In this document: positions 1 through 52,034 of the stretch, in pieces | Numbering within the stretch: position 1 is the first letter of the stretch | How the letters are laid out: each line of letters starts with the position of its first letter | Source: Nitrospinaceae bacterium | GTDB lineage: Bacteria > Nitrospinota > Nitrospinia > Nitrospinales > Nitrospinaceae | Length of the DNA: 52,034 bases | Assembly: GCA_029261395.1 (NCBI GenBank) | Contig: JAJDBJ010000012.1 | Span: 1-52,034, forward strand | Direction: 5' to 3' | Made by a program: the position numbers and the translations under genes | Notes under the pieces: generated by a model | The model's input: only the letters and a program-made list of their open reading frames with translations | Database searches by the model: none | Told to the model about the DNA's origin: nothing

Positions 1-79
1 CAAATCCCTTGAAATAGGTGTTATTGGAACGAAGGGGGATTATAGGGAGCCGGTCGGAAACTGTCAAATGAACCTTAGG

Positions 80-108
80 TTGACAGTGCCGTCTCCGAAA
101 CATATAAT
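80..108 (+). promoter_or_regulatory. Consensus sigma-70 promoter for the TPR gene
   Basis: TTGACA at 80-85 and TATAAT at 103-108 are both perfect hexamers, separated by exactly 17 bases. Transcription would start near 115, giving a leader of about 100 bases before the ATG at 215. Nothing else is recognisable in bases 1-214. This is sequence evidence only. Confidence 0.75.
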
Positions 109-214
109 CCACAGAGAATCCTGATAAAAAGCAGACGTTTAGACAATTTGAGGGCCGTTTTCAGGCTCCAATTTTTAGAGGTTTATACCCTTTTTGTATT
201 AGAGAGAGACGTTC

Positions 215-2848
215 ATGGAAAAGCAATCGACCGGCAGTACCAGTGACGAGGGCAAGAAGTATGAGCAGATGGGTTACACCAGCCTGCAGAAAAAAGATTT
301 CAAGGGAGCGGAGACGAACTTCCTGACAGCCCTCCAGCATATGGAAGATTCCGGCGACGAAACCGGACAGGCTTATACCCTTGGCAATCTCGGTAACATT
401 TATTTTCAGCGCCGTCGATGGGATGAGGCCCGGGACTATTATCAACGGTCTCTCGATTTGATGGAAAAGCTGAAGGATGAGCGGGGTATCGAAAGCTCAC
501 TCGGCAACCTGGGCAACGTGAACTTTTATAAAGGGGAGTTGGACGTCGCGCAGGAAAATTATGTGAAGGCGCTCAAGCTGGTCGAGCAGAGCCAGAACCT
601 GAAAGGCCAAATTCAGTACAACGAAAACCTGGGCAACATTGCCCTGCAGAAAAGAGACTTCCATACGGCTGAGAAATATTTCGAAGCATTGAAGGCGCAT
701 CTGGTGTCGGAGAAAGAGGACGCCGAGAGCATTCCAGTGATCGAAGAGAAAATCAAGGCCCTCAAAAAACAGCCGGAGTATCTCGAGGCGAAGGAAAAAG
801 ACGCGCAGGGCGCCATCGACCAACTGACCGAAAGCAAACAGCACTCGGAAATCATCAAGAAATATCAGGAGCTGGAAGAGATGTATTACGAAGCGAAACG
901 CTTCGACAAGGTGATCGAGATCAACCGCAAGATCATCAGCGTACTGGAGGAAATGAAAGACGCGCCTTCGATCGCCATCTGCCATGCCAACCTGGGAAGC
1001 ACGCTTCTGCATGAAGGGTTGAAGGGCAAGCCGGAACTGTTGGAGCAGGCGGAAACCAATTTCAAACAGGCGTTGGAGTTTGTCGAAAAACAGAAAGACC
1101 AGCGTCGTCAAGCCTACCTTCTCGGTAACCTCGGAATTTTATATCTTCATAAAAAAGATTTTGACCAGTCCTACGACTATTACAACCGCTCGTTGAAGAT
1201 CATGACGGAGATGGGTGACGAGCTGGGTGAGGCGCGCAGTTACGCCAACCTGGGGAAGATCGAATCCCTCAAGAAAAACTGGGACGCGGCGGCGGAGCAA
1301 TATGGTAAGTCCCTGCAGATCATGGAAGAACTCCAGAACCGACCCGGCATGGCTCAGCAGAACGAGGCGTTGGGCGAGGTGTTTTTACAGCAAGAGAATT
1401 TTGAAGAGGCTGAAAAGTTTCTGCAAAATGCCAACTCCATGTACGAGGCTCTGAAAGATCCGCAGGGTGTTCGCATTATTCAAGATAAACTGCTCTACCT
1501 CATCAGCCATCCCACGTCCATTCAGAAGCGTAAGGAAGAAATCGAGGCGGAACTTAATACTCCGGAAGTGGAGAAAAATAACGCCAGGAAGATTGAACTG
1601 TTGACCGATCTCGGGAATACGTTTTTCCTGGGGAGTCAGTTGGATAATGCGCAAGGCGCTTTGGAACGAGTTCTGAAAATCCAGGAAGAGACCGGCGACA
1701 AAAGCGGTATGAGTTCCACCTACGGCAATTTGGGAAGCATCCTGTCGGAAAGGGAAGACTGGGAGGCATCGGATCAATGTTATGAAAAAGCCATCACACT
1801 CCGCGAGGAATTGAGCTCCGATTCCACCGCCCTGCTGGAGTTGTACAGCAACCGGGCCGTTGTGCTGATCCACCTGAACAAGCTGGACAAGGCGGAGAAG
1901 CTGATGAAACTATCCCTCAAGATCAACGAAAAGACCGGAAGTGGAAAGGGTCTGCTTGGCGATTATCGCAATCTGGGTAACCTCAATCTGCAGAAGCGGG
2001 ACTGGGCCGGGGCCGAGCAGTTTTACAAGAAATCACTCGACCTCAACACCAAGGTCAGCAACCAGCGGGAAATGGCAGAAGATTACCGGAACCTGTTCAA
2101 CCTGTACGTGCACAACGAAAATTGGAACGAGGCGGAGAAGTACGGCGAGAAAGCCCTGGCCATTGCCGAGGAACTTCAGGATCTTCGAAGCGCTTGTCAG
2201 GACATTCGCAGTCTGGCAAAAATTTACAACGAGAAGAAAGACCGTTCGAAGGTGGAGCCGTATTACAAGATGGCGCTGGAGCGATCGCAGAAATTGGGTG
2301 ATCCGCGGGAAATTGCCATCGACCTCAGAAACTTTGGTGCGCTTTATCTGGAAAAGGGATACACCGAAAAAGCCGAGGAGTATTACAAAAAGGCGCTGGC
2401 CATTTCCGAAGAGTTGGGAGATCCCAGGGAGATGGCGGAGGATTACCGCAATATGGGGAATTATCATTTCCGGCGGGGTCAATCGGAGTATGCTGAGGAA
2501 TATTACAAGAAGGCTCTCGATTACACACTGAAGACGGACGATGCGTTTGGGTCGGCCAAGGATTATACATTCCTGGGGAACCTCAAATTCAGGGGAGAGA
2601 ATTTCGAAGAGGCGGATGGGTATTTTAAAAAGGCCGCCGATATCTTTAACGAGAAAAAGAACTTCGTTAACCTGGTGCAGTTGCACATGACTGTGGCCCG
2701 GATGAATCTCGCCGAGTCGCGCAAGGATGAGTGTAAAAGTTATCTGGACCGGGCGGAAGAAGTGGCGCAATTGCTGGGAGATCCCGAAAAGCTGACTTCT
2801 TCCATCGAAGAAATGCGCAAGATGGTCGACAAGATCGATAAAATCTAA
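215..2848 (+). CDS. Large tetratricopeptide-repeat protein
   Basis: This 877-residue protein is made almost entirely of TPR units, visible as recurring patterns such as G-N-L-G-N and A-E-x-Y-Y-K-K-A-L spaced 34-40 residues apart. No signal peptide, membrane segment or catalytic domain is visible, so it should be a cytoplasmic scaffold that binds other proteins. Two stretches around residues 160-215 and 425-455 are Lys/Glu-rich linkers between repeat blocks. The ATG at 215 follows a purine-rich AGAGAGAGA and a perfect sigma-70 promoter. It precedes a metalloprotease-like gene, a TorD-like chaperone and an NxrC-like haem protein, all on the same strand. A role in assembling that molybdoenzyme is possible but inferred only from position. 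Confidence 0.9.
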   Translation: MEKQSTGSTSDEGKKYEQMGYTSLQKKDFKGAETNFLTALQHMEDSGDETGQAYTLGNLGNIYFQRRRWDEARDYYQRSLDLMEKLKDERGIESSLGNLGNVNFYKGELDVAQENYVKALKLVEQSQNLKGQIQYNENLGNIALQKRDFHTAEKYFEALKAHLVSEKEDAESIPVIEEKIKALKKQPEYLEAKEKDAQGAIDQLTESKQHSEIIKKYQELEEMYYEAKRFDKVIEINRKIISVLEEMKDAPSIAICHANLGSTLLHEGLKGKPELLEQAETNFKQALEFVEKQKDQRRQAYLLGNLGILYLHKKDFDQSYDYYNRSLKIMTEMGDELGEARSYANLGKIESLKKNWDAAAEQYGKSLQIMEELQNRPGMAQQNEALGEVFLQQENFEEAEKFLQNANSMYEALKDPQGVRIIQDKLLYLISHPTSIQKRKEEIEAELNTPEVEKNNARKIELLTDLGNTFFLGSQLDNAQGALERVLKIQEETGDKSGMSSTYGNLGSILSEREDWEASDQCYEKAITLREELSSDSTALLELYSNRAVVLIHLNKLDKAEKLMKLSLKINEKTGSGKGLLGDYRNLGNLNLQKRDWAGAEQFYKKSLDLNTKVSNQREMAEDYRNLFNLYVHNENWNEAEKYGEKALAIAEELQDLRSACQDIRSLAKIYNEKKDRSKVEPYYKMALERSQKLGDPREIAIDLRNFGALYLEKGYTEKAEEYYKKALAISEELGDPREMAEDYRNMGNYHFRRGQSEYAEEYYKKALDYTLKTDDAFGSAKDYTFLGNLKFRGENFEEADGYFKKAADIFNEKKNFVNLVQLHMTVARMNLAESRKDECKSYLDRAEEVAQLLGDPEKLTSSIEEMRKMVDKIDKI

Positions 2849-2977
2849 TCCTGTAGGAGATTGATAAGTTTAGTATTATTTGGTTTTTTGAGAAGCTGTG
2901 ACTGTTTGTGCCGCTGGAAATTCAACCGGAAGGGGAAGACTCTTTTTTTCACATCCCCTAAAACAAGGTTGAATGTC

Positions 2978-3004
2978 TTGACAAGGGCGGAGTCATTCTA
3001 TAAA
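2978..3004 (+). promoter_or_regulatory. Possible sigma-70 promoter
   Basis: TTGACA at 2978-2983 is followed by TATAAA at 2999-3004. The spacer is only 15 bases, shorter than ideal. It lies about 80 bases upstream of the ATG at 3084, inside the 235-base gap after the TPR gene. Confidence 0.35.
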
Positions 3005-3083
3005 TTTCAGGTATCCCCCTTAATAGGGGAGACCTCATAATCCTTTAAATTTAAGAAATTCATTCGAGTAGCAATAAAGCCCT

Positions 3084-4280
3084 ATGAAAATCAACTACAG
3101 TCCCCAATTGATGGAAGAAGGCGTTTTCCGGCATCTGAATCATTTAGAGCGTTCGGGAATGCGTGCCGATTATGATGAGTATCATTCCCTGGCCGATCCC
3201 ATTTACGAATTGCCTGAGGATGATCGGGAAGAGGCCTTTGCCAAAGTCAATGAACTGTTTTTTCGTGAGAAGCTCCAATTGGGCGATCACGTTCTGCGGG
3301 CATTGGAAGCCTGTGGGTTAATCCCCAAACGGCAGAAAACTCCCAAAAAAGTTCTTGCTCCCGCAGGCGGGGAAAGCGGTGTGGCTCTGGAAGAGGGTGA
3401 TGAAGGATCGGCTGAAGGATCGGAAGAAACCGACGCCGAATCAGAATCTTCTGAAGAAGCGGCCGGGGCGGAATTGATTGAAACTCTGGATGACACATCG
3501 ACCGTTGTCGATGAAGACAAGTCGGAAATCCAGTATGAGGAAGAGGATCGATTATTCGAGGAGAAGATCAAGGAGATCACGATCAAGCGCGCCATCAACA
3601 AGGTGGATGAAGGATCCAACGTGCTGAACCGGGTTTCCGGTCTGCCGGTGATTGAAATGCGAGTGCTGGCCAGCCGCTTCGCTAATCCAGAGGAGATGGA
3701 AGAACTGGGTGCCTTTTTGGTTCACGAGTTCATGCACGCACGGGACATGATGGATCCGGAATTCGATTACGAAGATGCCTTCATTCCCGGTAACCCGTCG
3801 ATGAAAAATCTGATCACCGCGCGGTTCCGACTGCTATGGAATATTTTTGTCGATTCGCGTCTGGCCCGAAAAAAAATCATGTCGGTCATGACCAAGGAAT
3901 CGCGTTACCGGGAATTCGACAATTATTACCGGAAGATTCCCGAACAGCAACGGCGCGGAATTTTTGAGGGCTTGTGGCTCACGGAAAAGTTGACGCATGA
4001 GGAACTGCTGTCCATGGCCACTGACCTGGAAACTCTGATCAGTACGTATATCGATTACTCGGAGGATTTTACCGAGGAAGATCAGGAATTTATTCATCTG
4101 CAAGGTTCGCCCTGTCCGTTGTGTAAATTCCCGACGTACAACTGGGTGGATGATCCGGAAAGTGTATGTGATGAAATGGTTATCGAGGCCATCCAGATCG
4201 ATTTCCAAGATTGGGAAAGTAAGGATGGCGCTTGTGATCGATGTATCGAGGTTTACGAACTGAGAGCCGGAACCTCTTGA
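3084..4280 (+). CDS. Predicted zincin-type metallopeptidase with C-terminal zinc ribbon
   Basis: This 398-residue soluble protein is not a family I can name with certainty. H214-E-F-M-H218 fits the HExxH zinc-protease motif. Downstream, W252-N-x3-D257 resembles the W-N-x-A-x-D third-ligand motif of DUF2201/CobT-like zincins. C344-P-L-C347 and C384-D-R-C387 form a probable zinc ribbon. Residues 90-150 are a highly acidic, low-complexity linker (Glu/Ser/Asp). No signal peptide is seen. The gene lies between the TPR gene and the torD-like/NxrC-like pair, so it may act in maturation or quality control of that enzyme. That role is inference; the metal sites are seen directly. Alternatively it could be a non-catalytic zinc protein. 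Confidence 0.8.
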   Translation: MKINYSPQLMEEGVFRHLNHLERSGMRADYDEYHSLADPIYELPEDDREEAFAKVNELFFREKLQLGDHVLRALEACGLIPKRQKTPKKVLAPAGGESGVALEEGDEGSAEGSEETDAESESSEEAAGAELIETLDDTSTVVDEDKSEIQYEEEDRLFEEKIKEITIKRAINKVDEGSNVLNRVSGLPVIEMRVLASRFANPEEMEELGAFLVHEFMHARDMMDPEFDYEDAFIPGNPSMKNLITARFRLLWNIFVDSRLARKKIMSVMTKESRYREFDNYYRKIPEQQRRGIFEGLWLTEKLTHEELLSMATDLETLISTYIDYSEDFTEEDQEFIHLQGSPCPLCKFPTYNWVDDPESVCDEMVIEAIQIDFQDWESKDGACDRCIEVYELRAGTS

Positions 4281-4449
4281 TTTATTTAAAGTTAATGGCA
4301 GCTAGAGTATTTTGGATTTCCTTTCAGCTTAAATTAAACTAAACTTGTGAACCGAGCCGCAGGACGACGGGTTAAGGGGTGAGCAAGGCTTGAGGTATTA
4401 AACGGAGATTGGGTCGTATATCGGCCTGACAATTTTTAGGGAGAGTCCC

Positions 4450-5277
4450 ATGTCAGAAGTGAGCGATGCAAAAAATCAAGACCCGATTATGGTGAAGTTT
4501 GGTGAAACGGGATCTGTGGAGGATTGCAAGGAGCAGAGAATTTCCATGCAGTTGGCCCGGGGCCGGATTTATGACATTTTGTCCAACGCACTCAGTTATC
4601 CGTGGAACCGAAAGTTCTTTCGGCCCAAGTCCTTGTTGGAACCGTTCGACGTGGTTCTGTTGGACGAGGAGGATTGGGGTAGAGTCAAGGAAATGATCGG
4701 ACGCTTCAGCAAGTACCTCCCTAAAATGGCTTTGAAGCAAGTGCAACAGGAATGTGTCCGTGTTTTTGGGCATGCTGTTTCCCAGGAATGCCCTCCTTAC
4801 GAAATGCAGTATGGAACCGAAGGTGGAATTCAGTCCCAGACGGATGTGTTGATCCAGCTCGGCGGTTTTTATGAGACATTCGGATTTGAGTTTCCCAAAA
4901 GCCGCGGCAAGGAACGGGTCGATCATATCGCCGTAGAGCTGTCCTTTTTATCGTATCTGTGTTTCCGTGAAGCCTACGGCATCACCAACGGTCACGATGA
5001 GAAGAAAATTGCCGTCGTGCGATCCACCGCTAAGAAATTTCTGCGCAATCATATCGGACGCTGGACTCCTCTGTTCTGTATTTTTACAGCACGCAAGGCG
5101 GAGCGGGGTTTGTACAAGGACATTATCGACATTCTGTCACTGATGGTGCAGAATGAGTGTGCCTTGCTGGATGTGAAACCCATCAAAGTTGAAGAACCGG
5201 AGTATCGATCCCTTTCCTATAGTATGGAAAATGATTTGGTTGCCAATGCTCCGGCTGAATGTGAACCGGTCAAATAA
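4450..5277 (+). CDS. TorD/DmsD/NarJ-family molybdoenzyme chaperone
   Basis: A 275-residue, all-helical cytoplasmic protein. It carries the TorD-family signature: a PPYE motif near residue 117 (CPPYEMQYG) followed by an E-R-V-D-H-I-x-x-E-L motif near residues 155-165 and a conserved L-S-Y-L helix. Such chaperones bind the apo catalytic subunit of DMSO-reductase-family enzymes (nitrite oxidoreductase, nitrate reductase) until the molybdenum cofactor is inserted. The ATG at 4450 follows AGGGAG at a good distance. The next gene, 52 bases downstream, is an NxrC-like haem b subunit, so the two probably serve the same complex. No catalytic subunit lies in the window. The C-terminal 25 residues are polar and not conserved in the family. 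Confidence 0.85.
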   Translation: MSEVSDAKNQDPIMVKFGETGSVEDCKEQRISMQLARGRIYDILSNALSYPWNRKFFRPKSLLEPFDVVLLDEEDWGRVKEMIGRFSKYLPKMALKQVQQECVRVFGHAVSQECPPYEMQYGTEGGIQSQTDVLIQLGGFYETFGFEFPKSRGKERVDHIAVELSFLSYLCFREAYGITNGHDEKKIAVVRSTAKKFLRNHIGRWTPLFCIFTARKAERGLYKDIIDILSLMVQNECALLDVKPIKVEEPEYRSLSYSMENDLVANAPAECEPVK

Positions 5278-5329
5278 CCGGATTTTACTGCATTAAGATC
5301 AGGCCCCCCTCCAAAACGGGAACGGGATA

Positions 5330-6280
5330 GTGGCTGACCGCAAACTTCTAATTGTAACGTTACTGGTTCTGCTGGGAATGGTTCCGCCCATTTCCGTCAG
5401 CGCCACGACTATTGAAGCGGTCCGGGTTCATAGCAAAATACCCGTCAATCCCTCCGATGTCTTCTGGTCCAACTACGGCCCCACCAAGGGCAAAAGCGTG
5501 GTTCTCGACCTGCAACCGCAAATGATCACCAATCCCATGTGGCCGGCCCCTGCAACCAAGTGGGTCAGCGTCATAGCCGTCAGCAACGGCAAAGAGATCG
5601 CCATTCGACTGGAATGGGTCGATTCGACCCGCAACGACATCATGGTTCAATCCCAGCAATATAAGGATCAGGCGGCGGTGATGTTCCCGGTCGATCCCTC
5701 GGGTCCTGTGCCTCCCTTTACCATGGGCGGTGAGGGCGAGCAGGTCAACATCTGGCAGTGGAAAGCGACTTGGAGCAAAGAGAGCGCGGGTACCGCGGGC
5801 AACGAAACGATGCAGGACCTGGAGGATCAGTACAGCTATATGGCGATGGGTTCCGGCAGTTATTACATTTACGAGCCGGATGGCAGGCTAGTTTTAGCCC
5901 CCAGGAAACCACAAAAAATTTCGGAGCGGCGCACCCATATCGATCCGGGTATGGGGAAAAACGAAGGCGTATTCAACCCCGGTCGCGCCACCGGAAATAT
6001 TCTTTCCGATAACACCTTGCGTCGGTCCCCGGTAGAAGACCTCAATGCCGAAGGGTTCAGCACTCTCACCACCCAGTCCCATCAGGATGTCGATGGCAGT
6101 GGTAACTGGAGCAATCATCGCTGGATGGTGGTTTTCAAGCGGAGTCTCAAGACCGAAGATCCGAACGACACTCAGTTTACGGGTAAGGAAATCCCCATCG
6201 CTTTTGCCGTCTGGAACGGTAACAACAAGGAAAGAAACGGCCAGAAGGCCCTGACTCACTTCCATATTCTGAAATATTGA
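5330..6280 (+). CDS. Ethylbenzene-dehydrogenase-gamma-like haem b protein (NxrC-like)
   Basis: This 316-residue secreted protein has an N-terminal signal peptide (about residues 1-26, cleavage after SVSA). The remainder matches the haem-binding gamma-subunit fold of ethylbenzene dehydrogenase, selenate/chlorate reductases and nitrite oxidoreductase. M118 in AAVMFP and K270 in VVFKRSL sit where the axial haem b ligands of EBDH gamma are found. The C-terminal F-A-V-W-N-G-x4-E-R-N-G motif is also typical. The role would be electron transfer from the molybdo-iron-sulfur core to periplasmic cytochromes. The start is GTG after ACGGGATA. The gene follows a TorD-like chaperone. Assignment specifically to nitrite oxidoreductase is inferred from organism type; the family assignment is firmer. 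Confidence 0.85.
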   Translation: MADRKLLIVTLLVLLGMVPPISVSATTIEAVRVHSKIPVNPSDVFWSNYGPTKGKSVVLDLQPQMITNPMWPAPATKWVSVIAVSNGKEIAIRLEWVDSTRNDIMVQSQQYKDQAAVMFPVDPSGPVPPFTMGGEGEQVNIWQWKATWSKESAGTAGNETMQDLEDQYSYMAMGSGSYYIYEPDGRLVLAPRKPQKISERRTHIDPGMGKNEGVFNPGRATGNILSDNTLRRSPVEDLNAEGFSTLTTQSHQDVDGSGNWSNHRWMVVFKRSLKTEDPNDTQFTGKEIPIAFAVWNGNNKERNGQKALTHFHILKY

Positions 6281-6649
6281 AATCAGCATCCCCGTCCGAA
6301 TCACCCTAACCTTTCTTAATAAAAGGGTTTATGGGGGAGCCATCGATCCCGTCCTTTCACTTCTCAAATTATTAAAACCCCTACTTGTTTTTTCGCATCT
6401 TAACCAATGTAATATTTGTGTCTTGAATGGTTTTTTGACATCAACGACGCCCCACGGATTTTTGGATGGGGCTTAAATTGCCTTGTTTTTTATAAGTTCA
6501 TCTTGATATATAGAGTGGCAGTGGTGCACTCAAAGGTTTTGAAACAATAACAAAATTGAGTTATTGGGTTGAAAAATGATTTAAGCAGGTAAAAATTTTT
6601 CACCGGGAAGGTATTCAAACCTTTATACCTGGATGAGCTCAGATAAAGA
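6281..6649. other. Intergenic gap without a gene
   Basis: No credible coding frame is visible. GCCCCA at 6449-6454 and TGGGGC at 6467-6472 can pair around a 12-base loop but are not followed by a T run, so they are at best a weak hairpin downstream of the haem protein gene. No clear promoter was found. Confidence 0.4.
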
Positions 6650-6670
6650 ATAAGGCACCCCTTGCCTTAT
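6650..6670 (+). promoter_or_regulatory. Hairpin over ribosome site and start codon
   Basis: ATAAGGCA (6650-6657) and TGCCTTAT (6663-6670) are a perfect 8-bp inverted repeat with a five-base loop. The right arm contains the first two bases of the ATG at 6669 and the left arm contains the only Shine-Dalgarno-like AAGG. Folding would hide both from the ribosome. Confidence 0.4.
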
Positions 6671-8366
6671 GTTTGTATTCGATCCTTTGAATCAGGGGCT
6701 GGAGCTTCTGGCAAAGAGGGATTTACAGAATGCCGAATCTCTGTTTCTTAAGGTTATCAACGATCCTTATGTGCAGACGGAGGATCTCGGCCGCGCCCGG
6801 ACCTATCTGAATGATATACGGTCCTGCCAGACGGGCAATAAGGATCTGGACTTCGGCCAGTATAAAAAACTGTCCCGAAAAACGATCGTCTCTCTGGATA
6901 TGATGGATGATCTGTTTACCTCTATCTATTTTTCCCCCAGCCAAACCTACGCAGATTTCGACCGCGAAATTCAAGAGCAATCCCACACCATTATCAGCCG
7001 TCTCAAGCAAATCAAGCTCCGGGACATCGGTGCGAGAGACGACCTGTTTCAGAAAATTGAAAAACACGGCATGCAGTCCGTAAAGAAGAAACTGTCAGCT
7101 GAAAAAACCAACGGTGATTCGGGAGGCTTCGATCTTTACCGCTGGAAAACGATTTATCGTAAATTCATCGAAATCATCAATCCGGTTTTACTGGAACGGC
7201 ATCTCGAGCTTTTGGATTATATTCTCGTTACTGGAGAAATCGAAATGCTCGACGATCCCAAGTTGACAGCCTTGACGCCCAAGTACCGGTGGATTTTGGA
7301 ATCCACTTTGAAATCCAAATGGTATCTGCTTCGCAGTTATTTTTTCAAAGCCCGGTCGGAGATTGAAGGGCAGTTCAGTAAAAGAGAAGGAACCCGCAAG
7401 TATTGGGAGGAAGTGAAATACAAGAAAATCAAGATATTCGAAATGTGCGGATTCCAGGAAAAAAATATTCAGAAATTTTTGTATATCGACAAATTGAATT
7501 ATAAAACCCTTCAGGAAATTTATGAGTTTGCCCATAGCCTGAATCTGGATTTGACTCCCCGCGATGTCAGCCTGGCCCTGCGCGGTGTGAACAAGGCGAA
7601 AGATCATATCAAGGAACGCGGCGGTTACCTGATGGGAAGCCGCAAGGACTTCCAGAGCCGGTTGATTCAGCTTGGTTTCGATCCCGAGAGCTCCTATCAA
7701 ATTGCCCGCCAGGCAAAAAAAGCCAGCAACCATCAGATTGCCGAATCCTACGAGCAGGCCTTGCAGGTGGCACGGGACGAAATTTGCTGGTACCGGGTTC
7801 CCCCACAAAATACAAGCCTGCGAAAAAATATTGAAGACCAGTGTTGCAAGCATTTGAGTACGGTGCGCATTCATCTGTTCGATCGAGGACGTTTGAATAA
7901 ATTACTTCTGCAAAGCGGCAAGTCTCTGATCCGGAAATACCTTGTTCAGGCTTACGGCGAGGATGTGGTGGATCTTCATTGTTACTTCCGGCTGGAAACC
8001 ATTCACCAGTACTACAAGCTCAAATTTTTTCAATATCATCGCGATAGCCTGCCCAGCGTTTCCGAGTTGATTAAAATCAGCCGGAAAGATTTTCAACCCA
8101 TGTTGGTCGAAGGTTTTAATGCGTTTGTAAAGAAAAGACGGCTGGATATACCGGATTCATTGATGCAGGATATTAAAGGACATGCTTCCGTTACGGAATG
8201 GGAGGATGCTCACACCACTCCGGAAGAAAAATTGTTACTGCGTTGCTGGTTTTTGATGGATCATGGGGTATCGATCACTCAGGGTTTGGTGCAGAAGGGA
8301 GTGTTGAACCCAGATACGGATGTGTGGGATTTCCTGAAGAGTCAGGAGCCGGAGTGCAAGATCTGA
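6669..8366 (+). CDS. Hypothetical helical protein with N-terminal TPR-like repeat
   Basis: I do not recognise this 565-residue protein. The first 40 residues resemble a TPR-like helical hairpin (Q-G-L-E-L-L-A-K-R-D-L-x-N-A-E). The rest is predicted mostly helical, rich in Lys, Arg and Leu, with no signal peptide or membrane segment. No catalytic motif is visible. The start codon lies inside a hairpin (6650-6670). The last 25 bases overlap the 3' end of the convergent ygfZ-TPR gene. It is probably specific to this lineage. Confidence 0.75.
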   Translation: MFVFDPLNQGLELLAKRDLQNAESLFLKVINDPYVQTEDLGRARTYLNDIRSCQTGNKDLDFGQYKKLSRKTIVSLDMMDDLFTSIYFSPSQTYADFDREIQEQSHTIISRLKQIKLRDIGARDDLFQKIEKHGMQSVKKKLSAEKTNGDSGGFDLYRWKTIYRKFIEIINPVLLERHLELLDYILVTGEIEMLDDPKLTALTPKYRWILESTLKSKWYLLRSYFFKARSEIEGQFSKREGTRKYWEEVKYKKIKIFEMCGFQEKNIQKFLYIDKLNYKTLQEIYEFAHSLNLDLTPRDVSLALRGVNKAKDHIKERGGYLMGSRKDFQSRLIQLGFDPESSYQIARQAKKASNHQIAESYEQALQVARDEICWYRVPPQNTSLRKNIEDQCCKHLSTVRIHLFDRGRLNKLLLQSGKSLIRKYLVQAYGEDVVDLHCYFRLETIHQYYKLKFFQYHRDSLPSVSELIKISRKDFQPMLVEGFNAFVKKRRLDIPDSLMQDIKGHASVTEWEDAHTTPEEKLLLRCWFLMDHGVSITQGLVQKGVLNPDTDVWDFLKSQEPECKI

Positions 8367-10063
8367 TTCAGTCGGGTTTGCATGTCTCTTAAAGGCATGA
8401 GATCGCCTTTCTTGGAAGCCGCTTCAATTCCATTTTTATAAACCTCCGCCGCCTCTTCTTTCCGCGAAAGTTTTTCCAACGTCTTGCCCAGTGCCAGATA
8501 AGCCGCCGAGTGATCCCGGTAGTGCTCGACCACCGTTTTTAAAGGTTTCAGAGCTTCCTCATACTTGCCCGTGTCCAGGTAGATGGAACCCAGGCCGAAG
8601 TTGGCCACCTGATCGACGGCATCGATTTCCAACACCTTGTGAAACATTTCTACCTGCCGTTCCTGTTCCTCTTTATTTTGAGAGGCTTGCTTTTCGCGCG
8701 CCTTTTTCGCCTGATTCTCCTCGACCAGTTTTTCGAACTGGATCGCCGTGGCCTCGGCCTTCTCCATTTCCGCATCTTCAATGCGGCCCTGTTGCATGTA
8801 ATAAACAGAAAGATTGGAGTGCGCCATAATTTCCTGCGGATCGATTTCCGCCAGTCGTTTCATCAACGCGATGGCCTCGTCCAGTTTGTTCTGCTTGGAC
8901 AGCATGACACCCAACGCTTCGTATCCCGGCGCGTACTTGGGGTCGAGGGCGATGGATTCGCGCAACAAGGCGATGGGGCCGTCCAGATTTTCCTCTTCTT
9001 TAAATTGGGTCAATGCCTGCTGGTGAAGTTGCTTGGCACGCTCGGTTTTGCCAGCCGTTTGATAAAATGGGAGCAGGCAGGTGGTGATTTTGGCGGGCGT
9101 GTCGTTCAGTGTCACTTCATAAGTTTGGTCGGGACTGCGAAAATCCTTTTGCAGATAGGCCAGGGCGATTACTTTGCCTAACGAGGGCGAATAAACCGAA
9201 CTTTTCACCACGCCGATCTTCTTGGTTTTTATTTTGATCTTGGTATCCATGGCCGGCGGCTCGTCACCCTCCAGAATGATCCCCATCAACGCGAACGCCG
9301 GGGAGCCGTAGGTTTTGATTCGGGCAATCACTTCCTGGCCGATATAGCATCCCTTGTGGTAGCTGACCGAGGTATGTTCCAATCCCGTTTCAGGGAGGAT
9401 GTGGTTTTTGTCCATGTCCCGACCGTAAACCGGCAAGCCCGCTTCGATTCTCAAGATTTCCCGGGCCTCGGTGCCGATTGGAACCAGACCCACCGATTCG
9501 CCCGCTTTATGCAGGGCTTGAAGCAGGTCCTCTTTGCGGTCAGCGGAACACGCCAGGAGATAGCCTTCCTCGCCGGTCAGGTTTTTACAGATCACCCAGG
9601 TGTCTATGCCGTCAATGGTGGCCGCGAAAATATCGTGGGTGGCGTGGAGCCCCGCTGCCGAGGCGGTCAGGTTCTCCAGCACAACCGGACTTTTCGGGCC
9701 CTGCAGGGCCACCAGGAAATTGAAAGGCGTTTCGGTATTCCAAGCTAAATCTTCCCGGAAACGATACTCCTCCAATTGAGAGATCAACGTATCCCGTTGA
9801 TGGGCCTCAACGAGGATCAGCGCCGCTGTATTCGAAGTTTTATGCAGGGAGAAGTGGGCCAGCAGACGTGCTTTACGGTCGACCAGAGCGTTGCTCAGGC
9901 CAGTTCCTGTGGCCAGATTGAGGACGTCGTTGGTGGTCTGGGACTGTAGAAAGGAAAACGTGTCTTTTCCTTTCGCCTCCACCAGGCGCCAGTCGTCCAG
10001 AATGAAGTAGACGCAACCCTCGCGGGCCTGCTGGTGTTCCTCTGTCAAACTTGTGACTGTCAT
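8342..10063 (-). CDS. ygfZ: YgfZ/GcvT-like folate-binding protein fused to TPR domain
   Basis: A 573-residue protein. Residues 1 to about 335 are a YgfZ/GcvT-like tetrahydrofolate-binding domain with the diagnostic K-G-C-Y-I-G-Q-E-V at 237-245. The C-terminal part (about 345-573) holds TPR units, broken by a charged coiled coil around 430-460 (E-x-N-Q-A-K-K-A-R-E-K-Q). YgfZ proteins help repair or assemble Fe-S clusters using folate, and the conserved Cys239 is required in E. coli. Typical YgfZ proteins are about 320-350 residues, so the TPR extension is unusual. The gene lies next to erpA, bolA and a monothiol glutaredoxin, consistent with an Fe-S role. It overlaps the convergent gene by 25 bases. 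Confidence 0.88.
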   Translation of the reverse strand: MTVTSLTEEHQQAREGCVYFILDDWRLVEAKGKDTFSFLQSQTTNDVLNLATGTGLSNALVDRKARLLAHFSLHKTSNTAALILVEAHQRDTLISQLEEYRFREDLAWNTETPFNFLVALQGPKSPVVLENLTASAAGLHATHDIFAATIDGIDTWVICKNLTGEEGYLLACSADRKEDLLQALHKAGESVGLVPIGTEAREILRIEAGLPVYGRDMDKNHILPETGLEHTSVSYHKGCYIGQEVIARIKTYGSPAFALMGIILEGDEPPAMDTKIKIKTKKIGVVKSSVYSPSLGKVIALAYLQKDFRSPDQTYEVTLNDTPAKITTCLLPFYQTAGKTERAKQLHQQALTQFKEEENLDGPIALLRESIALDPKYAPGYEALGVMLSKQNKLDEAIALMKRLAEIDPQEIMAHSNLSVYYMQQGRIEDAEMEKAEATAIQFEKLVEENQAKKAREKQASQNKEEQERQVEMFHKVLEIDAVDQVANFGLGSIYLDTGKYEEALKPLKTVVEHYRDHSAAYLALGKTLEKLSRKEEAAEVYKNGIEAASKKGDLMPLRDMQTRLNQILHSGS

Positions 10064-10092
10064 CCTAAGTTCAGTTTATCCCGTTAGAAAGT

Positions 10093-10126
10093 AAAAAAGC
10101 GCACCGGCTATAAGACCTGATGCGCT
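10093..10126 (-). terminator. Rho-independent terminator downstream of erpA
   Basis: Read on the minus strand, AGCGCA and TGCGCT pair (6 bp) around a 17-base loop and are followed directly by a T run (plus-strand A6 at 10093-10098). A separate very GC-rich stem (CCGGGC-AAC-GCCCGG at 10129-10143) lies just upstream in the minus-strand transcript. Confidence 0.55.
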
Positions 10127-10256
10127 GACCGGGCAACGCCCGGGCGGCGAACTGCCGCTGGTAGCTTTTAAAATTCGGTTGGCGAAGGGAACGGATTGAA
10201 TGTGCGACAATGCTCCAGCGAAATTTGCTCCGGGCCTTGCCTGGGCCTCGCGCAGG

Positions 10257-10598
10257 TTAAGTGAGAGAAAACGACTCTCCACACCCGCAGGTAGACTTGG
10301 CGTTGGGGTTGACGAACACAAACCCTTTCCCCTGCAGACCGCCCTGATAGTCCAATTCCATCCCTTTCAGGTAGATCAGGCTTTTCGGATCCATGAAGAC
10401 CTGGAACCCTTCATGATCGATTACGGTATCGCCGTCCTCTTTCGGGGTGAACCCGAGGTCATACGAGAGACCGGAACAGCCGCCTCCCTTGACGCCCAGG
10501 CGCAATCCCACACCGGGTTTGTTCTCCTGTGCGACGAGTTTTTTTACCTCTTCTGCGGCGATGTCGGTAATAGAAACGAATTGTTGTGTGCTGGGCAT
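10257..10598 (-). CDS. erpA: A-type iron-sulfur carrier (ErpA/IscA family)
   Basis: A 113-residue HesB/IscA-family protein carrying the three conserved Fe-S-binding cysteines: one in G-G-C-S-G-L-S-Y and the C-G-C-G pair near the C-terminus. It accepts nascent clusters from the assembly scaffold and passes them to apo-enzymes in the cytoplasm. The ATG at 10598 is preferred because AGGGAG sits six bases upstream. An in-frame ATG at 10619 lacks such a site. It is divergent from bolA and a CGFS-type glutaredoxin, whose products commonly cooperate with A-type carriers. The exact subtype (ErpA versus IscA or SufA) cannot be settled by eye. Confidence 0.88.
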   Translation of the reverse strand: MPSTQQFVSITDIAAEEVKKLVAQENKPGVGLRLGVKGGGCSGLSYDLGFTPKEDGDTVIDHEGFQVFMDPKSLIYLKGMELDYQGGLQGKGFVFVNPNAKSTCGCGESFSLT

Positions 10599-10669
10599 TG
10601 CGGACTCCCTGTAAATCAATAAAGTTTGGTACTGTTATTTAGATACTCAAATGGCCTTTTGGTTTCAAT

Positions 10670-10675
10670 ATTATA
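10670..10675 (-). promoter_or_regulatory. Possible -10 element of erpA
   Basis: TATAAT on the minus strand (plus ATTATA at 10670-10675) lies about 70 bases upstream of the erpA start. A -35 element is weak (TGAC about 19 bases further upstream). The remainder of the 290-base divergent gap between erpA and bolA shows no other clear element. Confidence 0.3.
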
Positions 10676-10889
10676 CCGGATATTTTCAGAGCCCGTCATC
10701 CAAACATTGAGTCTACGTCCTGGGCTCTGGAGGGCCTTGTAACTCTTTTAAAAATAACGAGTTAAAAATATTTTTTGGAATGGGTTTGTTGTGATATATT
10801 TCAGAGGAGCCAAAAAAGTTAAAATCTTTTCGGGGCGGGTTGAATCTTAAAGGTTCCAATATAAGCTTAGAATATAGAAAGGTAAACGA

Positions 10890-11123
10890 ATGATAAGAAT
10901 TCCGGACTTGATAGAATTGGTCCAAGCTAAAATTCCTGACGCAGAAGTCAATGCCATGGACAAGACAGGGATGAGCGATCATTTTATTATCCATGTCGTT
11001 TCCAGTGAGTTTGAAGGGAAAAACGTTATGGAGCGGCATCGGATGGTTCAGGGTTGCCTGAACGATGCTATGAAAGACGGACGAGTTCACGCGGCGGAAA
11101 TCAAAACCGACGTTCCCGCGTAA
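10890..11123 (+). CDS. bolA: BolA-family protein
   Basis: A 77-residue protein with the BolA fold signature: an N-terminal helix, the S-D-H-F segment near residue 30, the conserved R-H-R-M-V near 49-53 and H-A-A-E-I near the C-terminus. BolA proteins bind the [2Fe-2S] cluster held by CGFS-type monothiol glutaredoxins and help in Fe-S delivery or iron sensing. The start follows AAAGG. The glutaredoxin gene is 49 bases downstream on the same strand, so this is a classic BolA-Grx pair. The short length is normal for the IbaG-like branch. Confidence 0.9.
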   Translation: MIRIPDLIELVQAKIPDAEVNAMDKTGMSDHFIIHVVSSEFEGKNVMERHRMVQGCLNDAMKDGRVHAAEIKTDVPA

Positions 11124-11172
11124 ATTAAATAGATACTTAAACTTAATACAATGTTTTTTTAAGGAGTTGCTG

Positions 11173-11496
11173 ATGTCTGCGATTGAAGATGAAATCAAAA
11201 GTGAAATTGCTGAAAATAAAATTATAATTTATGGGAAAGGCACCAAGAGTGCACCGCAATGCGGTTTTACTGTGGAGACCATACAGTTTTTCAACAAGTA
11301 TGGATATCCCTTCGAAGTGGTCAATTGCCTTGAAAATATGCAGAAACGGGAAGCCCTCAGCCAGATGACCAATTGGCCCACGCTTCCGAAAGTATTCATC
11401 AACGGAGATTTTTACGGCGATACCGATATCCTCGATGAAATGGAAACCAAGGGAGAAGTCGAACCCTTGCTGAAAAAAGCTTTTGGCGACGCGTAA
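11173..11496 (+). CDS. grxD: Monothiol glutaredoxin (Grx4 type)
   Basis: A 107-residue monothiol glutaredoxin. K-G-T-K-x-A-P-Q-C30-G-F-T aligns with the K-G-T-x-x-x-P-x-C-G-F-S active site, with Thr in place of the usual Ser. The cis-Pro motif (W-P-T-L-P-K-V-F-I-N-G) that helps bind glutathione is present. Such proteins hold a glutathione-ligated [2Fe-2S] cluster and pass it to A-type carriers or BolA. The ATG at 11173 has a perfect AAGGAG six bases upstream; a TTG two codons earlier is unlikely. The gene lies between bolA and a peroxiredoxin on the same strand. Confidence 0.93.
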   Translation: MSAIEDEIKSEIAENKIIIYGKGTKSAPQCGFTVETIQFFNKYGYPFEVVNCLENMQKREALSQMTNWPTLPKVFINGDFYGDTDILDEMETKGEVEPLLKKAFGDA

Positions 11497-11534
11497 AGCA
11501 CTCCTCCTTTTTAACCTCTTGCAAAGAAGGTTTT

Positions 11535-12059
11535 ATGACTGACAAACTGGAAGTGGGGGATCGTGCGCCCAATTTCGAGCTACCTGCAGTATACGGTTAC
11601 AAGGCCGGGGCCACCAGCCCCTCCGCCGAAGAAGGGGTGACCGTCAAACTCAAAGAGTACGAGGGGAAAAAATGGGTCATCCTCGCTTTTTACGTGTTCG
11701 ACGCCAGCCCGGAGGACACCCGCTCCCTGGTTTGCTTCAACGAGTGGAACCGGAAGTTTCGCACCAAGGAAGTCGAGCTTTTGGGAATCAGTTGGAACGG
11801 CGTGCAATCCCATCGTCAGTTCATTGAAATCTATCAACTCGGATTCACCCTGCTGGCCGATGAGCATAAAAAAACCACCGACCTGTATGGATTGACCGAG
11901 GAGGTGGACGATCTGGGCCAGATGGTCAAGCGTATTCACCGGACCACCTATGTGATCGACAAGACCGGAATGATTCGCGGGATATGGAATAACATCGAAG
12001 ACCTGCGCGAGCATCCCCGGGAAGTCTGGGAATTCATTCAGAAGGAAAAGGGCGTTTAG
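11535..12059 (+). CDS. Peroxiredoxin (AhpC/TSA family)
   Basis: A 174-residue thioredoxin-fold peroxidase. The active-site region S-L-V-C67-F-N-E fits the peroxiredoxin V-C-x-x-E motif, with Ser replacing the usual Thr and a longer, acidic loop before it (D-A-S-P-E-D-T-R). G-D-R-A-P-N-F-E-L near residue 8 is the standard N-terminal strand. The C-terminal half has the usual thioredoxin-like D-K-T-G-M-I-R-G. It would reduce peroxides in the cytoplasm. No second cysteine exists in the protein, so it would be a 1-Cys enzyme using an external thiol, plausibly the adjacent glutaredoxin. RBS AAGAAGG precedes the ATG. Confidence 0.85.
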   Translation: MTDKLEVGDRAPNFELPAVYGYKAGATSPSAEEGVTVKLKEYEGKKWVILAFYVFDASPEDTRSLVCFNEWNRKFRTKEVELLGISWNGVQSHRQFIEIYQLGFTLLADEHKKTTDLYGLTEEVDDLGQMVKRIHRTTYVIDKTGMIRGIWNNIEDLREHPREVWEFIQKEKGV

Positions 12060-12080
12060 TCGGAGTGGGTTTGATGATGG

Positions 12081-12839
12081 TTATCCTGTCGGGGATGTGT
12101 TTTCATTCTCCGCTTGCAGAGCCTTGTGACTCTCGTAGTTTTTGCAGATAATATCGCGAAGGGTGCGGAGCACGTTTTCCTCTTTGTCCTCTGAAACCAC
12201 CCGACTGGATATGGGCGGTGAAATGACGATTTGAATCCGTCCGGGTCTGATCATCCCACTGCCTTTTCTGATGATGTTCCCCGTTCCCAATAGAGTGACC
12301 GGTACCAGCGGTGCACCGGACCGTACGGAAAGCAAGAGTCCGCCTTTTTTGAACGGGCCGATCGTCCCATCTTCCGACCGCGTGCCCTCCGGAAAAATCA
12401 CGATGGAATTTCCCGCCTTTAATTTTTCAATCGTTGCGACAAAAGCCTGATAGGATTTTTTGCGGTCGCCCCGGACGACGGGGATGTAGCCCGACGCCGC
12501 TATCGCCCAGCCCACGAAAGGGATTTTAAACAGGCTGGATTTCGCCACCCAGCGAATTTGAACCGGCAGAAATCCGGAGAGCGCAAAGATATCAAAATAG
12601 CCCTGATGGTTGGCGACAAACACCTGTGCCTGATCCTGCCTGACATGCTCCAAGCCTTCGATATCCACCTGGATCCCGTTGAGCGTACACAGCAAGCGCC
12701 CCCACAAGCTGGAAATCCTGTGCGAAAGATTGTTCGAGGAATCAAACAACCGTGCCAGCACCGCAAGCGTTCCCAAAACAAGCGAAAGAAGGGTGATGAT
12801 GATCCAGAACTTGGTGGTATGATAGGCCGCTTTGATCAT
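12081..12839 (-). CDS. plsC: 1-acyl-sn-glycerol-3-phosphate acyltransferase
   Basis: A 252-residue membrane-associated acyltransferase. N-H-Q-G-Y-F-D at 77-83 is the catalytic NHx4D motif and F-P-E-G-T-R-S at 149-155 is the substrate-binding motif. A hydrophobic helix at residues 11-30 anchors it to the inner membrane. It acylates lysophosphatidic acid to phosphatidic acid in phospholipid synthesis. The start is only 29 bases from the divergent nuclease gene, so their promoters must overlap the coding starts or each other. Confidence 0.9.
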   Translation of the reverse strand: MIKAAYHTTKFWIIITLLSLVLGTLAVLARLFDSSNNLSHRISSLWGRLLCTLNGIQVDIEGLEHVRQDQAQVFVANHQGYFDIFALSGFLPVQIRWVAKSSLFKIPFVGWAIAASGYIPVVRGDRKKSYQAFVATIEKLKAGNSIVIFPEGTRSEDGTIGPFKKGGLLLSVRSGAPLVPVTLLGTGNIIRKGSGMIRPGRIQIVISPPISSRVVSEDKEENVLRTLRDIICKNYESHKALQAENENTSPTG

Positions 12840-12868
12840 TTTATGCCCAAGAAACGGGTGCCTTTTGT

Positions 12869-13666
12869 ATGGGAAACAAAGTTGTCCGATATTTGATAGG
12901 GTTCGTTTTGTTGAGTGCCATGCCCGTGCAAGAAGGTTTGGCCTGGGGGCCGGCGGGTCACCGCATTGTGGGTCATATTGCGGAAATGAATCTGGACCCC
13001 GAGGTTCTGAAAACTATTCGCAAGAAGTTTAACATAAATCATCTAGCAAATGTCGCCCACTGGGCCGATGTCATCAAGAAGAATCCGCACAAACCAGATG
13101 TTCTCCACTACACCAACATCGCCGTCAACCATCGCACGTACAATCAAAAACGTGATTGTCCCCGAAAGCGATGCGTCACCGAAAAAATCAAAGAATATGA
13201 AGGTCTTCTGAGGGCCCCCGAGTCGTCTCGAAAAACAAGAAAGGAAGCCTTCAAGTTTTTGGTACACTTGGTGGCCGATGTGCATCAGCCGATGCATCTG
13301 GGATACGAGAAGGACCGCGGCGGAAATGAGATTGCTGTCTATTTTGAAGGAAAACCGACCAATCTACACCGTGTTTGGGATCATGATCTGGTTTTTCTGG
13401 ATGGAAAGAGTCAACGGCAATTCGCCCGCCAGTTGAATCGGTCCATCACCCCGGAAAATAAAAAGCAGTGGGTCGGCGGCACTCCCATTGATTGGTCCAA
13501 CGAGTCGCGTGACTTGGTCTTGGATTACGGATACCCTCTGAAGTTTTCAAAGGGACGGGAGTTGTCGCTGGATTATATTCGCGAGGGACGAAGAATTGTC
13601 GACGAGCGGTTGCAACGCGCCGGGATTCGCCTGGCAGAAATGCTCAACCGGTTATTAAACAACTGA
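12869..13666 (+). CDS. S1/P1-type zinc nuclease, secreted
   Basis: A 265-residue protein with a signal peptide whose predicted cleavage leaves Trp26 as the mature N-terminus, as required in this family, where the N-terminal Trp binds zinc. W26-x4-H31, an H-W-A-D, an L-H-Y-T, the H-L-V-A-D-V-H-Q-P-M-H block and N-L-H-R-V-W-D-H-D together supply all the usual trinuclear-zinc ligands. The enzyme cuts single-stranded DNA/RNA and 3'-phosphomonoesters in the periplasm, which could provide phosphate. A Pit phosphate transporter is encoded downstream. The ribosome site is weak. Confidence 0.9.
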   Translation: MGNKVVRYLIGFVLLSAMPVQEGLAWGPAGHRIVGHIAEMNLDPEVLKTIRKKFNINHLANVAHWADVIKKNPHKPDVLHYTNIAVNHRTYNQKRDCPRKRCVTEKIKEYEGLLRAPESSRKTRKEAFKFLVHLVADVHQPMHLGYEKDRGGNEIAVYFEGKPTNLHRVWDHDLVFLDGKSQRQFARQLNRSITPENKKQWVGGTPIDWSNESRDLVLDYGYPLKFSKGRELSLDYIREGRRIVDERLQRAGIRLAEMLNRLLNN

Positions 13667-13686
13667 AACCATCTGGAAAGGGAATC

Positions 13687-14403
13687 ATGACGGAAACCAA
13701 TCCTCTTTATTTCAAGCAACTGTTGTGTGGGGTGGACGTGGGGCAATCCGACGCCTCGGCCCGCTCCATGGCCAACTTCATTTATTTGATCGGTGATCGG
13801 GAAACGAAGGAGTGCGTGGTGGTCGATCCCGCCTGGGATGTTGACGGTCTCCTGAAAATTGTCGAAGCGGAGGGGATGAAGCTCACCGGGGCACTGGTGA
13901 CGCATTACCACCCGGACCACGTCGGCGGACAAATCTTCGGTTTGGATATCCTGGGTTTGCCGCAATTGATGGAAACCCATCCGGTCCCGATTTATGTGAA
14001 TAAACACGAGGCGCAGGGACTGAAGCAGGTCACCGGTGTTTCCCTTTCCGACATGACACAGGTGGATAGTGAAGACCGGATGAAGGTGGGATCGGTCGAT
14101 ATTTCGTTTTTGCACACGCCCGGCCACACGCCCGGCTCCCAGTGTTTCCGAGTTGGGGATTATCTGGTGGCGGGTGATACGCTGTTTTTGCAGGGGTGCG
14201 GTCGGGTGGACCTGCCGGGTGGCGATAGCGAGGTCATGTACGATACCCTGACTCAGCGCCTGGCTAAGATTCAAAACGAGGTTATTCTCTATCCCGGCCA
14301 TAACTACGGAGGCAACGGCTCGGCTCCCATGGGTGAAGTCCGTGAATCCAATTCCTATCTGCAGATCAACAGTTTGGCAGAATGGCGCATGATGATGGGA
14401 TGA
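13687..14403 (+). CDS. Metallo-beta-lactamase-fold hydrolase (glyoxalase II-like)
   Basis: A 238-residue MBL-fold enzyme. T-H-Y-H-P-D-H (about residues 75-81) is the HxHxDH zinc motif. H-T-P-G-H-T-P-G, V-A-G-D-T-L-F and Y-P-G-H-N-Y-G-G supply the remaining ligands. The fold and motif spacing match hydroxyacylglutathione-hydrolase-like thioesterases, though the exact substrate cannot be assigned. No signal peptide is seen. The ATG follows AAAGGGA and lies 20 bases after the nuclease gene, so the two are probably co-transcribed. Confidence 0.85.
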   Translation: MTETNPLYFKQLLCGVDVGQSDASARSMANFIYLIGDRETKECVVVDPAWDVDGLLKIVEAEGMKLTGALVTHYHPDHVGGQIFGLDILGLPQLMETHPVPIYVNKHEAQGLKQVTGVSLSDMTQVDSEDRMKVGSVDISFLHTPGHTPGSQCFRVGDYLVAGDTLFLQGCGRVDLPGGDSEVMYDTLTQRLAKIQNEVILYPGHNYGGNGSAPMGEVRESNSYLQINSLAEWRMMMG

Positions 14404-14594
14404 CGGACTCTTCTGTAAGGGGAGTTGAGGGTTTGTTGGAAATTGGTTTGAGCGATTGATTTGACCCCGGCATCATGATAAAAGACATCCATAAACTCTT
14501 CCTGATGCTTGACGGGAGGGTTATGGGATATTGGAATAGCCTGTGTTAACCCGTATCAAGGTTGTTATCCCTTAATACATTCGAAGGACAAAAC

Positions 14595-15266
14595 ATGAGA
14601 TCCATATTTTCAATGTTCGCTAAATCGCCGTTCAAACCTTTGGCGAGTCATATGGACAAGGTACGAGCCTGCGTGGACCAGATCAAGCCGTTGTTTGCCG
14701 CCCAGCTTGCAGGAGACTACGATCAGGTTCAGAGTACTTCAGAAAAAATTATCCAGTTGGAGTACGAGGCGGACAAGATCAAGAATGATATCCGTGATCA
14801 TTTGCCGCAAAGTATGTTTCTGGCTGTTGATAAACGCGATTTCACACAGCTGTTGTCGGCGCAGGATGATATTGCCGATTCCACCGAAGACCTGGCAGTC
14901 ATTCTCCGCATCCGTCATTTGGCGAACCCTCCGGAACTCAAGGAACCTATGATCGAACTGGTCGATCATGTGGTGATGAGCGCCTACAGTGCCTGCGATT
15001 TGATCCATGAGCTTGAAAATCTGCTGGAGGCTTCTTTTGGTGGTGCCGAGGCCGAAAAAGTGGAAAAAGCCTGCCACCAACTGGCGACCTACGAATGGGA
15101 GGCGGATAAAAAACAATTTATTCTTGCCCAGAAATTGTTTTCGCTGGACGAGTCCCTGTCTGCCGCCGATTTACTGCTTTGGAATGAAGTGAATAAAAAG
15201 TTGGGCGCGGTGGCTGACAAGTCTGAACAAATTGGGAAAACCCTGAGAATTTTTCTTGCCAAATAA
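14595..15266 (+). CDS. PhoU-like (DUF47) phosphate transport accessory protein
   Basis: A 223-residue helical protein of the DUF47/TIGR00153 family, PhoU-like partners of Pit transporters. E-Y-E-A-D-K near residue 50 and Y-E-W-E-A-D-K near residue 165 are the repeated E-x3-D metal-binding motifs of the PhoU fold. Acidic three-helix bundles of this type bind metals and are thought to regulate phosphate import. The ATG at 14595 has GAAGGA six bases upstream and is preferred over an in-frame TTG at 14562. The pit gene starts 37 bases downstream, the standard DUF47-pit pair. Confidence 0.88.
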   Translation: MRSIFSMFAKSPFKPLASHMDKVRACVDQIKPLFAAQLAGDYDQVQSTSEKIIQLEYEADKIKNDIRDHLPQSMFLAVDKRDFTQLLSAQDDIADSTEDLAVILRIRHLANPPELKEPMIELVDHVVMSAYSACDLIHELENLLEASFGGAEAEKVEKACHQLATYEWEADKKQFILAQKLFSLDESLSAADLLLWNEVNKKLGAVADKSEQIGKTLRIFLAK

Positions 15267-15303
15267 ATAACCCCGTCTTTCTGAACTTTTCCTGGAGCTT
15301 CTT

Positions 15304-16554
15304 TTGGATTTAGAAACCATCCTTCTTTGGTTTGGTATCCTTGCCTGCGTCTACATGGCCTGTAATATTGGTGCCAATGATGTGGCCAATGCCATGGGCA
15401 CCAGCGTCGGCGCCAAATCCCTGACCTTTCGCCAGGCTGTTCTGGTTGCGGCAATCGCCGAATTTGCCGGAGCAGTATTTGTCGGCGGGCACGTTTCCGA
15501 TACTGTGCGTAAGGGGATGGTCGACCCCAATCTGTTTGCCGATACGCCGCTGCATCTGGTTTACGGGATGATCTCGGCATTGGTCGCGGCTTCGATCTGG
15601 TTACACATAGCCAGTTCCCTGGGTTGGCCGGTTTCCACCACGCATTCCATTGTTGGCGCTGTGGTCGGGTTCGGCTTCATCGCAGGCGGAGCGGATGCGG
15701 TCAATTGGGGCAAGGTTGGATCTGTTGTCATGAGCTGGATCGTGTCTCCGCTGATGGGTGGATTGGTGGCTTATGGGGTGTTTCGGTTTATCACGGTAAA
15801 TATTTTCGATAAACGCGACCCGGTGGCCCAGTCAAAAAAACTGGTGCCTTACATGGTATTCGTGGTGTTTGTCATCCTTGCGATTTCCATGGTGTACAAG
15901 GGGCTCAAAAACCTGAAACTGGACCTGGATTTTCAGAATGCCCTGCTCATCTCTCTAACGGTCGGAACCATTGCGTTTGTTATTGCCAAAATCCTGGTGC
16001 AGAAGGTTAAAGAAGTTTCCCCGGATGATCTCAATCAACAGTTTATTTCAACCGAACACATATTCAAGTTCCTGCAGGTGATCACCGCCTTTTACGTGGC
16101 TTTCGCTCATGGCGCGAATGATGTCGCCAATGCGGTGGGACCACTGGCCGCCGTGGTTTCCATTTTGAAAACGGGAAGCGTTGAAATGAAAGTGCAAATG
16201 CCGCTTTGGATACTGACCATGGGGGGCACTTGTATCGTGGTCGGGTTGTTGATTTGGGGAATGCGCGTTATGGAAACGGTGGGTAAGAAGATTACCGAAA
16301 TCACCCCGTCCCGCGGTTTTTCGGCAGAGTTCGCCGCCGCCACCGTCGTTTTGGCATGTTCCAAGATGGGCCTGCCGATCTCCACTACGCATACCCTGGT
16401 CGGCTCGGTGATCGGGGTGGGAATGGCCCGTGGGTTAGCCAGTTTGAATATCGGCATCATTAAAAAGATCGTCGTTTCCTGGTTTGCCACCGTTCCCTTC
16501 ACCGCCGTTCTGGCCATGCTGTTTTATAAAGCCTTCCTTCTTGTTCTTTCCTGA
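15304..16554 (+). CDS. Low-affinity inorganic phosphate transporter (PiT family)
   Basis: A 416-residue inner-membrane protein with about ten hydrophobic segments. The PiT signature G-A-N-D-V-A-N-A occurs twice (about residues 23-30 and 264-271), one per inverted half. The S-T-T-H-(S/T)-(I/L)-V-G motif also occurs in both halves. It imports phosphate with protons or sodium. The start is TTG after GGAG. The preceding gene encodes its PhoU-like partner. Confidence 0.93.
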   Translation: MDLETILLWFGILACVYMACNIGANDVANAMGTSVGAKSLTFRQAVLVAAIAEFAGAVFVGGHVSDTVRKGMVDPNLFADTPLHLVYGMISALVAASIWLHIASSLGWPVSTTHSIVGAVVGFGFIAGGADAVNWGKVGSVVMSWIVSPLMGGLVAYGVFRFITVNIFDKRDPVAQSKKLVPYMVFVVFVILAISMVYKGLKNLKLDLDFQNALLISLTVGTIAFVIAKILVQKVKEVSPDDLNQQFISTEHIFKFLQVITAFYVAFAHGANDVANAVGPLAAVVSILKTGSVEMKVQMPLWILTMGGTCIVVGLLIWGMRVMETVGKKITEITPSRGFSAEFAAATVVLACSKMGLPISTTHTLVGSVIGVGMARGLASLNIGIIKKIVVSWFATVPFTAVLAMLFYKAFLLVLS

Positions 16555-16620
16555 GATAAAGTTTTTCTGAAAAACATTTGTGTTGGATGCCGTCCTGCCT
16601 TCGTTCCTATTTAAGGACAA

Positions 16621-16639
16621 TGGTATAATACCGTTGCAG
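16621..16639 (+). promoter_or_regulatory. Palindrome around a TATAAT element
   Basis: CAATGGTAT and ATACCGTTG flank a single central base, pairing at 8 of 9 positions. The centre contains TATAAT (16624-16629). No good -35 hexamer is seen 16-18 bases upstream. It could be an operator placed on a -10 element, about 85 bases before the DUF2797 gene. Confidence 0.3.
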
Positions 16640-16716
16640 TTGGAACCCTGAAATTTATGCAGCCTCCGGGTAGAATAACTCGGAGTATTTTGTCATCTTA
16701 AACTATAGAGAATGCG

Positions 16717-17514
16717 ATGAAAGTAGCGGGACAGCTCCGTAAAATGACCCATGAAGATGCGGACCCTATTGAATATTCCCTGAGTCTGGATGACAAGCCG
16801 GTGCCGGTTAATTCGGCGGTCGGTCAGGAAATGTCTTTAACGTTTCTAAATAAGATCACTTGCATTGAGTGCGGTCGGTCGATCAAAAAAACCTACAATC
16901 AGGGGTATTGTTTCCCGTGCGCCCGTGACCTTCCGGAAAACGCCATGTGTGCCGTGCGGCCGGAAAAGTGTGAGCATGAGTTTGGTAACGAGCAGGATCA
17001 AGAGTTTTTCAAGAAATACTGCAACGTCGATCATCTGGTTTATCTGTCGCTGACGTCCGGGGTTAAAGTGGGGGTGACTCGGAACTGGAATATTCCTTCA
17101 CGCTGGATCGATCAGGGGGCGGTGCAGGGTCTGGTGATTGCCCGCACCCCGGAACGAAAGTTTTCCGGTTTGATTGAAGTGGCTTTGGCGAAACATATGG
17201 CGGACAAGACCAACTGGCGCAAAATGCTCAAGGGGGAAGCGGATCCGGTGGATTTGCGGGAGTACCGTCAAAAAGCCAGGGAATGGATTCCTGCGGATCT
17301 TCAGCAATATTTTCTGGAGGATGAGGCCGTACAGGAACTGCATTATCCGGTGGTGGCGGTGCCTTCCAAAATAGTCAGCCATAATCTGGATAAGGAGCCG
17401 CAATTTCGTGACCGGTTGACTGGTATTAAGGGGCAGTATCTAATTTTTGAACAACGTGTGATCAATTTGAGAAAATATACCGGATACCATGTGGCGTTTG
17501 AAACATTCAGTTAA
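16717..17514 (+). CDS. DUF2797 protein with zinc ribbon
   Basis: A 265-residue protein of the DUF2797 family, recognisable from the Cys block C-I-E-C-G-R (about residue 49), the following Y-C-F-P-C, a later C-A-V-R-P-E-K-C, and the segment V-Y-L-S-L-T-S-G-V-K-V-G-V-T-R that matches the GIY-YIG-like strand of this family. The function of DUF2797 is not established. The four or more cysteines suggest a zinc site. No signal peptide. It lies 26 bases before an mgtC-like gene. Confidence 0.85.
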   Translation: MKVAGQLRKMTHEDADPIEYSLSLDDKPVPVNSAVGQEMSLTFLNKITCIECGRSIKKTYNQGYCFPCARDLPENAMCAVRPEKCEHEFGNEQDQEFFKKYCNVDHLVYLSLTSGVKVGVTRNWNIPSRWIDQGAVQGLVIARTPERKFSGLIEVALAKHMADKTNWRKMLKGEADPVDLREYRQKAREWIPADLQQYFLEDEAVQELHYPVVAVPSKIVSHNLDKEPQFRDRLTGIKGQYLIFEQRVINLRKYTGYHVAFETFS

Positions 17515-17540
17515 AAACAGTTTTGGTTTAAGGGGGTCCC

Positions 17541-18224
17541 GTGGATATTGAATTCAATTGGCTGATCGATTCTTCAGTTCTGTTCCGTTTGTTCCTGGCG
17601 GTGTTACTGGGCGGCGTGATTGGCATGGAGCGGGAGATGCACGGACGTCCCGCTGGGTTTCGCACGCACATTGTGGTCTGCCTGGGGGCAGCCATGCTGA
17701 TAGTCACGTCGGAATATTATCAGGACTCTATCGGTCCGGGAATGGTGTTTGACCCCAACCGCATGGCCGCCGGCATCATCACGGGGATCGGTTTTTTGGG
17801 CGCCGGAGCCATCATGCGCGAGGAAAACATGGTACGCGGCCTCACCACCGCCGGTTGTATCTGGTTTGTTGCCGGGTTGGGAATCGTGATTGGCAAGGGG
17901 CTGTACCCCCTAGCGTTGTGGGGAACTCTGCTGGTGTTTATCATGCTGGTTTTTTTCCGCTACGTGGAAAGCTGGATGTCGGTGGAAAAATATGGGGATT
18001 TGTTGGTCCGGATGGATCTCGAAAGTTACGAGTCGGTCAAAGACCGGTGCGCGGTAATCATCCGGGAAAACGGGTTCCTGGTTCAGGAAACGTGCTATCG
18101 GGTAGACCGGGTCAACCAAGAGGTCCAGTTGTCTTATGTGTTGGCCTACAGAAAAGGAAAAAGCCAGGAAGACTTGCTACTCTCGATCTCACGGCTGGAA
18201 GGAATCCGAGAGGTGAGCGGCTAA
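17541..18224 (+). CDS. MgtC/SapB-family membrane protein
   Basis: A 227-residue protein. The N-terminal 140 residues hold about four hydrophobic segments with the MgtC signature G-G-V-I-G-M-E-R-E and G-x-G-F-L-G-A-G-A-I-M-R-E. The C-terminal 80 residues form a soluble ACT-like domain. MgtC/SapB proteins are linked to magnesium stress and ATP-synthase control, but the role of environmental homologues is unclear. The start is GTG after AAGGGGG. Its 3' end lies in a long inverted repeat shared with the convergent desaturase gene. Confidence 0.88.
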   Translation: MDIEFNWLIDSSVLFRLFLAVLLGGVIGMEREMHGRPAGFRTHIVVCLGAAMLIVTSEYYQDSIGPGMVFDPNRMAAGIITGIGFLGAGAIMREENMVRGLTTAGCIWFVAGLGIVIGKGLYPLALWGTLLVFIMLVFFRYVESWMSVEKYGDLLVRMDLESYESVKDRCAVIIRENGFLVQETCYRVDRVNQEVQLSYVLAYRKGKSQEDLLLSISRLEGIREVSG

Positions 18225-18239
18225 TCTTCCTGGCTTTTT
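18158..18239. terminator. Bidirectional 15-bp inverted repeat between convergent genes
   Basis: AAAAAGCCAGGAAGA at 18158-18172 is perfectly repeated in inverse at 18225-18239. Each arm ends in a T run for its own direction. The loop is 52 bases and includes the mgtC stop codon, so the stem could act as a terminator for both convergent transcripts, though the long loop is unusual. Confidence 0.45.
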
Positions 18240-19126
18240 TATGCGGCTTCTTTGATGACCTTGCCAGTGAAATATTTGGCGGAGCCATCACGTTCCATAG
18301 TGGCGATCTGGATATTAGTAGCCAGACCGAGTGCCTTGAGACCTGAAATGACCATCCAAGTGGTGTCGATTTCCCAAGACCTCAATCCATGGCGCGCAGA
18401 TTTTGGAAAGGCATGGTGATTGTTGTGCCAGCCTTCACCCCAGGCGATAATGCCAACCCACCAGCAATTGGTGGCCAGGTCGTTGGTTTCGAAATTTTTA
18501 TATCCCCATTTATGAGCGGCGCTGTTGACCGACATGGTCTGCTGGTAAACAACGGCGAGGCGTACGAAAATACCCCAAACCACCCAGGGGAGTCCACCCA
18601 TCAGATAAAGCACTACTCCGAGCATGGCTTGAACGAGTACCATATTATTGCTCAGGAACTGATAAAATTTATCGTTGGAGAAATCCTTGGTGTATTCAAG
18701 CAGTTTACGCTTATCATCAAAGTCATGAGTCTTGTAAAAAGACCAGCCCAGATGAGACCACCAGAATCCCCTGCGGGCATTGTAGGGATCTTTATCGGTA
18801 TCGGAATTGGCGTGGTGCATTCTGTGTTGACCCACCCAGGTGATAGGAGAGGCTTGCATGGTCAGGGTTCCCATCAGTACGAAAAAATTGGCCAGCCATT
18901 TGGGAAGGTCAAAACTCCTGTGGGTCAGGTAACGATGAAAACCAAGACAAATCCCAAGGGATCCGGTCATCCAAACCAGGAGCACCATGACACCCACCGC
19001 ACTCCAGGAAAAAGTGTACTGGGGGAGGAATATTGCAGTTAAGGCAACGAGATGAATGAAGACGAAGCCGATCACATTCGCATAAGCCATCCGATGTTTT
19101 TGAGGTAAAGACTTGATTTGACCCAT
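18239..19126 (-). CDS. Acyl-CoA/acyl-lipid delta-9-type desaturase
   Basis: A 295-residue membrane di-iron desaturase. The three histidine boxes are intact: H-R-Y-L-T-H at 64-69, H-R-M-H-H at 101-105 and H-N-N-H-H at 234-238. Two pairs of hydrophobic segments flank them. It introduces a double bond into saturated fatty acyl chains, using oxygen, to adjust membrane fluidity. The ATG at 19126 has AAGGAAGG just upstream on the minus strand and is preferred over an in-frame ATG at 19153. The upstream divergent gap (19127-19316) holds small dyads such as GATAC-TCT-GTATC that may be operators. Confidence 0.92.
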   Translation of the reverse strand: MGQIKSLPQKHRMAYANVIGFVFIHLVALTAIFLPQYTFSWSAVGVMVLLVWMTGSLGICLGFHRYLTHRSFDLPKWLANFFVLMGTLTMQASPITWVGQHRMHHANSDTDKDPYNARRGFWWSHLGWSFYKTHDFDDKRKLLEYTKDFSNDKFYQFLSNNMVLVQAMLGVVLYLMGGLPWVVWGIFVRLAVVYQQTMSVNSAAHKWGYKNFETNDLATNCWWVGIIAWGEGWHNNHHAFPKSARHGLRSWEIDTTWMVISGLKALGLATNIQIATMERDGSAKYFTGKVIKEAA

Positions 19127-19316
19127 GGGGTACCTTCCTTTTAAATCATTCAATAAATTGATACTCTGTATCTGGTACTAGGGTACAGTTACTTTGCATT
19201 TCCTCGTGTAAAACTTATGTAACATTATGAGTATTCCGAGACACACTTAAGGTCTATTTTTTCAATGATTTGTAGGTTAAAATGAGTTTCTGGGGACACT
19301 CTCTGAGAGATAGGTC

Positions 19317-20291
19317 ATGATGAACAAACTCCGAACCCTTTTTCACCCTGTTTTTGTGTTTGTTGGGGTCCAGATTGCCTGGATTATTTTGATGGTCATT
19401 TGGATCAACTGGTATATCCAAAATAGCCGTGATTTTGAGGAATTCGCCAAAAGCATCAAACCAGAACTGTTTGATGCAGATTTGAACTGGGTGATCTTGC
19501 TGGAAGGCTGTTTTTTGATGATCGTGATTTTGGCAGGTGTTCTGCTGATATTTGTGTTCTGGGGCAAGCAGGCCCGGTTGAACCGCCTGCAGAGCAATTT
19601 TGTTTCCAGCGTGTCGCACGAACTGAAATCCCCCCTGGCCTCCATCCAACTTTACCTGGAAACGATGAAGCTTCAAAAGGTGTCGCCTGAAGAAGCGCAG
19701 GACTTTGTGGAAATTATGCTGACCGATACCGAACGCCTCTCAAGTCTGATCGACAACATTATGGAAGCCAGCGGAGCCGATCCCAAGGGTTTGCAGTTGC
19801 ATTTTCAGCCTGTGGAATTGAAGCCTTTTTTGAGTGAAGTGCTGGAGGGGCACCAGCGGCGATTTGCTGAAAAAGGGGTACAAGTCCATCTTGAGGTTCA
19901 GGATTGCCCGCCGTTGCAGATGGACAGGAGAGCAATGAAGATGGTATTTAACAATCTCATCGGCAACGCATTACGATACTCCCCCGATGGCAGTCCCTTT
20001 ACCATTCGAGTCAAAAAAAACGGGAAGTTTTGTGATATTGATTTCATCGATGCCGGCATGGGGTTGAGCGAAAAGGATTGCAAAAAAGTGTTCGGAAAAT
20101 TTTACCGCGTGCAGAATAAAGAGACTCAAAATATAGAAGGGGCTGGGCTGGGTCTCTACCTCACCCGGGAAATTGTGAAAAATCATAAAGGCAAAATAAA
20201 GGCAACCAGCGAAGGTCGGGGCAAAGGTTCGGTTTTTACGGTTTCTCTGCCCATGAACGGTTCCAGCCTGGAATCCAGAAACGGAATATAA
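19317..20291 (+). CDS. Sensor histidine kinase
   Basis: A 324-residue membrane kinase with two hydrophobic helices (about 12-34 and 57-82) and only a short extracytoplasmic loop of about 22 residues between them. The HisKA motif S-V-S-H101-E-L-K-S-P supplies the phospho-His. N-N-L-I-G-N-A-L (N box), D-A-G-M-G and the late G-L-G-L-Y complete the ATPase domain. The small sensor loop suggests membrane or partner sensing. The response regulator gene follows 14 bases later, so the pair is an operon, divergent from the desaturase gene. Confidence 0.92.
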   Translation: MMNKLRTLFHPVFVFVGVQIAWIILMVIWINWYIQNSRDFEEFAKSIKPELFDADLNWVILLEGCFLMIVILAGVLLIFVFWGKQARLNRLQSNFVSSVSHELKSPLASIQLYLETMKLQKVSPEEAQDFVEIMLTDTERLSSLIDNIMEASGADPKGLQLHFQPVELKPFLSEVLEGHQRRFAEKGVQVHLEVQDCPPLQMDRRAMKMVFNNLIGNALRYSPDGSPFTIRVKKNGKFCDIDFIDAGMGLSEKDCKKVFGKFYRVQNKETQNIEGAGLGLYLTREIVKNHKGKIKATSEGRGKGSVFTVSLPMNGSSLESRNGI

Positions 20292-20305
20292 ACTTCAGAG
20301 ATACG

Positions 20306-21010
20306 ATGAACACAGAAACTAAAATTTTACTGGTGGAAGATGAAAAACATCTCGCCAAGGGACTTTCGTATAACCTGGAGAAAGAAGGATATCAGGTCAC
20401 CGTGGCAGAAGACGGCCTGGCGGCTCTCGATTGTTTGCGGGAAGATAGTTTTGACATGATGATCCTTGATCTCATGCTTCCCAAGATGGGAGGCATGGAG
20501 GTTGTCAAGAAAGTGCGCGAAACCAACATCCGTTTTCCTGTTTTGGTGTTGACCGCCAAAACCACCGACGAGGATCGCACACTCGGGCTCGAAGCAGGGG
20601 CCGACGATTACATCACCAAGCCATTTCACCTGCCGGAACTTTTGTTGCGGGTTAAAGGAATCCTGCGACGCAAGGACTGGTATCAGGAACCCGTTCGCAA
20701 ACTGGAGTACTTTGAGTTTGACAATATGTGGGTGGATTTCAACACGGGGAAAGCCAAGGGGTGTGATGGCGAGTTTTACCTGACGTCCAAGGAAGTACTG
20801 GTGATGAATCTGTTGATCGTCAATCGCGGCAATGCGGTTTCCCGAGAGGAACTTCTCGAAAAGGTCTGGGGTTACAGTCCCAATACCGAAACGCGTACGG
20901 TCGATAACTTTATTTCACGTCTCCGGAAATACTTCGAAAAGAAACCGCAAACTCCTCGCTATATCGTCACCGTACGGGAAAAAGGATATCAGTTCACCGG
21001 AGCATCCTAG
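20306..21010 (+). CDS. OmpR-family response regulator
   Basis: A 234-residue regulator with a receiver domain (acidic pair E11-D12, phospho-acceptor D55, T-A-K near residue 79) and a C-terminal winged-helix DNA-binding domain ending in T-V-R-E-K-G-Y-Q-F. It is the partner of the upstream histidine kinase. The stimulus is not evident. The divergent desaturase gene is a candidate target from position only. Confidence 0.93.
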   Translation: MNTETKILLVEDEKHLAKGLSYNLEKEGYQVTVAEDGLAALDCLREDSFDMMILDLMLPKMGGMEVVKKVRETNIRFPVLVLTAKTTDEDRTLGLEAGADDYITKPFHLPELLLRVKGILRRKDWYQEPVRKLEYFEFDNMWVDFNTGKAKGCDGEFYLTSKEVLVMNLLIVNRGNAVSREELLEKVWGYSPNTETRTVDNFISRLRKYFEKKPQTPRYIVTVREKGYQFTGAS

Positions 21011-21028
21011 TCATTCCGATGTTGGGAA

Positions 21029-22834
21029 TTAAAAAGGAAGCTTGAGTTTATCCATTAATGAGCCGGCTCCCGGAATGTTTCCCAATAAAGCCTTTTCCGT
21101 GGCCTGACTCAGCAGGTCCTTGGAAGTAGATTCCTCGGTTTTTAAAATTTTCTTAAAATCCATCAAGCTGGCGACAGAACCGGTCGCCTCTGACAGAGGG
21201 CCGGCGGTCGAGGCGGCAATGGACTTTTTCAGATCGGTCTCAAACGTTTTTATCTTTTCATCGAAAAGTTTCCTGACGGATTTGGCCAGGATTTCATCGA
21301 GGTCAGTTTTGATGCTCAGGGTATATTCGTCTGGAGTTCCGTTGATCACCCCCTGAATGTAAAACTGATTGACGGTTTTCAGGACACTCCCAAGAACGCG
21401 GGACATCTCGTTTGCGGCTTCTCCCGTTTGGGCGAATGTAGCGCCATGAACCTTGACCGTGAAATCGCCTTTTACGTCTTGTTCGTTCTGGATATTGATT
21501 TTCCCATCGATGTCTGCAAACCCCCGGGACAAGGTCGCCCAGTCTCCAAGAGGAACGGGATTGATTTTCAGGGAGTCCACCTGGGTTTCCAGAAGGTCCG
21601 CCGCTTCGTTTCGGGTCCGGTCCAGAATCAATTTCAGTTTGAAATTTTTGAACACTTCGTTTTGGCTTCCGGTGAAGTTGAGATGAAACGGTTTTCCGTA
21701 AACTTTGGGATCATTGGTCAGACCTTGAAAACCCCCCTTCACATCCTGCTCCCAGATATTCATGGACAGTTTGGCCTGCCGGATTAAGAAATCGGGGAAA
21801 GGGTTGGGAGAAGCAAATTTTATATATTGCCCCTTGCCGCGTTCCATTTTTTCCGGTTCGGGCTCCGATTTGGAGTCGCTTTTCAAATAAGGACTGATCT
21901 TTTTGTAATACCCCCACGCTTTATCAATTTTGGTTTTCAAAGGCCCGGAAACCATTTGACTGACCAGTCCCGTTCCACCTTTCAAATCCAGTGAATATTT
22001 TTTTCTCAATCGATCAAAATCTTTTTGAGGCAGAGTCTTGATTTTGGAAGCCAGCTTTTTGGCCTGGCGGATGTCCGCTTCCAGATTCTTTTTGAAATTT
22101 TGGATGGTATCGATCCGGGCTTGGATATCGTTCCGCAATGCCTGGATTTCGGTGGTGATCGATTGAATGGCGCTCGGGTTTTTTAAATTTTTGCTTTTGG
22201 CTTGAAGGTCCTTGATGCGTTGCTGAATTTGTACCAGGCTTTCTTTGCTCAATTGCTGGTCAACCTGGGTTTGCCATTTGGTTTTTAGCGCTTCCAAATC
22301 GCTCTTGGTTTTCTTGACCACCTGCAGAGTTTCCAACGTTTCATTTTCAAGAATGTCTTTCGGATTTTTAAAATCAAGTCCCTGGGGTGCGCCAAATTGA
22401 GTGGAAGATTTATCCTCGGATTCTTTTCCGGATTCGGGTTCTGTGCTTGCCGGTTTGTAAGGTTTTGCGGGTGTTTCTCTTTTCTGATTCAGGCGCAGGC
22501 CTTCCACTATCATGTCGTCGATAATCACCTTTTTGGATAGTGCCCGGTTGCCATCAAAATCAAATTTGATGCGGCCGACCTGAACCAGGTTTTCATCCAG
22601 TTTATCGGCATTCGCGATTTGGAGGTTTCCAATGTCCATTGATTGGGACAGCAGTGAGGTGGACAGAGAACCCACATCAATCTGCGACTCGATCACGCTG
22701 GAACCCTGTTCTTCGATGGCGTCTTTAATGATGCCGTCGAGGAACAATACGAAAAATACGCCGATCAGGCCGGCGAGAACGGCAAAAACGGCGATCCCCA
22801 GAACTCTGAATTTCTTGTTGTTGGCAGGTTTCAT
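21029..22834 (-). CDS. TIGR03545-family envelope protein, AsmA-like
   Basis: A 601-residue protein anchored by one N-terminal membrane helix (about residues 11-33), with the rest outside the cytoplasm. The middle (about 180-290) is a long Lys/Gln-rich coiled coil. The region from 330 on is beta-rich with repeats resembling AsmA/DUF748 proteins. I recognise it as the TIGR03545 family of unknown function, whose genes usually sit beside a TIGR03546/DUF2062 gene, as here. The start codon overlaps the upstream gene's stop as ATGA, so translation is coupled. A role in lipid or envelope transport is only suggested by the AsmA resemblance. Confidence 0.82.
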   Translation of the reverse strand: MKPANNKKFRVLGIAVFAVLAGLIGVFFVLFLDGIIKDAIEEQGSSVIESQIDVGSLSTSLLSQSMDIGNLQIANADKLDENLVQVGRIKFDFDGNRALSKKVIIDDMIVEGLRLNQKRETPAKPYKPASTEPESGKESEDKSSTQFGAPQGLDFKNPKDILENETLETLQVVKKTKSDLEALKTKWQTQVDQQLSKESLVQIQQRIKDLQAKSKNLKNPSAIQSITTEIQALRNDIQARIDTIQNFKKNLEADIRQAKKLASKIKTLPQKDFDRLRKKYSLDLKGGTGLVSQMVSGPLKTKIDKAWGYYKKISPYLKSDSKSEPEPEKMERGKGQYIKFASPNPFPDFLIRQAKLSMNIWEQDVKGGFQGLTNDPKVYGKPFHLNFTGSQNEVFKNFKLKLILDRTRNEAADLLETQVDSLKINPVPLGDWATLSRGFADIDGKINIQNEQDVKGDFTVKVHGATFAQTGEAANEMSRVLGSVLKTVNQFYIQGVINGTPDEYTLSIKTDLDEILAKSVRKLFDEKIKTFETDLKKSIAASTAGPLSEATGSVASLMDFKKILKTEESTSKDLLSQATEKALLGNIPGAGSLMDKLKLPF

Positions 22835-23325
22835 GAATGTTTCCCGTAAAGATCCAAAACCTTAAGAAATTTCAACATGGGAAATTTTCCGATGAAGGCA
22901 TTGTAAACATCCCGGTATTTCACGACCAGAATGTTGAACAGGAAAAACAGAGGAATCGCGGCGGCCAGAGTGGAAATCAGACTGCCCATGACTATCGTGT
23001 TATTCAGGTTCGCCAGAAGAGATATGGGGCAACTGAAAAACTGGGTCCAGAACCCTTCCAGGCCGGGGGAGGTCAAAACAGCAAAACCCAATTGATGGAA
23101 TAAGGGGTCCAGGGCATAGGCAATCAGGGAAAACACACCACAGCTGACGATCAGCATGCTGATATTCAGATTGATGACCAGCGCCAGAAAAACGATGACC
23201 AGATTGTGAAGGCTGAGAAAGGGGGTGAGCCCGAGAATCGAACCGAAAATGATCCCCAGGCTGATTTGCCAGGGAGCCTCGTTGGAGTTCAGGGCCTTTA
23301 AAACTTTGATGATCAGACGGAGCAT
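22831..23325 (-). CDS. TIGR03546/DUF2062-family membrane protein
   Basis: A 164-residue inner-membrane protein with three to four hydrophobic segments. The segment S-L-G-I-I-F-G-S-I-L-G-L-T-P-F is the DUF2062 signature. Function unknown. It pairs with the downstream TIGR03545 gene through an ATGA start/stop overlap, as in other genomes. RBS AAGGTGG precedes the ATG. Confidence 0.85.
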   Translation of the reverse strand: MLRLIIKVLKALNSNEAPWQISLGIIFGSILGLTPFLSLHNLVIVFLALVINLNISMLIVSCGVFSLIAYALDPLFHQLGFAVLTSPGLEGFWTQFFSCPISLLANLNNTIVMGSLISTLAAAIPLFFLFNILVVKYRDVYNAFIGKFPMLKFLKVLDLYGKHS

Positions 23326-23604
23326 GAATCCACCTTCGGAAATAGACAGGTTGGAAAATCTACTCTAAGTTATGACTTAAAAAATATTCGGATAAGTGTA
23401 TCATATCCTCAGTCGAGGCCAACCTTTTTACTTGGATCAATCCACTTCCTTGCTTACCATGAAAGAAATATTCCGCTCGAAGGTTACTCTGGTTTAAAAT
23501 CCACGGGTCAACCTAAATGAGGTGACTCTGCCAACACTCTGGAATGGGCCGGATTGAGTTGACGACAGCTGTGCAGTAAAAACAATTGAAACGGATAGGA
23601 TAAA

Positions 23605-23811
23605 ATGGACCCAAATATCGAAAAACTACTCGTAGCATTTATGGTGATAATTGAAGAAAATGGAGGTTCCTGCAGTTTGGATACGGAAGCCTTCAACCGG
23701 TTGTATGAAGTTCGGCACAACAAGGGGATTCAGGTGCGTGAATCGAAAGACTCCATGGTCTTTACGATTGGAGATATGCCTGTCAACCCGGACGACGCCA
23801 TGCTGAATTGA
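23605..23811 (+). CDS. Small hypothetical protein, 68 residues
   Basis: An acidic 68-residue soluble protein (M-D-P-N-I-E-K-L-L) with no recognised domain. The reading frame, an AGGA ribosome site and a protein-like composition support it as a gene. It stands alone, 279 bases from the divergent DUF2062 gene and 94 before the porin gene. No function can be proposed. Confidence 0.6.
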   Translation: MDPNIEKLLVAFMVIIEENGGSCSLDTEAFNRLYEVRHNKGIQVRESKDSMVFTIGDMPVNPDDAMLN

Positions 23812-23905
23812 ACCCAGTTTTCTTTCGATGTGCATTAGGATACCGAGGGCCTGTCAACAGAGCGCTGGGCGGCCATTAAAAAAGTGACAGATTCAATTTT
23901 AGCTT

Positions 23906-25342
23906 ATGGTGTGGTCTAAACTCATTCGATCTCTCTGTCTGTGCGCCGCCTTTTTCCTGGGAGGCGCTTTGCTGTTGCTGGCCCGTCCAGTGATTGCCGG
24001 AAAAACCATTTCACCCCCGTCTTATAACCCTTCTCGTTACCTTGAAGACTACCGATATCTGAAAGATCCCGGCCGACGCACCGATTTCTGGGATCGACTC
24101 AAATACGTTCCGCTTGATGATGCTGGAGCGGTTTACCTGTCCTTCGGGGGAGAAACCCGTCAGCATTACGAAAGCATCCGTAACGAAAATTGGGGAGCGA
24201 CGGTCAAGGACAACAACGGCTGGTACCTGCAACGCTATTTGTTTCATGCCGACCTCCATGTGGGAGACCGGTTTCGCCTGTTCTCGCAGATTCAGAGCGG
24301 CATCGAAACCGGACGATCAGCAGGACCGCGCGGGGTGGACGAGGACCGGCTGGATATCAATCAGTTGTTTCTGGATTTTTCGCCATTGTCTTCAAAAAAT
24401 AAAAACCTCACGATCCGGATCGGTCGGCAGGAAATCATTTTCGGTTCCCGCCGTTTTTTCAATTACCGGGAGCGTCCCAACCTGCGCCTCAGTCACGATG
24501 CAGTGAAACTCATGGCAAAGATGGGCCGCGTGGATTTAACCGCGTTTGCCGGAAGGCCGGTACAGATCAGCCGCGATTATTTCGACAACAACTCCGGTAA
24601 CGAACACTCTTTCTGGGGCCTGTATTCGGTGACGAATATGATGAAGGGCGACGCGTTTGAGCAAAAACTGGATGCCTATTACATCGGCCTCAACCGCGAG
24701 CAGGCCCGCTTTGATCAGGGGACTGCCAACGAAATTCGCCATAGTGTCGGGTCACGGCTCTGGGGGAAATACGGCGCACTCGATTACAATTTTGAGTTTA
24801 TGTACCAGTTCGGGAGCTTTGGCGATGCAACGATCAGTGCCTACACCATAGCGTCAGACACGGGATATACCTGGACATTGGGAGCGGATTCCAAAATTCG
24901 CTTCAGTCTGCGGGCCGATATTTACAGCGGCGACGACGACCCGAACGATGCCGACCTCAATGCCTTCAATCCATTTTTTCCGAGGGGCAAACACATCAGC
25001 CAGCTGGCCGCTACCGGGTTGATCAACCAGCGTGACCTGCATCCCAAAATCAATATCCAGTTCAATAAACACTGGTTTTTGACGCTGAGTACGGAATTCA
25101 TCTGGCGGGACAGTCTGGACGACGGTATTTATTCCATTGCCAACGGTTTGTTGAGAACGGGGCAAGTGAGTCGGGCGCGCTATGTCGGGACTCAGCCGGA
25201 GGTGGAACTCAAATGGCAGGTGGATCGCCATCTCGATATCAAAGGGATTTTCATTTTCTTCGATGCCGGCCCCTTTATTCGGGAAACCCCGCCGGGCAAC
25301 GACATTGTTTACCTTGGCACCATGGCGACCTACCGCTTTTAA
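23906..25342 (+). CDS. Alginate-export-family outer-membrane porin
   Basis: A 478-residue protein with a signal peptide (about residues 1-32) and a beta-rich body ending in an aromatic residue (T-Y-R-F), typical of outer-membrane barrels. The F-G-G-E-T-R-Q-H-Y-E segment near residue 78 and the R-I-G-R-Q-E-I-I-F-G-S-R-R-F motif near residue 172 are characteristic of the AlgE-like alginate-export family. The substrate is not known; no alginate genes are nearby. Its stop overlaps the convergent DUF190 gene by four bases. Confidence 0.88.
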   Translation: MVWSKLIRSLCLCAAFFLGGALLLLARPVIAGKTISPPSYNPSRYLEDYRYLKDPGRRTDFWDRLKYVPLDDAGAVYLSFGGETRQHYESIRNENWGATVKDNNGWYLQRYLFHADLHVGDRFRLFSQIQSGIETGRSAGPRGVDEDRLDINQLFLDFSPLSSKNKNLTIRIGRQEIIFGSRRFFNYRERPNLRLSHDAVKLMAKMGRVDLTAFAGRPVQISRDYFDNNSGNEHSFWGLYSVTNMMKGDAFEQKLDAYYIGLNREQARFDQGTANEIRHSVGSRLWGKYGALDYNFEFMYQFGSFGDATISAYTIASDTGYTWTLGADSKIRFSLRADIYSGDDDPNDADLNAFNPFFPRGKHISQLAATGLINQRDLHPKINIQFNKHWFLTLSTEFIWRDSLDDGIYSIANGLLRTGQVSRARYVGTQPEVELKWQVDRHLDIKGIFIFFDAGPFIRETPPGNDIVYLGTMATYRF

Positions 25343-25686
25343 GAAGACTTCTTGTCATTCCCCTTGTAGAGAATAATCTTCACCTTCTCTTCGGTGATCA
25401 GCCCTTCGGTGATGATTGCATCAAGTTTGGGTTTGATCGCGTCGATCCTGGCCTGCGTGTCGGCGACCTCCACCACGATGGGCAAATCGGTGGACAGTCG
25501 TAAGATGGAGGTGGTGTGGGCATGGCTGGATTTTCCGAATCCGTCGATGCCGCGCAACACCGTCGCACCCGAAAGCCCCTCCTTTCTGAAAAATTCCACC
25601 AGATATTTGTAGAGGTGCTTGCCTTCGTGCATGGCGGACTCGCCGATAAAAATTCTCAATAAAGTAGCGTCGCTTTCTTTTTTCAT
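25339..25686 (-). CDS. DUF190 protein
   Basis: A 115-residue protein of the DUF190 family, recognisable from the start I-F-I-G-E-S-x-x-x-x-G-K-x-L-Y and the middle G-A-T-V-L-R-G-I-x-G-F-G. DUF190 proteins resemble PII-like trimers and often sit next to crcB, as here, where the crcB stop lies ten bases upstream. They may regulate the fluoride channel; this is inferred from neighbourhood. No catalytic residues seen. Confidence 0.88.
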   Translation of the reverse strand: MKKESDATLLRIFIGESAMHEGKHLYKYLVEFFRKEGLSGATVLRGIDGFGKSSHAHTTSILRLSTDLPIVVEVADTQARIDAIKPKLDAIITEGLITEEKVKIILYKGNDKKSS

Positions 25687-25696
25687 AATCGACTCG

Positions 25697-26065
25697 TTAT
25701 AGGTTCAAGGTGATGATTTTCCCGAGATAAACAGCCAGCAGGGTGAGGGCGACCGAACCGATGACGTTGACGCTGAACAGCAGGTGCTCCTGTTGTTCCA
25801 GCAGTTTGAACGACTCGTAACTGAAGGTCGACATGGTGGTGAAAGACCCCAGTAAACCGATCGATAGAAAGATTCGCGTTTCCTCGGTGAAGTATCCTTT
25901 GAACTCGGACAGGAACATCACCAGCGCCAGAATAAAACTGCCGATGAAGTTGATCGCCAGCGTGCCCAGGGGAAACGTCACCATCCCCGCCTGTATCCAT
26001 CCGCTGATCCAGTAGCGGAGCAACGCGCCGACGAATCCGCCCAGCCCTATCCACAAGACAATCAA
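25697..26065 (-). CDS. crcB: CrcB/Fluc fluoride channel
   Basis: A 122-residue inner-membrane protein with four hydrophobic helices. G-G-x-x-G-A-L-L-R-Y near the N-terminus, the N-F-I-G-S-F segment and G-x-x-G-S-F-T-T-M-S-T-F-S are the Fluc/CrcB signatures, including the central T-x-S-T-F. It exports fluoride as a dual-topology dimer. The TTG at 26065 is chosen because AGGAG lies seven bases upstream; an in-frame TTG at 26083 lies before that site. No fluoride riboswitch was recognised in the short upstream gap. Confidence 0.9.
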   Translation of the reverse strand: MIVLWIGLGGFVGALLRYWISGWIQAGMVTFPLGTLAINFIGSFILALVMFLSEFKGYFTEETRIFLSIGLLGSFTTMSTFSYESFKLLEQQEHLLFSVNVIGSVALTLLAVYLGKIITLNL

Positions 26066-26153
26066 AGATACACTCCTGTCCAAAACGTTTTAATCAACAT
26101 TTTCCCCATGATTTATACACTGTAATCTAATGAGTGAAAAGAATTTTAAGGTT

Positions 26154-27122
26154 TCAGTTGGGCAGGATGTGCGTTCCCGCCCTACCGGCAACCGCCTCGG
26201 CCAATTGGTTCAGATGCGCGATAACGGTTTTTTTGCCGCCGTGTTTGAGGAAATACAGGGCGGCCTCCACTTTAGGTTGCATACTGCCTGCAAGAAAATG
26301 ACCTTCCTGCAACCAGGTTTCCATTTCGGAAACGGTGGCATTTGTGATGGGTTTCTGTTCCGGTTGATTGAAATTCAGGTACACATGATCGACCTGCGTC
26401 AGAATCACCAGTGTGTCGATGCCTATCCGGGAAGCCAGCAGGGCACTGGTGCGGTCCTTGTCGATCACCGCTTCGATGCCCTCCAGTTCCCCTTTAGAGT
26501 TGCGGAATACCGGCACGCCACCGCCACCCGCGCCGATGGCGATGAGTCCCCGCTCCAGCAGGTCGTGGAAAATAGCCTGCTCGACGATCTCCAGTGGTTG
26601 TGGGGAAGGGATCATGCGCCGCCAGCCGCGTCCGGCGTCTTCTTTCAGAACCCATCCGCGTTCTTTTTTCAGACGGTCCGCCTCATCTTTTTTGTAAAAC
26701 ACGCCGATGGGTTTGGTCGGATTCTTAAAGCCGGGGTCGTTCGGGTCCACCACCACTTGTGTGATCACGGAAAACGATTTTTTATCGATGCCGTGTTGCT
26801 GGCATACGTTGTCGAATACATTTTGCAGAATGTAGCCGATCCGCCCCTGGCTGTCCGCCACGCACACGTCGAGCGTGACCTGTCGGGGAAACTCGTGCGC
26901 CGTCAGTTCCTGTTGTAGAAAAATCTGTCCGACCTGCGGTCCGTTGCCGTGGGTGAGGATAATGGTTTTGTAGCCTTCCTTCAGCAAGGGCACGAGTTGT
27001 TCCATGCTCCGTCGCGCGACGAGGAACTCCTCTTTCTGGATGGGTTTGTGGTCACCGGGAACGTTTAAAGCGTTGCCGCCGAACGCGATCAAGAGACTGG
27101 GTTTTTCTGAAGAGGTACTCAC
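26154..27122 (-). CDS. arcC: Carbamate kinase
   Basis: A 322-residue amino-acid-kinase-family enzyme. A-F-G-G-N-A-L near residue 13, T-H-G-N-G-P-Q-V-G near residue 58 and G-A-G-G-G-G-V-P-V near residue 217 are diagnostic of carbamate kinase. It transfers phosphate between ATP and carbamate, making ATP from carbamoyl phosphate or the reverse. No arginine deiminase or transcarbamylase gene lies here. Instead it follows a cPGS-like GTPase gene by three bases (stop TAA, ATT, then GTG start), so the pair is co-translated. Confidence 0.92.
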   Translation of the reverse strand: MSTSSEKPSLLIAFGGNALNVPGDHKPIQKEEFLVARRSMEQLVPLLKEGYKTIILTHGNGPQVGQIFLQQELTAHEFPRQVTLDVCVADSQGRIGYILQNVFDNVCQQHGIDKKSFSVITQVVVDPNDPGFKNPTKPIGVFYKKDEADRLKKERGWVLKEDAGRGWRRMIPSPQPLEIVEQAIFHDLLERGLIAIGAGGGGVPVFRNSKGELEGIEAVIDKDRTSALLASRIGIDTLVILTQVDHVYLNFNQPEQKPITNATVSEMETWLQEGHFLAGSMQPKVEAALYFLKHGGKKTVIAHLNQLAEAVAGRAGTHILPN

Positions 27123-27125
27123 AAT

Positions 27126-28442
27126 TTATCCGGTGAAAGGTTTGAGGACCATTTCCAGGTTGGGCGTACCGATCTCCTGCAATTCGTAGGTGACGCGTAC
27201 CGAGGGCTTTTGAATGTCGACGACGCGGGTTAGATCAATAGGCGTACCGATGATCACCAGGTCGCAGTCGACGGCGTTAATCGTTTTCTCCAGATCACGA
27301 ATTTGTTCCGGGCCGTAACCCATTGCCGGCAGAAGTACGCCCACCTTCGGGTATTTCTCAAATGTTTCCTTGATTGACCCCACCGCCCAGGGACGGGGAT
27401 CGATGACTTCCTTTGCGCCGAACTGCCAGGCGGCGACCACGCCCGCGCCGTAAGGCATCTCGCCGTGTGTCAATGTCGGGCCATCCTCGATCACCAGCAC
27501 ACGCTTGCCCTTGATCTGCTCCTGCCCTTCGACGGTGATGGGTGATGCGGCTTCGATGACCGTCGCTTTGGGATTGGTCTGCGAGATGGTGTGGCGGAGT
27601 TTATCGACCTCGGCCGCCTCCGCCGTGTCCATTTTGTTGATGATGACCACATCAGCGCGGCGCAAATTGGTTTCGCCGGGATGGTAACGCGTTTCATGTC
27701 CCGTGCGGAGGGGGTCGGTCACCACGATTTCCAGATCGGAAACGTAAAATGGAAGATCGTTGTTGCCGCCGTCCCACAGAATGATCTCCGCTTCCTGTTC
27801 GGCCTCCCGCAAAATGGCTTCGTAATCGACTCCGGCATAGACCACCCCGCCCATGGCGATGTAAGGCTCGTATTCCTCCATCTCCTCGATGGTGCAGTCG
27901 TGTTTTTTGAGATCTTCAAGAGTGGCGAAGCGTTGTGTTTTTTGTTTGGCGAGATCGCCGTAAGGCATGGCATGGCGGATGGCGACGACTTGCTTCCCGG
28001 CGGCTTTTAAAATCTGCATGACCTTGCGCGTGGTCTGGGACTTGCCGCACCCGGTGCGAATGGCGCAGATGGAAACGACAGGTTTTGTAGATTTCACCAT
28101 GGTGCTGTCGGGTCCCATCAGCCAGAAATCCGCACCTGCTGCGAGGGCAATGGATGCCTTGTGCATGACCGCTTCGTGCGTCACGTCGCTGTAGGCGAAG
28201 ATCACGCGATTGACTTGATGCTTTCGGATCAGGTCGGTTAATTCTTCTTCCGGGTGGATGGGGATGCCGTCGGGGTACAGGGCACCGGACAGGCTGGCGG
28301 GATACATTTTGTCATCGATACCGGGGATCTGTGTGGCGGTGAAGGCCACCACTTCGTATTCAGGCTGGTTCCGGAACGCTACATTGAAGTTATGGAAATC
28401 GCGTCCCGCCGCTCCCATGATGATGATTTTAACTTTAGCCAT
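27126..28442 (-). CDS. Cyclic 2,3-diphosphoglycerate synthetase-like P-loop protein
   Basis: A 438-residue cytoplasmic protein. The N-terminal Rossmann-like region (M-G-A-A-G-R-D-F-H-N-F-N) is followed by the P-loop R-T-G-C-G-K-S at about 129-135 and a V-I-I-N-K-M-D nucleotide motif near residue 290. This order matches the family annotated as cyclic 2,3-diphosphoglycerate synthetase or putative GTPase, which is widespread in bacteria that do not make the archaeal solute. The substrate is therefore uncertain. The ATG follows a strong GGAGG. The coupled carbamate kinase gene is downstream. Confidence 0.8.
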   Translation of the reverse strand: MAKVKIIIMGAAGRDFHNFNVAFRNQPEYEVVAFTATQIPGIDDKMYPASLSGALYPDGIPIHPEEELTDLIRKHQVNRVIFAYSDVTHEAVMHKASIALAAGADFWLMGPDSTMVKSTKPVVSICAIRTGCGKSQTTRKVMQILKAAGKQVVAIRHAMPYGDLAKQKTQRFATLEDLKKHDCTIEEMEEYEPYIAMGGVVYAGVDYEAILREAEQEAEIILWDGGNNDLPFYVSDLEIVVTDPLRTGHETRYHPGETNLRRADVVIINKMDTAEAAEVDKLRHTISQTNPKATVIEAASPITVEGQEQIKGKRVLVIEDGPTLTHGEMPYGAGVVAAWQFGAKEVIDPRPWAVGSIKETFEKYPKVGVLLPAMGYGPEQIRDLEKTINAVDCDLVIIGTPIDLTRVVDIQKPSVRVTYELQEIGTPNLEMVLKPFTG

Positions 28443-28573
28443 CGAGAAACCTCCGTTCGGGTTCTATTTTATACCGATTATCAAAATATGGAAGAGGCGG
28501 CCAGCGTGTCGCTGGACCCAATTTCGCTGAGACGTATCGGTGCAACTCAAGCGTTGATTTCGCACAAAGACAT

Positions 28574-29125
28574 TTATTTACCCGCATGTTCCAACAGACG
28601 AAACACTTGTTTGGCGGCGGGACTGTCCCACTGGCGTGCTCCGGAAATAAAGCCCCGCAGTTTTCCCTCCGCGTCGATCAGGTAACTGGTGGGCAGGCCG
28701 CGAATGAAATAGGCTTTCCTGGTTTTTCGTTCAGGGTCGAGCAAAATCGGAAAATTGAGGTTCAGGTTTTCCGCATACTGACTGACTTTTTTTAAGTTAG
28801 ATCGGTCGATGGATATGGCGATAACGTGAAACTCGCCGTTATTTTTGGCAGTGTCATGCAATCTCTGCATGGAAGGCATTTCCTCCTTGCAGGGTCCGCA
28901 CCAAGTGGCCCAGAAGTTGAGGAGAATCGGTTTGCCTTTGAACTGTGCGAGGCTGACCGGTTTTCCGTGAATATCTTTTAAAACGAAATCGGGTGCCGGT
29001 TTGGAGGTGCGGGGACGTGCCACCCCGAATTGTTCAAACGGATCGGCAGACGCGTTCGCAGGGGTTCCGCACAATCCCCAAAATAAAAACATCACCCATA
29101 GTTTTTTCCATTTTTTTAAATTCAT
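28574..29125 (-). CDS. TlpA/ResA-type thiol-disulfide protein
   Basis: A 183-residue thioredoxin-fold protein. The N-terminus is a signal peptide (about residues 1-25, A-N-A before S-A-D-P). W75-C-G-P-C79 is the redox motif and the later G-L-P-T-S-Y cis-Pro loop is present. TlpA/ResA proteins keep cysteines of apocytochrome c or of copper sites reduced in the periplasm. The ATG at 29125 lies one base after the stop of a cytochrome c gene, so it is the last gene of an envelope operon. Confidence 0.9.
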   Translation of the reverse strand: MNLKKWKKLWVMFLFWGLCGTPANASADPFEQFGVARPRTSKPAPDFVLKDIHGKPVSLAQFKGKPILLNFWATWCGPCKEEMPSMQRLHDTAKNNGEFHVIAISIDRSNLKKVSQYAENLNLNFPILLDPERKTRKAYFIRGLPTSYLIDAEGKLRGFISGARQWDSPAAKQVFRLLEHAGK

Positions 29126-29126
29126 A

Positions 29127-29426
29127 TCAATCCCGTCGTGCGTTTCTATGTAAATAAGCCCGGATGGTTTCCATTTCCTGCGGTTCAATCGAAAGTCCCC
29201 GGTTTTTCATATGCGTTTTCATCAGCCCCAGATAATGATCCCACTCCCGGACATTGTGTCGTCTGGGGTGCGGCCAACTGTGGCACACCGTGCATTTGTC
29301 ACGGAACAAAGTGACGTCCGATGTTCCTTCTTCGGGCAGTGATCCCGCACCGCAACTCCACAACCCCAAAGCCGCCGCAGTGAGGATCATCGCCCCTACG
29401 AAATTAAACGGAAGCCGTTTGACCAT
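29127..29426 (-). CDS. Small lipoprotein cytochrome c
   Basis: A 99-residue protein with a lipoprotein signal (lipobox L-W-S-C near residue 24) and a single haem c site C-T-V-C-H near residue 48. M60s-region M-K-T-H-M-K may supply the distal ligand. Its ATG overlaps the stop of the upstream barrel gene as TAATG. The TlpA gene begins right after it. Frame upstream of the ATG stays open but belongs to the preceding gene's antisense-free overlap, so the longer start is rejected. Confidence 0.8.
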   Translation of the reverse strand: MVKRLPFNFVGAMILTAAALGLWSCGAGSLPEEGTSDVTLFRDKCTVCHSWPHPRRHNVREWDHYLGLMKTHMKNRGLSIEPQEMETIRAYLHRNARRD

Positions 29427-30619
29427 TAAAATCCCAGCTCCTGCGGAGGTTTGATGCCCGTGTGTCGCCGACTTTGCTTGGTAGGCAGTTCGATGTACCA
29501 GGTCAGCATGACGCGGTAATCCTCTGCCATCTGGGGTCCGTTGAGGTTCTGATACAGCGGCACCGACCCGTTGAGTTCGATGATATTCAACGGCAACGGT
29601 TGCCATTGTATGCCGGCGGTGATATTCAACTGAGTGCCGCCGTAATTCGACGGATCGAACAACGGGCTGGTAAAGGGATTGGCAGGATTGAACCCCAAAT
29701 GCCCGTGACCCAACTCCCTGCCAGCGTCCGGTTCATCACTGTAGCGATCATTCCAGGTTCCGTTCAACTGAAGATGAGCGACGGATTTTTCATGGAACTG
29801 GTACATGCTGTATAAATCCAAGCGGAACTCATCCCCTTGTTGATAACCCCGGTTATTGTCATAAACCCGGGCCGTGTACAGGGAGGTGGCTCCATACCAG
29901 AACGGGTCCTGCGACCCTTGATACGTCAGCCCGATCATGGGATCAAAGGTGCCGCTCCCCAACTGCATTTTGAAGGGCAGGATCGTGCCGTTTTGACCGG
30001 GAACAGGATTGTTCGAGAACTTTTTGTCGATACTTCCTGTGGGGATGGAAACTCCGAACAGAGTTGAAACCTGATCCTTCGGTGCCAGGTGGTCATCACT
30101 ATATAAGCGGTATTTCCCGAGCAGTTGGGTATCGCCAACCCCCTTGGACTCCATGGTAAAACCCGACTCGCCGGTCGCGGCCTGCAGTCCGGCGTTGAAT
30201 TCCATCTGCATACGGTTGAACTTGAAACTCGTCATCGCCATCAATGCGAAATTGTCCGTAAACGAATACGCGCCGCTCAACATGGTCATGTGCATCTGCA
30301 TGGAGGAAGGCACCACGACGAATTTTCCCGGAGTCATCGGCGGCGCCAGCAGGGAGCCCTCACTTATGTCTGAGGTGCCATCGCGCAGGGAGCCCATCTG
30401 CATGAACATCTGACTGATCTTGAAGCGGAACTCTTTCGGTTCCGGGATGCCGCCGCCCGGTACGTTCAGCGGCATGTTGCCGCCGCAGTGGGCACAACAG
30501 AGTCCCAGGTAAGCCATCGCAAAAGAGGGCAGTAAAAGTCCTGCCAGTAGAAGCAACATCACCGTTTGCAAAGAACGTTTGAGTTTGAGAGTAAAATAAT
30601 TGGAAATAAAAAATTTCAT
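29426..30619 (-). CDS. Outer-membrane barrel, transporter-like, with N-terminal CCxxC motif
   Basis: A 397-residue secreted protein. The signal peptide (about 1-35) is followed by C-C-A-H-C-G-G-N-M-P at the mature N-terminus, a likely metal site, and several Met-rich stretches (M-Q-M-H-M-T-M, N-R-M-Q-M). The remainder is beta-rich like the 'phenol meta-pathway transporter' type of outer-membrane barrel. The ATG at 30619 starts the signal peptide; the 28 residues before it have no signal features. The Met and Cys motifs suggest copper or another soft metal, which is inference. It is co-directional with a His/Cys-rich secreted protein upstream and a cytochrome c downstream. Confidence 0.75.
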   Translation of the reverse strand: MKFFISNYFTLKLKRSLQTVMLLLLAGLLLPSFAMAYLGLCCAHCGGNMPLNVPGGGIPEPKEFRFKISQMFMQMGSLRDGTSDISEGSLLAPPMTPGKFVVVPSSMQMHMTMLSGAYSFTDNFALMAMTSFKFNRMQMEFNAGLQAATGESGFTMESKGVGDTQLLGKYRLYSDDHLAPKDQVSTLFGVSIPTGSIDKKFSNNPVPGQNGTILPFKMQLGSGTFDPMIGLTYQGSQDPFWYGATSLYTARVYDNNRGYQQGDEFRLDLYSMYQFHEKSVAHLQLNGTWNDRYSDEPDAGRELGHGHLGFNPANPFTSPLFDPSNYGGTQLNITAGIQWQPLPLNIIELNGSVPLYQNLNGPQMAEDYRVMLTWYIELPTKQSRRHTGIKPPQELGF

Positions 30620-30757
30620 GCGCCTGATTCCTAGTAAGAAAAACAGTGGAAGAATACCGAAGGCATCGCGATACTCGCCAACGTGTAAGGATTTTACAGA
30701 CACGGCGGACGATGGGCGGAGCTTCAGGTCTTGAGTTTCAAATGGGTTGGATCAGGC

Positions 30758-31162
30758 TTATTGAGGGGGCTTGTCCAGAGAGTCTGGAATGAAGGAAGGC
30801 TGAAGAAATTGCGTGGAGGTGAATACACTGTTTTTGCGATCCGGTGAAACTTTCGCAACAGATTTTAACAAAAAAAACGTTTTGGACCACGAAGTTTGAA
30901 TCTGGGTACCGGAGGGATGGTCTCCGCAGTCGGATTTGAACTGGGTTTGCGCGTTGCGGTCCTGCATCGTATGTGGACAAAACGGTATTGCGCTGTGTTT
31001 ATGTCCCTTGAGTATGCAATGAGGCGACTTCTTCGCTTTGGGTGCATCAAAGGGAGACTCGGCATGAACACCCGCGTGCGAGGTGTGCGCCACAGCACTA
31101 CCGGGGATCATGAGAAATCCAGCTAAGAGTGCCCCCAGTAAAATGATTCCAAAGCGCTTCAT
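30758..31162 (-). CDS. Small secreted His/Cys-rich protein
   Basis: A 134-residue protein with a clear signal peptide (cleavage near A-V-A, residue 25). The mature region is rich in His and Cys: A-H-T-S-H-A-G-V-H, then H-C-I-L-K-G-H-K-H and F-C-P-H, then C-G-D-H. These could bind copper, zinc or nickel. I do not recognise a named family with confidence. It is the first gene of a four-gene minus-strand set with an outer-membrane barrel, a cytochrome c and a TlpA protein. Confidence 0.7.
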   Translation of the reverse strand: MKRFGIILLGALLAGFLMIPGSAVAHTSHAGVHAESPFDAPKAKKSPHCILKGHKHSAIPFCPHTMQDRNAQTQFKSDCGDHPSGTQIQTSWSKTFFLLKSVAKVSPDRKNSVFTSTQFLQPSFIPDSLDKPPQ

Positions 31163-31273
31163 AAATGCTCAATTCCTATAGATAGATGGGCTTATCTAAT
31201 CATTTCCGTCCCAGAAAGTCAATGAGACCTTTCAGTAAGTAACTGATGAGGGTCACCCTGTATTTATTCCTGT

Positions 31274-31861
31274 TTATTTGCTGGAATTTAGCGGGAAATA
31301 CCAACGGGCAATCCGGCAGGCGAGGGCGCGGGTGGTTCGGTGAAAGAAATTTTCCGGGCCGGGGACGGGCTGGACGTGGGTGAACCGCATGCCGGCGTCA
31401 ATCGCGCCGCCGTCGGTAATGTAGTTGTCGCCGATCATGCACACCGTCGCCGGGTCGTCCAATTGCAGATATTGTTTCATGGCGATCTCGAAGCCGCGCG
31501 GGTCGGGTTTCGGTGGGACGTCGGTGACTATGGCGGCGCCTTCAAACACCCCGAAACGGTCTTCCATTGCGTTGGTGTAGATGGCCACACGCAGGCCAGC
31601 GGCGATCATTTTTGCAACATGATTCCGCACCGGTTCGGAAAATTCACGAGTGTGATGCGGCCCCAGCGTGCCGTCCGCATCCAATAGAACCCCTTTGATG
31701 CCGTCCGCCGCCAAGCGGTCGATGGGCACGTCCTCAAACCGCTGGACTGTCATGTACGTCCTCAGGCTTTTCGGCGAAAAGGGCAGGGTGAGAAACCGCC
31801 GGATCTTGACCCATTTCAGGCCTTCACGCGGGGAGACAACCGTTGGGGAGGATGTGTTCAT
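31274..31861 (-). CDS. YqeG-family HAD phosphatase
   Basis: A 195-residue cytoplasmic HAD-superfamily protein. D-A-D-G-T-L-G (HAD motif I) near residue 60 and M-I-G-D-N-Y-I-T-D-G (motif IV) near residue 141 are intact. The G-M-R-F-T-H-V-Q-P-V segment is typical of YqeG (HAD-IIIA) phosphatases, whose substrates are uncertain; eukaryotic relatives act on phosphatidylglycerophosphate. It lies downstream of the structured region 31971-32115. Confidence 0.85.
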   Translation of the reverse strand: MNTSSPTVVSPREGLKWVKIRRFLTLPFSPKSLRTYMTVQRFEDVPIDRLAADGIKGVLLDADGTLGPHHTREFSEPVRNHVAKMIAAGLRVAIYTNAMEDRFGVFEGAAIVTDVPPKPDPRGFEIAMKQYLQLDDPATVCMIGDNYITDGGAIDAGMRFTHVQPVPGPENFFHRTTRALACRIARWYFPLNSSK

Positions 31862-31970
31862 ATTAGGAGAACCTCGGGCCGGAGATCAACTGGTCCCGAT
31901 TATACCAGACCTCAACTAACTTTAGTTATTTCAATAGGTTTGATGGTGGCTGATGTCTCCCTTCCGGAAT

Positions 31971-32000
31971 AAAAAAGACAAGCTCCGAAGAGATTGCCTT
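31971..32000 (-). terminator. Rho-independent terminator with UUCG loop
   Basis: On the minus strand the arms AAGGCAATCTC and GAGCTTGTCTT pair with one mismatch and one wobble around a TTCG tetraloop closed by C-G. A run of six T residues follows. It lies about 120 bases after the pilW stop and 110 bases before the YqeG start. Confidence 0.75.
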
Positions 32001-32025
32001 TTTTTTACAAAGGAGAAAAACCTTA

Positions 32026-32074
32026 CCCGGTCCGGGAGCACAGCCCTGAAGGCCGCGTCCTTTCATGGACCGGG
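32026..32074. repeat. Three-way-junction-like inverted repeat
   Basis: CCCGGTCC (32026-32033) and GGACCGGG (32067-32074) form a perfect 8-bp outer stem. Inside are two small hairpins, GGG-CCC (32034-32046) and AAGG-CCTT (32049-32062). A further hairpin lies at 32093-32115, next to the pilW stop. Confidence 0.5.
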
Positions 32075-32117
32075 ATTGTGTTCGATAGTGAACCTCGAGT
32101 CGAACTCAAGCGAGGCT

Positions 32118-33947
32118 TTATAAAGTAGGCGGTGCGTTTTCCAGGGATAGATCGTCAAACTGGAAAGTATCATTCGTGGTTATCACCCCGAATTTTCCAC
32201 TGGTGAAGTCATTGTTGGTTCCAGTGACCTGCCACGTAGTTGGCTCGTCCGTCCCTGGAGTGCCTGGATCATTCCACCAAAATTTAGCTTTTATTTCGGT
32301 CCCCTGGACTTGAGCTTTCAAGGTATAAGGTTCGGTGTTGTCATAAGGCGATATGGATATGGGTACACTAGCGTACGGGGTATCGGTACCCGCAATCGTT
32401 CTCCCGACTTCCACTACATAGGTACCTGAACCAAAAGCAAAGTATTTGACTCTGGCCCAGTTATAATTATCCTGGTCCTGATGCCTTAAAATAATACCGT
32501 AGGATTCCTGGTCGTCGGTGAATGTCCCTGTAGGATTGCTAACATTGGTTTGGACAATATAATCCTGCCAGGGAGCGCACCCATTCACGGAGCCTACGAG
32601 TACCCCCGGTCCGGGTAGTGAAGATGTGAAATACTCCTGACCTGGAGGGATTTCAAAACCTGTTCCGAGAACCAAGTCGTCCCAGGCGATTGTTTGCGAA
32701 CCGTCAAAAGGTTCGTTGAAATTACCACCTCCAAAGGTGAATCCTACTGGTGTGGCGTTGTAGACAGGTCTCGATTCACCGGTTATGTCAATGACCTGGG
32801 CACTGGCCGATACGGTGGATGTGAGAAAAGGTGTCGAATAGTCAAAAACAACAGTGGTAGTCCTATCGCCATTGGAATCGGTGTTGGCCGTTGGCGAACC
32901 GAGTGTGATCCCCGTGCCCGTTGCAGTAAACGCCAACTCGGTAGCAGGGACCGCTTGACCATTTTTGTCTAATAGTGTGGCAGTAACTGTACCAGGGGTA
33001 GGACAATTTACGGTAGCAGGAGTGGCTACTATGTCAATATTTCCCCAAGGAGCCATGACTAGATTTCTCGGTGCCATTTGGGCGGTGAAATCGTCTCTGC
33101 TGAATAGGTCGCTGTAGGCCGTGCTCCCAGACGTTACAGCCGCAAGGCTCCCCGGCGCGTAATTGCCTGAACTGGTAACCTCTCGGGGGCTGGGATTGCG
33201 AGAGCGGGCCAGTATCTCAATTTCCACTTTTCGAATATCATTCAGCTCTGCTATCGGAATCTGAAATGTCCAGTTTCCGGAGTCAGGATTCCCGTCATTG
33301 TCCGCATCGAAGGCAATGTCTCCAATGCCGTCATCGTCCGTATCGTTCATGACTGGCAGGAGATTAGCATCGCGGTCATAATATTTAATGATCATATTAT
33401 CGATGTTCTTTGCGATTAAATTCCGCTCAATTCCGGTTCCGGTGGCATCGGGAGTTACTTTGTAAAGGTTGAAAGGAGGTCCCGACGCAGTCATTTCTAC
33501 GTTAATGAGCGGATTTTCAGTGCTCTCGATCGCGCCGTCGCCATCCACGTCAAAATAGGAAACAAATGAAAAGTTATCATTAATTGTTCCATCCCAAGTA
33601 TTGGCGATGGTGTAGGTGATGACCTCATTATTCTGAATAATAGTGTCGTTGTCGGAATCATAGACCGCCGTAATAGAATGGTCCGATGCGGATAGAAAGC
33701 GGGTGCCGCGTTTGACATTGAATCCGGCATTCTGCACGGAGCGAGCGATAAATTCAGTCGCACCCCGTCCATTGGCCTGCATGGTGTTGAGCTCGGTGTG
33801 CGTGTCAAACTCTTTCTGTTGCGATCGAAATACGTGAGCCAACAAGCCCAGAATTACCAGGGACATGAGGGATGCGATCATCAATTCTAATAAGGTAAAC
33901 CCCGCCTCATTCTTTTTCATCCGTGTCGTAAAGACTATATTTGACAT
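32118..33947 (-). CDS. pilW: PilW-like minor pilin with Ig-like and LamG-like modules
   Basis: A 609-residue prepilin. The type III signal A-G16-F-T-L-L-E followed by a hydrophobic helix is typical of PilW-like minor pilins. The middle contains several Asp-rich Ca-type loops (D-T-D-D-D-G-I-G-D, D-A-D-N-D-G-N-P-D, D-V-D-G-D-G). Around 310-385 a bacterial Ig-like domain is seen (L-L-D-K-N-G-Q-A-V-P...D-S-N-G-D-R-T-T). Residues from about 410 on resemble a concanavalin/LamG-like sugar-binding module. Ordinary PilW proteins are about 250-350 residues, so this one likely displays an adhesin at the pilus tip. It is the last gene of the minor-pilin operon. Confidence 0.82.
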   Translation of the reverse strand: MSNIVFTTRMKKNEAGFTLLELMIASLMSLVILGLLAHVFRSQQKEFDTHTELNTMQANGRGATEFIARSVQNAGFNVKRGTRFLSASDHSITAVYDSDNDTIIQNNEVITYTIANTWDGTINDNFSFVSYFDVDGDGAIESTENPLINVEMTASGPPFNLYKVTPDATGTGIERNLIAKNIDNMIIKYYDRDANLLPVMNDTDDDGIGDIAFDADNDGNPDSGNWTFQIPIAELNDIRKVEIEILARSRNPSPREVTSSGNYAPGSLAAVTSGSTAYSDLFSRDDFTAQMAPRNLVMAPWGNIDIVATPATVNCPTPGTVTATLLDKNGQAVPATELAFTATGTGITLGSPTANTDSNGDRTTTVVFDYSTPFLTSTVSASAQVIDITGESRPVYNATPVGFTFGGGNFNEPFDGSQTIAWDDLVLGTGFEIPPGQEYFTSSLPGPGVLVGSVNGCAPWQDYIVQTNVSNPTGTFTDDQESYGIILRHQDQDNYNWARVKYFAFGSGTYVVEVGRTIAGTDTPYASVPISISPYDNTEPYTLKAQVQGTEIKAKFWWNDPGTPGTDEPTTWQVTGTNNDFTSGKFGVITTNDTFQFDDLSLENAPPTL

Positions 33948-33999
33948 AATTATTCTCTTATCAATTTAAGATTAATTAAAGATCACTATTCAAGAAACT

Positions 34000-35856
34000 C
34001 TAGCCTTCAAGATATCCAACCCGTTCCACACTAAAAATAGAGGGAATGAAAGGCGGCCAAAAATTTGGATTTTGAAATCGCACATCCCAACCCCAGTTTC
34101 TGTTAGGGGGTTGATAAACGCCGGATTGCCCCCAATTCCCAACGGCTTGAGAGCTGGTCCACAGGTTGATGAAACTTCCCAGGATATTGCAATTCACACC
34201 CCCCCATTTTTCATGGAACCGGGGGTAGTTTTCGAGGCCTCCGCTATATGTGCCACCGCCGGCAGGGGTGGGTACATTACCCCCAAAGAATGCGGCATTG
34301 ATATTAGTCACGGGGGGATTGGGGATGCTGGTGTGCGACTGGGAACAGAGTTTGCTGGTAAAGCCGCTTGATAATATATTGATGGCATCTGCCACCAAAG
34401 CCACTCCACGGACCGTACCGCCACCCGCGCCATCATTGAAATGTCCCTGTATATAAATAGGGTTGTCGGTCGCCACGGTCGTATTGAGCTGGAGATTAGT
34501 GGAGCCTCCCATGTTTATAAGGCGAATCGCATCCAATCTACTGCCGGCATTTGGATATGGAACGGGTCCCACTGTTGCGTGCGGAGATCGTGATGTATAA
34601 AGTAGCATGCCGTCGCCCGCCGGAAGGAGACCTTCCGAGGTCAAGTGATCGAGATACCATATATGTAACAGAGACAGGTCAATATCATAAAAATCAACCT
34701 CCCTGTCGCCCTCACGGCGATCGCAAAATTGGTTTGATCCCACGGTTTCACGTACCGGATCAGTGATGTCGGGAGCCCCAGTGGGCAGGGTCCCGACTCC
34801 CAAATTCATCACTTCATTAGTCACATCTTCCAATACGGGTCGGGTGACCCAGATTTCAAGGCTACCAGCGGCGTTCTTGATAATTCTCATTGTATCGATT
34901 CGAGGGTTTTGTGGATCTGTTGCCCGGCTTTCGTAGAATTGCCCTCTAAAAAATTGAGTCTGACTCGGGGCCTGATATTGGTCTTCATTGATCAGGACGT
35001 AATTATTAAAATTAGCTTCCTCGGTAGCTTCATTAGCGGTGGTAATGTCGCCGTCAGGAATCATTCGCTGGGGGTTGGGATTGGTCACCTGGGAATCATC
35101 TATTTTGACGAAGATATTGGAGCTACCATAGTCGGCACTGTTATTTTTTCTTTTCGTGAAAATTTCGCCGCCCGCGCTCATAAGGTGAGGTGAAAAAGCG
35201 CCCGAGGCATCGTAATTTCTTAAGGTGAACGCGTTGTTCGTTCCAATATAAATGTCGCCGTTGGCATGAATACGGCCCCAACTGTTCATTACCGGACCCG
35301 GCAAAACTTCCAAATCTGCATTGTTGCCGGTTCCTCCGTAAAATATATAATATTGAACCAAGGGAGTCTCCAGGATGCGGATACGTTCCCGAACACTTTT
35401 AACGGAATCGTCACTTTGAGAAGTGGCCGTCGCCTCAATATCAAACGTGTGGGCATAGTGAAAAATGGTGCTGTTACCCGCTACGGTTTGGTAAAGAAAA
35501 CGATCCAAAGGGTTGGTAACATTGTAATAGACATCATGCCCGCGATAGTTTCTCGTAAAGCCAGGAGTTCCCCCCTTGTTTTCAGTCGTGGTGTATACAC
35601 TGAGATTCTCAAACTCTGTAATAATGTCGTTGACCGCCACGTCCAAGCCGACTTCAGCGGAGTAGAAAGCCTGTTTCCCTTTTTTGTGGGCGCCAGACGA
35701 TGCCACATTTATCTGGGTGACTTGAAGCGCACCAATGGCAATGGCGAGCATGGTGGCCATTAATACCAGCACAACGATGAGGGTGCTACCCTGCTCTTCG
35801 TTTCCTGGGTGAGATGCAATATTATTGATATGAGATAACTTCTTTTTAAAATTCAT
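34000..35856 (-). CDS. pilX: PilX-like pilus assembly protein
   Basis: A 618-residue protein. After about 20 residues, E-E-Q-G-S-T-L-I-V-V-L-V-L begins a PilX-type N-terminal hydrophobic helix, followed by the conserved Y-S-A-E-x-G-L segment. The remainder is a long Asn/Gly/Pro-rich extracellular region with no domain I recognise. The ATG at 35856 overlaps the stop of pilV as ATGA, which decides the start; 24 earlier in-frame residues are rejected. PilX works with PilV, PilW and FimT in priming pilus assembly. It is larger than usual PilX (about 170-200 residues). Confidence 0.82.
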   Translation of the reverse strand: MNFKKKLSHINNIASHPGNEEQGSTLIVVLVLMATMLAIAIGALQVTQINVASSGAHKKGKQAFYSAEVGLDVAVNDIITEFENLSVYTTTENKGGTPGFTRNYRGHDVYYNVTNPLDRFLYQTVAGNSTIFHYAHTFDIEATATSQSDDSVKSVRERIRILETPLVQYYIFYGGTGNNADLEVLPGPVMNSWGRIHANGDIYIGTNNAFTLRNYDASGAFSPHLMSAGGEIFTKRKNNSADYGSSNIFVKIDDSQVTNPNPQRMIPDGDITTANEATEEANFNNYVLINEDQYQAPSQTQFFRGQFYESRATDPQNPRIDTMRIIKNAAGSLEIWVTRPVLEDVTNEVMNLGVGTLPTGAPDITDPVRETVGSNQFCDRREGDREVDFYDIDLSLLHIWYLDHLTSEGLLPAGDGMLLYTSRSPHATVGPVPYPNAGSRLDAIRLINMGGSTNLQLNTTVATDNPIYIQGHFNDGAGGGTVRGVALVADAINILSSGFTSKLCSQSHTSIPNPPVTNINAAFFGGNVPTPAGGGTYSGGLENYPRFHEKWGGVNCNILGSFINLWTSSQAVGNWGQSGVYQPPNRNWGWDVRFQNPNFWPPFIPSIFSVERVGYLEG

Positions 35857-36395
35857 TGGATGAATTGTCTCCTCTGCAAAACTGTATTTACTGCTATATT
35901 TTTTGTGGTTCCGGTAGGGCTTACCCACGACACGTCTACTTGGACCTCGACCATATGAATATTGTCCGCCATGAGGAAATCCTCTGTGGCCTGGGCGGCG
36001 GCCGGATATACCTCAACGGTCGTTGTTCTGGTAATACCCGGCGGAAGATCAGGATCCTCTGCACTGGTCTCTGTTAGGATACGGGTAAAGTTATCGGGAG
36101 TGCTGTAGCTGGCCAAATAACCACCAACTTGGTCGTTCACAAAGTACTCGAATCCGAAAACTCCCCCTACAGGCTCATTTGTGGACACACGTTTGATTGC
36201 TTCCATTTGATCGGAAGCAATCAACGTAGCTTCCGTCATTTCGTCTGCACCTCTTTGATGGAGGCTTACCGAGTTTGTCATTGATATCAGGCCCAGAATA
36301 GCGATTGAAAAAATCGAGATGGAAAACAATACTTCAATTAATGTAAACCCCGATTGGGATTGCATTTGAGTTTTCATTTGTTTGCAAAGTTTCAT
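35853..36395 (-). CDS. pilV: PilV-like minor pilin
   Basis: A 180-residue type IV prepilin with the processing site S-G-F-T-L-I-E-V and a 20-residue hydrophobic helix (residues about 17-40). The body is beta-rich with W-V-S-P-T-G near the end, typical of PilV/PilI minor pilins. The stop is shared with the pilX start (ATGA). The fimT stop lies 18 bases upstream, so all four pilin genes form one operon. Confidence 0.85.
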   Translation of the reverse strand: MKLCKQMKTQMQSQSGFTLIEVLFSISIFSIAILGLISMTNSVSLHQRGADEMTEATLIASDQMEAIKRVSTNEPVGGVFGFEYFVNDQVGGYLASYSTPDNFTRILTETSAEDPDLPPGITRTTTVEVYPAAAQATEDFLMADNIHMVEVQVDVSWVSPTGTTKNIAVNTVLQRRQFIQ

Positions 36396-36413
36396 AATAA
36401 ATTCATCCGGTTT

Positions 36414-36980
36414 CTATTCCCAAGGGATCGGGGTTAATGAGGCGTTGTATTTCCACAATTCTGCTGATCCCGTCGCTTGAACAATGCTGATTCCCCGCAA
36501 TCGGTCGTTGCTCGAAGAAGCATCATCACTATGTATTAGAAAAAGCACACCACTCAAATCGGCCTGTCCTCGGGGGTCAAAAGTAACGATGTCGGAGGGT
36601 CCCATTTTGACTGTTTCGGTGATGCCGGTATTACCATTCATATCGATTATGTTTGGACCGAAAAACCCGAACTGAACATGATTTTCCAATACCCTGGTAC
36701 TCAAGGGCTCGCCTGTGTCGGCGGTGCCATTGCCGTTGTTGTCGTGCAATATGCTATAGCTATTGGAACCTGGCAAAAAGGTCACTACAATATTACGGCC
36801 ACTTTTCATTGCTGTCATCCGGGCCAAAAGGAGATCCATATGCACACGGTTCGATTCCGCGCGAATTTGGGAGTTGGTCCTCCAGCCTGAAAAATTCGGT
36901 ATAGCCGTAGCGAGGATGATAGAGACGATTACCATCGCGGTTATCAATTCAATTAATGTAAAGCCATGTTCCTTATTCAT
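36414..36980 (-). CDS. fimT: FimT/GspH-like pseudopilin
   Basis: A 188-residue prepilin with H-G-F-T-L-I-E-L at residues 5-12, a hydrophobic helix, and a GspH/FimT-type body (S-N-R-V-H-M-D-L-L-L-A-R near residue 47, then G-R-N-I-V-V-T-F). FimT of other bacteria can bind DNA for uptake; whether this one does is unknown. The ATG at 36980 has TTGGAAA upstream and a short six-residue leader, as usual; an ATG at 36998 lacks a ribosome site. First gene of the minor-pilin operon. Confidence 0.83.
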   Translation of the reverse strand: MNKEHGFTLIELITAMVIVSIILATAIPNFSGWRTNSQIRAESNRVHMDLLLARMTAMKSGRNIVVTFLPGSNSYSILHDNNGNGTADTGEPLSTRVLENHVQFGFFGPNIIDMNGNTGITETVKMGPSDIVTFDPRGQADLSGVLFLIHSDDASSSNDRLRGISIVQATGSAELWKYNASLTPIPWE

Positions 36981-37076
36981 TGCGATTTCCAATTTCATGA
37001 ATCATATACGCTTCATTCCTGTTTAGTACCGAAATTATTGGTAACTCTCATAAAATCAGTAACTCAAATAGTATAA

Positions 37077-37093
37077 AGCCAACTTTCTGCCAA
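37077..37093 (-). promoter_or_regulatory. Possible sigma-54 promoter for the pilin operon
   Basis: On the minus strand TTGGCAGAAAGTTGGCT has GG (37091-37090) and GC (37079-37078) separated by ten bases, the sigma-54 spacing. The -24 box is good; the -12 box has one mismatch (TGGC for TTGC). Transcription would start about 86 bases before the fimT ATG. Confidence 0.35.
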
Positions 37094-37562
37094 ATGCCTT
37101 ATTTTTCGCTATTGACCTGAATAGATATAAGCAAAATTCAGGCCAATATTTAGGTTCTCTGTGTTCAAAAGGTGAGGTTTAATGTAACTCGTTGAAATAT
37201 TATTAGATAGGGGTGAGTTTTAAGTTGATGAGAAAAGCGGAATTTCCTCCTCATAGCCCTTTTGGGTGACAATATTAAGAAAAATTGTTACACAAATTGT
37301 CAAGAGACCCCAATTTAATAAAGTTAGTCCGGGTGTGAGGCTAGGATTCGCGGTAACCTGTGAGTCTTCAGCATATTTAGCAAGTTCGCAAGTGAAAGTG
37401 GCGGTGAAGTCGGGGTTGTTTGCGTTTGTATCAATATTGTAGCAATTGGTTCAAAAGCGGTATTTACTGGGTTTCTGTGGCGGAGAATTACCGGAAAGAG
37501 TGTTCAAAGCTGGGTATCTGTATCATTTTGGAGGCCTCATCCCCGATGATCCCTTTCTGATC
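37094..37562. other. Gene-free leader region upstream of pilin operon
   Basis: No credible gene is visible. A 12-bp inverted repeat with one mismatch (ATTGACCTGAAT at 37111-37122 and ATTCAGGCCAAT at 37136-37147) lies just upstream of the possible sigma-54 promoter and could be an activator site. An 89-residue open frame at 37446-37715 looks random in composition and is not annotated. Confidence 0.4.
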
Positions 37563-37664
37563 CTAATTCATGAGACGAGGAATGGCGTAAACGATCAGGA
37601 TGATCGTAATGGCGACGCCGGTGACGATTTCAGCGATGGGCAGTGGGTTTTTTTCTTTAGCCAT
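37563..37664 (-). CDS. Possible 33-residue single-span membrane protein
   Basis: A complete small frame on the minus strand: a charged start (M-A-K-E-K-N-P), one hydrophobic helix of about 20 residues (I-V-T-G-V-A-I-T-I-I-L-I-V-Y-A-I) and a basic end (P-R-L-M-N). The composition is that of a genuine small membrane protein. No good Shine-Dalgarno site is seen, so support is moderate. Confidence 0.4.
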   Translation of the reverse strand: MAKEKNPLPIAEIVTGVAITIILIVYAIPRLMN

Positions 37665-37805
37665 ATTTGGGGATGTGGGGTTGAATTTCAGGCAATAAGC
37701 CCTATTTTAGGGTAACAAATGAATTTTCATTCGGAAAAATAAATGTAGGGAATATTCGGTGCCTACGACTCAGCACTACACATAATTTTTATGGAGGTAT
37801 GGACG

Positions 37806-38171
37806 ATGAGTACATTGGAAAAGATTGAAACCATCATAGATAAAATTCCCTGTCCGGTTTGCCTGAACTCGCGTCTCGGAGCCAATCTCAGTTGCGATTC
37901 GCCGCATTCGCCCTGCGACGTACATGCCCTCTGCGGTCACTGTGGTCACCGTTTTGTTGTCACCAACGATACCCAGACGATGGAGGATCTGTGGCCGAAG
38001 ATTCAACAGGAGATTAAAAAGAAGAAATGTCCGGAATGCGGCGATGACCAGTTCAGCATGGAGTTTTTGTGCGACTTGAAATCGGAGGATTGCTATTTTC
38101 TGGTGCGGTGCTCGAAGAGTGGCCATTACAGCCGGGTGAGCCGCGATTCCATCCAGTATCTGTTTGGCTGA
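37806..38171 (+). CDS. Cysteine-rich zinc-ribbon protein, hypothetical
   Basis: A 121-residue soluble protein with many Cys motifs: C-P-V-C-L near residue 16, C-G-H-C-G-H near 45 and C-P-E-C-G near 77, plus later single Cys. It should bind two or more zinc ions. I do not recognise a family. The ATG at 37806 has GGAGG eight bases upstream; an in-frame ATG at 37791 would precede that site and is rejected. It stands alone, convergent with the ACT-domain gene. Confidence 0.75.
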   Translation: MSTLEKIETIIDKIPCPVCLNSRLGANLSCDSPHSPCDVHALCGHCGHRFVVTNDTQTMEDLWPKIQQEIKKKKCPECGDDQFSMEFLCDLKSEDCYFLVRCSKSGHYSRVSRDSIQYLFG

Positions 38172-38180
38172 AGCGGACGG

Positions 38181-38711
38181 TTATTGGAGTTCCGGGTTGA
38201 TGGGGATGAGCTGGGCGTTCATCTCTTTTTCAGAAGTCAGGCGGTCGAGTGCCGCGTACAGCGGGTCCAGCCCCTTGGCGACAGTGCCCTCGATATGCAG
38301 GTAATAGGTTTTGCCGGGTGAGCCCTTTTCCGGGTCGGTATTCGAATCGAGATGCAGGATGTTCAGCCCCGCCTCCGCAAGCGCGGTGGTCACGTCTTCG
38401 ACAATACCCATGCGATCATTGGCGTATACGCTGATGCGTACGTCCGGCTCGACATGGTGTTCCATACCGCCAGGCAGTTCGTTGATATGCGGGGTGAGGG
38501 ACAGGGTCTGGCTGATTGGCTGGACGATTTCATTCAACTGTTCGATCGTTCCATCCCATTGCACCATGACCATGATGGAGAAGTTAGCGCCCAACCGCGC
38601 CATTGAGGAATCCCCCAGATTACAGCCAGCTTTGCACAAGGCGGCGCTGACCTCGGCGACCAGTCCCGGCCGATCCTTCCCTACCAATGACAGCATGTAC
38701 CAGCGTTCCAT
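38181..38711 (-). CDS. ACT-domain protein (GcvR-like)
   Basis: A 176-residue protein made of two ACT domains: one starting at L-V-G-K-D-R-P-G-L-V-A-E-V and a second at V-Y-A-N-D-R-M-G-I-V-E-D-V. This tandem ACT layout matches GcvR-like regulators that bind amino acids such as glycine and serine. No DNA-binding part is present, so it would act through a partner. The ATG at 38711 is preferred because the 14 residues before it do not resemble the family and AAAGGCACGGGA precedes it. Confidence 0.82.
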   Translation of the reverse strand: MERWYMLSLVGKDRPGLVAEVSAALCKAGCNLGDSSMARLGANFSIMVMVQWDGTIEQLNEIVQPISQTLSLTPHINELPGGMEHHVEPDVRISVYANDRMGIVEDVTTALAEAGLNILHLDSNTDPEKGSPGKTYYLHIEGTVAKGLDPLYAALDRLTSEKEMNAQLIPINPELQ

Positions 38712-38948
38712 AATTCCCGTGCCTTTTAGAGTTGAATCAAACTTGCAGGGCATATTGTGGCAAAAAACAACGGTCGTGTAAAGCGCGGTCAGAGTGACGC
38801 GATTTTAAAATGATCGCCAGAAGTGCTCTATCGTTTCTTTTTTTCGTATGAGCACAGGTCCCTGTTTTTCAATTCAATAGATGGTTTCCGGCTTCAGCAG
38901 GCGGTTTATTTGATAGGCGACGCGGAGAATTGCCCTATACTTATCAAC

Positions 38949-39563
38949 ATGATTAAAGATTTGATTTATAAAATCAGTTCGTTAGGGCTGTGGACCTGGA
39001 TCGGCAATTTGGGGCTGAGGATGAGCTACCGCTGGTCCAATGTAAAGTTCAGGATGTCCACATTCTGGTCTATGACTGACCGAAGCCTGTGGTATGTTTT
39101 CGGCGCATTGGGGCTGGTGTTCAGTACAATGGGCCTGCTGGTGTACAACACCGTCGAGGGTACGGCGGTCAATCGTGATCTCACCTGTCTGGCGCGCAAT
39201 GTGTATCATGAAGCCCGCGGCGAGCCCGTGAAAGGGAAAATGGCAGTGGCCAAGGTGACCCTCAATCGTGTGGCTTCCAGTCGTTTTCCCGACACTATTT
39301 GTGATGCGGTGTACGAACAGCGGTGGGATAAACGTCGCCGCCGGTATGTCGGCGCTTTCTCCTGGACGGAGTTTGATACACCGCCGCCACTGAAAAGTAA
39401 AGAGTGGAAGAAAGCCTGGAAAGTAGCGGAAACCGTTTACGAAGATCCGGAGTCGGTCGAACTCAAGGGAGCCTTGTTTTATCACGCCACGCGCATCAAA
39501 CCGAGATGGGCCAAACAAAAGAAACGCATCAAAAAAATTGGCCATCATATTTTTTATAGATAA
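38949..39563 (+). CDS. Membrane-anchored SleB-type cell wall hydrolase
   Basis: A 204-residue protein with one hydrophobic helix (about residues 48-66) and a C-terminal Hydrolase_2 (SleB/CwlJ) domain. The domain shows L-A-R-N-V-Y-H-E-A-R-G-E, with the catalytic Glu, then V-T-L-N-R-V near residue 100 and F-Y-H-A-T near the end. SleB-like enzymes cleave peptidoglycan glycan strands; outside spore formers they act in wall remodelling. The start is uncertain: ATG at 38949 gives a plausible membrane protein, while a GTG at 38823 would add 42 unremarkable residues. Confidence 0.82.
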   Translation: MIKDLIYKISSLGLWTWIGNLGLRMSYRWSNVKFRMSTFWSMTDRSLWYVFGALGLVFSTMGLLVYNTVEGTAVNRDLTCLARNVYHEARGEPVKGKMAVAKVTLNRVASSRFPDTICDAVYEQRWDKRRRRYVGAFSWTEFDTPPPLKSKEWKKAWKVAETVYEDPESVELKGALFYHATRIKPRWAKQKKRIKKIGHHIFYR

Positions 39564-39582
39564 CCGTTTTTCTGAATTCCGC

Positions 39583-40992
39583 TCAAGCCTTATCTTTCCA
39601 GCGTCGCACGTCTTTCATGTATTTTTCCCGGTCCATGGTCAGGTCTGCGGGGAAGGTATCCATGAGGGGTTCCAAGGCCTGGTTGATTTTCTCAGACGGA
39701 AAATACTCCAGATTGCCGTTGGTGATGCGGTAGATATTATTGAACGTCCGGTAGTTCCCGCACAGTGCCACGTAATCCCACGAAGTAGTCTTCTGAACCA
39801 ACGCATACAGCTCTGAAGAGGCAATCCCCTCGTACAAGTTGATCTTGCACAAGCTTCCCTTTTGAATGTTCAACTCGGATTGGCCGAAATCAATACTCCA
39901 TATTTCTGACTCTCCCCCCTGTCCAAACACTTCCAGCTGATAGACTATCTTCCAGTGTTTCCAGCCTTGCAGAATCTCGCTTTTTAAAATTCGGTCCACG
40001 AACTGGTTTTCAATGAAATCCCGGATCACGTTCATTTCCTGCTCATGTTGTGCAGGGTCGGTGGTCTGCGTTCGAATCGGCGACACCTCCAGTACGGGTT
40101 TGAATGCGACCCGGTAGCTGTCATCCTCAATAGTGCGGACGAAACCCGAGCCTTGCGACTCGACGCGGGTTCCGCTGGGTGAGATATGTGCGACATCCCC
40201 GGACAAAAAGGTACTGCTTTGGATCTCGGGACAAAACTCCGAAAGGTCACCCAGAAACTGTTCCTGGGTAGTGGGAAAGGTGTAATGATTCATGAAGGCG
40301 AACTCGTCCCGGTAACGGAAGGCGGCCGAGCCGGGGACGACAAACTTGGGCGCCAGCGCTCGCATGGCGTTCAGGAACGAACAATACTCGTCGAACGGCA
40401 GTACCACGGGCTTGTGGTAGGTAAGGTTCCCTTCCAGCAACGGTAGAAACCGCGAATGCGCAAAATCCACACCGCCATAGAGTTGTCCGATGTGATTGAT
40501 AATCTCGGGACTCACAATGGTGTCGACCTGATTCCACGCGGTTACATGACCATCGTGAACCAGTAGGCCATGTTCGGGAAAATAATCCTGCGACGTGCTC
40601 GACTGGTTGAGCGACGGGGTAGGGGTGATGATGACATCCTTCACTGGGATCGGTTCGAAGTCGGCGAGGATCTCGACATTCTCAAACTCCAGCTCCTTGA
40701 GTACCTCCAGCAGAATCGGGTCGTTGGGCGCCATGATGCGGACATTGGGCTTGAGAATGCGGTCGTTCCGCTTGAGATAGGCCAGCGTGCGGACATCGAA
40801 ATGGTCCTGATGCCGGTGCGACAGAAACAGAACGTCGATGGGCGGGATGGTGTCCTTGTTCAGTTCGGTGTGGGGACACAGAACATTGATTTCTTCCCAC
40901 AGGTAATCGAACCAGACGGGGTCCGTCAGAATGGTTGTTTCCTTCGACTGGATGAGCAGGCTGGCGTGCCCGATCAAGGTGGTTTTAAGCAT
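39583..40992 (-). CDS. MBL-fold metallohydrolase, UlaG-like
   Basis: A 469-residue cytoplasmic protein. The N-terminal third is a metallo-beta-lactamase fold with S-H-R-H-Q-D-H-F-D near residue 57, and the early D-P-V-W-F segment matches the UlaG/NAPE-PLD-like branch. The C-terminal part (about 300-469) is a separate domain of unknown type. The substrate cannot be predicted. Convergent with the SleB-type gene. Confidence 0.8.
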   Translation of the reverse strand: MLKTTLIGHASLLIQSKETTILTDPVWFDYLWEEINVLCPHTELNKDTIPPIDVLFLSHRHQDHFDVRTLAYLKRNDRILKPNVRIMAPNDPILLEVLKELEFENVEILADFEPIPVKDVIITPTPSLNQSSTSQDYFPEHGLLVHDGHVTAWNQVDTIVSPEIINHIGQLYGGVDFAHSRFLPLLEGNLTYHKPVVLPFDEYCSFLNAMRALAPKFVVPGSAAFRYRDEFAFMNHYTFPTTQEQFLGDLSEFCPEIQSSTFLSGDVAHISPSGTRVESQGSGFVRTIEDDSYRVAFKPVLEVSPIRTQTTDPAQHEQEMNVIRDFIENQFVDRILKSEILQGWKHWKIVYQLEVFGQGGESEIWSIDFGQSELNIQKGSLCKINLYEGIASSELYALVQKTTSWDYVALCGNYRTFNNIYRITNGNLEYFPSEKINQALEPLMDTFPADLTMDREKYMKDVRRWKDKA

Positions 40993-41200
40993 TATTTTTT
41001 GACCGTTTAGGGTTGATAGAAGGAGGTAAGACTACCCGAAAGAAAGGCGTAATTCAAGCCCGGGTAATGGTAGGCGAAGTAGCCGCAAGGGGCATCGAAC
41101 AAAACTCATGACCTATTGGTATATAAGGATAAAGTTAGTTTCATTTTTTTAAGATGCCCTCAAAGTTGCCCCTACAAAGTACCTATGGAGAACCATATCT

Positions 41201-41218
41201 CACCACTTAACTGTGGTG
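41201..41218. repeat. Small hairpin downstream of the DUF523-DUF1722 gene
   Basis: CACCAC (41201-41206) and GTGGTG (41213-41218) pair perfectly around a six-base loop. No T run follows on either strand. The 286-base gap 40993-41278 otherwise holds no clear gene; it lies between two minus-strand genes. Confidence 0.35.
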
Positions 41219-41278
41219 CAAATGACAGAGGAAGAACCTTTAGATAAAGACGAACTAAAAACCATTTCTTTAATGATT

Positions 41279-42232
41279 TCATACATGATTCCTAAGCATG
41301 AGTTCCTTGGGATGCGGGTTTAGATATACCTGATCCAGCAAATACTCAATGTTGTGTTTTTTTACTTGGTGGCGGATTAAAGTTACAGGAACTATAAGCG
41401 GGAGCAATTCTTTTCTATAATCTTCTAGGGTGGTCAGAAGGTCTTCTTTTTCGCCTTTCGTCAAAACCTTTTTAAGGAATCCCATCATGTGAAGCAAAAC
41501 ATCGGTATTTTTTTTGGGTGTGGATTTGTAAGTCAATGCTTCCATAAACAATCGACTATACTCGGCTTTAATTTCTTTCGGTTTTAATGATTTGGCATTC
41601 GCCACTAACTTCCCTAGAGCGGTATAATGGTTTCTACTGTGAGCCAAAAGTAAAAACTTATGTCTTGTGTGAAAAGCAACTAAAGCTCCTTTAGAGAAAT
41701 CCTTGCTGAATAGTTTTTGAAGCCTGTTAAAAGAAAAGACCCTGACAATAAAGTTGTCACGAATTTTTGCGTCGTTTAATCTTCCCTCGTCTTCAATGGG
41801 CACCAAAGGAAAGGTCTTGATAAACGCATTGGCGAACATACCGGCCCCATGTCTTGCCTTACTACGGTCAGTCTCTGAGAAAACAGGTACTCTGGCTATG
41901 CCGCATGATGGTGACTTGCTTTTAAAAATATATCCACAAAGATCCTCATGAGTCAGCTTGTTAATTCGACCCCTTAGATAATGGTTCATCCTTTCAGTCC
42001 AATCAGTTTTGGTTGTCTTGCTTATCATTTTTGGTGCCTCCAGGGTTCCGTAAAGTGCGACGGTTTCTCTCGGAACTCCCATTCCCACTTCCATCTCTGG
42101 GCACACAGGAACATACTCGAAGTAATTGCCTAATATTTCACGAACATACCGATCCTGCTTGTGGTCTCCATTCCATCGGACTTTTTCACCTACCAGGCAA
42201 CTGCTTACCCCGATTTTGATGATATTTTTCAT
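41279..42232 (-). CDS. DUF523-DUF1722 fusion protein (YbgA-like)
   Basis: A 317-residue protein. Residues 1 to about 150 are DUF523 (start G-V-S-S-C-L-V-G, then V-C-P-E-M-E-V-G-M-G-V-P-R-E and S-P-S-C-G). Residues about 185-310 are DUF1722 (F-H-T-R-H-K-F-L-L-L-A-H-S). The conserved cysteines suggest an Fe-S cluster or metal site. YbgA-like genes often lie beside photolyase and CarH/LitR-type regulators, and recent work in other bacteria links the family to tRNA or DNA-damage functions only loosely. Here it follows the CarH-like gene by 41 bases and is probably in the same operon. Confidence 0.88.
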   Translation of the reverse strand: MKNIIKIGVSSCLVGEKVRWNGDHKQDRYVREILGNYFEYVPVCPEMEVGMGVPRETVALYGTLEAPKMISKTTKTDWTERMNHYLRGRINKLTHEDLCGYIFKSKSPSCGIARVPVFSETDRSKARHGAGMFANAFIKTFPLVPIEDEGRLNDAKIRDNFIVRVFSFNRLQKLFSKDFSKGALVAFHTRHKFLLLAHSRNHYTALGKLVANAKSLKPKEIKAEYSRLFMEALTYKSTPKKNTDVLLHMMGFLKKVLTKGEKEDLLTTLEDYRKELLPLIVPVTLIRHQVKKHNIEYLLDQVYLNPHPKELMLRNHV

Positions 42233-42273
42233 AGCTGTATAATTTCTAATAGGAGATAAATAATATAGTTATT

Positions 42274-43170
42274 TCATTCTAAATTATTAAATACTTCGTC
42301 CAGATCGGACAGAGTCTTGATAACTTTAATATTTTTATTATCCATATGAGGTTCCCACTGACTCATCCCCTGCCCGCCAACCAAAACAGGGCAAAGAGGT
42401 AAAATTCGATTGGATATCTCAGCAAAAAAAACTCTGCCTTTGTTTTCGCCAACGGGAGAAGTCAAAGAAAGAATAACCATATCCGGATTTGTGTTGGTGC
42501 AAAAATGAACCAAACTTTCTAGAGGGAGGTTGGCTCCCAAAAGAGTGGTTTGGCAACCTAAAGTGGCACAATGGTAAGCTACCATTTGTGCACCAATTTC
42601 ATGAAGCTCCCAGGGAGGGCAGGCAATAATCACTGTAGGGCCGTTTCGCGTTCCCATCATGTTCATTACGGCAAACAGTTTCTGTTTTACTTGGGTAGTT
42701 ACATAATGTTCTACGGAAATATCTAGTTTCCCATCAAACCATAACTCCCCGACTCGAATTTGCAGGGGAACCAACACCCTTTTAAAAACTTCCTCAAAAG
42801 GCAACAGCGCCACCATTTCTCTCATCCTTTTCTCGAAAGCCCACTGATCAAGAGGCATTAGAGAATGTTCCAGATCTTTAATCAGGGGATCTGTCTTGTG
42901 GACCTCATCCCGAGCTTCCTCTGCTCCGTCACTATTCATTCGAGATAGAATTTCGTCTTTCCCCAGCGAAGCCAGCTCTCCTATGGATTGGCCCAGTTCA
43001 ATTTCCTTGACCAGGTACTGTAATATTTTTAGATCCTCCTCGGTATAGAGACGATACCGGTTAGGCCCCCTTTCAGGGGAAACCAGCCGGTAGCGTTTTT
43101 CCCAGACACGCAGAACCTCCCTCGATAAACCTGTCATTTTCGCTATCTGTTTGATTCGGTAAGTTTTCAT
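42274..43170 (-). CDS. carH: CarH/LitR-type B12-dependent MerR photoreceptor regulator
   Basis: A 298-residue regulator. The N-terminal MerR helix-turn-helix (M-T-G-L-S-R-E-V-L-R-V-W-E-K-R-Y) is followed by a helical and a Rossmann B12-binding domain. W144-x9-E154-H155 is the adenosylcobalamin light-sensing motif, and H190 in W-E-L-H-E-I-G is the lower cobalt ligand. All four positions are offset by a constant 13 from Thermus CarH W131, E141, H142 and H177. Phe145 replaces the His132 that forms the light-state bis-His adduct in Thermus. Such proteins repress in the dark as tetramers and release DNA in light. The ATG at 43170 is preferred; an upstream ATG at 43197 would lie inside the promoter. 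It is divergent from the FGE-fold operon. Confidence 0.9.
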   Translation of the reverse strand: MKTYRIKQIAKMTGLSREVLRVWEKRYRLVSPERGPNRYRLYTEEDLKILQYLVKEIELGQSIGELASLGKDEILSRMNSDGAEEARDEVHKTDPLIKDLEHSLMPLDQWAFEKRMREMVALLPFEEVFKRVLVPLQIRVGELWFDGKLDISVEHYVTTQVKQKLFAVMNMMGTRNGPTVIIACPPWELHEIGAQMVAYHCATLGCQTTLLGANLPLESLVHFCTNTNPDMVILSLTSPVGENKGRVFFAEISNRILPLCPVLVGGQGMSQWEPHMDNKNIKVIKTLSDLDEVFNNLE

Positions 43171-43177
43171 TGGCCTT

Positions 43178-43207
43178 ATTTTAATTGGAATATACAATGT
43201 TTGTCAA
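43178..43207 (-). promoter_or_regulatory. Candidate promoter of the carH-like gene
   Basis: On the minus strand TTGACA (43207-43202) and TAAAAT (43183-43178) are 18 bases apart. The start codon at 43170 would leave almost no leader, so either the mRNA is nearly leaderless or the true -10 is elsewhere. The -35 lies in the left arm of the inverted repeat. Confidence 0.4.
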
Positions 43208-43236
43208 ATCTTTTTAAAAAAACTATTGACAAACAT
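43197..43236. promoter_or_regulatory. Perfect 11-bp inverted repeat: probable CarH operator
   Basis: ATGTTTGTCAA (43197-43207) and TTGACAAACAT (43226-43236) are perfect inverse copies separated by 18 AT-rich bases. Each arm contains the TTGACA of one of the two divergent promoters, so a protein bound here would block both. MerR-family CarH proteins bind such sites over -35 elements. Confidence 0.65.
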
Positions 43237-43254
43237 TAGTCATATTCATATAAC
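43226..43254 (+). promoter_or_regulatory. Strong sigma-70 promoter of the FGE-fold/cytochrome operon
   Basis: TTGACA (43226-43231) and TATAAC (43249-43254) are spaced 17 bases apart, close to ideal. Transcription would start near 43261, about 44 bases before the ATG at 43305. The -35 is part of the right arm of the inverted repeat. Confidence 0.7.
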
Positions 43255-43304
43255 TATAAACGAAACACTAAACAAACCTTATAAAACCATATTGGAGAAA
43301 TGTA

Positions 43305-44354
43305 ATGAAGACGAAGAAAAGGCTTAAATTCGCAATGGTTGCCTTGGCATTGGCCGTTACCGCGGGCTCACCACATGCTTGGGCGGAAATTCAAGTTCCC
43401 GAAGATATGGTCTTGGTTCCAGGCGGATCATTTCTTATGGGAGTCGACAAAGAAACAAATGCCAATACAAAAAAAATGTCTCAAATAAAACAACTCAAAT
43501 ACGCCGTTTCCCGCGAAGCCTTCCATGATGAAGGTCCCGCCCACAACATCAGTTTAGATACTTTCTATTTGGACAAGTATGAAGTGTCCAATCAGCAGTA
43601 CGGGGAATTCATTAAGGCGATGGGACACCCCGCCCCGGCCTACTGGGATGATCACCTGCGTAATAAACCGAATCAGCCGGTGAGTGGTGTGAACTGGCAC
43701 GACGCCACTGCTTACTGCGGCTGGGCTAATAAGCGTCTGCCGACAGAAGCCGAATGGGAAAAAGCCGCACGGGGTCCGGAAGGATACAAGTATCCGTGGG
43801 GCAACGAACTTAACTCAAGCAATGCAAACTTTGCTCGAAATCAGGAGTTCACCGCTAACGTGGACGCTTATCCCGGCGGCAAAAGCCCGTATGGGGCCTA
43901 CAACATGGCCGGAAACGTTTTTGAATGGGTTTCTGATTGGTATGACCCCAACTACTACAAGAGTAGGAAGGATATGACGAACCCGACCGGACCGAAGGAA
44001 GGGGCTTTCCTGAGTAATACCGGCACTTACGTGGACCGTATTGCCGTCGGTAAGAAACGAGTCATCCGCGGCGGTTCCTGGTATGCCCCTGCAGAAAGTA
44101 TAACGAACACTCATCGCTTCTGGAACGATCCCATGAACAACAGTTACGGCGTGGGGCTTGGATTTCGTTGCGCTCGATCGGCGGAAAGTGCATCCACGGA
44201 TCAGGCACGTACTTTCTACATGGAAGCACTGATTCATATGGGTGCAGAAAAATATCCGCAGGCAATGAAGTCCATTGAAAATGCATTGAAACAGGACGCA
44301 ACCAATCCGGAATATCTGCAACTGAAAAAAATGATTCAGAAGCAGGTCCAGTAA
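43305..44354 (+). CDS. Secreted FGE-fold (SUMF1-like) protein, first copy
   Basis: A 349-residue protein with a signal peptide (cleavage near A-W-A, residue 27). The formylglycine-generating-enzyme/SUMF1 fold is clear: V-P-G-G-S-F-L-M-G, then Y-E-V-S-N-x-Q-Y, R-L-P-T-E-A-E-W-E-K-A-A-R-G, Y-N-M-A-G-N-V-F-E-W-V and I-R-G-G-S-W...G-F-R-C. The catalytic copper-binding Cys pair of true FGE (human C336/C341) has no counterpart; only the late Cys289 remains. So it is probably not an FGE, and may act like NirV-type proteins beside nitrite reductases. A TPR-like unit occupies residues 300-345. About 60% similar by eye to the third copy. Confidence 0.85.
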   Translation: MKTKKRLKFAMVALALAVTAGSPHAWAEIQVPEDMVLVPGGSFLMGVDKETNANTKKMSQIKQLKYAVSREAFHDEGPAHNISLDTFYLDKYEVSNQQYGEFIKAMGHPAPAYWDDHLRNKPNQPVSGVNWHDATAYCGWANKRLPTEAEWEKAARGPEGYKYPWGNELNSSNANFARNQEFTANVDAYPGGKSPYGAYNMAGNVFEWVSDWYDPNYYKSRKDMTNPTGPKEGAFLSNTGTYVDRIAVGKKRVIRGGSWYAPAESITNTHRFWNDPMNNSYGVGLGFRCARSAESASTDQARTFYMEALIHMGAEKYPQAMKSIENALKQDATNPEYLQLKKMIQKQVQ

Positions 44355-44370
44355 CTGAAACCCATTTTTA

Positions 44371-44414
44371 GGTTTGATTAAAGAGGAGGGAGTTAACTCC
44401 CTCCTCATCAAACC
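44371..44414 (+). repeat. Long perfect hairpin between operon genes
   Basis: GAGGAGGGAGTTAACTCCCTCCTC spans 44383-44406 as a perfect 24-base palindrome (12-bp arms). It is extended by GGTTTGAT (44371-44378) and ATCAAACC (44407-44414) after a four-base bulge, giving about 20 paired bases. No T run follows. Confidence 0.6.
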
Positions 44415-44455
44415 CAGAATTGGAAATAGGCTCGTATGGTTAGGGAGACTTTGAA

Positions 44456-44833
44456 ATGGATACAAATCATAAGAAAGACAAAAAATATTTAGCGGTCTTC
44501 ATACTGGCTCTCCTATTGTTCCCTTTGATTTTTCCGAACGGTAGTTGGTGTGAGGAAACGATGGAACAACGCGTGATGAACAACACTTCCCACGCACGGT
44601 TGGCGGTAGAACAGGCTTGGGAAACTTACCATCATGCGGCATTGGGCGGAACCCTCTCATCTCCCATGTCACAAACAGAACTCGAAATGAATCTCCATTT
44701 GTCACGAGCTCTCCTTGCATCTGCTTATGAAGCTGAAGATAGAGGTGATATGAAAACGGCCCATAAGCTGATCAAACAAAGTATGCAAATCACAGACAAA
44801 GTCATAGTTGAAAGCCAGGAGCCTAAAAAATGA
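44456..44833 (+). CDS. Small secreted helical protein
   Basis: A 125-residue protein with an N-terminal signal or anchor helix (about 12-32). The mature part is helical and charged, with H-A-R-L-A-V-E-Q-A-W and a late A-H-K-L-I-K-Q-S-M, resembling one or two TPR-like hairpins. I do not recognise a family. Its stop overlaps the start of the next FGE-fold gene (ATGA), so the two are translated together and may interact. Confidence 0.72.
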   Translation: MDTNHKKDKKYLAVFILALLLFPLIFPNGSWCEETMEQRVMNNTSHARLAVEQAWETYHHAALGGTLSSPMSQTELEMNLHLSRALLASAYEAEDRGDMKTAHKLIKQSMQITDKVIVESQEPKK

Positions 44834-45636
44834 AATCTGCATTAAAAGTAATAAATTTGATATTTATGGCATTTTTGATTTTGCCGTCATTCGAACTCTC
44901 TTCCGTGGTTTATGCGGATTCTTTAAAGAAGAAAAGCAGGGACCCGGTTCAAATGACAACTATTCCAGCGGGAGAATTCCTCATGGGCAGCAAACAAGCG
45001 GAAGGCAGACTTGATGAACGGCCTCAGAGAAAAATATATTTGGATTCCTATGCAATCGATATTAATGAAGTGACCAACGAACGCTATTTAAATTTTATTC
45101 ATTCGACAGGGCGAAAAGAACCACCGAATCCGTATGGAGATCGATTGCTGTCGGAAGAAACCGGCATTGGTTCTTTGCCGGTGGTTCAAGTGACCTGGTA
45201 TGACGCGGTGGATTATTGCCGTTGGGCAGGAAAACGCCTGCCTACCGAGGCGGAGTGGGAAAAAGCAGCACGCGGAGCCCACGGGGCATTATTCCCATGG
45301 GGCGCACAGTCACCTCAAACAAAGCCTGTCAATTTTGAAAAGAACTGGGATGGAACGAAAACCCTTTGGCCGGTTGGATCAAAAACTGAGACCTCTTCAT
45401 CTTATGGGATACACGACATGGCCGGAAATGTTCGCGAATGGGTGCAGGACTGGTATGCCCCAGATTATTACGCGAACGGGCCTACTAAAAATCCACAAGG
45501 GCCAAAAAATGGAATTTTAAAGGTAATCAAAGGCGGATCGTGGCACAGCTTTAAAGCTGATGTGAGATCGGCCGCAAGAGGCAAGGGTGGGTTCGCACTC
45601 AAGACAGATGGTATTGGTTTTCGTTGCGTCAGGTAG
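44830..45636 (+). CDS. Secreted FGE-fold (SUMF1-like) protein, second, shorter copy
   Basis: A 268-residue protein with a signal peptide (about residues 1-29). The fold motifs are intact: I-P-A-G-E-F-L-M-G, I-N-E-V-T-N-E-R-Y, R-L-P-T-E-A-E-W-E-K-A-A-R-G, D-M-A-G-N-V-R-E-W-V and K-G-G-S-W...G-F-R-C. As in its neighbours, the FGE catalytic Cys pair is missing: the position of C341 is Ser in R-S-A-A-R. It lacks the C-terminal TPR extension of the other two and is clearly more diverged. Coupled to the upstream gene by ATGA. Confidence 0.85.
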   Translation: MKSALKVINLIFMAFLILPSFELSSVVYADSLKKKSRDPVQMTTIPAGEFLMGSKQAEGRLDERPQRKIYLDSYAIDINEVTNERYLNFIHSTGRKEPPNPYGDRLLSEETGIGSLPVVQVTWYDAVDYCRWAGKRLPTEAEWEKAARGAHGALFPWGAQSPQTKPVNFEKNWDGTKTLWPVGSKTETSSSYGIHDMAGNVREWVQDWYAPDYYANGPTKNPQGPKNGILKVIKGGSWHSFKADVRSAARGKGGFALKTDGIGFRCVR

Positions 45637-45675
45637 ATCAAATTCCTTTAGACAATCAAACTTCAGGAGGCTTCT

Positions 45676-46773
45676 ATGAGGTGGCATTTAAATAAATCTT
45701 TTATCAAAGTCGTAAACATATTTTTTATGGTCGTCTTTCTGGCGATGCCTCTTTCACCAATTGAGGCAACAGAAAGCCTGGCCCCCGAAAACATGGCTCT
45801 GATCAATCCTGGTGGTTTTATGCGAGGAATTGATAAAGAAAAACCGGTAAAGGACAATAATAATAAGTCGCCGTCCCAAAAATTTAAATATGCGGTATCC
45901 CAGAAAGCCTTCGCAGACGAGGGTCCGGCCGGAATGATATATCTAAGCGCCTATTATATAGACAAGTATGAGGTTTCAAATGCCCAGTACACCGAGTTCA
46001 TCAAAGCCACCGATTATCCCGCCCCCGCTTATTGGGATCACCATCATTTAAATCAGCCCAACCAACCCGTAACCGGGGTGAACTGGTACGATTCCAATGC
46101 TTATTGTCACTGGGCGAACAAAAGATTGCCAACGGAAGCGGAATGGGAAAAGGCTGCCCGTGGACCGGCTGGTTCAATCTATCCATGGGGGAATGAACTG
46201 GATATTACCAAAGCAAATTTTGCAAGAGGGACGAGAAAAGTTCAGAAGAACCAAAAGTACCCCGCTACGGTCAATGTGGATTCCCACCCAGAAGGAAAAA
46301 GTTATTACGGAGTCTACAACATGGCAGGAAATGTTTTTGAGTGGGTTCAGGACTGGTATGACCCGAATTATTACACGACTTCAAAAGAGGTAAGAAACCC
46401 ACAGGGTCCTTACCAGGGCATTAAGCTTGGAACCACAGGTACCTACATCGATAAGTTGGCCTCTGGAAAAAAGAAAGTTATCCGCGGGGGATCATGGTTC
46501 GCCCCGGCCCACAGCATCACCACCACTCACCGTTTCTGGAATGATCCTATGAATAACTCTTACGGAGTTGGATTGGGATTTCGATGTGCTCGCAGTTTGG
46601 AAAGTGATCCTGAAATGCAATCCCGTTCATTTTATATGAACGCCCTTATTCAAATGGGAGTTGAAAAACATAAGGAAGCTTTAATATCTATCAACAAAGC
46701 TTTGAGATCCAGTCCCAAAAATAAAGAATATCAGAGTCTGAAATTGATGATTGAAGGACAAAGCAACCCCTAG
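45676..46773 (+). CDS. Secreted FGE-fold (SUMF1-like) protein, third copy
   Basis: A 365-residue protein with a signal peptide (about 1-33). It closely follows the first copy along its whole length, including P-A-P-A-Y-W-D, R-L-P-T-E-A-E-W-E-K-A-A-R-G, I-R-G-G-S-W-F-A-P, the N-D-P-M-N-N-S-Y-G-V-G-L-G-F-R-C end and the C-terminal TPR-like unit. The FGE Cys pair is again absent. The base composition is more AT-rich than copy one, so the duplication is not very recent. RBS AGGAGG lies just before the ATG. Confidence 0.85.
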   Translation: MRWHLNKSFIKVVNIFFMVVFLAMPLSPIEATESLAPENMALINPGGFMRGIDKEKPVKDNNNKSPSQKFKYAVSQKAFADEGPAGMIYLSAYYIDKYEVSNAQYTEFIKATDYPAPAYWDHHHLNQPNQPVTGVNWYDSNAYCHWANKRLPTEAEWEKAARGPAGSIYPWGNELDITKANFARGTRKVQKNQKYPATVNVDSHPEGKSYYGVYNMAGNVFEWVQDWYDPNYYTTSKEVRNPQGPYQGIKLGTTGTYIDKLASGKKKVIRGGSWFAPAHSITTTHRFWNDPMNNSYGVGLGFRCARSLESDPEMQSRSFYMNALIQMGVEKHKEALISINKALRSSPKNKEYQSLKLMIEGQSNP

Positions 46774-46815
46774 TTCGAGCGGATATGGAGTTCGACAAAG
46801 AGAAAGGGAAAAAAG

Positions 46816-47173
46816 ATGAAAAAGTTTATTTTAAGTTCACTTGTTCTGATTTTGAATTTATTCATAATTTCCTGTTCTGTTGAACCTCGAAAAAACGGTT
46901 CCCGAGGAATACAAAGCGGGACATAAGCATTATCAAAGGATATGCGCCAATTGCCATGGACCGGATGCCATGGGGGGTAACAGGGCACCGAAATTGATTC
47001 AAAAAATTTACTCTTCGGATGCTTATTCAAACGAAATGTTTACCCAAATCATTCTAAATGGATCCAATTCGGGATCCATGCCTTCTCTAAAAGACAAATT
47101 ATCTGACAAAGAGATAGAGCAGGTCATTAAATACATAAGGTATTCACAAAGAGTGTCGGACTTAACATCCTAA
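46816..47173 (+). pseudogene. Lipoprotein cytochrome c interrupted by a +1 shift at an A6 run
   Basis: The ATG at 46816 starts a lipoprotein signal (M-K-K-F-I-L-S-S-L, lipobox I-I-S-C). That frame stops at 46923. The cytochrome domain with C-A-N-C-H near the start and M-P-S-L-K as a likely distal-ligand region lies in the +1 frame from 46880 to 47173. Removing one A from the six-base run at 46890-46895 joins signal and domain into one normal 118-residue lipoprotein cytochrome c. The cause may be a sequencing error, a real mutation, or slippage at the A run. Confidence 0.75.
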
Positions 47174-47197
47174 GAAGTCTGGCATTGGGAGAATAAA

Positions 47198-47665
47198 ATG
47201 TTCACTGTAAATTTATTAAAATTTAAAATTTTATTGATGTCATTGACTTTGTGCTTTTTATTCCTGCCCGCCTTAGAAGCGGCTTGGGCTAAAGAGTGTC
47301 CCCAGGATAGGCAGACTCAAAAGGCGCCCCCCACCTATCTAAGTAAAAAAAATCCTCTGAGGGAGGAACCGCGGTTTATTAAAAAAGGTAAAGTTCTTTC
47401 CCATATTAAAGCCAAGCCGATTGCCTGTAAGCAGTGCCATGGAATGAGTGGAGAAGGAAATGGAGCGATGGCGTTTAATATGAATCCCAAGCCAAGGAAC
47501 TTTAAATGTAAGGCCACAATGTCTGAAATCCCAGATGGTCAGTTGTTTTGGATAATTAAAAACGGCTCCAAGGGAACCCCCATGCCTTCTTACAAACACC
47601 TCTCGGATGAAAAGATATGGCAATTGATTCACTACATTCGATCTTTACCAAAATCGATTTCATAA
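47198..47665 (+). CDS. Secreted monohaem cytochrome c
   Basis: A 155-residue protein with a signal peptide (about 1-31, cleavage near A-W-A). One haem c site C-K-Q-C-H is seen near residue 77, with G-T-P-M-P-S-Y as the probable Met ligand loop near residue 127, as in cytochrome c class I/C551-type domains. An N-terminal extension of about 45 residues is rich in Lys and Pro. It is the last gene of the operon and probably carries electrons in the periplasm. RBS GGGAG. Confidence 0.85.
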   Translation: MFTVNLLKFKILLMSLTLCFLFLPALEAAWAKECPQDRQTQKAPPTYLSKKNPLREEPRFIKKGKVLSHIKAKPIACKQCHGMSGEGNGAMAFNMNPKPRNFKCKATMSEIPDGQLFWIIKNGSKGTPMPSYKHLSDEKIWQLIHYIRSLPKSIS

Positions 47666-47739
47666 TCTAGTTTAATTTTTTTAACATTGATCTAAAGTTG
47701 ACCCTGAAAAAATGGGGTGTAGCCGTGCGCACGGTTTGC

Positions 47740-48574
47740 AGAAAACCGTTGTCCGCTCCCGTGTCCCTTATGGCAGGTTACAGCCCTCTCCGACCTGCCA
47801 GAGGGTTGGACCGATGAGCAGGAAGGCGGAACTTACCGTTTAACGAAACGCCAGGACCAAGCCCTGTTCGGTTACAACGTCGGTCCCCATTCCTGGAAAC
47901 AATTTCCTTTCCCCCCGCAACAAAAACTCTGGACAGCAAAACGCAACGATCAAGGGTTTGAAATCCATCCTGAGGATGAGAAGCCGCCTCGATATGCGTT
48001 TTTGGGAGTACGGTCCTGCGAACTGCACGCGATCGCCATTCAAGATAAGGTGTTTCTGGGAGGTGATTATGTGGATCCTGTTTACAAGGCGCGCCGCGAA
48101 AATGCGCTGATTATTGCTGTCAATTGCGGGCTGGCTCTTACCCGGGCTTATATGGATTTCGACGCCGCACAATGGTTCCCGGTTGAAACGGTGCCAGCAC
48201 GTCATTCCTCAGATTGTATCAGCGGTGACATTCTTCTGGGTTTACAAAAACCCGACCAATGTTCATCATTTGGTACTGCCTGCACCCCGGATCAACCTCT
48301 GGGTGCGCCGATGGTTTCGTCCGAAGGCGCCTGCGAAATTCTCGTGCTGGACCCGTTGTATGTGGCCAACGAAGGACGCTTTGTAGCCATCCTTCCAGAA
48401 AAGGATTCTGATAAGGCGCAAGCGATTATCCAGAAACATTTTTCAGAGTCACCGCCCAGGATGATAAGATATGTTAAAGAGGGAACTCAACCTGTAGTCA
48501 CATTGGAAAACTTCCTGAGCTCCCATCGAGTGCTGGATTTGCCCAGCGGAGAACAACTGCCGCGCATCTGCTAA
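47740..48574 (+). pseudogene. Fused fossil of hydrogenase genes: hydB'-hypD'-hypE'
   Basis: One open frame joins pieces of three unrelated proteins. About 47786-48130 (L-S-D-L-P-E-G-W-T-D-E-Q-E, later G-V-R-S-C-E-L-H-A-I-A-I-Q-D) matches the N-terminal half of the group 3b hydrogenase/sulfhydrogenase beta subunit, ending before its CFC Fe-S motif. About 48131-48330 (A-Y-M-D-F-D-A-A, C-T-P-D-Q-P-L-G, M-V-S-S-E-G-A-C) matches the HypD C-terminus. From about 48332 (C-E-I-L-V-L-D-P-L-Y-V-A-N-E-G) to G-E-Q-L-P-R-I-C at the stop it matches the HypE C-terminus. The two joints are internal deletions. The first bases (47740-47790) appear frameshifted, and no proper start is seen. Confidence 0.8.
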
Positions 48575-48593
48575 CCGTACCATCAGGAAACCC

Positions 48594-49994
48594 ATGCCAA
48601 CCCTTAAATTTTTAGGTGCCATTCAACAGGTAACAGGTTCATGCTACCTGGTAGAAACAACACAAGGCAAAATACTTCTGGAATGCGGGATGTATCAGGG
48701 AGAATTGAGACCCGAGAAATCTCCGGAAAGATTTTTTAGTTTTGATCCAGGAACTATCGATGCCGTTATCCTGTCCCACGCCCATCTTGATCATTCCGGC
48801 CTTCTGCCAAAACTAGCCCGTGAGGGCTATCGTGGCCCGGTTTTCGTTACGGAACCTACCCGCGACCTGCTGGGAGTGATGCTGAAAGATGCGGCCTTCC
48901 TGCAGGAGAAAGATGTTGAATGGGAGAACAGAATACGCCAGCGTACTGGAAAAGAGATCATCGAACCTCTTTACGATATGAAAGACGCAGAAAATGCGCT
49001 GGGTCTTTTAAAAGGCCTTGGGTACAACCAGAGGACACAAGTTATTCCCGGGATTGAACTCCGTTTTCGCGACGCCGGGCACATAATCGGTTCGGCTATC
49101 GTTGAGTTGTGGGTCGATAAGCACGGCACCCGTACAAAAATTGTGTTTTCAGGCGACCTGGGCAACTCTTTTTCTCCGCTTCTGCGCGACCCTGAGACCC
49201 TCGAAACGGCCGATATTCTATTGATGGAATCCACTTATGGAGATCGCGATCACCGCAATGCGGACGAGACTTTGGCGGAATTCAAACAGGTTTTGGATAC
49301 GGCAATAGAGGGTGGTGGCAACACTTTCATTCCGGCTTTTGCTGTGGGGCGTACTCAAGACCTCCTTTATCATTTAGGAAAGTTTTATCGCAAAGGGGTC
49401 TTAAAACAGCAAAAAGTGTTTCTTGACAGTCCGATGGCGACCAGTGTCAGTGAGATTTATGCCCGGCACAGAGATCTTTATAATAACGAAAATCCGGAGT
49501 TTAATAAAGCGATCCTGCGCGGGTGGGAAAACTGGCTACCCATACTGAGTTATACCCGCACCACTCTGGAGTCGATGGCGCTCAATAACATCACAAGCGG
49601 CGCAATTATAATTGCCGGCAGTGGTATGTGTACCGGGGGACGAATACGGCATCACTTTAAACACAACCTTTGGCGAAGTAAAAGTCATATCGTTTTCACG
49701 GGGTTCCAGGCGCGGGGAACACTTGGGCGGAACCTGGTCGACGGCGCCAAGCAAGTGAGATTTATGGGGCAGGAGTTTGCGGTCAAGGCGAAGATACATA
49801 CGCTTGGCGGTTTTTCGGCCCATGCCGGACAGAGTCAACTATTGGATTGGGCGGGGCAATTTCAGAAAAAGCGGCCTCACCTGTATCTGGTGCATGGGGA
49901 GTTGGATAAAATGCTGGCTTTGCAGAATAAATTCCATGAAGAGTATAATTGGCATGCCAACATTCCGGCTTCCGGCGAAACCATCCAACTTTAA
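48594..49994 (+). CDS. Beta-CASP metallo-beta-lactamase RNase-like protein
   Basis: A 466-residue protein. S-H-A-H-L-D-H-S-G near residue 60 is the HxHxDH zinc site. A beta-CASP region follows, with D-S-P-M-A near residue 282 and the typical G-S-G-M-C-T-G-G-R-I near residue 343. The C-terminal T-L-G-G-F-S-A-H-A motif is that of the RNA-specificity/RMMBL domain. Proteins of this type are related to CPSF73/Ysh1 and bacterial RNA-processing nucleases. It starts 19 bases after the hydrogenase fossil. Such genes occur beside hydrogenases and stress ATPases in other bacteria, so it may be part of the same former island. Confidence 0.87.
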   Translation: MPTLKFLGAIQQVTGSCYLVETTQGKILLECGMYQGELRPEKSPERFFSFDPGTIDAVILSHAHLDHSGLLPKLAREGYRGPVFVTEPTRDLLGVMLKDAAFLQEKDVEWENRIRQRTGKEIIEPLYDMKDAENALGLLKGLGYNQRTQVIPGIELRFRDAGHIIGSAIVELWVDKHGTRTKIVFSGDLGNSFSPLLRDPETLETADILLMESTYGDRDHRNADETLAEFKQVLDTAIEGGGNTFIPAFAVGRTQDLLYHLGKFYRKGVLKQQKVFLDSPMATSVSEIYARHRDLYNNENPEFNKAILRGWENWLPILSYTRTTLESMALNNITSGAIIIAGSGMCTGGRIRHHFKHNLWRSKSHIVFTGFQARGTLGRNLVDGAKQVRFMGQEFAVKAKIHTLGGFSAHAGQSQLLDWAGQFQKKRPHLYLVHGELDKMLALQNKFHEEYNWHANIPASGETIQL

Positions 49995-50081
49995 AAAATA
50001 AAAATTTAATTTTTTTCGTAATGGCCAATAATCAAAGGTTAGTGCCTTTAAAAGAAACGAAACTATCCGAGAAAACTAAAG

Positions 50082-52034
50082 ATGACTGATCAACTCGGCG
50101 TTACCACATCTCCTTGGCACACCCAGGACACGGATGCCGTATTCCATACGGTCTCTTCGTCTACGAATGGCCTGTCGGAGGACGATGCTCAGCGCCGGTT
50201 GCAGGAATTCGGTCCCAACCATCTTCAGTCGGTGAAGACAAAAGGCCCGCTGGCACGCTTTCTTGGGCAGTTTCATAACGTTCTCATCTATGTGCTAATG
50301 GGGGCCGGTGGCGTTACTGCCCTGCTGGGTCACTGGGTGGACACCAGTGTCATTTTTGGCGTGGTGGTTATCAACGCCATTATCGGTTTCATTCAGGAAG
50401 GCAAGGCGGAAAAGGCCCTGGACGCTATTCGCAACATGCTCTCCCAGCAGGCCATGGTAAAACGCGACGGAAAGTTTATCAGTCTTTCAGCCAGCCAAAT
50501 AGTCCCCGGCGATGTTGTGCTACTCCAGTCTGGCGATAAAGTTCCAGCTGACTTGCGCTTGTTTAAGATCCGTGAACTGCGTATCGAAGAAGCCATGCTC
50601 ACTGGCGAATCGGTGCCAGTGGAAAAGGCCCTCCCGCCGGTGGCGGAGCCTGCGGCCATCGGTGACCGCAAGTGTATCGCTTATTCGGGCACTCTGGTCA
50701 CCTACGGCCAGGGTCAGGGCGTGGTGGTGGCTACTGGCGACCGCACCGAGATCGGCCGCATCAGCGACATGTTGAGCGAGGTGCAGACGCTCACCACACC
50801 GCTACTGCGGCAGATGGCCATATTTGCCAAGTGGCTCACTATCGCCATCGGCATTATCGCCGCCGCAACCTTTGCCTATGGAGTGTTGCTCCAAAATTAT
50901 TCCGCCGGTGAAATGTTCCTCGCTGCCGTGGGTCTGGCGGTGGCCGGTATCCCGGAGGGATTGCCCGCCATCATGACCATCACTCTGGCCATTGGCGTGC
51001 AACGTATGGCCAGGAAGCATGCAATCATTCGCCGCCTGCCGGCAGTAGAAACCCTGGGTTCGGTCACCGTCATTTGTTCTGACAAGACCGGCACCCTCAC
51101 CCGCAACGAAATGACTGTTCAAACCGTGGCCACCGATGCCGGCATCTGCGAGGTCAGCGGTGCCGGATATGATCCCCACGGGGATTTCAGTATCGATGGC
51201 AACGACGTTGGACCGGAAGTGTTTCCACTACTGCAAGAGCTGGCCCGGGCGGCATTATTGTGTAATGACGCCACTTTGACAGAGACCAAGGGCCAGTGGC
51301 TGATGCATGGTGATCCAACCGAAGGGGCCTTGGTGACGCTGGCGCTGAAAGCAGGTCTGGATCACCATTACTGCCAGACCCAGTTTCCCCGTACCGATGC
51401 GATCCCCTTCGAGTCCCAGCACCGCTTTATGGCTACCTTGCACCATGACCATGCCGGGCATGGATTTATCTATGTCAAAGGAGCGCCGGAACGAATACTG
51501 GATATGTGTCACCAGCAACGCCTAAATGGTGAGGATGTCCCCCTGGACAGGGCTTATTGGGAGTCTTGCATGGAGACCATGGCCGCCCGCAGCCAACGGT
51601 TACTGGCCATCGCCTTTAAGCCGACAGCCAGCGAGCACCAAAACCTTACCTTCAGTGACGTTGATGACGGGCTTATCCTGCTGGGTGTATTGGGCATCAT
51701 AGACCCGCCCCGCGAAGAGGCGACTCTGGCGGTGCGCGTCTGCCAGTCGGCCGGTATCCGCGTGAAGATGATCACCGGTGACCATGCCGCCACCGCCTGT
51801 GCAATCGGTGACCAGATGGGTATTGGCGATGGTGTCACGGTTGTCACAGGCCCGGAACTGGATACCTACAATGAAGATCAATTAAGGGAAGCAGTGCACC
51901 GTTCCGATGTTTTTGCCCGCGTCTCCCCTGAACAGAAATTGCAACTGGTCAAAATACTACAGGCTGATGGAGAAGTTGTGGCCATGACGGGTGACGGAGT
52001 CAACGACGCACCGGCGCTGAAACGCGCTGATGTG
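50082..52034 (+). CDS. P-type cation-transporting ATPase, cut by the window edge
   Basis: A frame open from the ATG at 50082 to the window end (651 codons). It begins with a cation-ATPase N-terminal region ([13 protein letters not shown]), then membrane helices. The L-T-G-E-S motif follows near residue 180, then P-E-G-L-P near 291, the phosphorylation site D-K-T-G-T-L-T near 336 and T-G-D-G-V-N-D-A-P near 636. This is the layout of P2-type (Ca/Na/K-type) pumps. The last four to six membrane helices lie outside the window. The ion cannot be assigned from this. It follows the beta-CASP gene by 87 bases. Confidence 0.9.

Follow-up and report, generated by a model that had tools for sequence, protein, structure and literature searches.

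CarH proteins (class I LitR) are defined by the joint presence of a Wx9EH motif and a cobalamin-binding motif (PMC8156234, PMC9304148). In the protein of Thermus thermophilus (TtCarH), roles have been described for W131, E141, H142 and H177 (PMC10442372, PMC11796333), and His132, which follows the Trp, is the upper ligand in the light state (PMC10442372). A His at this position is found in many CarH proteins, not all (PMC9304148), and is treated here as a common trait of the members, not as a defining motif. Characterized CarH operators are built from 11-bp direct repeats (nnnnTnnACAn) arranged in tandem and accompanied by pseudo-repeats; they usually overlie the -35 box (PMC9304148) and are not palindromes (PMC9304148, PMC8156234); functional operators with one direct repeat and flanking pseudo-repeats have also been reported (PMC9304148). 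The class II LitR of Pseudomonas lacks the cobalamin Rossmann domain and has a LOV partner (PMC9758184). RudS, which takes the near-UV target 4-thiouridine off tRNA, is often encoded within light-responsive operons, among them the phrB-LitR-RudS operons with a class II LitR (PMC11417400).

Light also bears on nitrite oxidation, and its inhibitory effect has been invoked for sites of nitrite build-up in the upper ocean; our search of the open-access literature found no paper describing, for Nitrospinota, either a sensor of light or an operon that responds to it. In Nitrotoga, light stops nitrite oxidation, and photo-oxidation of cytochrome c has been suggested as the cause (PMC8415719). Here we analyze a 52,034-nt stretch of Nitrospinaceae DNA (the window), in which a CarH-type gene, carH1, is divergent from an operon for proteins of the formylglycine-generating enzyme (FGE) fold and c-type cytochromes (Table 1). 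We propose, with a probability of roughly 70%, that the locus holds a CarH circuit of Nitrospinales nitrite oxidizers in which both divergent units are repressed in the dark and released in the light.

Table 1. Features of the carH1 locus, in window coordinates.
Feature	Coordinates	Strand	Description
rudS	41279..42232	-	TudS/DUF523 fused to DUF1722; 317 aa; co-directional, 41 nt downstream of carH; PF04463 5.5e-40, PF08349 9.7e-40
carH1	42274..43170	-	MerR-type DNA-binding domain, B12-binding four-helix bundle, B12-binding Rossmann domain; 298 aa, ATG start
carH-rudS promoter	43178..43207	-	TTGACA-18-TAAAAT; 11/12 consensus positions; best sigma70 match in the intergenic region
Proposed composite CarH operator	43190..43243		about 54 bp; per direction one direct repeat (TnnACA) and pseudo-repeats, A/T-rich center shared; from 11-bp tiling and conservation profile
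Left arm AATGTTTGTCAA	43196..43207	-	contains carH promoter -35; 94% identity across 7 orthologous regions
Right arm TTGACAAACATT	43226..43237	+	contains FGE/cytochrome promoter -35; 82% identity, -35 hexamer 100%
FGE/cytochrome operon promoter	43226..43254	+	TTGACA-17-TATAAC
Conserved element CACTAAACAAACCTTA	43266..43281	+	holds TAAACA; downstream of -10, just after FGE transcription start; 83% identity
FGE1	43305..44354	+	exported SUMF1/FGE-fold protein; PF03781 5.6e-51; PDB relatives FGE, PvdO, PorK/GldK
hyp125	44456..44833	+	small exported helical protein, invariant Y58-H59-H60; operon marker; AF2 model
FGE2	44830..45636	+	FGE-fold protein; PF03781 2.7e-58
FGE3	45676..46773	+	FGE-fold protein; PF03781 8.2e-48
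Cytochrome c lipoprotein (CBB3-III type)	46816..47173	+	PF13442 1.6e-14 for downstream frame; lipoprotein-like N-terminus in another frame
Exported cytochrome c	47198..47665	+	PF00034 1.1e-10; PDB relative 6h5l_B 3.3e-16

CarH1 is a new member of the CarH family

The CarH1 protein matches the Pfam families MerR_1 (PF13411; 8.6e-13), B12-binding_2 (5.8e-8) and B12-binding (4.5e-8), finds TtCarH (5c8d) in a phmmer comparison at 2e-28, and carries an RVWEKRY recognition-helix motif in its N-terminal MerR winged-helix domain. Numbered from the ATG, residues W144, E154, H155 and H190 correspond to Thermus W131, E141, H142 and H177; the constant offset of 13 that the sequence-only reading had assigned to W144-x9-E154-H155 and H190 is exact in the alignment. 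The gene starts at the ATG at 43170 and not at the TTG at 43197, which would add nine residues. The first three of these residues form the Wx9EH motif, and the cobalamin motif is whole, reading ELHEIG-x41-SLT-x27-GG with His190 inside it, in agreement with the pattern D/ExHx2G/P-x41-SxT/V-x22-27-GG. All four residues are invariant among 15 aligned Nitrospinales CarH-type proteins, at identities down to 21%. A Foldseek search of the PDB with an AF2 model (pLDDT 84.9) returned TtCarH for all top matches (E about 1e-18), with a TM-score to target of about 0.75-0.82 for the CBD. By every sequence criterion that defines the family, CarH1 is thus a CarH (class I LitR), and a new member of a family already known; by analogy with characterized CarH proteins, it would bind AdoCbl, oligomerize and be released by light.

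Inspection of the residue after the key Trp revealed one departure from the Thermus protein. CarH1 proteins of the window clade have Phe (Phe145) in the place of His132, whereas a sister clade that carries the same operon (loci L045-L047) has kept the His; this replacement could change the light step in CarH1. A second CarH-type paralogue, CarH2, is encoded elsewhere in the genome from which the window comes (L048, contig C83, 9032-9973) and at loci L049-L055, and has Glu or Gln after the Trp. CarH2 shares with CarH1 the MerR domain, the Wx9EH and B12 motifs and, in L129 and L130, an adjoining rudS, but it forms a separate clade, is only about 25% identical to CarH1, and does not stand beside an FGE/cytochrome operon in the loci seen.

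The locus is conserved and linked to light-related genes

The divergent arrangement of carH1 and the FGE/cytochrome genes is kept in nine Nitrospinales genomes, drawn from three of the order's families and several genera, and carH1 was found only together with this operon. Its small exported protein, hyp125, for which no significant PDB fold match was found, occurs in 12 of the 77 genomes of the phylum, all in this order, and is absent from the other 375 of 387 genomes surveyed. Among the 77, hyp125 is present in 9/9 genomes with carH1 and in 3/68 without it (Fisher 1.4e-9, a p value that ignores shared ancestry). On the other side of carH1, rudS adjoins the regulator gene in most orthologous loci; with DUF523/TudS and DUF1722 joined in one ORF, its product is a predicted tRNA 4-thiouridine desulfidase of the same family as the described RudS (PMC11417400).

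Other genes in or near the operon in relatives encode a photolyase (L041, L046), a BLUF-PsiE protein (L040, L041) and pyrimidine-dimer glycosylase family proteins (L040, L044), together with TPR, DUF4399 and DoxX proteins. In genome G005, a photolyase remnant, lipocalin-like and cyclopropane-fatty-acid-synthase-like (UfaM-like) genes and a second carH all lie within about 30 kb. Across genomes, photolyase is present in 6 of the 12 that have the operon, as marked by hyp125, versus 2/52 others (p 3e-4), and rudS in 12/12 versus 17/52 (p 2e-5), both p values ignoring shared ancestry. The genome of the window itself encodes no photolyase, and its BLUF gene is unlinked to the carH locus. Two side observations concern related gene sets: contig 16 of G005 carries a second, partial FGE1-hyp125-FGE2 copy (L120, 7579-9929) whose promoter region has TATAAACAAACATTA and an inverted TATAGTTTGTTTA; and in G056 a photolyase gene without carH1 stands amid several cytochrome c genes related to those of the window (L128, 3255-8476), a separate hint that such cytochromes have a role in a light response.

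As to cofactor supply, the genome of the window encodes a PduO-type cobalamin adenosyltransferase, the kind that makes AdoCbl, and cultured Nitrospinae, which are auxotrophic for B12, possess genes to take it up and salvage it (PMC8026999); therefore, the circuit would respond to B12 supply as well. This auxotrophy, taken with the fact that apo-TtCarH is a monomer without repression (PMC9304148), lends some weight to an alternative in which CarH1 is mainly a sensor of coenzyme-B12 supply that keeps its targets repressed as long as AdoCbl is abundant and lets go of them once B12 runs short, light being a minor or slow signal given the Phe at the His132 position. The H132A variant of TtCarH did remain mostly tetrameric in the light in one study, although the same paper cites an earlier report of disassembly (PMC10442372). 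However, the genes that surround the locus in relatives are those of light and UV responses (photolyase, BLUF, RudS and pyrimidine-dimer glycosylase), not of B12 uptake or B12-dependent enzymes; the sister clade retains Trp-His with the same operon; and AdoCbl is itself photolabile. We therefore regard a mainly B12-sensing role as unlikely.

A back-to-back CarH operator appears to span two divergent promoters

The arms of a perfect inverted repeat with an 18-bp spacer lie between the two gene sets. The sequence-only reading had given this repeat as 11 bp (43197-43207, 43226-43236); the repeat is real but extends to 12 bp, and when the 134-bp intergenic region was dinucleotide-shuffled 2000 times, a perfect inverted repeat of at least 12 bp arose in only two cases. 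The placement of each divergent -35 within an arm also holds, as both arms contain a TTGACA hexamer. On the carH side, the putative -10 ends about 8 bp before the ATG, so that the transcript probably has no leader or almost none.

A single symmetric site over both -35 boxes, as first supposed, does not sit well with known CarH operators, which are direct repeats; what stands is a conserved footprint over both boxes. Tiled at 11 bp, the proposed window operator shows a single full TnnACA repeat in either direction, located in the -35 of that side, together with pseudo-repeats, and no 11-bp pair. The inverted repeat is thus best read, from its sequence, as two back-to-back CarH arrays whose upstream pseudo-repeats share an A/T-rich center. 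Comparison with seven orthologous regions shows 77% conservation of the A/T-rich spacer and 90% of the left flank, against 33-51% for most neighboring stretches, and a TnnACA follows the -35 by 41-43 bp in all nine carH1-FGE/cytochrome loci. Promoter conservation could account for the hexamers taken by themselves, but not for the left flank or for the element just after the FGE start; this element is likely an extra CarH half-site.

Relatives supply the paired repeats that the window lacks. TTGACA-N5-TAAACA occurs in L041, L042 and L043, and L040 has TTGACA-N5-TGAACA. In a pool of 13 promoters of the FGE operon, TnnACA pairs spaced by exactly 11 bp number 11 versus 0.21 expected in shuffles, although these promoters are related to one another and the pairs are not 11 independent events; a smaller excess is seen at 12 bp, with four pairs, and the remaining spacings from 7 to 19 bp have no more than one pair each and no excess. 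Two operons without a neighboring carH1 (L117 in G035 and L119 in G063) are preceded by DNA that is quite unlike the others and has TTAACA/TTGACA repeats every 11 bp or so; the repeats match TnnACA exactly in L117, and one of the three in L119 is degenerate. G035 has only the other CarH type and no carH1, and to judge by their repeats these upstream regions look like independent use of a CarH-type operator. The region in L117 (5878-6740) is striking for the length of its operator-like array, in which TTAACA-type repeats recur no fewer than six times, 10-11 bp apart. A further variant is seen in L044 (3177-4143, genome G025), in which about 20 codons are absent from the start of carH along with the left operator arm, so that only the FGE-side arm remains; this is either a natural deletion or an assembly fault.

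These data bear on a second alternative, in which CarH1 represses carH-rudS only and the FGE/cytochrome operon answers to another regulator, the right arm being just a strong -35. Conservation of a -35 hexamer is expected at any promoter, and the flank of the right arm is conserved to only 44% in a distant group. Against this stand the high conservation of the element within the FGE transcribed region, the restriction of carH1 to genomes with the FGE/cytochrome operon, the TnnACA repeats at FGE promoters that have no carH beside them (L117, L119), and the recurrence of the right-arm sequence in L118; together they make control of carH-rudS alone improbable. That CarH1 is a CarA-like, B12-independent repressor answering to a signal other than light is more improbable still, for although CarA illustrates that B12 dependence can be lost among CarH relatives (PMC9304148), CarA lacks the Trp of Wx9EH, whereas in CarH1 the whole motif is intact and invariant.

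Elsewhere in the genome, operator-like sequence is sparse. In the genome as a whole, the exact 13-mer TTGACAAACATTA occurs once, and one-mismatch matches lie at only four other sites, the left arm among them; those outside the locus, which are no more frequent than in controls, lie within two ORFs and upstream of a small ferritin-like ORF. A triple-repeat operator pattern has no match elsewhere in this genome, and a relaxed 17-mer search of it returned control level only. Because no other convincing operator copy was found there, the CarH1 regulon may be local. In relatives, no TnnACA pairs were seen upstream of unlinked photolyase genes.

Discussion

Taken with the fold, the CarH motifs, the footprint over both -35 boxes, the nine-genome synteny and the linkage to light-related genes support the proposal of the sequence-only reading that one repressor governs both the carH unit and the FGE/cytochrome operon. 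In the dark, CarH oligomers loaded with AdoCbl would occupy the TnnACA repeats that cover the two divergent -35 boxes, and probably the element beyond the FGE start as well, and would block RNA polymerase at both units, carH-rudS and the FGE/cytochrome operon. Light in the green, blue or near-UV range would cut the Co-C bond, CarH would leave the DNA, and both units would turn on. RudS would then strip near-UV-sensitive 4-thiouridine from tRNA, and the periplasmic FGE-like proteins and c-type cytochromes might, more speculatively, renew or protect a light-damaged electron-transfer system. An operon that renews light-damaged cytochromes would, as a speculation, fit the photo-oxidation proposal made for Nitrotoga (PMC8415719).

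The locus resembles the CarH systems of Thermus thermophilus, Bacillus megaterium and Myxococcus in the domain order, Wx9EH motif, B12 motif with H190 and fold of its regulator and in TnnACA repeats over the -35. It differs in that no carotenoid genes lie nearby, the targets being rudS and an FGE-like/cytochrome c operon; in its back-to-back operator over two promoters, which in the window has a single intact repeat each way; and in the Phe that replaces His132. With the phrB-LitR-RudS operons of Pseudomonas it shares a regulator that adjoins rudS and, in relatives, a linked photolyase, but the B12 domain of CarH1 is complete. While CarH is already known, the cytochrome c/FGE-fold target operon appears to be new; in the open-access literature we found no description of a CarH over such an operon with rudS in nitrite oxidizers. 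The circuit would add electron-transfer proteins to the carotenoid and DNA-repair genes under CarH control, in an organism that depends on imported B12, and the locus offers a testable light response with a named candidate photoreceptor, operator and target genes. The Phe-versus-His difference after the key Trp is moreover a natural test of how CarH releases DNA. A more specific scheme is possible but doubtful: that marine nitrite oxidizers use the periplasmic operon, gated by light and by B12, to replace or repair respiratory components destroyed by light, and that a CarH variant without the light-ligand His uses a different end state of the photoswitch.

As regards the operon products, FGE1-3 share the fold family of formylglycine-generating enzyme, EgtB, PvdO and PorK (PF03781), but, unlike formylglycine-generating enzyme, they lack the FGE active site, are periplasmic and are encoded beside cytochrome c genes. 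A true FGE carries a catalytic Cys pair after its GGS(W/F) anchor. We rejected a catalytic role of this kind for FGE1-3: none of 8 orthologues has a Cys between the GGSW motif (GGSWYAPAES...) and the final GFRC, and because no Cys follows GGSW, these proteins are not formylglycine generators. The first cytochrome c gene is frameshifted in this assembly at an A6 run near 46890-46895 and intact in relatives, which reflects either an assembly error or a recent loss. Farther downstream, an ORF at 48002-48574 resembles HypD in its middle, where the match is confined to the C-terminal part of that family (PF01924, positions 274-347), between unrelated flanks; from its sequence, this ORF looks like a fusion or a decayed remnant of hydrogenase-maturation genes.
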